IMG/VR virus record: IMGVR_UViG_3300021961_000451
Location: 1-28,875 of that record
Strand: one strand, 5' to 3'
Length of the DNA: 28,875 nt
Source of the DNA: a virus
Positions 1 through 28,875 of the stretch are shown in pieces (the first letter of the stretch is position 1; each line of letters begins with the position of its first letter). Under the pieces are notes generated by a model that was given only the letters and a program-made list of their open reading frames with translations, was not told the origin of the DNA and did not search any database. The position numbers were made by a program, and so were the translations under genes.

Positions 1-509
1 TGTCTGGTAAAGAGCATGTCAAAGATTATGTACAAGTAGGATACGAGGGTAAACAAGAAAATAAAGGTGGAGAAACCCGTAAATCAGATTTAACTGATAT
101 TATGGCATCAGTAAGAATGCCTTGGTTCTGTCCAACTTGTAAAAAAGCAATGAAGAAAACACTCGATGATAAGTTTTGGAGAATGTTTGGACATTGTATG
201 GATTGTCAAATTGACTTTGAAACAAAGTTAAGGTATGAGGGTAAATTTGAAGAATATGCACAAAGAAAGATGTTAGAGAATAGAAAATCATATCTTAAAG
301 ATATGAAGCAAAGTATTGTTGAATTTGAAGAAACAGGTGGTAAAGCAGAATGGCTAAATCAAGTAGGTGTAAACACACCAGAACTTGAAAAGGAAAAGTG
401 GGAAATGGGTGAGGAACAATTCAAACAAATTGTGGATGAAGCAAAAGAACACTTAAATAAACTTGAAGAGGCTATAAATGAGGAAGAGAAACTACTTGAT
501 ACTGCCTGA
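1..509 (+). CDS. Zinc-ribbon phage protein, 5' end outside the window
   Basis: The reading frame is open from base 3 with no stop before the first ATG at 102, and that ATG has no Shine-Dalgarno sequence, so the gene most likely starts upstream of the window. The visible part is about 169 residues. After the ATG-102 methionine come C-P-T-C (residues 10-13) and C-M-D-C (32-35), a four-cysteine zinc ribbon, followed by a long Lys/Glu-rich helical or coiled-coil region. Small zinc-ribbon proteins of this kind occur near the terminase gene in other T4-like phages, but I know no assigned function. It overlaps the next gene by 32 bases. Reality as a gene is quite sure; a DNA- or protein-binding role is only inferred from the cysteines. 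Confidence 0.8.
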   Translation, partial: SGKEHVKDYVQVGYEGKQENKGGETRKSDLTDIMASVRMPWFCPTCKKAMKKTLDDKFWRMFGHCMDCQIDFETKLRYEGKFEEYAQRKMLENRKSYLKDMKQSIVEFEETGGKAEWLNQVGVNTPELEKEKWEMGEEQFKQIVDEAKEHLNKLEEAINEEEKLLDTA

Positions 510-738
510 ATCGGTAGTACTTGATATAATGAATTTAGTTTCACGATTAGGTGAAACAGCAATAGATTATCATAATCGACAAGGAACATCAGAAACTAAA
601 AGTAATATAATGGTGTACACGAGGATTATGGAAAAATTGATGGATTTAGAAGAACACGATATAGATTATGAAGTAGGTATATCGTTTGAAGAATTGTTAA
701 AACAATGTGGAATTAGAAAACCAACAAGGAGAAAATAA
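478..738 (+). CDS. Small hypothetical protein (86 aa)
   Basis: The start is supported by GAGG at 468-471, six bases before ATG 478, inside the end of the previous gene. The product is 86 residues, mixed acidic and basic, predicted largely helical, with a basic tail (R-K-P-T-R-R-K). I do not recognise the family. It ends two bases before the next start and lies two small genes upstream of terL, a position where T4-like phages carry the small terminase (gp16). The length and the absence of an obvious helix-turn-helix give no real support for that assignment. Function unknown. Confidence 0.7.
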   Translation: MRKRNYLILPESVVLDIMNLVSRLGETAIDYHNRQGTSETKSNIMVYTRIMEKLMDLEEHDIDYEVGISFEELLKQCGIRKPTRRK

Positions 739-739
739 A

Positions 740-1024
740 ATGGGTGGAATTATTCAATTTATAATGAATCTATTTTTTGGTGGAAAGAAAAAAGAAGAAA
801 TCAAAAAATTAGATACAGCAATTAAATCAAAAAACGAAGAGGTTAAAGACCTTGAGAAGAAAGTTGAAAAACTTGAATCTAAAAAAAGAGTAAACAAAAA
901 AGAAGTTGCTTCTCTTAAGAGAAAGGTAACTACTACCAAAAAACAAATTTTAAAGGCCGAAGAAGCAGTTAAAACAGATGATGTTGATGAAGCAGTAAAA
1001 TTTTTGAAGAAATTTAGCAAGTAG
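740..1024 (+). CDS. Short coiled-coil protein with hydrophobic N-terminus (94 aa)
   Basis: I chose ATG 740 over the upstream in-frame ATG 707 because AAGGAG at 726-731 lies just ahead of 740, and 707 falls inside the previous gene without a ribosome site. The product begins with about 15 hydrophobic residues (M-G-G-I-I-Q-F-I-M-N-L-F-F-G-G), then K-K-K and about 75 residues of Lys/Glu heptad-like sequence. This is a strong coiled-coil candidate tethered to a membrane or a hydrophobic surface. It could be a small terminase-like oligomer, a scaffold accessory or a lysis accessory; nothing in the sequence decides. It is immediately followed by an intergenic AT-rich promoter-like element. Confidence 0.7.
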   Translation: MGGIIQFIMNLFFGGKKKEEIKKLDTAIKSKNEEVKDLEKKVEKLESKKRVNKKEVASLKRKVTTTKKQILKAEEAVKTDDVDEAVKFLKKFSK

Positions 1025-1027
1025 AGT

Positions 1028-1037
1028 ATATTTATAT
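1028..1037 (+). promoter_or_regulatory. Late-promoter-like element, copy 1 (ATATTTATAT)
   Basis: First of eight intergenic copies of ATA(T/C)TTAT+2. It lies between the coiled-coil gene and the signal-peptide gene and ends two bases before the ATG at 1040, so a transcript started in the usual place would be leaderless or would lack this start. It contains TATTTATA, the reverse complement of the T4 late promoter core TATAAATA. Confidence 0.45.
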
Positions 1038-1039
1038 AT

Positions 1040-1414
1040 ATGAGATATTTTATTTACATATTATTTCTTGGTTTGTTGTTTGGACAAGATTCAAAAACTT
1101 TCACCTTTACAGAGGAAGAAGTTCTTGGGTTCACTAACAAAATCAAAGAATTAGAGTTAAAAGATAGTTTGAATGTATCTTTAGTGGTGGATTTAGAAAA
1201 ACAAATCCAATTATTAGAAGATAATTCAAAATCTGATTCATTGATTATTGATTTTAGAACACAACAACTTCAATTACAAAAAGAAACTATTAATCTGTAT
1301 AAGGAGAAAGTGAAGGTAGTAAAACCAAAATGGCATGAAAACAAGTGGTTATGGTTTGTTTATGGTGTTGGGGCTACAGCTATTTCAGTTAATCTTGCAG
1401 GACAAATAAACTAA
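1040..1414 (+). CDS. Signal-peptide, coiled-coil, C-terminal membrane protein (spanin-like?)
   Basis: The 124-residue product starts with a clear export signal (hydrophobic Y-I-L-F-L-G-L-L-F-G-Q-D), continues with a heptad-rich coiled coil (about residues 25-95), then a basic/aromatic stretch and a second hydrophobic segment (W-L-W-F-V-Y-G-V-G-A-T-A-I). This layout fits an envelope-spanning lysis protein or another membrane-anchored coiled coil, but no spanin family signature is certain. There is no Shine-Dalgarno sequence: the ATG follows the AT-rich element by two bases. Its stop overlaps the terL start (TAATG). The LLFGQ-type signal end resembles signal peptides common in Bacteroidota/Marinimicrobia-group bacteria, a weak host clue. 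Confidence 0.7.
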   Translation: MRYFIYILFLGLLFGQDSKTFTFTEEEVLGFTNKIKELELKDSLNVSLVVDLEKQIQLLEDNSKSDSLIIDFRTQQLQLQKETINLYKEKVKVVKPKWHENKWLWFVYGVGATAISVNLAGQIN

Positions 1415-2982
1415 TGGCAGAACAATTTAAAGATGCAATAAAACAAGAGTATATCAAATGTGCTAAAGACCCTGCATACTTTTTATCAAAGTATTGTGTG
1501 ATTCAACATCCAATACAGGGAAAAATACCATTTGATTTGTACGAATTTCAAAGGAATACCGTAAAGGAATTTGAATCTAGTCGTATGAACATCATATTGA
1601 AAGCTCGTCAGTTAGGTATCAGTACTTTAACTGCGGGTTATTCATTGTGGATGATGACCTTTCATCAAGATAAAAATATTTTGGTAATTGCAACAAAACA
1701 AGATGTGGCAAAAAACTTGGTAACAAAAGTTCGTGTTATGCACGCAAACTTACCAAGTTGGTTAAAACAAAGATGTGTTGAGGATAATAAATTAAATCTT
1801 CGATATGTCAATGGTTCACAGATTAAAGCAGTATCAAGTGGACCTGAAGCAGCTCGTTCAGAAGCTCTATCATTATTGATATTAGATGAGGCAGCATTTA
1901 TTGATAAGATTGACCAAATATGGACTGCGGCACAAAGTACTTTAACCACTGGTGGACAATGTATTGCACTATCAACACCTAATGGTGTGGGTAATTGGTT
2001 TCACAAAACTTGGGTAGAGGCTGAAGAAGGTCGTGGTATGTTTAACTTTATCAAACTTCATTGGACTGTACATCCTGATAGAGATGAGACTTGGAGAGAA
2101 GACCAAGATAAATTGTTAGGTGTACAAGGTGCTGCACAAGAATGTGATTGTGATTTTGTTACTTCTGGTACTTCTGTTATTGATGGTACTATATTAGAAG
2201 AATGTAGAGAAAAATATGTACAAGACCCAATTGAAAAAAGAGGAATTGATAATAATTGTTGGATTTGGGAACCACCAGATTATACAAAGAATTATGTAGT
2301 ATGTGCGGATGTAGGTAGAGGAGATTCAGCAGATTATTCTGCTTTTCATGTAATTGATATTGAAAAGGTAGAACAAGTTGCAGAGTACAAGGGTAGAGTA
2401 CCTACTAAAGATTTTGGTAATATGTTAGTGAGTATTTCAACAGAATATAATGATGCTTTACTAATTATAGAAAACAATAATATTGGTTGGGCAACAATCC
2501 AACAAGTGATAGATAGGGATTATCCTAATCTATTTTATACAAGTAAAGATTTACAATATATTGATATTGCACACCAAATGTCAAATCGATATAGAGCTCA
2601 AGAAAAAAATATGGTGGCTGGATTTACCACATCAATGAAAACCAGACCATTAATTATTGCAAAACTTGAGGAATATTTTAGGGATGAAAGTGTAGTGATT
2701 CGTAGTAATCGTTTGATTGATGAATTATTTACTTTTATCTACAATAACAATAGAGCTGAAGCAATGGTAGGATACAATGATGATTTGGTTATGTCATTTG
2801 CTATCGGTTTATGGGTTCGTGATACTGCATTAAGATTACGAACTGAGGGAATTGAATTAACAAAAAAGACTTTAAATAGAATGCAAGATATTGACGGTCT
2901 TTACACTCCAGAAGAAAGTACAAATGAAAATTGGGAGTGGGAAGTAAACAAGAAAAAAGAGTCTTTAGAATGGCTCTTATAA
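1414..2982 (+). CDS. terL: Terminase large subunit (T4 gp17-like), packaging ATPase-nuclease
   Basis: The 522-residue protein has the two-domain layout of T4-type large terminases, which pump DNA into the prohead and cut the concatemer. Seen in the sequence: an adenine-binding-like region (Y-E-F-Q-R, about 43-47), a Walker A variant A-R-Q-L-G-I-S-T (64-71), Walker B L-L-I-L-D-E-A with D158/E159, and a coupling motif S-T-P-N-G (187-191). The RNase H-fold nuclease follows, with acidic residues at D299 (C-A-D-V-G-R-G), E353 (L-I-I-E-N) and D457/D458 (Y-N-D-D-L). T4 gp17 is 610 aa, so this is somewhat short but intact. The start overlaps the previous stop, suggesting translational coupling. The portal gene follows 14 bases later, matching the functional partnership. 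Confidence 0.97.
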   Translation: MAEQFKDAIKQEYIKCAKDPAYFLSKYCVIQHPIQGKIPFDLYEFQRNTVKEFESSRMNIILKARQLGISTLTAGYSLWMMTFHQDKNILVIATKQDVAKNLVTKVRVMHANLPSWLKQRCVEDNKLNLRYVNGSQIKAVSSGPEAARSEALSLLILDEAAFIDKIDQIWTAAQSTLTTGGQCIALSTPNGVGNWFHKTWVEAEEGRGMFNFIKLHWTVHPDRDETWREDQDKLLGVQGAAQECDCDFVTSGTSVIDGTILEECREKYVQDPIEKRGIDNNCWIWEPPDYTKNYVVCADVGRGDSADYSAFHVIDIEKVEQVAEYKGRVPTKDFGNMLVSISTEYNDALLIIENNNIGWATIQQVIDRDYPNLFYTSKDLQYIDIAHQMSNRYRAQEKNMVAGFTTSMKTRPLIIAKLEEYFRDESVVIRSNRLIDELFTFIYNNNRAEAMVGYNDDLVMSFAIGLWVRDTALRLRTEGIELTKKTLNRMQDIDGLYTPEESTNENWEWEVNKKKESLEWLL

Positions 2983-2996
2983 CAAAGAGGTAAAAA

Positions 2997-4823
2997 ATGG
3001 CAGATACATCATTATACGCTAGACTGAGGAGATTATTTAGTACAAATGTAATCGTTCGTAATGTTGGTGGTAAGAAATTAAAAGTTGCAGATACTGAACA
3101 AATACAGGCAATGACTAAATCACACTTAGTAGATAGATATTCTAAACTACATAGTGGATTGGATTTGGTTAATAGTGGATATTCCACATATGCACAATTG
3201 CAAGCAGCAAGATTAGGATTGTTCAAAGACTATGAAAGTATGGATAGTGATAGTATTATTGCATCTGCACTTGATATATATGCTGATGAATGTACGATGA
3301 AAAATCCATATGGTGAAGTATTAAACATCGTAACGGATAATAATAACATCAAAGAAATTCTACATAATTTATTTTATGATATATTGAATATTGAATTTAA
3401 TTTATGGCCTTGGACAAGAAACCTTGTTAAATATGGTGATTTCTTTTTATACTTAGATGTAGAGGATAAGTATGGTATTACTAATGTTGTACCAGTTTCA
3501 TCTTATGAATTACTTCGTATAGAGGGAGAAGACCCTGAAAATCCTTATTATACTAAATTCAGAATGGAAGCTACACAAACAACACATCCTTATTTTGCTC
3601 GCTCAACAACAGGTAAAAAGATAGAATTTGAGAACTTTCAAATTGCACACTTTAGATTAGCAAGTGATAGTAATTTATTACCTTATGGTAAATCTATTTT
3701 AGAAAGTGCTCGTAAAGTATGGAAACAAGTTACATTGATGGAAGATGCTATGTTAATCCATAGAATCATGAGAGCACCAGAAAAGAGAATCTTCAAGATT
3801 GATATTGGTAATATACCACCAAACGAGGTTGATAACTATATGCAAAGAATTATCAACAAAATGAAGAAAACACCATTCATAGATAATGATACTGGTGATT
3901 ATAACTTGAAGTTTAACATACAGAACTTAACAGAAGATTTCTTCTTACCAGTTCGTGGTGGAGATAGTGGAACACAAATCGAATCACTACCTGGTATGAC
4001 TTATGAAACTACAGAAGATATTGAATATCTAAAAAATAGAATGTTGGCAGCACTTCATGTACCAAAAGCGTTCTTAGGATATGAAGAGGGATTAGGTTCA
4101 AAAGCAACATTAGCAGCAGAGGATGTTAGATTTGCTCGTACTATTGAAAGAGTTCAACGAATTCTTGTTAGTGAGTTAACTAAGATTGCTGTTGTACATT
4201 TATACTCACAAGGATATACAGACGCAGAATTAACAAATTTTGAATTAGAGTTAACTAATCCATCTACAATCTATGAACAAGAAAAGATAGAATTGTGGAG
4301 TAACAAAATAAATCTTGCTCGTGATATGAAAGAAAATCAAATGATGAGTAGTGAATGGATTTATAAAAATTTATTTAATTTCTCTGATGACCAAATCAAA
4401 GAAATGGATACACAAATTGTACATGACCAAAAAACCAAATTTAGATTTGAACAAATATCTGTAGAGGGTAATGACCCAGCAGATACAGGTGAATCAGTTG
4501 GAACACCAAGTGATATGCAATCATCAAATGATGATTACGGATTTGACCAAGAATCTAAATCAGGCTCTATATTCCGAGATAAAGGTGGAGCTCCAGAGGG
4601 TGGATTTGATGGTGCAGGAAGACCTAAAGAAGTACCTCATCATGGTAAAGATGGAAGTGCTCGTGGTAGAGACCCATTGGGTAGAACAGGTGTTCCTTTA
4701 GCTTTAGCACATTATGATGCATTAAAGAAATCATTTGGTAAAAAGGCAAAAGAGATTTTAAAAGAGACAATCGATAGTGAAGAAATAAATGAAGAATATA
4801 AAGATTTTAAGGAAGATAAATAA
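2997..4823 (+). CDS. 20: Portal vertex protein (T4 gp20-like)
   Basis: This 608-residue protein forms the dodecameric portal through which DNA enters and leaves the head. Evidence: position directly after terL with an AGAGG ribosome site, and a central region typical of T4-like portals (E-D-A-M-L-I-H-R-I-M-R-A-P-E-K-R, then F-L-P-V-R-G-G, E-D-I-E-Y-L and L-H-V-P-K-A-F-L-G-Y). T4 gp20 is 524 aa; the excess is a low-complexity Gly/Asp/Pro-rich tail from about residue 489, containing G-G-A-P-E-G-G and ending in a charged helix. That tail is unusual and includes an I-N-E site matching the prohead-protease consensus. Whether it is trimmed is unknown. Confidence 0.95.
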   Translation: MADTSLYARLRRLFSTNVIVRNVGGKKLKVADTEQIQAMTKSHLVDRYSKLHSGLDLVNSGYSTYAQLQAARLGLFKDYESMDSDSIIASALDIYADECTMKNPYGEVLNIVTDNNNIKEILHNLFYDILNIEFNLWPWTRNLVKYGDFFLYLDVEDKYGITNVVPVSSYELLRIEGEDPENPYYTKFRMEATQTTHPYFARSTTGKKIEFENFQIAHFRLASDSNLLPYGKSILESARKVWKQVTLMEDAMLIHRIMRAPEKRIFKIDIGNIPPNEVDNYMQRIINKMKKTPFIDNDTGDYNLKFNIQNLTEDFFLPVRGGDSGTQIESLPGMTYETTEDIEYLKNRMLAALHVPKAFLGYEEGLGSKATLAAEDVRFARTIERVQRILVSELTKIAVVHLYSQGYTDAELTNFELELTNPSTIYEQEKIELWSNKINLARDMKENQMMSSEWIYKNLFNFSDDQIKEMDTQIVHDQKTKFRFEQISVEGNDPADTGESVGTPSDMQSSNDDYGFDQESKSGSIFRDKGGAPEGGFDGAGRPKEVPHHGKDGSARGRDPLGRTGVPLALAHYDALKKSFGKKAKEILKETIDSEEINEEYKDFKEDK

Positions 4824-4841
4824 CGATTTCTTGAAAGTTTT

Positions 4842-4851
4842 ATATTTATTT
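4842..4851 (+). promoter_or_regulatory. Late-promoter-like element, copy 2 (ATATTTATTT)
   Basis: Lies in the 65-base gap between the portal gene and the next gene, 38 bases before its start. This spacing would allow a normal leader carrying the GGAG ribosome site at 4879-4882. Confidence 0.45.
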
Positions 4852-4888
4852 ATGTACAAAAAAACTATCAAAATAAATGGAGTGTTTG

Positions 4889-5764
4889 ATGAAATACAAC
4901 AAAAAACACAGTAAGATTAAGAATACAGGTATTCTTTTTGAATTACTAACTCGACAAATTACAGTTGATGTAATGAATGGTGTTGATAATAGTAAAGCTG
5001 TGAACATATTAAAAGAAAATTTTAGTTCTACTACACAATTGGGAAGAGAGTACGAACTATATAAAATTTTAACTGAAAAAAAATACAAAAATACTGAACA
5101 AGCAAATATTTTACTTGAAGCAGTAATTAAAAATCGTAGAAAACTATCAAATCGTAAGTTAAAAAATGAAAAATTTAATTTAATTAAAACAATTAAAGAA
5201 AATTATGATACAAATGATTTCTTTAATACAAGAATTCCTGAATATAAACTACTAGCTTCAATTTATAATGTTTTTGAGGGTGAATCTACTAAAGAAAACA
5301 TTGGACCAGTTGAAGAAACTGATAGTAAAGTAACTATTGTAGAAAATATTACCAAATCTAAACACTCCAAGAAAAAATCTGGTAATAATGTTAGTGAATC
5401 TTTACAAAATGAAGATAAAGATTTAAGATTACTTACATATCAATTATTAGTAGATAAATTCAATGAAAAATATAGCACATTGAACGAAAATCAAAGAAAT
5501 TTGTTGAGAGAATATATCAACAACATATCAAACACTAACTCTTTGAGAGAATTCATAGATGCTGAAGTTATAAAAATCAAAAAAGTACTTAAAAATCACT
5601 TAAATAAAGTTGATGATAAGATTACAAAGATAAAATTAACAGAAGCTATCAATCATACTGATACTGCAACAAGCGGAAAAGTTGTGAAAGACCAACATGT
5701 CATATCATTGATGAGATACTATGAATTAGTTAAGGAGTTAGAAAATGTCCACGAAGATAAGTAA
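4889..5764 (+). CDS. Hypothetical head-region protein (291 aa)
   Basis: I place the start at ATG 4889 because GGAG at 4879-4882 sits six bases upstream; an in-frame ATG at 4877 lies within that site and adds only four residues. The protein is highly charged (Lys/Glu/Asn) and predicted helical, with a distinctive opening S-K-I-K-N-T-G-I-L-F-E-L-L-T-R-Q, a Ser/Lys-rich linker around residue 160 and a second helical region. I do not recognise a named family. It begins the unit that contains the prohead protease and overlaps the next gene by 20 bases, so a role in head or core assembly is inferred from context alone. Confidence 0.8.
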   Translation: MKYNKKHSKIKNTGILFELLTRQITVDVMNGVDNSKAVNILKENFSSTTQLGREYELYKILTEKKYKNTEQANILLEAVIKNRRKLSNRKLKNEKFNLIKTIKENYDTNDFFNTRIPEYKLLASIYNVFEGESTKENIGPVEETDSKVTIVENITKSKHSKKKSGNNVSESLQNEDKDLRLLTYQLLVDKFNEKYSTLNENQRNLLREYINNISNTNSLREFIDAEVIKIKKVLKNHLNKVDDKITKIKLTEAINHTDTATSGKVVKDQHVISLMRYYELVKELENVHEDK

Positions 5765-6584
5765 AAAACGATTTATAGAAATACTAAAGAAGTTAATTCG
5801 ACAAGAAATCGCTGAAGTATCCACGACAGGAACAGCTGGAACTTATCCAGGTGGACCAGGACATTACTATACACCACACGCATTCTCAAGTGGTTCAGTT
5901 GGAAGTAAAAATCCAGAAGTGGGTGGATATAAAAAAGTTAATGAGGTGAAATTTGCCGTAACTATTGATATGGGTAAATTAGGTCAAGGTAAAGTTCTTG
6001 TAGATGCAGGTTCAAAGGGTATGGCAAAAACAATGGTTGCTAAAAAATTAAAACAAGGTTTAAAGGGAGTTATAAGTGTATCTCGTGTACAACCATCACT
6101 TGGTAAACAAGTAGATAGAAAGATTGAGAATGTAAACGAAGTTACTAAACAAGAAGTCAATGCATTAAGAAATCTTGTAAAGGGTATTGGTAATCTAAAA
6201 AAAGACTTTTCAAAAGCAGCTTATATTGGTGATAAAGAACTTAGAAAAAAAGATTACAATAAACATTATGAAACACTTCTGAAAGCTGAAAAAGCAATGG
6301 TAGAACTTATGCAAATTTTTAAAAACAAACAAATGTTAGGTGAAGGTCGTTATCACGAGTGGAGAAATGACGAATCACTAACACCAAGACAAAAGATTGG
6401 TCATAGTATTCGTGAAGTTCGTCATTCTTTAAGTGAGTTAGATAGTGTGGTAAAGATGGCCGTTAAATTAAAAACAGAATTAAATATGGATTCAAGAAGT
6501 TATTGGAAGAACACTCATAAAGCCCTAACTAAGATTTCAGAAAGATTAGTTAAGATGGCTAATAAAGTAGGGAACTTAAAATGA
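5745..6584 (+). CDS. Putative prohead-processed structural protein with Gly-rich linker (279 aa)
   Basis: AGGAG, seven bases before ATG 5745, supports the start. The N-terminal 25 residues are an amphipathic basic helix ending in Q-E-I-A-E-V, where I-A-E matches the gp21 [L/I]-x-E cleavage consensus (as in T4 internal-protein leaders). A Gly/Thr/Pro-rich stretch (G-T-A-G-T-Y-P-G-G-P-G-H-Y, about 27-40) follows, then a small mixed domain with the segment V-L-V-D-A-G-S-K-G, and a C-terminal helical bundle (about 125-279). I infer that it is a core or internal head protein from the leader and its place just before other leader-bearing genes. It overlaps the next start by ATGA. Confidence 0.75.
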   Translation: MSTKISKKRFIEILKKLIRQEIAEVSTTGTAGTYPGGPGHYYTPHAFSSGSVGSKNPEVGGYKKVNEVKFAVTIDMGKLGQGKVLVDAGSKGMAKTMVAKKLKQGLKGVISVSRVQPSLGKQVDRKIENVNEVTKQEVNALRNLVKGIGNLKKDFSKAAYIGDKELRKKDYNKHYETLLKAEKAMVELMQIFKNKQMLGEGRYHEWRNDESLTPRQKIGHSIREVRHSLSELDSVVKMAVKLKTELNMDSRSYWKNTHKALTKISERLVKMANKVGNLK

Positions 6585-8011
6585 AATTAAAAAATTTAAT
6601 AAACGAAAATTTATGGAATGAAAGAAAGTTTGGTGAACCATTACCAACACTAGCCGACACTACCAAAGCATACAAGTTAAGAAAAGAAGAAGATGGTAAA
6701 GAACAACATCTTGATGATAAAGAAAAAGAAAAAGCTAAAAAACTTGGTTTGGTTTGGAAAGGTAAAGGATATGGTAAAAAAGATGCTGACCATATCTCAC
6801 ATAAAAATGTTGATGGTAAATTAACAAAAGTTGATGATGGTGAAAAACAAGACCCTAAATCTAAAGGATTGAGTGGTAGTGATTTCGATAGAGAACTACC
6901 ATCAGATGGTCCAAATCCAACAAGTAAAGATAAACCTTTAGTTAAAAAAGGTGAACCAGTAAAACTTAATGATGATGCTCAAGACACAATCGATGGTATG
7001 GATTGGGATAAGTATAGTGAAAATATTCCAGTAAGTTATTTTACCAGCAAATTTAGTAATAATACAGAGGAATGGAACTCTCAAGTAAATCGTGTGTATG
7101 ATGAAATGTATGGACAAATTCCACAAGAAGATTTAGATAAACTTGAAGATGCCCTTATAAGAGATGAGGATGAGTATGATTATGATTTATCAGAAGTTCC
7201 TGAAGAAGAAATGAAAGAAAAATCAAAAATACTTAAGGATTTTCATATAAAATACTCAACATCTGGAAACAAAAAATCAGCAAGTATAGATAAAGTTCGA
7301 ACAGCTAAAGAGTTGAATGATTCAGAACAAATAAAAAAAGACCCAATGGGAACAGCCGAAAAACTGGATGACTTACTTCGAGATGTTTCAAATGAATTAG
7401 AAGATATCGAACAAGCCGATGACCAATATGCTATCGTTAATGATGAGTTTGGCTTAGAATTAAGTCGACTTCACGATGATATAGAATTTGGAGATGATGA
7501 AGAAAAAGAAGATGCTATAAAAGGTTTAAAAGATTTAACATCTGATGTAGAAAAATTTATGAATGTTAATTATAGTACACTAACAGGAATTGCAAAACCA
7601 AAAAAAGGTCAAAAGATTAGAGGGCCAGTAAGTATGGTTGGATATAGAACTGGTAGAAATAGAAGTGGTGGTATGTATGATAATGTTAATCCAAGTAATA
7701 AGTATTTAGTTGAAAGTGTTAATATATTTAACAGAGAATTTGGACAACCACTACCAACATTAAATGATGTGATGAAAGCACATCAAGGTAATATTCAAGA
7801 ATCTCGTGAAGATGTTGAAAAGGCTAAAAAAGAATTAAGAATGTTTGCAAAAGAAGAGGGTATATTAAGAAAAAGAGTATTAAAATTAGAAGGTATGATG
7901 AAAAATGACTCTGAAAACAAAGATTTAGCAAAACAAATTAAAAAATCCTACAAAGATAATGTAACTAAATTCATGAGAGAAGCTGTAGGATTGGTGAAAA
8001 GGATGAAATAA
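6581..8011 (+). CDS. Putative internal head protein with capsid-targeting-type leader; internally repeated (476 aa)
   Basis: The protein opens M-K-L-K-N-L-I-N-E-N, a short leader ending in I-N-E that matches the prohead-protease cleavage consensus. Residues 48-73 contain the module K-K-L-G-L-V-W-K-G-K-G-Y-G-K-K-D, shared with the gene at 10026. The motif F-G-E-P-L-P-T-L near the N-terminus recurs at about residue 386 as F-G-Q-P-L-P-T-L, preceded by Y-L-V-E-S (a second possible cleavage site, L-V-E). The middle is acidic and the C-terminus helical and basic. No known family is recognised. It ends in TAATG overlap with the protease gene, so the substrate and enzyme would be co-translated. Confidence 0.8.
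   Translation: MKLKNLINENLWNERKFGEPLPTLADTTKAYKLRKEEDGKEQHLDDKEKEKAKKLGLVWKGKGYGKKDADHISHKNVDGKLTKVDDGEKQDPKSKGLSGSDFDRELPSDGPNPTSKDKPLVKKGEPVKLNDDAQDTIDGMDWDKYSENIPVSYFTSKFSNNTEEWNSQVNRVYDEMYGQIPQEDLDKLEDALIRDEDEYDYDLSEVPEEEMKEKSKILKDFHIKYSTSGNKKSASIDKVRTAKELNDSEQIKKDPMGTAEKLDDLLRDVSNELEDIEQADDQYAIVNDEFGLELSRLHDDIEFGDDEEKEDAIKGLKDLTSDVEKFMNVNYSTLTGIAKPKKGQKIRGPVSMVGYRTGRNRSGGMYDNVNPSNKYLVESVNIFNREFGQPLPTLNDVMKAHQGNIQESREDVEKAKKELRMFAKEEGILRKRVLKLEGMMKNDSENKDLAKQIKKSYKDNVTKFMREAVGLVKRMK
6740..6785 (+). repeat. 46-base perfect repeat, copy A
   Basis: Identical over 46 bases to 10101-10146, inside two different genes, encoding the same L-G-L-V-W-K-G-K-G-Y-G-K-K-D module. Codons are identical, not merely the residues, so recent duplication or recombination between the genes is likely. 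Confidence 0.9.
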
Positions 8012-8631
8012 TGAAAAACTTAATTGTAGATTATATACCATTTGAAATAACACCGACTCAAATAAATGAGGCGATGAAAGAAAACAACGGAAAGTTAGTT
8101 GTTAAAGGTGTATTACAAAGAGCAGATGCAAAAAACCAAAATGGAAGAGTATATCCAATGGATATTCTAACCAGAGAAGCAAAAAATTATTCACAAAATT
8201 TTATTTCTCAAAAAAGAGCACTTGGTGAATTAGACCACCCAGATAGTTCAGTTGTTAATTTACAAAATGTATCTCACAATATTACAGAAATGCACTTTGA
8301 AGGTGATAATTTATTAGGAACAGTTGAAATCCTAACCACACCAAGTGGTAATATTTTAAGAGAACTATTTAAAAATGGTATCAAGTTAGGTATCAGTTCT
8401 CGTGGTATGGGTTCAGTAGAACAAGTTACTGAATCAGATGGCCAACAAGCATTAAAAGTAGGAGATGACTTTGAATTAATCGCTTTTGATTTTGTAAGTA
8501 ATCCTTCTACACATGGAGCGTTTATGCATCCTTTACAAGAGGGAGTAAATAAAACACAAACACAAGGTAGAACTTGTGGTGTTTATTGTAAAGCAGAAGA
8601 TTTGATTAATAAAATCATAAGAGGAGAATAA
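8011..8631 (+). CDS. 21: Prohead maturation protease (T4 gp21-like)
   Basis: This 206-residue protein is a serine protease of the T4 gp21 type, which sits in the prohead core, activates itself and cleaves scaffold, capsid and internal proteins after [L/I]-x-E. Seen here: the opening domain with Q-N-G-R-V-Y-P, the histidine motif G-E-L-D-H-P (His76), and the serine motif L-G-I-S-S-R-G (Ser129/130), in the spacing expected for the family. An I-N-E-A at residues 18-21 could be a self-processing site. T4 gp21 is 212 aa, so the length is normal. It lies in the T4 order before scaffold and gp23, though separated from them by a long block of probable substrates. Confidence 0.95.
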   Translation: MKNLIVDYIPFEITPTQINEAMKENNGKLVVKGVLQRADAKNQNGRVYPMDILTREAKNYSQNFISQKRALGELDHPDSSVVNLQNVSHNITEMHFEGDNLLGTVEILTTPSGNILRELFKNGIKLGISSRGMGSVEQVTESDGQQALKVGDDFELIAFDFVSNPSTHGAFMHPLQEGVNKTQTQGRTCGVYCKAEDLINKIIRGE

Positions 8632-8632
8632 T

Positions 8633-8911
8633 ATGGCTTTAGCTGATAGAAAACCAAACACACCATTTCAAAAAAGTGGTAATGATGAGTTAGGTGGAGA
8701 AACAGGTTTAGAAAATTTAAAACCAAAAAATCCATTTGTTAAAAGTGGTAATGATGAATTGGCTAGTGATAGTGGTTTAGAAAACTACAAATCACCATTT
8801 GTTAAAAGTGGTAATGATTCTTTAGGTGGTAATAGTGGTATAGAAAATTTTAAAATTCCAGCAGCAGGTAGAATAAATAAAGGTTGGAATGGTGATGGAC
8901 TTGCAGATTAA
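8633..8911 (+). CDS. Short tandem-repeat protein (92 aa)
   Basis: A strong ribosome site (GAGGAGAATAAT-ATG) supports the start. The protein is almost entirely three copies of a 21-23-residue repeat of the form P-F-x-K-S-G-N-D-E-L-x-x-x-x-G-L-E-N-x-K (about residues 11-33, 34-54, 55-75), followed by a Gly/Asn tail. No known family is recognised. Regular repeats with invariant S-G-N-D and G-L-E-N suggest a linear binding motif displayed in series, perhaps for a capsid or core protein. That is inferred only from its place between protease and head-protein genes. It overlaps the next gene by TAATG. Confidence 0.75.
   Translation: MALADRKPNTPFQKSGNDELGGETGLENLKPKNPFVKSGNDELASDSGLENYKSPFVKSGNDSLGGNSGIENFKIPAAGRINKGWNGDGLAD
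8663..8857 (+). repeat. Three tandem 63-69-base coding repeats
   Basis: Three in-frame copies of the P-F-x-K-S-G-N-D unit. Bases have diverged at third positions while S-G-N-D and G-(L/I)-E-N residues are kept, so selection at protein level is likely. Confidence 0.8.
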
Positions 8912-10029
8912 TGCCATCCAAATCTAAAGCACAACAAAGATTTATGGGATTGGTTCACGCTTATAATAAGGGTGATGTAAAAGGTTCCGAAGTATCTAAG
9001 ACAGTAAAGGATGTTGCTAAGGATATGAAAAAGAAAGATGTAAAAGATTTTGCATCTACAACACATAAAGGGAAACCAGAAAAAGTGAAAAAAGAAGCTA
9101 TAGATAAACTAAAAGAAATGATTCGTATGGAACTTGAGGGTTGTGGATATGTTATGTCTGCTAAAAACCCTAATTATAAATTAAAATCACCTGGTGGAAC
9201 TGGTGAAGAAGATAGAAGATTAAAAAAGGAAAATGTACTTAACGAAATGGATTACAGAGGATTCGTTAAATACATGAATGATTTCTATGGGCCTAAAGGA
9301 GTTTATCCTGATAAAAAGAAAAGAACTTTGAAGATGAAAGATATTGGGATGGCATATTCAGTATTATTAAAGAAGAAACCAGATTTTGAAATCGGATATG
9401 ATTCTACTGATAGAGAGATGTTAAGAGATATTTTAATCAAGTTAAGAAAACTTGACCCTGATTATTCACAGAAAGAATCAATAGATGAATCTAAAAAAGT
9501 AAATGAAAAACTTTCAGTTGACCCGAGAAAAGTATATGGTGGAACTGGTGCTAAACAAGGAATGAGATTAACTGCACAAAAAGGATTAAAAAAGATTTTA
9601 GATTTATCTAAAAAGAATCCTTCAAATGTATTTTTGGTTAGTGATGATAACTATACTAATTTTGGTCCATATTATGTAAAAAATGGTAAAGTTGCAAAAT
9701 ATACCGTCGCCAATCCAAACTATGATTTACAAAAAAACAAAGTAAGAAGTTTAAAAGTTCCATCAGATGTTATTTTGAAATTCACAATAAACGAATCAAT
9801 AAATGAAGGTAAGGGTGTAGAAAAAGTTTTAAAAATGGCAAATGACCATTCATTTGGAAAACTCGGTGGTAGAACCGTAGACGCTTTAAGTGCAGGTTTA
9901 TTTAAAGGAGTGTATGATAAAGCAAGTGATAAAAATAAAGAAAAAATTAACAAAATGAACGAAAAACAATTATATGTATTTATGACTAAATTGTGGAGTA
10001 AGTTCGGTAGACAGGTGAAATTAACATGA
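8911..10029 (+). CDS. Multi-domain head-region protein with DUF3008-like N-terminus (372 aa)
   Basis: Residues 1-60 (K-S-K-A-Q-Q-R-F-M-G then D-F-A-S-T-T-H-K-G-K-P-E-K-V) match the small DUF3008 family, a basic helical domain of unknown function found in bacteria and phages, usually as a free-standing protein. Several different segments follow, separated by L-N-E (about 112), I-D-E (about 191), I-N-E (about 294 and 298), all fitting the prohead-protease consensus. The last segment ends in W-S-K-F-G-R-Q. This looks like a bead-string polyprotein that the protease could cut into separate head peptides. The role is inferred; only the N-terminal match is recognised. It overlaps the next gene by ATGA. 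Confidence 0.75.
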   Translation: MPSKSKAQQRFMGLVHAYNKGDVKGSEVSKTVKDVAKDMKKKDVKDFASTTHKGKPEKVKKEAIDKLKEMIRMELEGCGYVMSAKNPNYKLKSPGGTGEEDRRLKKENVLNEMDYRGFVKYMNDFYGPKGVYPDKKKRTLKMKDIGMAYSVLLKKKPDFEIGYDSTDREMLRDILIKLRKLDPDYSQKESIDESKKVNEKLSVDPRKVYGGTGAKQGMRLTAQKGLKKILDLSKKNPSNVFLVSDDNYTNFGPYYVKNGKVAKYTVANPNYDLQKNKVRSLKVPSDVILKFTINESINEGKGVEKVLKMANDHSFGKLGGRTVDALSAGLFKGVYDKASDKNKEKINKMNEKQLYVFMTKLWSKFGRQVKLT

Positions 10030-11765
10030 TAAAATTAAAAACATTATTGATGGAAGCTGATGCTCCAAAGTTAAAAGATTCTGAAAAAGAAAAAGCCAGA
10101 AAACTTGGTTTGGTTTGGAAAGGTAAAGGATATGGTAAAAAAGATGATGACCATATTTCTTTTAAAGCCGATAAAAGTGGTAAACTTGTAAAGGTTGATA
10201 AAGATGGTGAAAAAGAAAAACCTAAAGGTACAGGATTTACTTCAAAAGATTTCGATAGAGATAATGATGGTATGGAAGATAAACCTAAATCACTTTCATC
10301 ACAAGTTTCTGATGAAAATAAAGATGAATTTATGGATGTTGTTTCTAACATAGATTCTAATTCAGGATTAGATACGATTAATGCTAGACAATTAGATAAA
10401 TCTAAGGGGGATAGTGGAACATTTTATAATAATATCACTCTTCCAGCATTAAAGCAAAAGTTTCCTGGTGGTGGAGATGAGTTTTACGAAGGTATAAGTA
10501 GTGGTGTTGATAGTGCGATAGAATCACTTGAATATATTGAAGATAAAAAACTTAAGAAACAATTAGAAAATGAACTCTATCAAATTTCCAATGATATGGA
10601 AGAAGAACTCGGTGAGGATTATGAAGCCGCAGTTGATGGAGTTGGTAAACTACCTTATAAAAAAATGTTACCTTATTTAGAGAAATTAGACAAATTTAAG
10701 AAAGAATATTTTTCTGATGTATCAGAATCTAAAAAGGAGACAAGAGAAGGTATGATAAAATTAAAAGATGTACTAAGAGAATCAAAAGTATCTTATTTAG
10801 TAGAGGCATTACAAAGTAAATTATTAAGAAAATTCACCAATAGACAAAATTTCAAATTAGATAGTGATTTCTATGGGTGGTTGGCTAAATTAGGTGTAAG
10901 AGCAAATAAAGTAACGGATGATATGATTGAAAAAACTGCAAAACTATCTGGTAAAGGTATTGTGATTGCAGTAACTGGTAAAAAAGTAAGTTTACCAGCT
11001 AAAGGAAAATCTTATTGGAGAAGTGATTTAGAAGTTGATAAAGGTGTTGTCTTGAGTGTTTTCAAAGATGGTAAGGCAGTTTGGTGGACAAAATCTTGGA
11101 GAGAATCTGAAAAGAATAGAAAAAAAGATATAAATGTTGCAGATACAAAAGGATATGGGTTCTCAACATCTGAAAATCGTACCTTTGGTTTAAATCAATT
11201 TGGATATCAAAACGCAGCATCAGTAAAGAAAATTAACGGAGTTGAATTTTACAAAATATCACTTGAGGAAAACATGCCATATATGGGTGGTAAAGAAGTT
11301 AGAAAATTAAGGTCAGATATACAAGTTGGTTCTTGGAAATGGAGAGATGATGAATCTTTCAAAAGACAAAATAAAGATAAATACGAAGACTCTATTAGGT
11401 CAATGTATGATGACCCAGAAAAAGTTAAAGCAAAAATTAAAAAAGCAAAAGATTATACTGATAAATTAATTACAGGTTTGATTGGTGGTAAACCAAATGC
11501 AGATGCTAAAAAATTACTAAAAGGTTTAGGTAATACTCGAGCACCTGAAATGCAAGCAATGGAATTGATGAGAAATATAACTGATGCAATGGATAGATTA
11601 TATGATAAGGTTACTTATTATAATAATGCAGTTCAAGATGATATTGATTATGAAAAGAGAAATCCTGAACATCCTAAATCCTATAGAAATTCACCAAAAT
11701 ATGGTAAAGAAGTTGCTGAAATAGTCAATTTAATACTTAAAAACAAATTCAGAGGATATTATTAA
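10026..11765 (+). CDS. Putative internal head polyprotein with two capsid-targeting-type leaders (579 aa)
   Basis: The protein begins M-I-K-L-K-T-L-L-M-E-A, ending in the L-M-E cleavage consensus. Residues 20-45 repeat the K-L-G-L-V-W-K-G-K-G-Y-G-K-K-D module of the gene at 6581. At residue 243 (base 10752) a second full leader, M-I-K-L-K-D-V-L-R-E-S, appears inside the reading frame, followed by an unrelated roughly 325-residue domain rich in Trp and Lys. So two leader-bearing proteins appear fused. The internal ATG has AGGAG 12 bases upstream and could also start a separate 337-residue product. No catalytic motif is recognised. Placement between protease and scaffold supports a role as packaged cargo or core protein. 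Confidence 0.78.
   Translation: MIKLKTLLMEADAPKLKDSEKEKARKLGLVWKGKGYGKKDDDHISFKADKSGKLVKVDKDGEKEKPKGTGFTSKDFDRDNDGMEDKPKSLSSQVSDENKDEFMDVVSNIDSNSGLDTINARQLDKSKGDSGTFYNNITLPALKQKFPGGGDEFYEGISSGVDSAIESLEYIEDKKLKKQLENELYQISNDMEEELGEDYEAAVDGVGKLPYKKMLPYLEKLDKFKKEYFSDVSESKKETREGMIKLKDVLRESKVSYLVEALQSKLLRKFTNRQNFKLDSDFYGWLAKLGVRANKVTDDMIEKTAKLSGKGIVIAVTGKKVSLPAKGKSYWRSDLEVDKGVVLSVFKDGKAVWWTKSWRESEKNRKKDINVADTKGYGFSTSENRTFGLNQFGYQNAASVKKINGVEFYKISLEENMPYMGGKEVRKLRSDIQVGSWKWRDDESFKRQNKDKYEDSIRSMYDDPEKVKAKIKKAKDYTDKLITGLIGGKPNADAKKLLKGLGNTRAPEMQAMELMRNITDAMDRLYDKVTYYNNAVQDDIDYEKRNPEHPKSYRNSPKYGKEVAEIVNLILKNKFRGYY
10101..10146 (+). repeat. 46-base perfect repeat, copy B
   Basis: Second copy of the sequence at 6740-6785, 3.36 kb away in the same orientation. 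Flanking bases diverge quickly on both sides. Confidence 0.9.
10735..10754 (+). promoter_or_regulatory. Possible internal ribosome site and start within the 579-aa gene
   Basis: AGGAG at 10735-10739 precedes the in-frame ATG at 10752 by 12 bases, a longer gap than ideal. The encoded peptide is a complete second leader, so a second product of 337 residues may be made. Alternatively the sequence marks a former gene boundary whose stop codon has been lost. Confidence 0.35.
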
Positions 11766-12112
11766 TGATTAAGTTAAAAGATTTACTAAAAGAAGAAGAG
11801 TGTCATTGTGGGGATTCATGTTGTTCCACTAAAGAATCAGTAAATGAAGAGGTGATACAAGAAATGAGAGTATCTGCTGATTTAGGTAAAATTGATAAAA
11901 TGTATGGTGGTGATGGGCCAAGGAGTACAACAAGTAAAACTCCAGTTACACCAAAGGCATATAATATGTTGAGTAAGGATGTAAAAGTTTTGAAAATGGC
12001 AGTAAAACAATTAGAGAATGCTGTAAGAAAACAAAACGATGTAGAACTAAAAGATGATATCGTATACTTAGTATTAAAAGCACATGAAGCATTGGAGGAT
12101 ATGCAAAAATGA
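11765..12112 (+). CDS. Small leader-bearing head protein with Cys cluster (115 aa)
   Basis: It opens M-I-K-L-K-D-L-L-K-E-E, the shared leader ending in L-K-E. Directly after it come E-C-H-C-G-D-S-C-C-S (residues 12-21), four cysteines and a histidine, a likely metal-binding or redox patch that would be newly exposed at the N-terminus after cleavage. Further possible sites are V-N-E (about 29) and I-Q-E (about 33). The rest is a helical region (about 60-115). It is translationally coupled at both ends (TAATG, ATGA). Family not recognised; cargo or core role inferred from the leader. Confidence 0.78.
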   Translation: MIKLKDLLKEEECHCGDSCCSTKESVNEEVIQEMRVSADLGKIDKMYGGDGPRSTTSKTPVTPKAYNMLSKDVKVLKMAVKQLENAVRKQNDVELKDDIVYLVLKAHEALEDMQK

Positions 12113-12402
12113 TTAAATTAAAAAATATACTTCAAGAGAAAAAAGATTTAGATAATAAACAAATTGATTATCTTGAAAAATTAACTGATAGAAATGAACA
12201 TACTTTAGCTAGAAAACATCTTGCTAAGTTAATTGGTAATAAAAAGTTAGTACAGATGTATGAACATATTTTTGAATTACACTTATACTTCAGAGATATT
12301 AATGATTTAAAATCAGCTCGTGAAAGATTAGATAAAGAATTATTTAGATTAGCTGATAGAAAGTTTGGTAATTTTAAAGATGTATATAATAGGGGGTTCT
12401 AA
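12109..12402 (+). CDS. Small leader-bearing head protein (97 aa)
   Basis: GGAGG upstream within the preceding gene supports ATG 12109. The N-terminus M-I-K-L-K-N-I-L-Q-E-K is the shared leader with an L-Q-E cut site. The rest, about 85 residues, is a charged helical domain with several Lys-Leu and Arg-Leu pairs. I recognise no family. Its position in the leader-bearing block is the only functional clue; it would be a T4 IP-like internal protein by analogy. It overlaps both neighbours by a few bases. Confidence 0.75.
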   Translation: MIKLKNILQEKKDLDNKQIDYLEKLTDRNEHTLARKHLAKLIGNKKLVQMYEHIFELHLYFRDINDLKSARERLDKELFRLADRKFGNFKDVYNRGF

Positions 12403-13001
12403 TGAGTAGTATGACACATAAAATGTGGAATCAATGGAAAGATTTTAGATTAAATGAGGGAGACCATGAAGGTGATATGGCCAAATCACAATTAGAAAGA
12501 TGTATGAAACTTTCTAAAATGATTTACCAAAAAATTGAAAATGGTGATTCTGATGGAGATGGTAAAGTTCAATTACCAGCTTGGTTACAATCAGAATTGA
12601 CTATTGCATTAGAAAGTTTACAAGGTGTTCACACTTATCTTGATGGTAAAGATGGTTTAAAAGAAGTAGATAGTGGTGGAACATATGTACCAGGTTCATT
12701 AAAGGGTAAAGGAGTGAATAGTTTTCCAATGTTGAAATATTCATCACCAGAGGCCAAACAATTTGTTGAACAAGATATAAAACAAATGGGTAAGTTTTTT
12801 AATAAAGCATCAGCACAAACTATCAAAGTAATGATGGATGGTGTAAAAAATAATAAGTATGATGCTATGGATTTAATTCGTGGTATTAAAACAGGTCCAA
12901 CAGGAGACACAAGTGTAGGTGTTAGAGATATGATTGGTGTGTTATGGACAAAAGTAGATAAAAGATTTCGTAGTTATTTGCGTGGTAAAAAACGAAGATA
13001 A
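12402..13001 (+). CDS. Putative virion/core protein with divergent leader (199 aa)
   Basis: The start follows AGGGGG six bases upstream. The N-terminus is an aromatic amphipathic segment M-W-N-Q-W-K-D-F-R-L-N-E-G, whose L-N-E (17-19) fits the prohead-protease consensus; it resembles the leader class but lacks the K-L-K core. Residues about 48-60 contain D-S-D-G-D-G-K-V, an EF-hand-like acidic loop, leading into L-P-A-W-L-Q-S-E-L-T, a motif I associate with virion proteins of marine T4-like phages from memory. The C-terminus is strongly basic (R-G-K-K-R-R), suggesting contact with DNA or core. Function is not known. Confidence 0.75.
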   Translation: MSSMTHKMWNQWKDFRLNEGDHEGDMAKSQLERCMKLSKMIYQKIENGDSDGDGKVQLPAWLQSELTIALESLQGVHTYLDGKDGLKEVDSGGTYVPGSLKGKGVNSFPMLKYSSPEAKQFVEQDIKQMGKFFNKASAQTIKVMMDGVKNNKYDAMDLIRGIKTGPTGDTSVGVRDMIGVLWTKVDKRFRSYLRGKKRR

Positions 13002-13003
13002 TG

Positions 13004-13013
13004 ATATTTATTA
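13004..13013 (+). promoter_or_regulatory. Late-promoter-like element, copy 3 (ATATTTATTA)
   Basis: Occupies the short gap after the 199-aa gene, 19 bases before ATG 13033. An AAGGAG ribosome site lies between the element and the start. Confidence 0.4.
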
Positions 13014-13032
13014 GAGTATAAGGAGATACAAA

Positions 13033-13704
13033 ATGGCAAAATTAAAAGATTTAATAAAAGAAAACTTTTCAGTAGTGGGTGGAGTTGTATCTACACCATC
13101 ATTGAATCGTGGTACTTCATTAACAAGTATTGTTGAAGATATGTACGGAAAAAAAGAAGAAAAAGTTAGTGCACAACAAATTCAACAATCAATAAGAGAA
13201 TTTACAAGTTTCAGTAAAGTATTACAGAAAGAAGAAAATCTTAAACAGATTGCAGAAAAATTATCAGTAATTGCAAATAACGCAAAATCTTACACTTTAA
13301 GTGAAACAGAAGATTGGTTTGATAAAGTTACTGTAAATCGTAATATGAAAGAATTAACAAACTTATCAAAATCATTTGGTAAAATTGCACAAGAATCACA
13401 ACAATTACAACAAAGATTAGGTGGTTTATATGAAGATATGGGTCATGTTCTTGGTAGATATTTTGAAATTGAAGGTGATGCAGATAAATCTGATTTAGTT
13501 AAAATCGGTTTAGAAAATCCTGATGAAGATGATTTACCAAAAGGTAGTGAACTTGAAGAAGGTGATTACGAAGAATTCTTCCAATCCGCATTAAAGAAGT
13601 TTGGAGTTAAATCACCAGATGAATTAGGTGATGATGAAAAGAAAAAGAAGTTCTTCAATTATGTAGATAAAAACTACAAAGCAAAAGCAGAAGCTAAAAT
13701 TTAA
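13033..13704 (+). CDS. Leader-bearing prohead core candidate (223 aa)
   Basis: Strong ribosome site (AAGGAG). The N-terminus M-A-K-L-K-D-L-I-K-E-N is the shared leader with I-K-E. Central helical region (about 50-150) is Gln/Leu-rich and likely coiled coil; the last third is very acidic (N-P-D-E-D-D, G-D-D-E) before a short basic tail. Acidic, helical and protease-site-bearing proteins are typical of T4 core components such as gp67/gp68 and IPs, but I cannot match it to one of them. It sits directly upstream of the bS21 gene, 17 bases away. Confidence 0.78.
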   Translation: MAKLKDLIKENFSVVGGVVSTPSLNRGTSLTSIVEDMYGKKEEKVSAQQIQQSIREFTSFSKVLQKEENLKQIAEKLSVIANNAKSYTLSETEDWFDKVTVNRNMKELTNLSKSFGKIAQESQQLQQRLGGLYEDMGHVLGRYFEIEGDADKSDLVKIGLENPDEDDLPKGSELEEGDYEEFFQSALKKFGVKSPDELGDDEKKKKFFNYVDKNYKAKAEAKI

Positions 13705-13721
13705 AACAAGTAGAGGTTCAA

Positions 13722-13928
13722 TTGATTAAAGTAGAAGTCCGAAAAGGACAATCTGTAGAAAAGGCTATATCAATCTTTAAACGAAAAGTAAAAGATAGTG
13801 GTATATTAATGGAGTATCGTGATAGACAATTTTACGAAAAACCATCAGCAATCAAACGAGAAAAGAAAAATAAAGCCATTTTACGAAACAAATATAAAGT
13901 TCTAAAAGAAAAAGAACAAGATAATTAA
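13722..13928 (+). CDS. rpsU: Phage-encoded ribosomal protein bS21
   Basis: This 68-residue basic protein closely follows the bS21 pattern: M-I-K-V-E-V-R-K-G-Q-S-V-E-K-A-I, then F-K-R-K-V, G-I-L-M-E and R-Q-F-Y-E-K-P-S, followed by a Lys/Arg-rich helix. bS21 binds the small ribosomal subunit next to the 3' end of 16S rRNA and affects initiation. The start is TTG, supported by AGAGG at 13712-13716 five bases upstream; no ATG is available before residue 29. Marine phages carrying bS21 are known; the usual idea is that the phage protein enters host ribosomes and favours phage messages. Here it is embedded among head genes, just before a terminator, so it would be made late, which is notable. Confidence 0.93.
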   Translation: MIKVEVRKGQSVEKAISIFKRKVKDSGILMEYRDRQFYEKPSAIKREKKNKAILRNKYKVLKEKEQDN

Positions 13929-13958
13929 AAAAATACTCACTTAGTGTGTATATTTTTT
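13927..13958 (+). terminator. Rho-independent terminator after bS21
   Basis: A run of A, then CAC-TTA-GTG at the tip and a T run: bases 13927-13940 pair with 13944-13957 with two mismatches, with TTTTTT on the 3' arm. It overlaps the bS21 stop codon and is followed ten bases later by promoter-like copy 4. Confidence 0.7.
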
Positions 13959-13967
13959 GGTTTTGTT

Positions 13968-13977
13968 ATACTTATAT
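13968..13977 (+). promoter_or_regulatory. Late-promoter-like element, copy 4 (ATACTTATAT)
   Basis: Immediately downstream of the bS21 terminator and about 110 bases before the scaffold start, consistent with a new transcription unit for gp22-gp23. Confidence 0.5.
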
Positions 13978-13990
13978 ATACAAAACTAAA

Positions 13991-14064
13991 TACACTTTCG
14001 TACAATCCGTACATCATAAAGTGTAATCAATGAATAAAACTATATTATAGTTCCTAATAACTAT
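13991..14064 (+). promoter_or_regulatory. Structured leader of the scaffold gene
   Basis: TACACTTT (13991-13998) pairs perfectly with AAAGTGTA (14018-14025); inside it GTAC (14000-14003) can pair with GTAC (14009-14012). Then AACTAT (14038-14043), ATAGTT (14047-14052) and AACTAT (14059-14064) allow two mutually exclusive six-pair hairpins. The AGGAG site of gp22 lies at 14078-14082. No known riboswitch is recognised. Confidence 0.5.
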
Positions 14065-14088
14065 ACTGAATCCAATTAGGAGATTAAA

Positions 14089-15270
14089 ATGGATGATTTA
14101 CTAAAAGAAGCCATTGCAGATGCCAAAGCAGTTCGTGAAACAGCTTTAGCTAATGCAAAAATGGCACTTGAAGAAGCATTTACACCTAAATTGAAATCAA
14201 TGTTAGCACAAAAAATCCAACAAGAAATTGAAGATGAAGGCGACGAAGATAAAGTTGACGAAATCGAAGATGAAAATATGGAAGATGAAGAAGACGGAGT
14301 GTCTGATTCAGAAGAAGATGCTATCGATTCTGCTGTAGATTCTCACGAAGATGACATGCATAAAGAAATCGAGGATGAAGAAGAAGATAAAGTATCTGAA
14401 ATCGAAGATGAAGATATGGAAGACGAAGATTCACACGAAGACGAAATTGCATACGAAATTGAAGATGAGGATGAGGACAAAATTGGTGAAACATCACATG
14501 AAGATGAAGATGATGAACCAATGGAAGACCTTGACCTTGAATCTATTTTAGCTGAATTAGAAGATGAAGTCGAAGGCGATGAAGTTGAAGAAACATATGG
14601 CGATGAAGACGAAGATGATAAGAAAGTTGATGAAAACGATGTATCATCAGAAGTTGGAAAAGCTGATAACAAAGTAAACGACAAAGCTAATGATTCATCA
14701 GAAACAGGAGCACAAGGACCAGAAGGTGAAGGTAAAGACGAACCAGCTGGAAATGAACTTGATGACCACACAGTGGTTAAAGAGGGTGAAGAATCTGATG
14801 ATGATAAAGATGACGTTGATGAAGATATCGATTTAGAAGAAGTATTAAAAGCATTATCTGAAGAAGAAGATGATGATGAAAAAGATACTAAAGATGAAAT
14901 GATTAAACTTCAAGGTGAAATTAAAGAGCACAGAGATGTTGTAAAATATCTTCGTGAAAAATTAAACGAAGTTAATTTATTGAATGCTAAACTCTTATTC
15001 TCAAACAAACTATTTAGAGCGTTTGGACTAAGTAACGAACAAAAATTAAAAGTTGTTGAAACTTTTGATAGAACTAAAAACCTAAGAGAAATTAAATTAG
15101 TTTACTCTACACTTGCTGAATCTTTTCAGGGTGTTAATGTAAAACCAATTAAAGAATCTAAAGGTTCAAGTTCAAAACCAGTTGCTAGTACAAAACCTGC
15201 TAATGAAAAAGTTTTGACTGAGGGTAATGAATTACAAGCTAGATTCAAGAAATTAGCTAACATACTATAA
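14089..15270 (+). CDS. 22: Prohead core scaffold protein (T4 gp22-like), extended acidic
   Basis: The scaffold fills the prohead core around which gp23 assembles and is destroyed by gp21. It starts M-D-D-L-L-K-E-A (L-K-E cut site), followed by an Ala-rich helix. The C-terminal 100 residues carry the conserved gp22-type block (L-L-N-A-K-L-L-F-S-N-K-L-F-R-A-F and F-D-R-T-K-N-L-R-E-I-K-L-V-Y-S-T-L-A-E-S). Residues 46-270 are an extreme Asp/Glu-rich region partly built of repeats. T4 gp22 is 269 aa, this one 393, and the acidic insert accounts for the excess. AGGAG precedes the start; gp23 follows 14 bases later. Confidence 0.92.
   Translation: MDDLLKEAIADAKAVRETALANAKMALEEAFTPKLKSMLAQKIQQEIEDEGDEDKVDEIEDENMEDEEDGVSDSEEDAIDSAVDSHEDDMHKEIEDEEEDKVSEIEDEDMEDEDSHEDEIAYEIEDEDEDKIGETSHEDEDDEPMEDLDLESILAELEDEVEGDEVEETYGDEDEDDKKVDENDVSSEVGKADNKVNDKANDSSETGAQGPEGEGKDEPAGNELDDHTVVKEGEESDDDKDDVDEDIDLEEVLKALSEEEDDDEKDTKDEMIKLQGEIKEHRDVVKYLREKLNEVNLLNAKLLFSNKLFRAFGLSNEQKLKVVETFDRTKNLREIKLVYSTLAESFQGVNVKPIKESKGSSSKPVASTKPANEKVLTEGNELQARFKKLANIL
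14224..14529 (+). repeat. Degenerate acidic repeats within the scaffold gene
   Basis: Three diverged units beginning E-I-E-D-E-(x)-D-K-(V/I) at residues about 46, 93 and 123; the first two continue with E-I-E-D-E-(N/D)-M-E-D-E. Repeat expansion probably lengthened the scaffold's acidic region. Confidence 0.6.
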
Positions 15271-15284
15271 TTAGGAGACTAAAA

Positions 15285-16934
15285 ATGAGTAAATTTAAAT
15301 CAGTAGAATCTTTGATGGATGGATATAATCCACAAAGACAACTATTAGAACAAACTCGTAAGTTAGTCAAGAAATGGGAACCAACAGGCCTTTTAGAAGG
15401 AATGGACAAAGAACATGAAGTAAACGGAATGGCTGTACTTCTTGAAAATCAGGCTCGTCAATTAATTGATGAGGCTTCAAGAACAGGTACATCTGCAAAC
15501 TCAGAAGAGTGGTCAGGTGTTGCACTTCCATTAGTTCGTAGAATCTTTGGTGAGTTGGCTGCACAGGAATTTGTTTCTGTTCAACCAATGAACTTACCTT
15601 CAGGTCTTATTTTCTATCTTGACTTCAAATACGGAACTGCTCAAACTTCACTTCAAACCGAAGATTCAGATGTATATGGTAATACATCAGGTTCTGGTGA
15701 CGCAAGTGGTGGTTTATACGGAGCAGGTAAATTTGGATACTCTATCAATGACGTTTCTGTTTCAAGTATGGCATTAGCAGCTGCTACAAGTGCTACAGAA
15801 TTCACAACAGGTTCTGTATCTTGGGAAGATGTTAATTTCGAACCAGACCTATCTGCATCAGCAGCATTAGGTTCAGAAGCAGACAATGGTCTTATGAAAA
15901 TCACTGTTTCAAACGCAGCAATAGCTAACTTTGATACAGATGGTGTTAGAGCATTCACAGTATCAGGTAGTGGATTTGATGCTTTCTATCCAGCACATAC
16001 ATCTATAAATGCAGCTAAAACTGCAGTAACATTCTTCGTATTGAAGAATACAGCAGGTGTACCAAGTGGAGTTAAAGTACAATATCACAAAACTGCAGCT
16101 AACAATTACACTCGTGGTGATTTTGAAGCAACTGCAGCACAAGTTGATGCAAACCCTGAAACTGATATCGATATCCCAGAATTAGATATCGCACTAAAGA
16201 GTATTCCGATAATCGCGAAAACTCGTAAGTTAAAAGCAGTCTGGACTCCAGAACTTGCTCAAGACTTAAACGCATACCACTCAGTTGACGCTGAAGCTGA
16301 ATTAACTGCATTACTATCTGAGTACATCTCAATGGAAATCGATTTAGAAATCCTTGATATGTTGTACGCAGGTGCTACTGCTAAAACAGAAAAATGGTCA
16401 GCAAGAGTTGGATATGAATATGATTCAGCAACTAACTTGTTCGCACAGTCAAGTGGTGAATCAAATGCATACACAAAAGGTACTTGGTTCCAAACTCTTG
16501 GAAACAAGATACAATCAGTATCTAACGCAATACACCAGAAAACTTTAAGAGGTGGAGCTAACTTCTTGGTCGTAAGTCCAGAAACAGCAACTATCATCGA
16601 GAGTATTCCTGGATATGCAGCAGACACAGATGGTGATTCAACTAACAACTCATTCGCAATGGGTGTACAAAAAGTAGGTGCTCTTAACAACAGATTTACT
16701 GTTTACAAGAACCCTTACGCATTGGATAACGTAATCTTAGCAGGTTTCAGAGGAAGTAACTTCCTTGAAACAGGTGCGGTTTATGCTCCATATGTACCGT
16801 TAATCATGACACCATTAGTATACGACCCTAAGAACTTCACTCCAAGAAAAGGTGTAATGACACGTTACGCTAAGAAAATGGTTAGAAGTGAATTCTATGG
16901 TAAAGTTATCGTAGCTGATGTAAACTATGTGTAA
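15285..16934 (+). CDS. 23: Major capsid protein (T4 gp23-like)
   Basis: This 549-residue protein forms the hexamers of the head shell, with an HK97-type fold in the family. The N-terminal region (L-L-E-Q-T-R-K-L-V-K-K-W-E-P-T-G-L-L) and the block W-S-G-V-A-L-P-L-V-R-R-I-F are characteristic of gp23. A cleavage site is visible at L-I-D-E|A-S-R-T-G (E63/A64), close to the position used in T4 gp23 (E65/A66). The C-terminal end F-T-P-R-K-G-V-M-T-R-Y-A-K-K-M is also typical. T4 gp23 is 521 aa. Strong AGGAG site; no separate vertex protein (gp24) is seen here, so gp23 or a gene elsewhere must form the vertices. Confidence 0.97.
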   Translation: MSKFKSVESLMDGYNPQRQLLEQTRKLVKKWEPTGLLEGMDKEHEVNGMAVLLENQARQLIDEASRTGTSANSEEWSGVALPLVRRIFGELAAQEFVSVQPMNLPSGLIFYLDFKYGTAQTSLQTEDSDVYGNTSGSGDASGGLYGAGKFGYSINDVSVSSMALAAATSATEFTTGSVSWEDVNFEPDLSASAALGSEADNGLMKITVSNAAIANFDTDGVRAFTVSGSGFDAFYPAHTSINAAKTAVTFFVLKNTAGVPSGVKVQYHKTAANNYTRGDFEATAAQVDANPETDIDIPELDIALKSIPIIAKTRKLKAVWTPELAQDLNAYHSVDAEAELTALLSEYISMEIDLEILDMLYAGATAKTEKWSARVGYEYDSATNLFAQSSGESNAYTKGTWFQTLGNKIQSVSNAIHQKTLRGGANFLVVSPETATIIESIPGYAADTDGDSTNNSFAMGVQKVGALNNRFTVYKNPYALDNVILAGFRGSNFLETGAVYAPYVPLIMTPLVYDPKNFTPRKGVMTRYAKKMVRSEFYGKVIVADVNYV

Positions 16935-16935
16935 G

Positions 16936-16975
16936 TTTAAGTTAATTTTTTAACTTAAAAGTACGATAGGTACTT
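16936..16975 (+). promoter_or_regulatory. Two hairpins in the gp23 3' untranslated region
   Basis: TTTAAGTTAA (16936-16945) pairs with TTAACTTAAA (16950-16959) around a TTTT loop: ten perfect pairs. AAGTAC (16959-16964) pairs with GTACTT (16970-16975). They precede the terminator and may protect the abundant gp23 mRNA from 3' decay. Confidence 0.6.
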
Positions 16976-16976
16976 A

Positions 16977-17011
16977 AAGAAGGGGAATCATTTATTTGGT
17001 TCCCCTTTTTT
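16977..17011 (+). terminator. Rho-independent terminator after gp23
   Basis: GGGGAA (16982-16987) pairs with TTCCCC (17000-17005), extended by A-T and G-T pairs on the outside, with a 12-base loop and six T bases at the end. It is the clearest terminator in the window, as expected after the most highly expressed gene. Confidence 0.88.
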
Positions 17012-17020
17012 GTTTTCTTG

Positions 17021-17030
17021 ATATTTATTT
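17021..17030 (+). promoter_or_regulatory. Late-promoter-like element, copy 5 (ATATTTATTT)
   Basis: Ten bases after the gp23 terminator and 40 bases before ATG 17071, the placement expected of a promoter for the neck-gene unit. Confidence 0.55.
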
Positions 17031-17070
17031 ATAAGATATATCTAAAATAGACTATTAATAGGAGAAATTT

Positions 17071-18237
17071 ATGGCTCAAGAACCGATATGGCCAGGTAGT
17101 GGTTCAGATGCAAGTGGTTCAACACCATTTGGTTTTTATGATACAGATTCAGATTTTCAAAACGATGCTCCTAAATTTGCAACATGGTGTGCAAGAAGAT
17201 TGGGGTATCCAATAACTGCAGTTGAATTACAAGATATTCAATTTTATGCATGTTTTGAAGAAAGTATTACAGAATACTCTGCTCAAGTTAATCAATTTAA
17301 CATCAAAGATAACTTGTTAAGTTTAAAAGGACAATCAACAAGTTCTAACTTAACACATAAAAGATTATCACACACAATGGGTGAACAAATTTTCATATCA
17401 GAAACATATGGAAGTGAAGCAGGTGCTGGTGGTGTAGGTGGACAAGTTGAAGTTCATAAAGACCATATTACACTTGTAAGTGGTTCACAAGATTATGATT
17501 TAAATACATTGATTGCAGATGTTAGTGGGAGTGGTGCAATTGAAGTAAAACGAGTATTTTATGAAAGTAATCCTGCAATTTCAAGATACTTTGACCCATA
17601 TGCAGGTACAGGACAACAAACTAACAATATGTTAGATGCATTTGGATTCGGTGGTTCATCACCAGCAATTACATTTGTATTACAACCTGTTTACGCTGAT
17701 TTATTAAGGGTTCAAGCAATTGAATTTAATGACCAAGTTAGGAAATCTGCATATACTTTTGAACTTAGAAATAACAAATTAAGAATATTTCCAACATATA
17801 CTAAAGATGAGCCTGGTAAACTATGGATTGAGTGGGTAAAAGTAAGTGATAGAGATAATGCGTTAAGAACTCGTTATAGTGGTTCTGCAGATACAATATC
17901 AGATATCAGTAATGCTCCATATGATAATATGAAATACCAAAGTATCAATGATGTGGGTAAACAATGGATTCGTAAGTATGGATTATCATTATCAAAAGAG
18001 TTATTAGGTATGGTTCGTAGTAAATACGGAACTATTCCTATTCCTAACTCTGAAGTTTCACTTGATGGTGATACTTTAAGAGCAGAAGCAACTGCTGAAA
18101 AAGACCAGTTAATAGAACAATTAAGAGAAATGTTAGACCAAACAAGTAATAGGGCACTTATGGAAGCAGATAGGGAATCTGCGGATAACTTACAAGAGAA
18201 GTTAAAGAAGGTGCCGTATCCAATGTATATAGGATAA
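17071..18237 (+). CDS. 13: Neck protein gp13-like
   Basis: Neck protein gp13 closes the filled head with gp14 and provides the joint for the tail. The 388-residue product has the N-terminal helical region expected (D-A-P-K-F-A-T-W-C-A-R-R-L-G-Y, Y-A-C-F-E-E-S-I-T-E-Y), a central beta-rich domain, and the C-terminal gp13-type helix (K-Y-G-L-S-L-S-K-E-L-L-G, R-S-K-Y-G-T-I-P-I-P). T4 gp13 is 309 aa; the extra length lies in Gly/Ser-rich loops around residue 120-200. AGGAG upstream; the order gp13-gp14-gp15 follows without gaps, strengthening the assignment. Confidence 0.88.
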   Translation: MAQEPIWPGSGSDASGSTPFGFYDTDSDFQNDAPKFATWCARRLGYPITAVELQDIQFYACFEESITEYSAQVNQFNIKDNLLSLKGQSTSSNLTHKRLSHTMGEQIFISETYGSEAGAGGVGGQVEVHKDHITLVSGSQDYDLNTLIADVSGSGAIEVKRVFYESNPAISRYFDPYAGTGQQTNNMLDAFGFGGSSPAITFVLQPVYADLLRVQAIEFNDQVRKSAYTFELRNNKLRIFPTYTKDEPGKLWIEWVKVSDRDNALRTRYSGSADTISDISNAPYDNMKYQSINDVGKQWIRKYGLSLSKELLGMVRSKYGTIPIPNSEVSLDGDTLRAEATAEKDQLIEQLREMLDQTSNRALMEADRESADNLQEKLKKVPYPMYIG

Positions 18238-18241
18238 AATT

Positions 18242-18730
18242 ATGGCAAGTAGATATTGGCCAACAAGAGATACAAACTTAGCCAAAAGATTTAACGATGA
18301 ACTCGTTGGTAATCTTAAGGATGGTACCTGTGGTATCATTGGGCAAGAAGTAATTCTTTACAGAGTTTCAACATATGATACTAAACCAAATATGTATGGT
18401 GAAGCTGGAGAGAGTGGTAAAGTTTATGAAGCTGGAGTAAAGTTAAGTTGTATTCTTGATGCAGGAGATTTTGATTGGGAAACAACTGAATTTGGACCAG
18501 ATTCAAATCAAGAAGTTTCATTCTCATTTCAAAGGGATATGTTGATTGATGTAAATTTTAGACCTGATATCGGTGATATTGTGAGTTGGAATTATGGTTA
18601 TTTTGAAATCGTTGGAACAAATGAAAACCAATTAGTTGCAGGTGATTATAATAAAAATTGGACTATAACTTGTACAGGTAGATTAACAAGAATTACATCA
18701 TTAAACATTGAGAGAACAAGGGCATTTTAA
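18242..18730 (+). CDS. 14: Neck protein gp14-like
   Basis: This 162-residue protein lies between gp13 and gp15, as in T4. The pattern E-V-I-L-Y-R-V-S-T-Y, then M-Y-G-E-A, F-G-P-D-S-N-Q-E-V-S-F-S-F, and P-D-I-G-D-I-V-S-W-N-Y-G-Y-F-E-I resembles the central part of T4 gp14 (its F-G-x-Q-V-x-D-E-V and P-x-x-G-D-L-I-Y segments). T4 gp14 is 256 aa, so this is a short version lacking the C-terminal part. It would act at the head-tail connector. It ends in TAATG overlap with the next gene. Confidence 0.78.
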   Translation: MASRYWPTRDTNLAKRFNDELVGNLKDGTCGIIGQEVILYRVSTYDTKPNMYGEAGESGKVYEAGVKLSCILDAGDFDWETTEFGPDSNQEVSFSFQRDMLIDVNFRPDIGDIVSWNYGYFEIVGTNENQLVAGDYNKNWTITCTGRLTRITSLNIERTRAF

Positions 18731-20421
18731 TGGCAAAAAGAAGTAAACCATTATCAAGAAAAATACGAAGAGACCTAAATTCAATATCATTAAATCCTGA
18801 ATATAACAGAGCAAATCAAGTTCGTAGAGATAAAGATGATATAAAGAATATATCTGTAGGTATCATGGAACATGATGCTGCAATTATGTATTATTTCAAC
18901 GAAGTTATCAAACCATCAGTAGTTGATAATAAAGAAACCATTAAAGTTCCTGTAATGTATGCTTCACCTGAAAGATGGTATGCAATGCAAAGACAGGGAT
19001 TTCTTCGTGATAAAAGACAACAAATTTTAACACCTGTTATTGTATTTAGAAGAACAGGTATCGATAAGAACGAAAATATACCTATTGATAAATTAGATGC
19101 AAACAAACCACAAAATTTTCAAACCTTTACTCAAAAGTATTCTCAAAGTAATCGATACGACCAATTCAGTAGAACAATTGGAACTACACCAAATAAAGAA
19201 CATTTTAGTGTGGTTGTTCCTGATTATGTGATATTAAATTATGAATTTACTATATTCACAAGTTACATTGAACAAATGAATAAAATTGTTGAAAAGGTAA
19301 ATTATACTGATGGGGCATATTGGGGTGAACCTGGTAAATTAAGATTTAGAAGTAAGATTGAATCATTTACTGATGCTAGTGAAATGGATGCAGATGAAAG
19401 AATGGTAAAAACTACATTCACAGTTCAATTGATGGGTTATATCATACCTGAAGAATTTAATAGTATGGTAACTACTCGTAGACATTTAACACCTAAAAAA
19501 ATTATCATCAATATGGATGTTGAAAAAACTGCTGATGATTTTATGGAAAAAGATTCAAAGGGTAATGTATCAGTACAAAGTCCTGTAAAAGATGTATTTA
19601 GTATTGCAACTTCTAATACACTAACATTCACAGGTGGAACGGGTGTTACGTTAAGTAATGACGGTGTAGGATTTGATGGTTCTCAACCATTAACTCAAAC
19701 TATTTCCATTGGACAATCAGTAGGAACTACGGATAATGTAACTTTTAATCAAATTAATGCAACTTCTTTAGTGTTTGGTAATCCAACTTCATATACATAT
19801 ACAGGTATTAGTGGTAGTGTAAACATTACAGGTAGTTTAACCACAAGTGGTAATGTTACAGTCAATGGTGATATGACTGTTTTAGGAACATTAACTGCTC
19901 AAGAAATTAAAACTACATTTGTATCATCAAGTATATTATTTGAAAGTGGTAGTACAAGATTTGGTGATACTTCAGATGATACACATCATAGAACAGGTAG
20001 TTTAAATATTACAGGTAGTTGGAGTTTAAATGGAACCACTATAAATGAAATTAGTAATGATACTACATTAGGAGATGAAAGTACTACAGCAGTAGTTACT
20101 GAATATGCATTAAGTAATTTCTCTTCAACAAATGTTGGAGATGTACAAACTTATTTAAGAAAACAATTTTATAAAACATCCAATAGTATCACTAATCCAA
20201 CAGCAAGTTTTGCAGCAGTTACTGCATCTGCACCAACAGGATATACAGAAACCAATGAAGATGATTTCTTATTCTTTATCAATGGACAATATATGGAACA
20301 TGATGCATTAGAAGTAGAACAAAGTGGTAGTATATTTTTATTAAAAGTAGATAACTCATCTATTGGATATGATTTAGAAAGTGATGATGAAATTATAGCA
20401 ATAGGTAAATTTAATTCGTAA
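18730..20421 (+). CDS. 15: Tail completion/sheath stabiliser gp15-like, fused to a fibre-like domain
   Basis: Residues about 40-250 follow the T4 gp15 layout: Y-Y-F-N-E-V-I, I-K-V-P-V-M-Y-A-S-P-E-R-W, then L-N-Y-E-F-T-I-F-T-S-Y-I-E-Q-M-N-K-I-V-E and a strand ending V-Q-L-M-G-Y-I-I-P. gp15 forms the hexameric ring that ends the tail and contacts gp14. T4 gp15 is 272 aa, this protein 563. The extra roughly 290 residues look like phage fibre sequence (S-I-G-Q-S-V-G-T-T-D-N-V-T-F-N, repeated N-I-T-G-S, and a C-terminal domain with F-F-I-N-G-Q-Y-M-E). The same C-terminal domain ends the next gene. A neck-attached decoration or whisker is inferred. Confidence 0.78.
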   Translation: MAKRSKPLSRKIRRDLNSISLNPEYNRANQVRRDKDDIKNISVGIMEHDAAIMYYFNEVIKPSVVDNKETIKVPVMYASPERWYAMQRQGFLRDKRQQILTPVIVFRRTGIDKNENIPIDKLDANKPQNFQTFTQKYSQSNRYDQFSRTIGTTPNKEHFSVVVPDYVILNYEFTIFTSYIEQMNKIVEKVNYTDGAYWGEPGKLRFRSKIESFTDASEMDADERMVKTTFTVQLMGYIIPEEFNSMVTTRRHLTPKKIIINMDVEKTADDFMEKDSKGNVSVQSPVKDVFSIATSNTLTFTGGTGVTLSNDGVGFDGSQPLTQTISIGQSVGTTDNVTFNQINATSLVFGNPTSYTYTGISGSVNITGSLTTSGNVTVNGDMTVLGTLTAQEIKTTFVSSSILFESGSTRFGDTSDDTHHRTGSLNITGSWSLNGTTINEISNDTTLGDESTTAVVTEYALSNFSSTNVGDVQTYLRKQFYKTSNSITNPTASFAAVTASAPTGYTETNEDDFLFFINGQYMEHDALEVEQSGSIFLLKVDNSSIGYDLESDDEIIAIGKFNS

Positions 20422-20430
20422 GGAAATATA

Positions 20431-21279
20431 ATGCCAATTTTGAAATTTAAAAATCCTTTACGAACATCAGGTTCAAGTGGTTTTAATTCTTCTATACTTG
20501 ACCAAGATGGAAACGTATCTACAATTAATGTTTTCAGTATTGGACAGGAAGTTGCAACAAGTTCAAATGTACAATTTGATGAAGTAAATCAACCCGACTC
20601 TCAAACAGCAATTGTTGGAACTGATTCTGATAATATGGTATTGGGATATGGATTTATTAGTGGTTCAAATCTTCAATTCACAACCGATGAACAAGGTATA
20701 AGTGAAAACTACACACACGAAAATGATATCACGATAAACGGAAATATTAATTTTACATCTGCAAGTGCAGAACAAGAAACTTCAATTCAAATCCAAAGTT
20801 CTGGTAGTACAAAGTTTGGAGATTCATTAGATGATACACACACAATAACAGGTAGTATGTTTATTAGTGGTTCGATGAGTTTAAATGGTTCTCGAATTAT
20901 AAGTGTTTCAGATAATTCAGATGTTTCTTTAGCAAGACAAAATGTGTTAGTAACGGAAAGGGCAGCTAAAATAACATTAGGTGGTGATACCATTACTGAA
21001 AATCAATATTTAAGAAAGATTTATGCAAAAAAAGCAAGTTCACTTACTAATTCTACAGCAAGTTTTGGAGCAACAACAGCATCCATATCAACAGGTATGA
21101 CAACTACTTCAGTACATGATTTTCAATTCTTTTTAAATGGTATGTTGATGGAATTTGATGCATTAACAATACAACAAAATCCATTAAATGTTTTCGAATT
21201 ACATATAAATACAGGTTCATTAGGATACACTTTAGAAAGTAGTGATGAAGTGGTTGCTTGGGGTAAATTTAATTCATAA
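20431..21279 (+). CDS. Fibre-like protein, paralogue of the gp15 extension (282 aa)
   Basis: The whole protein resembles the last 260 residues of the preceding gp15-like protein: F-S-I-G-Q-E-V-A-T-S-S-N-V-Q-F, then S-G-S-T-K-F-G-D-S-L-D-D-T-H, I-S-G-S-M-S-L-N-G-S, Y-L-R-K-I-Y, and a C-terminal domain with F-F-L-N-G-M-L-M-E-F-D-A-L and a final E-V-V-A-W-G-K-F-N-S. These are beta-rich segments typical of marine phage fibres. It probably arose by duplication of the gp15 tail or the reverse. It may be a separate neck or tail fibre that assembles with it. AAGGAA ribosome site nine bases upstream. Confidence 0.8.
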   Translation: MPILKFKNPLRTSGSSGFNSSILDQDGNVSTINVFSIGQEVATSSNVQFDEVNQPDSQTAIVGTDSDNMVLGYGFISGSNLQFTTDEQGISENYTHENDITINGNINFTSASAEQETSIQIQSSGSTKFGDSLDDTHTITGSMFISGSMSLNGSRIISVSDNSDVSLARQNVLVTERAAKITLGGDTITENQYLRKIYAKKASSLTNSTASFGATTASISTGMTTTSVHDFQFFLNGMLMEFDALTIQQNPLNVFELHINTGSLGYTLESSDEVVAWGKFNS

Positions 21280-21315
21280 AAATTCCCGTTTCCACTTTTC
21301 TTTTACCATTTTTTG

Positions 21316-21325
21316 ATACTTATAT
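21316..21325 (+). promoter_or_regulatory. Late-promoter-like element, copy 6 (ATACTTATAT)
   Basis: Ends two bases before ATG 21328, the same spacing as copy 1, and like copy 1 is followed by ATGAGA without a ribosome site. Confidence 0.45.
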
Positions 21326-21327
21326 GT

Positions 21328-21606
21328 ATGAGAAAAAGAAACTGGAAGAATAGAAAAAACAGACCTTGTCCTGATTGTGGTAGGTTATTAACCTATACAA
21401 GAAAAGATAGTTTTGATAGAGCAGTTGGTAACAATAGTGTATGTAAATCTTGTGCTCAACAAGATAGAAAATTCACGATGGAAACCATAGAGAAGATGAA
21501 ACAACCAAAATCTACTCAACACAAGAAAAAGATTTCAAAATCTATATCGATGTGGTGGGAAGAGAAAAAACAAGAAGATTTGAGATATGGCATTAATCCG
21601 AAGTAG
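21328..21606 (+). CDS. Zinc-finger/NUMOD3-like fragment of homing-endonuclease type (92 aa)
   Basis: I start at ATG 21328; a TTG at 21313 is in frame but lies within the promoter-like element. The protein has C-P-D-C (14-17) and C-K-S-C (about 39-42) flanking Y-T-R-K-D-S-F-D-R-A, followed by T-M-E-T-I-E-K-M-K and H-K-K-K-I-S-K-S-I-S-M-W-W, which resembles the NUMOD3 DNA-binding repeat of HNH and GIY-YIG homing endonucleases. No nuclease catalytic motif follows, so it is either a truncated homing endonuclease or a DNA-binding remnant. It is inserted in the fibre block and overlaps the next gene by 20 bases. Confident that it is real; function less so. Confidence 0.7.
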   Translation: MRKRNWKNRKNRPCPDCGRLLTYTRKDSFDRAVGNNSVCKSCAQQDRKFTMETIEKMKQPKSTQHKKKISKSISMWWEEKKQEDLRYGINPK

Positions 21607-24600
21607 TCAGTTAAACCCAAGATTTACGGGTTCGTTTACCTTAAGTGGTAGTTTTATTGGTGATTCCAATACTACTGCTTCATTTGGTAAATTATTAGGT
21701 GATGCAAGTGATGTAACAGGTATCACTACTACTTATGATGGTAATAAAACCGTATTAAATTCTGATTTAGGAGATTTATTCACTAATCAGTTTAATGCAG
21801 GAACCACAGGTAGTGTTTCTGAATTTTTAGATGCTGTATTCTTTCCAAATACTGCACCAAGTGTATCATCAAGTCAATTCACAATTAATGAATTTGAAGT
21901 AAGTGGTTCTTCAGTAGGAACAATTACTGCAACTGATGCAGAATCTGCAAATCAAACTATTACATTTGTTACTCAAAGTGGGTATTCAGATGATTTCTTT
22001 AAAATTCATAGTGGAAGTGGAGCAATCACATTAAATACAATGTCAAGTGCAAGTTTCAACACCGATACTGGAAATCACGCAGGTGGTGATTCACATCCAT
22101 TTTTAATTGGTGTTGAGGATGGAATTACACAATCCAATGCAACAATTTATATTAGAGTAATACCAAATACTGCACCAATTTTTAGAACCACAAGTGTAAG
22201 TGGAACACAAATAATTGCACAAACAGGTAGTGTAAATGAAAACACAACAAGTGGAACAACTGTATTAACAATGTTCACAACTGATACTGAAAGTGATACG
22301 ATTACGGTATCACCAATATCACAAAGTGCAGATAATCATTTTACAGCAAGTATATCAAGTGTAGTTGGTGGAAAACAAATTTTATTACAAACTGCAACCG
22401 CAAGTTTTGATTTTGATGATAAATCACAATATAAATTATTCATAAGTTCTTCAGACCAACATTTCGGTTCAACACCAAGTTCAAGTGGGTTTGTAACAAC
22501 ATTACCTATTGAGGTTAATGTTACACAAAACCAAGCACCAACAATGGCAAGTCAAGTTTTCAACATAAATGAAAGTAGTGGAAGTAATGATAATAATAAC
22601 GGATTAGGAAGTAACTCTAACTCATTAACAACTGTTGGTACAATTGTAACAAATGACAATGAGGGAGATACTGTAACATTCACAGGTTTATCATTAACAA
22701 GTGGAAGTGGTGGTGGAAATACTTCACAAACTGATATCTCAAATAATCCATTCCAAGTAACAAGTAATGGAACTTTACAATTAAAAGCAGGACAATATTT
22801 AAATAGTGATACTTTTGATTCATACAAATATGATGCAACTTATAAAGATAATTTCAATGATGCAAGTTCAAGTGGTGTTATTACTATTAATATTCAAGAT
22901 GACCCACAACCAACATTATCTTCAAATGGAACATTTTATATTATTGAAAGTGCAGTGAGTGGAGCACTTGTTAGAACTAATTCTAATGGTAGAACAGGTA
23001 CACAAGCAGATTTTAATTCTAATGAAACCGTATTTTTTGAACTAAATCCTGATACAGGTAGTTTACATATTAATTCAAGTAATGGTAATATAAGTTTAAA
23101 TAACAATGTTAGTGAATCTATTTACACTAATGATGTAGGAAATCAATTAAGTGGTAGTGTAACTGCAAGTAATGCATTTGGAACATCGGTAAGTACAACA
23201 TTTAATGTGAATGTTGCAATAAACAATTCACCAACACCAAGTTTCAGTAATACAAGTGCAAATATAAATACAAATGGAGCAAGACCAAGTAACACAATCA
23301 CTACAATATCATTTACCGATACAGAAAGTGATACATTAAATCACGATACATTTACATTTACAGACCCAAGTGGACAATTAAATGCTGTGAAAAGTAGTGA
23401 TACTTATTTAATACAACCAACACAAAATTTAAGTGGTTCAAGTTATCAAATGACAGGTTCAATTAGAGATGAACATGGATTTAGAACAGGTACAACCACA
23501 CATGATATTACAATTGCACAGGCACCATTAGGAACATTAACCACAAATGGAACCTTTTATATTATAGAGAGTGCAGTAAGTGGAGCATTAATCAGAACAA
23601 ACTCAAATGGATTTAGTGGAACACAAGGTGATTTAGGAGTAACTTATTCACCACAATATAATTCAGCAGCAGTTCAAGGATTTAGTGTATTTGAAAATGA
23701 TGGTTCAACACCACATCAATTCGTTACATCATCTGCTGTAGGTGCCTTAAGTATAAAAGCAAATGTTAGTGAATCTGCATTTACAAGTGGAAATAGTTTA
23801 ACCGCTTCAGTTCATTACACAGACCAATATGATAATGTTGGTAGTGGAAGTATAACTGTAAATGTTAGAACAAATACTGCTCCATCAATAACATTAACAC
23901 CAAGTACTCAAACTTTATCTACTGAACAAGTTACAAGTGGTTCATTTATTACAAGTGCAAGTTTTACAGATACAGAAAGTGATACAATTAATTACGATAG
24001 TTTCTCATTGACAGGAACACATGGAAGTTTATTCACAAGTACAAGAGTGGGGGATGCGGTTCTCATCACAACCAATACTGATATATCTGCAAGTAATGCA
24101 AATTATACATTTACTGCAAATGTAAAAGATGAACATGGATTCAATACAGGTACTGCAAATGGAACATTAACTGTAACACCTATGGTTTACTTTTATAAAC
24201 AAACACAAGGTGTGGGTTCAATGAATTCAGGTAATGCAATATCAATCTTGGGTGATGCAGGTGGTGATGATGTAGGTGTAACTACTAATTCAGTAATAGA
24301 TAATTTTAAGAGTGGTTCAATTGGTAGTGGTTCATTTGCAACAAGTGGTGGACAAACAACATTAATCACTTCACAGAGTGTTAGTGATTTAGGTGGTAGT
24401 ACTTTTAGAAATTTTGGAAATATAGATTTAAGTGGAAATAGTGGTAATGGACATAGTTGGTTGGCATTATTCCCAAGTTCTTCTGCAATTGGTGGTAAAC
24501 CAAATACAATGGGAACTGCTTTAGGTGGAAGTACAGCAAATGAATATGTAATTTATAATGATAACTCAATTGCAGATGCGGTCGAAACTGCAGGAGTACA

Positions 24601-24736
24601 TTATTTTAGTGTTAATAGTCCAATACGAGGTGTATCACGATATGGTATGATTCATGGTGTTGGAGCAAATACCGAATCATCACAATATTATCATCTATTA
24701 CCATCAAGTGGTTCAGCACCAAGTAGTGAATTATAA
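21587..24736 (+). CDS. Giant cadherin/Ig-like repeat adhesin (1049 aa)
   Basis: The N-terminus S-Q-L-N-P-R-F-T-G-S-F-T-L-S-G-S is a marine-phage fibre type. Residues about 85-450 hold tandem cadherin-like modules, each starting N-T-A-P or N-Q-A-P and containing D-(A/T)-E-S or D-N-E-G acidic calcium-site-like motifs. From about 447 a 207-residue pair is repeated (N-G-T-F-Y-I-I-E-S-A-V-S-G-A-L, next copy at 654), each with F-T-D-T-E-S-D-T and (K/R)-D-E-H-G-F. The last roughly 120 residues are a different Gly/Ser-rich domain. It is likely a virion adhesin or long fibre contacting host surface glycans or proteins. The ribosome site is weak, so translation probably depends on coupling to the overlapping upstream gene. 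Confidence 0.88.
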   Translation: MALIRSSQLNPRFTGSFTLSGSFIGDSNTTASFGKLLGDASDVTGITTTYDGNKTVLNSDLGDLFTNQFNAGTTGSVSEFLDAVFFPNTAPSVSSSQFTINEFEVSGSSVGTITATDAESANQTITFVTQSGYSDDFFKIHSGSGAITLNTMSSASFNTDTGNHAGGDSHPFLIGVEDGITQSNATIYIRVIPNTAPIFRTTSVSGTQIIAQTGSVNENTTSGTTVLTMFTTDTESDTITVSPISQSADNHFTASISSVVGGKQILLQTATASFDFDDKSQYKLFISSSDQHFGSTPSSSGFVTTLPIEVNVTQNQAPTMASQVFNINESSGSNDNNNGLGSNSNSLTTVGTIVTNDNEGDTVTFTGLSLTSGSGGGNTSQTDISNNPFQVTSNGTLQLKAGQYLNSDTFDSYKYDATYKDNFNDASSSGVITINIQDDPQPTLSSNGTFYIIESAVSGALVRTNSNGRTGTQADFNSNETVFFELNPDTGSLHINSSNGNISLNNNVSESIYTNDVGNQLSGSVTASNAFGTSVSTTFNVNVAINNSPTPSFSNTSANINTNGARPSNTITTISFTDTESDTLNHDTFTFTDPSGQLNAVKSSDTYLIQPTQNLSGSSYQMTGSIRDEHGFRTGTTTHDITIAQAPLGTLTTNGTFYIIESAVSGALIRTNSNGFSGTQGDLGVTYSPQYNSAAVQGFSVFENDGSTPHQFVTSSAVGALSIKANVSESAFTSGNSLTASVHYTDQYDNVGSGSITVNVRTNTAPSITLTPSTQTLSTEQVTSGSFITSASFTDTESDTINYDSFSLTGTHGSLFTSTRVGDAVLITTNTDISASNANYTFTANVKDEHGFNTGTANGTLTVTPMVYFYKQTQGVGSMNSGNAISILGDAGGDDVGVTTNSVIDNFKSGSIGSGSFATSGGQTTLITSQSVSDLGGSTFRNFGNIDLSGNSGNGHSWLALFPSSSAIGGKPNTMGTALGGSTANEYVIYNDNSIADAVETAGVHYFSVNSPIRGVSRYGMIHGVGANTESSQYYHLLPSSGSAPSSEL
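22925..24181 (+). repeat. Tandem duplication of a 621-base coding unit
   Basis: The N-G-T-F-Y-I-I-E-S-A-V-S-G-A-L segment occurs at 22925 and 23546, exactly 621 bases (207 codons) apart, and the following F-T-D-T-E-S-D-T and D-E-H-G-F blocks are repeated in the same order. The copies have diverged in sequence between the conserved blocks. Confidence 0.8.
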
Positions 24737-24746
24737 GGAGAGATAA

Positions 24747-25361
24747 ATGCCATTAAATTTTGGACAATCGTTAGGAGTAACAGGTAATATTAAGTTAACC
24801 GATGTTGAATTGGTTGCTGGTGGATATAGAACATTATCTACAAGTGCAGATACTGGTAGTATTCCTATTAATAGATTGGAAGATGGACAAGTATTTTACA
24901 TACAAGATGATAACAAATTATTAAAAGTTAGTGAATCTATTGCAGATAATGTAAACACTTTTGAAAACACTTATGCATTTTTAGATTTTACATGGCCTTC
25001 AACTGCTGGTGAGGGTGGTGATTTACTACCAACAACAGATGCAACATATGATTTAGGTTCTGAATCCAAATCATGGCAAGATTTACATATTGATGGACAA
25101 TTCAATATGGGTACGGGTATAGATTTTAACAGAATTGGAACTGCTAAATTAAGTGTAACAGGTAGTTCATATAATTTTAAGGCAACAGATAGTTCTGATT
25201 TATTCACATTATATAATAATAGTGATGAAGTATCAGTTCAATTTGATGATAAAGTATTAGTATTAGGTTCAAGAACCACAACACCAACTGCAGTAGCAGG
25301 TGGATTGTTTTATAGTGGTTCAGATGAGTGGTTTTTGGGATACGAAAACTCACCTACTTAA
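24747..25361 (+). CDS. Tail-fibre-associated structural protein (204 aa)
   Basis: AAGGAGAGATAAATG gives a clear start. The protein is beta-rich. It contains T-Y-D-L-G-S-E-S-K-S-W-Q-D-L-H-I, the Y-D-L-G-x-x-x-x-x-W-x-D-(L/I) fibre repeat also found twice in the last gene of the window, and ends in W-F-L-G-Y-E-N. The length and position between two large adhesins suggest a short fibre, connector or attachment protein. No exact family assignment is possible. Confidence 0.78.
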   Translation: MPLNFGQSLGVTGNIKLTDVELVAGGYRTLSTSADTGSIPINRLEDGQVFYIQDDNKLLKVSESIADNVNTFENTYAFLDFTWPSTAGEGGDLLPTTDATYDLGSESKSWQDLHIDGQFNMGTGIDFNRIGTAKLSVTGSSYNFKATDSSDLFTLYNNSDEVSVQFDDKVLVLGSRTTTPTAVAGGLFYSGSDEWFLGYENSPT

Positions 25362-25370
25362 TATTTATAA
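25361..25370 (+). promoter_or_regulatory. Late-promoter-like element, copy 7 (ATATTTATAA)
   Basis: Overlaps the stop codon of the preceding gene by one base and lies 45 bases upstream of ATG 25416. Confidence 0.45.
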
Positions 25371-25382
25371 GAGAAGAAAAAC

Positions 25383-25397
25383 ACTCGAAAATCGAGT
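25383..25397 (+). promoter_or_regulatory. Short hairpin upstream of a fibre gene
   Basis: ACTCGA (25383-25388) pairs with TCGAGT (25392-25397) around an AAA loop, just before the GGGAG ribosome site. No T run, so not a terminator. It could shape the leader RNA made from copy 7. Confidence 0.4.
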
Positions 25398-25415
25398 ATA
25401 AATGGGAGAATAATA

Positions 25416-26846
25416 ATGGCACAATGGAGAAAAGTAGTAGTATCAGGTTCTTCACCAGAATTTGCAAATATTACTGGTTCAGGTAATATGCAACTTGATG
25501 GGGACTTAATTGTCGCTGGTGGGGATATTACTTTAGGTAGTACAAGTATCTTTTCCGGTGGGGATACTACTTCGTTAAATAATATAGATGCACTTGACGC
25601 AACAACTGAAGCGACAATTGAATCTGCTATAGATACTTTAGGTAATCTAACAGCAGCAAGTTCACTTGTAACGGTTTCTACTTTAGACTCAGGTGCTATA
25701 TCAAGTGGGTTTGGAAATATCGATATCGGTACTTCCACATTAAACGCTGGGAACACAACACTTGATAATGTAACAAATAATTCAGCAGTAGGAGATTCAC
25801 ATTTCACTGGTTCATTTAGTGGTTCATATACTGGAACATATACTGGAGATGGTTCAGGCCTTTCTGGTATTGCATTAGATATTGATGGATTATCTGCACT
25901 TGGTGGAACAGGTATTGCACAAGGTGATAAACTTGTATTTTCAGATGCAGGAACTGAGAAATCAATTACATTTAGTAATTTTGAAGATGCAATATTTGGA
26001 AATGTTAGTTCAGATATTACAATCGCAGCAGGTGGAGCAGCAACTATTGCAAATGATTCAGTAGATAACAACAAATTAGCAAATATCGCACAAGGTAGTA
26101 TTAAAGTTGGTGGTGGTTCAAACGCACCTACTGATTTAGATGCTAAAACAGATGGACAAATACTTGTTGGTGATGGAACAGATGTTAACTCAGTAGCAGT
26201 TAGTGGTGATGTAACATTAGCAAACAATGGTGCAGTAACAATCGCAGCTAACGCAGTTGAAGGTTCTATGTTGAACTCAAATGTAGCAGGTACAGGTATT
26301 GATTATGGTTCAAACCAAATATCAGTAGATGTATCGGACTTTATGACAAATGGTTCAAACAATAGAGTATTAACTGCAACTGGAACAGATGCACAAAACG
26401 CAGAAGCAAACTTAACATTCGATGGTTCAACATTAGCATTGACTGGAGCAATGACAGTTTCTACAAACATGACTATTGAGGGTAACCTTGATGTAAATGG
26501 TTCATTAACCACAATTGATTCCACAAACTTAAAAGTTGCAGATAGATTTATTATCGCAGCAAGTGGTTCATCAAGTGGTGATGGTGGTTTAATTGTTGAA
26601 ACAAGTGGAGCTGGAAGTGGTTCAGCATTTGCATATGATGATAGTGCATCAAGATGGGCATTATCAGAAGCAGATGGAACTGGTGAAGGAGATACAACAA
26701 TTGATACAAAACAATACATTGTATCAGTTAGTGGTTCAGCAGTAAATCCAAGTGGAAATCCAAGTGATTTTGGTGGTAGTGATGCTACAAGAATCGGTAT
26801 GATGCATGTGAATACTTCTACAGGAGAAATATTCATATTTAGTTAA
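25416..26846 (+). CDS. Tail fibre protein (476 aa)
   Basis: Begins M-A-Q-W-R-K-V-V-V-S-G-S, a short N-terminal segment it shares with the gene at 27230, probably for attachment to the same virion site. The body is low-complexity Gly/Ser/Thr/Ala/Asp with repeating beta-strand pattern (for example T-Y-T-G-D-G-S-G-L-S-G, and E-G-N-L-D-V-N-G-S-L-T-T). The C-terminal quarter has F-A-Y-D-D-S-A-S-R-W-A-L and ends H-V-N-T-S-T-G-E-I-F-I-F. Such trimeric beta-structured proteins are receptor-binding or structural fibres. The GGGAG site is 11 bases upstream. An antisense frame open over 25358-26227 is a by-product of repeat codon use. Confidence 0.88.
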   Translation: MAQWRKVVVSGSSPEFANITGSGNMQLDGDLIVAGGDITLGSTSIFSGGDTTSLNNIDALDATTEATIESAIDTLGNLTAASSLVTVSTLDSGAISSGFGNIDIGTSTLNAGNTTLDNVTNNSAVGDSHFTGSFSGSYTGTYTGDGSGLSGIALDIDGLSALGGTGIAQGDKLVFSDAGTEKSITFSNFEDAIFGNVSSDITIAAGGAATIANDSVDNNKLANIAQGSIKVGGGSNAPTDLDAKTDGQILVGDGTDVNSVAVSGDVTLANNGAVTIAANAVEGSMLNSNVAGTGIDYGSNQISVDVSDFMTNGSNNRVLTATGTDAQNAEANLTFDGSTLALTGAMTVSTNMTIEGNLDVNGSLTTIDSTNLKVADRFIIAASGSSSGDGGLIVETSGAGSGSAFAYDDSASRWALSEADGTGEGDTTIDTKQYIVSVSGSAVNPSGNPSDFGGSDATRIGMMHVNTSTGEIFIFS

Positions 26847-26867
26847 TAACAATTAAACGAGGTTACG

Positions 26868-27158
26868 ATGGCAATAAAAGCTAAAAAACATATTAATGTT
26901 GTTGATGAAGTATCGAAATTAAATAAGGTTGAAATAGAGTTCTTGTTTGAATTAATTAAGAACTCTATGATACCTGGTAGAAATATTAATATTATTTTTG
27001 ATATTATTAACAAGTTAAAATCTCAACATCAATTATATGGTGTTGATAAAAAAGATTTGAAAGTTTCTAAAAAGGAAACACAAATTGCAAAAACAAAAGA
27101 AGAGAAGGCTCGTGAACTTCTGAAAGAAGAAAACGGAGAACTCTTCATAAAAGAGTAA
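26868..27158 (+). CDS. Small helical hypothetical protein in the fibre block (96 aa)
   Basis: ACGAGG supports ATG 26868. The protein is charged and helical: an N-terminal basic stretch (A-I-K-A-K-K-H), V-V-D-E-V-S-K-L-N-K, a possible helix L-F-E-L-I-K-N-S, then a Lys/Glu-rich C-terminus. It contrasts sharply with the Gly/Ser/Thr-rich proteins on both sides, so it is not a fibre. Candidates are a fibre-assembly chaperone (as T4 gp38/gp57A are placed near fibres) or a regulatory protein, but I have no motif evidence. A structured 71-base gap follows. Confidence 0.7.
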   Translation: MAIKAKKHINVVDEVSKLNKVEIEFLFELIKNSMIPGRNINIIFDIINKLKSQHQLYGVDKKDLKVSKKETQIAKTKEEKARELLKEENGELFIKE

Positions 27159-27163
27159 CTTTA

Positions 27164-27196
27164 TTGGCCTTGATGTGGCAATCAAGGAAGTGGGCC
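27164..27196 (+). promoter_or_regulatory. GC-richer hairpin element between 26868 and 27230 genes
   Basis: CCTTGAT (27168-27174) pairs with ATCAAGG (27181-27187) across a six-base loop; GGCC at 27166-27169 can alternatively pair with GGCC at 27193-27196. The patch is more GC-rich than its surroundings and lacks a T run. Role unknown; it sits in the leader of the next gene. Confidence 0.5.
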
Positions 27197-27229
27197 GAAG
27201 AGGTAACCAACCATAAGGAGATAGAATAA

Positions 27230-27580
27230 ATGCCAAATTGGAAAAAAGTCATAGTAAGTGGGTCTAATGCTCACTTAAATCAAGTAACAGCAAGTTATTT
27301 TTCAGGTGATGGTAGTGGATTAACTGGTGTAGGTAGTTCCATTACGATTCAAGATGAGGGAAGTACCCTTACATCAGCAGCATCTCAAATAAATTTCGTA
27401 GGTAGTGGTGTAACTGCTACAACAAGTGGTAATAATGTAACTGCAACTATCGCAGGTGCAGATTTAATTAATGTTTTTGAAGCTGATGGTAATGGTGATT
27501 TACAACCAGCGGATTCCAATGAGGGTATAAGTGTATTCTATGAGTTAGATAGTAACAATGATATTCAACCGAGAGCATAA
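27230..27580 (+). CDS. Short fibre-type protein with shared attachment segment (116 aa)
   Basis: AAGGAG supports the start. The N-terminus M-P-N-W-K-K-V-I-V-S-G-S-N-A-H-L parallels that of the 476-aa fibre. Residues about 26-35 have F-S-G-D-G-S-G-L-T-G, also matching a segment of that fibre, and the C-terminus N-V-F-E-A-D-G-N-G-D-L-Q-P forms a separate small domain. It may be a short fibre, a fibre tip or a truncated relative of the larger fibre. Length is intact with clean start and stop, so I treat it as functional. Confidence 0.8.
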   Translation: MPNWKKVIVSGSNAHLNQVTASYFSGDGSGLTGVGSSITIQDEGSTLTSAASQINFVGSGVTATTSGNNVTATIAGADLINVFEADGNGDLQPADSNEGISVFYELDSNNDIQPRA

Positions 27581-27607
27581 AAATTAAGATGATTATTCAA
27601 CAAAACA

Positions 27608-27617
27608 ATATTTATAT
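27608..27617 (+). promoter_or_regulatory. Late-promoter-like element, copy 8 (ATATTTATAT)
   Basis: In the 57-base gap before the last fibre gene, 20 bases before its ATG, with a GAGG ribosome site at 27623-27626 in between. Confidence 0.45.
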
Positions 27618-27637
27618 GAAACGAGGAATTTTATAAA

Positions 27638-28875
27638 ATGGCAACAAAAAATCTAGTCCCAAGAGCGAATAAGGAAGGTCAGTTAGGAACTGATGCTAAA
27701 CAATGGAATAAAGTTATTGCCCATACAGGTAGTTTCCAAGCAGTTAGTAGTTCTTTAATACCTGATGCAACAAACACATATGATTTAGGTAGTGAAACTA
27801 AATTTTGGAGAGATATTTATGTATCAAGTGGTTCTATTAAATTTATAGACCCAAGTGATAATTCCGTTGCCTCAACACTTTCTGTTGGTGTTGATGGTCT
27901 TACCCTTAGTGGTAACCAAAGTGTTAGTGGTAGTACTTTACCAGATGCAGACAACCTCTATGATTTAGGTTCAAGTGCTAAACAATGGAAAGATTTATAT
28001 ATTAATGGTACTGCAAATATTGATACACTTACATTAACAAGTGGTGCATCAGTTACGACTATTAATGACGAAAATGATATGAGTTCAGATAGTGATACTG
28101 CACTTGCAACTCAACAAAGTATTAAAGCTTATGTGGATTCCCAAGTAACTGCACAAGATTTAGATATTCAAGGAGATAGTGGTGGAGCATTATCTATTGA
28201 TTTAGATAGTGAAACATTAGATATTGCAGGTGGAACAGGTATTAGTACTTCAGGTAATACTAATACAATCACAATCACTACAACAGATAGTGAAATTGTT
28301 CACGACAATTTAAGTGGGTTCGTTGCAAACGAACACATAGACCATAGTGGAGTTTCAATCACAGCAGGTAATGGTTTGACAGGTGGTGGAACTATAGCTT
28401 CTACAAGAACAATAGCCGTAGGTGCAGGAACAGGAGTTACTGTAAATTCAAATGATGTATCAATCGGACAGGATGTTGGAACTACAGCAAATGTTCAATT
28501 TGCTCATATAACAGGTTCAGTTATTAGTGGTTCAAGTTTATTAGGTGTAGTTGGAACAGCAACTCAAGGAACAATAGACCACGACTCATTAGCTAATTTT
28601 GTAGCAAACGAACACATTGACCACTCATCAGTATCAATTACAGCGGGTGATGGTTTAACAGGTGGTGGAACAATAGCTGCTAACAGAACCATCAATGTAG
28701 TTGGTGGAACTGGAATAACAGCTAACTCAAATGATATCGCAACAAATGACTCAGAAATCGTACATGATAATTTAAGTGGTTTTGTAGCAAATGAACACAT
28801 TGACCATAGTGGTGTAACGATGACAGCTGGAAGTGGATTAACTGGTGGTGGAACAATAGCTTCTACAAGAACATT
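27638..28875 (+). CDS. Large repeat tail fibre, 3' end outside the window
   Basis: The frame is open from ATG 27638 to the window end (412 codons) with GAGG upstream. Residues 1-125 contain two Y-D-L-G-S-x-x-K-x-W-(K/R)-D-(L/I)-Y units (a fibre strand motif). Then a domain unit with H-D-(N/S)-L-(S/A)-(G/N)-F-V-A-N-E-H-I-D-H-S and G-L-T-G-G-G-T-I-A occurs at residues 217, 314 and 371, the last cut by the window edge. A single S-I-G-Q-D-V-G-T-T motif also matches the gp15 extension. This is a modular phage tail fibre of the type common in marine T4-like phages; the receptor-binding tip would be outside the window. Confidence 0.9.
   Translation, partial: MATKNLVPRANKEGQLGTDAKQWNKVIAHTGSFQAVSSSLIPDATNTYDLGSETKFWRDIYVSSGSIKFIDPSDNSVASTLSVGVDGLTLSGNQSVSGSTLPDADNLYDLGSSAKQWKDLYINGTANIDTLTLTSGASVTTINDENDMSSDSDTALATQQSIKAYVDSQVTAQDLDIQGDSGGALSIDLDSETLDIAGGTGISTSGNTNTITITTTDSEIVHDNLSGFVANEHIDHSGVSITAGNGLTGGGTIASTRTIAVGAGTGVTVNSNDVSIGQDVGTTANVQFAHITGSVISGSSLLGVVGTATQGTIDHDSLANFVANEHIDHSSVSITAGDGLTGGGTIAANRTINVVGGTGITANSNDIATNDSEIVHDNLSGFVANEHIDHSGVTMTAGSGLTGGGTIASTRT
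28286..28875 (+). repeat. Fibre repeat units (three copies, last partial)
   Basis: Units starting at 28286, 28577 and 28748 encode the F-V-A-N-E-H-I-D-H-S block and most of G-L-T-G-G-G-T-I-A. The unequal spacing (291 and 171 bases) suggests insertion or loss of an S-I-G-Q spacer segment between copies. Confidence 0.85.

Follow-up and report, generated by a model that had tools for sequence, protein, structure and literature searches.

In phage T4, the ten residues of the capsid-targeting sequence (CTS) of internal protein IPIII are sufficient for its function, with residues 4 and 7 serving targeting and residues 8 and 10 serving processing (PMC9026906). The T4 internal proteins enter the host along with the DNA. 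One of them, IPI, inhibits a restriction system of the host, and another, IPIII, is required for infecting one E. coli strain, where it probably acts against an unknown defence (PMC3012670, PMC9391042). A further T4 head protein, gp24, occurs as gp24*, without its first ten residues (PMC9958956). T4 internal proteins evolve fast, and few relatives are found by homology of their bodies. Our search of the literature on capsid-targeting sequences in cyanophages yielded a single review, on T4.

We analyzed a stretch of 28,875 nucleotides (IMG/VR record IMGVR_UViG_3300021961_000451; hereafter the window), whose source is an uncultured T4-like marine bacteriophage. A preliminary description of this DNA had reported six near-identical N-terminal leaders, and we recovered all of them: a peptide of about ten residues with an [L/I]-x-E end is present at 6/6 sites, five of which are ORF starts, while the sixth, at 10752, lies in frame inside ORF 10026-11765 (Table 1). 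The pattern M-x-K-L-K-x-hyd-hyd-x-E has 5 matches in the window compared with 0.01 expected from dinucleotide shuffles; the leader at 6581 is one residue shorter and falls outside this five-site pattern. The phage also has its own gp21-type (S77) protease, which is predicted to cut the leaders. Candidate gp21 sites are also predicted in the neighbouring head genes, at ALEE|AFTP in the probable gp22-type scaffold, whose product has no match in Pfam or PHROG, and, by analogy with T4 gp23, at LIDE|A at residue 63 of gp23 (LIDE codons 15462-15473).

Table 1. Leaders, associated elements and head genes in the window.
Position	Strand	Feature	Basis or remark
6581..6607	+	Leader MKLKNLINE, ORF 6581-8011	9-residue form
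6614..6673	+	Second conserved element, copy 1: WNERKFGEPLPTLADTTKAY	directly after predicted cut
6725..6799	+	Module KEKAKKLGLVWKGKGYGKKDADHIS in ORF 6581	common to ORF 10026
7697..7783	+	Internal leader-like NKYLVE, then copy 2 of second element (NREFGQPLPTLNDVMKAH)	
8011..8631	+	gp21 prohead protease (Peptidase S77)	Pfam PF03420 1.2e-26, PHROG 207 7.9e-54
10026..10055	+	Leader MIKLKTLLME, ORF 10026-11765	
10086..10160	+	Module KEKARKLGLVWKGKGYGKKDDDHIS in ORF 10026	common to ORF 6581
10752..10781	+	Internal leader MIKLKDVLRE, inside ORF 10026-11765	gene-fusion junction
11765..11794	+	Leader MIKLKDLLKE, ORF 11765-12112	Cys-rich module after leader
12109..12138	+	Leader MIKLKNILQE, ORF 12109-12402	
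12402..12458	+	Different leader class ending WKDFRLNE, ORF 12402-13001	
13033..13062	+	Leader MAKLKDLIKE, ORF 13033-13704	cf. T4 gp24 MAKINELLRE
14089..15270	+	Probable gp22-type scaffold, acidic, between S21-like gene and gp23	position and composition
15285..16934	+	gp23 major capsid protein	position; similarity to annotated gp23 (L081, L082)

The positions conserved in the leader (4, 7, 8 and 10) coincide with those that genetic mapping identified in the T4 IPIII CTS. One of our conservation profiles had these four positions in its search pattern; a set of 75 distinct bodies chosen only for an M(x)KLK start tests positions 7, 8 and 10 free of this bias, and here Glu10 was present in 66/75, and residues 7 and 8 were each hydrophobic in 73/75.

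Leader genes are concentrated in the head module. Among loci recruited by their gp21 gene, 96/570 ORFs between gp20 and gp22/gp23 bear the leader, compared with 0/420 elsewhere, and it was found in 27/30 of the loci having at least 2.5 kb after gp21. In relatives, leader genes also occur outside the head module, some of them far away, which corrects the preliminary description on this point. The T4 IP and alt genes are likewise remote from it.

Scanning viral contigs, we detected the leader in at least 120 stretches; among the matches listed, 140/153 fell at ORF starts, compared with 32/119 among the matches listed for cellular genomes; a scrambled leader pattern gave 13 matches in the viral contigs, 0 of them at ORF starts. 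As the pattern also begins a few cellular proteins, a single match is no proof. The 280 leader ORFs of the viral contigs fall into at least 106 body families, such that one conserved leader heads otherwise diverse proteins. An S77 protease was present in 28/71 leader-bearing contigs and in 1/13 controls (Fisher p = 0.03; the contigs are mostly fragments), and one leader-bearing contig of 126 kb is without it, which counts against the reading proposed below. Across 50,697 cultured phage records, we found no meaningful match to the leader combined with the second conserved element described below, and no match to the C-terminal body of ORF 10026; the collections searched yielded no cultured phage with KLK leaders. 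In 147 of the 169 kb of T4, a generalised CTS pattern combined with a ribosome-binding site matched only gp24, IPII, IPIII and gp61.1.

The leaders are exchanged as modules. Homologues that keep a body without its KLK leader, which the preliminary description had named as evidence against its reading, do exist, but 170/196 of them have a different [LIMVF]xE end at this junction, compared with 15-27% at control offsets, and the reading gains support from them. Leader types include KLK, DKYLxE, SYKKIAKSMLxE and WKDFRLxE, and at least four dissimilar classes share little beyond an [LIM]-x-E end ahead of the same downstream element. The body of ORF 12402-13001 bears a KLK leader in three relatives (L004, L016 and L157). 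DKYLxE, an N-terminal leader class in relatives, resembles the internal NKYLVE of the window. In relatives, the C-terminal body that follows 10752 is encoded by a gene of its own, with a leader, and the internal copy marks a gene fusion. Directly after the predicted cut stands a newly found, uncharacterised element, RKFGxPLPTL, with the fuller form W-D-R-K-F-G-x-P-L-P-T-L-x-D-V-M-K-x-H, to which none of the tools used could assign a name.

We propose, with a probability of roughly 80%, that the leader serves a modular set of packaged proteins as a lineage-specific capsid-targeting propeptide, and that gp21 cuts it after Glu10. The preliminary description had likewise suggested protease-processed, head-targeted proteins, and the confinement to the gp20-gp22 interval in gp21-recruited loci, the retention of Glu10, the agreement with the T4 CTS residues and the gp24 propeptide all support this. 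During prohead assembly, the leader would bind the scaffolding core via its hydrophobic residues 4 and 7 and thereby bring its protein into the prohead, where gp21 of the phage would cut after [LI]-x-Glu10 and free the mature protein inside the head. In the window, at least five proteins with the KLK leader and one with a different leader class would be loaded in this way, and ORF 10026, with its two leaders, probably yields two products on cutting. Some of the proteins would be core or morphogenesis proteins, namely the 13033 family, and others would probably be variable cargo that is ejected together with the DNA. The product of ORF 13033-13704 is a conserved core-like protein whose gene lies upstream of gp22.

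We considered three other explanations. The residues of the leader form a short amphipathic pattern, as might be seen in a tag that docks proteins onto the prohead core or shell and stays uncut, with the Glu belonging to a binding helix, and cleavage cannot be shown by conservation alone. This we consider unlikely, as sequence conservation stops at Glu10, the [LIM]-x-E end is nearly all that the dissimilar leader classes have in common, and removal is known for the equivalent T4 peptide, that of gp24. The leader might instead direct proteins to some other structure or compartment of the phage (the tail, the membrane or the replication site), with the association with the head reflecting genome position only. 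Leader genes away from the head module fit such a tag, as do some leader proteins with matches to families of lysozyme, M23 peptidase or tape-measure type, which might belong to the tail and not to the head; the absence of leaders from ORFs outside the gp20-gp22/gp23 interval of gp21-recruited loci and the position-by-position match to the T4 CTS and gp24 propeptide speak against it, making it quite improbable.

An artefact, whether a signal for translation initiation at the nucleotide level or a recent duplication of genes, would find its best case within the window itself, where K-L-K is encoded as AA[AG]-TTA-AAA at 6/6 sites and where ORFs 6581 and 10026 both carry the duplicated module KEKAxKLGLVWKGKGYGKKDxDHIS downstream of the leader (6725-6799; 10086-10160). 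Two initial claims thus stand only in part: the sequences after the leaders are not unrelated in this pair of ORFs, and the codons, said to differ, are near-identical at K-L-K in the window. Across 102 families, however, Leu4 is encoded by all six codons, and the ratios for Lys3 (AAA:AAG 72:27) and Glu10 (GAA:GAG 81:21) follow ordinary synonymous usage (in the bodies, Lys 75:25 and Glu 80:20), and it is therefore the peptide that is conserved. On this ground we rejected the nucleotide-level explanation. Moreover, in two relatives (L002, L022) the internal leader peptide is retained although its ATG has become ATA, and the number of body families also argues against an artefact of either kind, to which we attach hardly any weight.

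The bodies in the window have no Pfam match above cut-off and no informative PHROG match, and no homology to T4 IPI, IPII, IPIII or Alt was detected. An AlphaFold2 model of the C-terminal body of ORF 10026 (pLDDT 65, pTM 0.42) had no Foldseek match with E <1. Leader families in relatives include Nudix, exonuclease, HD, Zeta-toxin-like kinase, Mom and ATP-grasp domains. We also considered several leader bodies as Alt-like ADP-ribosyltransferases, from YRG- and S-x-S-T-like motifs, and rejected this reading: there was no Pfam match, hhalign probabilities against Alt, ModA and ModB were at most 0.7%, and the one ART-like family modelled with AlphaFold2 (pLDDT 57, pTM 0.57) had no Foldseek match with E <1.

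Since this tag stands at the start of over 100 further protein families in related viruses, the leader could be used for predicting which viral proteins travel inside the particle. With a conserved, searchable leader to mark them, the packaged proteins of uncultured marine phages, at least 106 families here, would become predictable. More broadly, and at slightly less than even odds, a large group of uncultured T4-like phages may use interchangeable, disposable address tags of 10-20 residues, of the four types named above, to load a fast-changing packaged arsenal into the head, sometimes as polyproteins cut at internal tags, with many proteins keeping the second element after cleavage as a docking or ejection signal. 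If this broader reading is true, a tag search would by itself list candidate packaged effectors of uncultured phages.

Compared with described systems, the leader resembles the CTS of T4 IPI-IPIII in being N-terminal, ten residues long (MKTYQEFIAE in IPII and IPIII) and [LI]xE-ended, in its constraint at residues 4, 7, 8 and 10, and in heading highly diverse bodies (PMC9026906, PMC3012670). It differs in being KLK-type rather than KTYQEF-type, and its genes are clustered around gp21 instead of scattered, with packaging here a prediction. The preliminary description had drawn its T4 parallel with IPI-III and Alt; the CTS parallel holds, but among T4 peptides the propeptide of gp24, not Alt, comes closest. 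That propeptide, MAKINELLRE|S, compares with MAKLKDLIKE and MIKLKDLLKE in the window, is likewise ten residues long and is removed by gp21 (PMC9958956). We identified no gp24 homologue here; while T4 gp24 is a shell vertex protein, in this lineage a propeptide of similar kind heads many different small proteins. Head and ejection proteins of giant phages of the SPN3US type similarly have N-terminal propeptides of packaged proteins cut off by a prohead protease, but at an A-x-E motif and without a uniform ten-residue leader (PMC10052503). Finally, the polyvalent or injected phage effectors of Iyer et al. 2017 are, like these proteins, diverse and predicted to be capsid-carried and injected; they are recognized by homology of body domains, whereas here the leader provides the handle and reaches bodies without a known domain (PMC5512222).

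The window, 28,875 bases, is part of the record of an uncultured T4-like virus. All six of its leaders (at 6581, 10026, 10752, 11765, 12109 and 13033, that at 10752 being internal) sit in the interval between gp20 and the scaffold gene, flanking gp21. One pattern fits five of them against 0.01 expected, and the sixth, at 6581, is a form one residue shorter, confirming the group of similar leaders around gp21 noted in the preliminary description. Its statement that the sequences following the leaders are unrelated must be amended for ORFs 6581 and 10026, which have a 25-residue module in common after the leader, and the leader codons, said to differ, do so only slightly within the window. What is conserved is the peptide; its codons follow ordinary synonymous usage, and a nucleotide-signal reading was rejected on this ground.

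Landmark genes of the window
Gene	Position	Strand	Basis
Terminase gp17	1414	+	Gene order and resemblance to annotated relatives
Portal gp20	2997	+	Gene order and resemblance to annotated relatives
gp21 prohead protease (S77)	8011-8631	+	Pfam 1.2e-26
Probable scaffold (gp22)	14089-15270	+	Gene order and resemblance to annotated relatives
gp23	15285-16934	+	Gene order and resemblance to annotated relatives

The 13033 family is followed, ahead of the scaffold, by a small ribosomal protein S21-like gene (13722-13928) that is conserved in relatives; Microcystis phage Mel-JY01 (L081, 11149-11376) has it annotated as RpsU. A leaderless DUF3008 protein (window 8911-10029) separates gp21 from the cargo genes in most of the relatives examined, and contains an internal KVNE followed by a domain that bears a KLK leader in L136.

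Across the window and 80 comparison loci recruited by gp21 alone, leader ORFs accounted for 96/570 in the interval from gp20 to gp22/gp23 and 0/420 elsewhere. When proteins were selected only for an M(x)KLK start, 66 of 75 distinct bodies had Glu at residue 10, and residues 7 and 8 were each hydrophobic in 73; Glu frequency was at most 15% at nearly all remaining positions, the residue directly after Glu10 being Glu in 14/75. Viral contigs matched a degenerate DNA pattern for the leader in at least 120 stretches, and 140 of 153 among the matches listed lay at ORF starts, while a scrambled pattern matched 13 stretches of the whole collection, none at an ORF start. The recurrence of the leader is neither chance nor a nucleotide signal. 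One isolated pattern match can arise by chance in cellular genes. S77 was detected in 28/71 leader contigs versus 1/13 controls, the majority of contigs being fragments, and some leader genes of relatives lie outside the head module.

The 280 leader ORFs collected comprise 106 body families, most of them with no known domain; single cases had Pfam matches to Nudix, RNase_T exonuclease, HD, Zeta toxin, Mom, RimK, M23 and lysozyme, and a handful of bodies look like tail or wall-degrading proteins. Structure prediction for two bodies was uninformative, and an ADP-ribosyltransferase identity was dropped as unsupported by tests. Zeta-toxin-like kinases whose bodies start G[VL]xDPxIFKA follow x-E-ending leaders (L093, L125, L129, L144, L166, L222, L223), and short variants head such kinases in the cultured phages HTVC008M (MIPFILKE) and Melnitz (MKTFAELQE). 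A Cys-rich module, CxCGDSCCSTKE, directly follows leaders in otherwise different proteins (window 11765-12112; L004, L006, L016, L022, L059). On the 73 kb contig G018 (L230, 6662-10843), four leader proteins in tandem, paralogues that have a YRG motif, precede a P-loop kinase-like protein that also bears a leader; a similar motif occurs in proteins of Agrobacterium phage Atu_ph07 (L224). Two nearby proteins of L110 (12435-13853) have a common longer N-terminus, which reads MIKLKEILQE and then the T4-like NFKEFVNE in one, or the related NFKELLLM in the other.

Homologues that keep a body and lack the KLK leader, which the preliminary description had counted against its reading, do exist, yet 170 of 196 carry some other [LIMVF]xE at the junction, compared with 15-27% at control offsets. 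Window ORF 12402 is such a body swap: its own leader ends WKDFRLNE, while in L004, L016 and L157 the body is headed by a KLK leader. The separate class ...W-x-x-F-R-L-x-E (window 12402-12458; L017, L044, L059, L062) heads a gene that adjoins the 13033 family in most relatives. Leaders are also swapped before a downstream element, RKFGxPLPTL, for which an independent scan gave 98 distinct contexts, most with [LIM]xE four to eight residues upstream; the preceding types include KLK, DKYLxE and SYKKIAKSMLxE. Its longer form, W-D-R-[KE]-F-G-[EDQ]-P-L-P-T-L-x-[DS]-[VT]-M-K-x-H (window 6614-6673 and 7697-7783; L239-L350), stands immediately behind the predicted leader cut in many proteins unrelated to one another; a search of cultured phages did not find it.

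The window, L002 and L022 carry the C-terminal section of ORF 10026 as part of a fusion. In L021, L059 and L062 this section is a gene of its own that bears the leader; in L004, L016, L027, L042 and L043 it is likewise a gene of its own, behind a leader that differs slightly (e.g. MIKLTDIIKE). Since the internal leader is retained in fusions even where ATG has become ATA, it fits a putative internal processing site.

When 147 of the 169 kb of T4 were searched with the pattern in generalised form plus a ribosome-binding site, gp24, IPII, IPIII and gp61.1 were the only hits; three of the four are known gp21 substrates. The 54-residue gp61.1 (NC_000866, complement, start 19130; L220) begins with the CTS-like MKTFKEFIKE, a start that would predict its packaging. 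The T4 gp24 propeptide, MAKINELLRE, whose ten residues are removed by gp21 (PMC9958956), resembles the window 13033 leader, MAKLKDLIKE. Head targeting of T4 IPIII needs no more than the first ten residues, with residues 4 and 7 serving targeting and 8 and 10 processing (PMC9026906), the same positions that are conserved in the KLK leader. The internal proteins of T-even phages are diverse and have only the CTS in common (PMC3012670); a T4-wide role for the CTS in the loading of a variety of proteins has been proposed (PMC9026906). Set against these systems, and within the literature searched, what is new is a distinct KLK leader class used at large scale by uncultured marine phages, together with several apparently interchangeable leader classes, putative fused precursors in which internal leaders are retained, and, following the predicted cut, a second conserved element.
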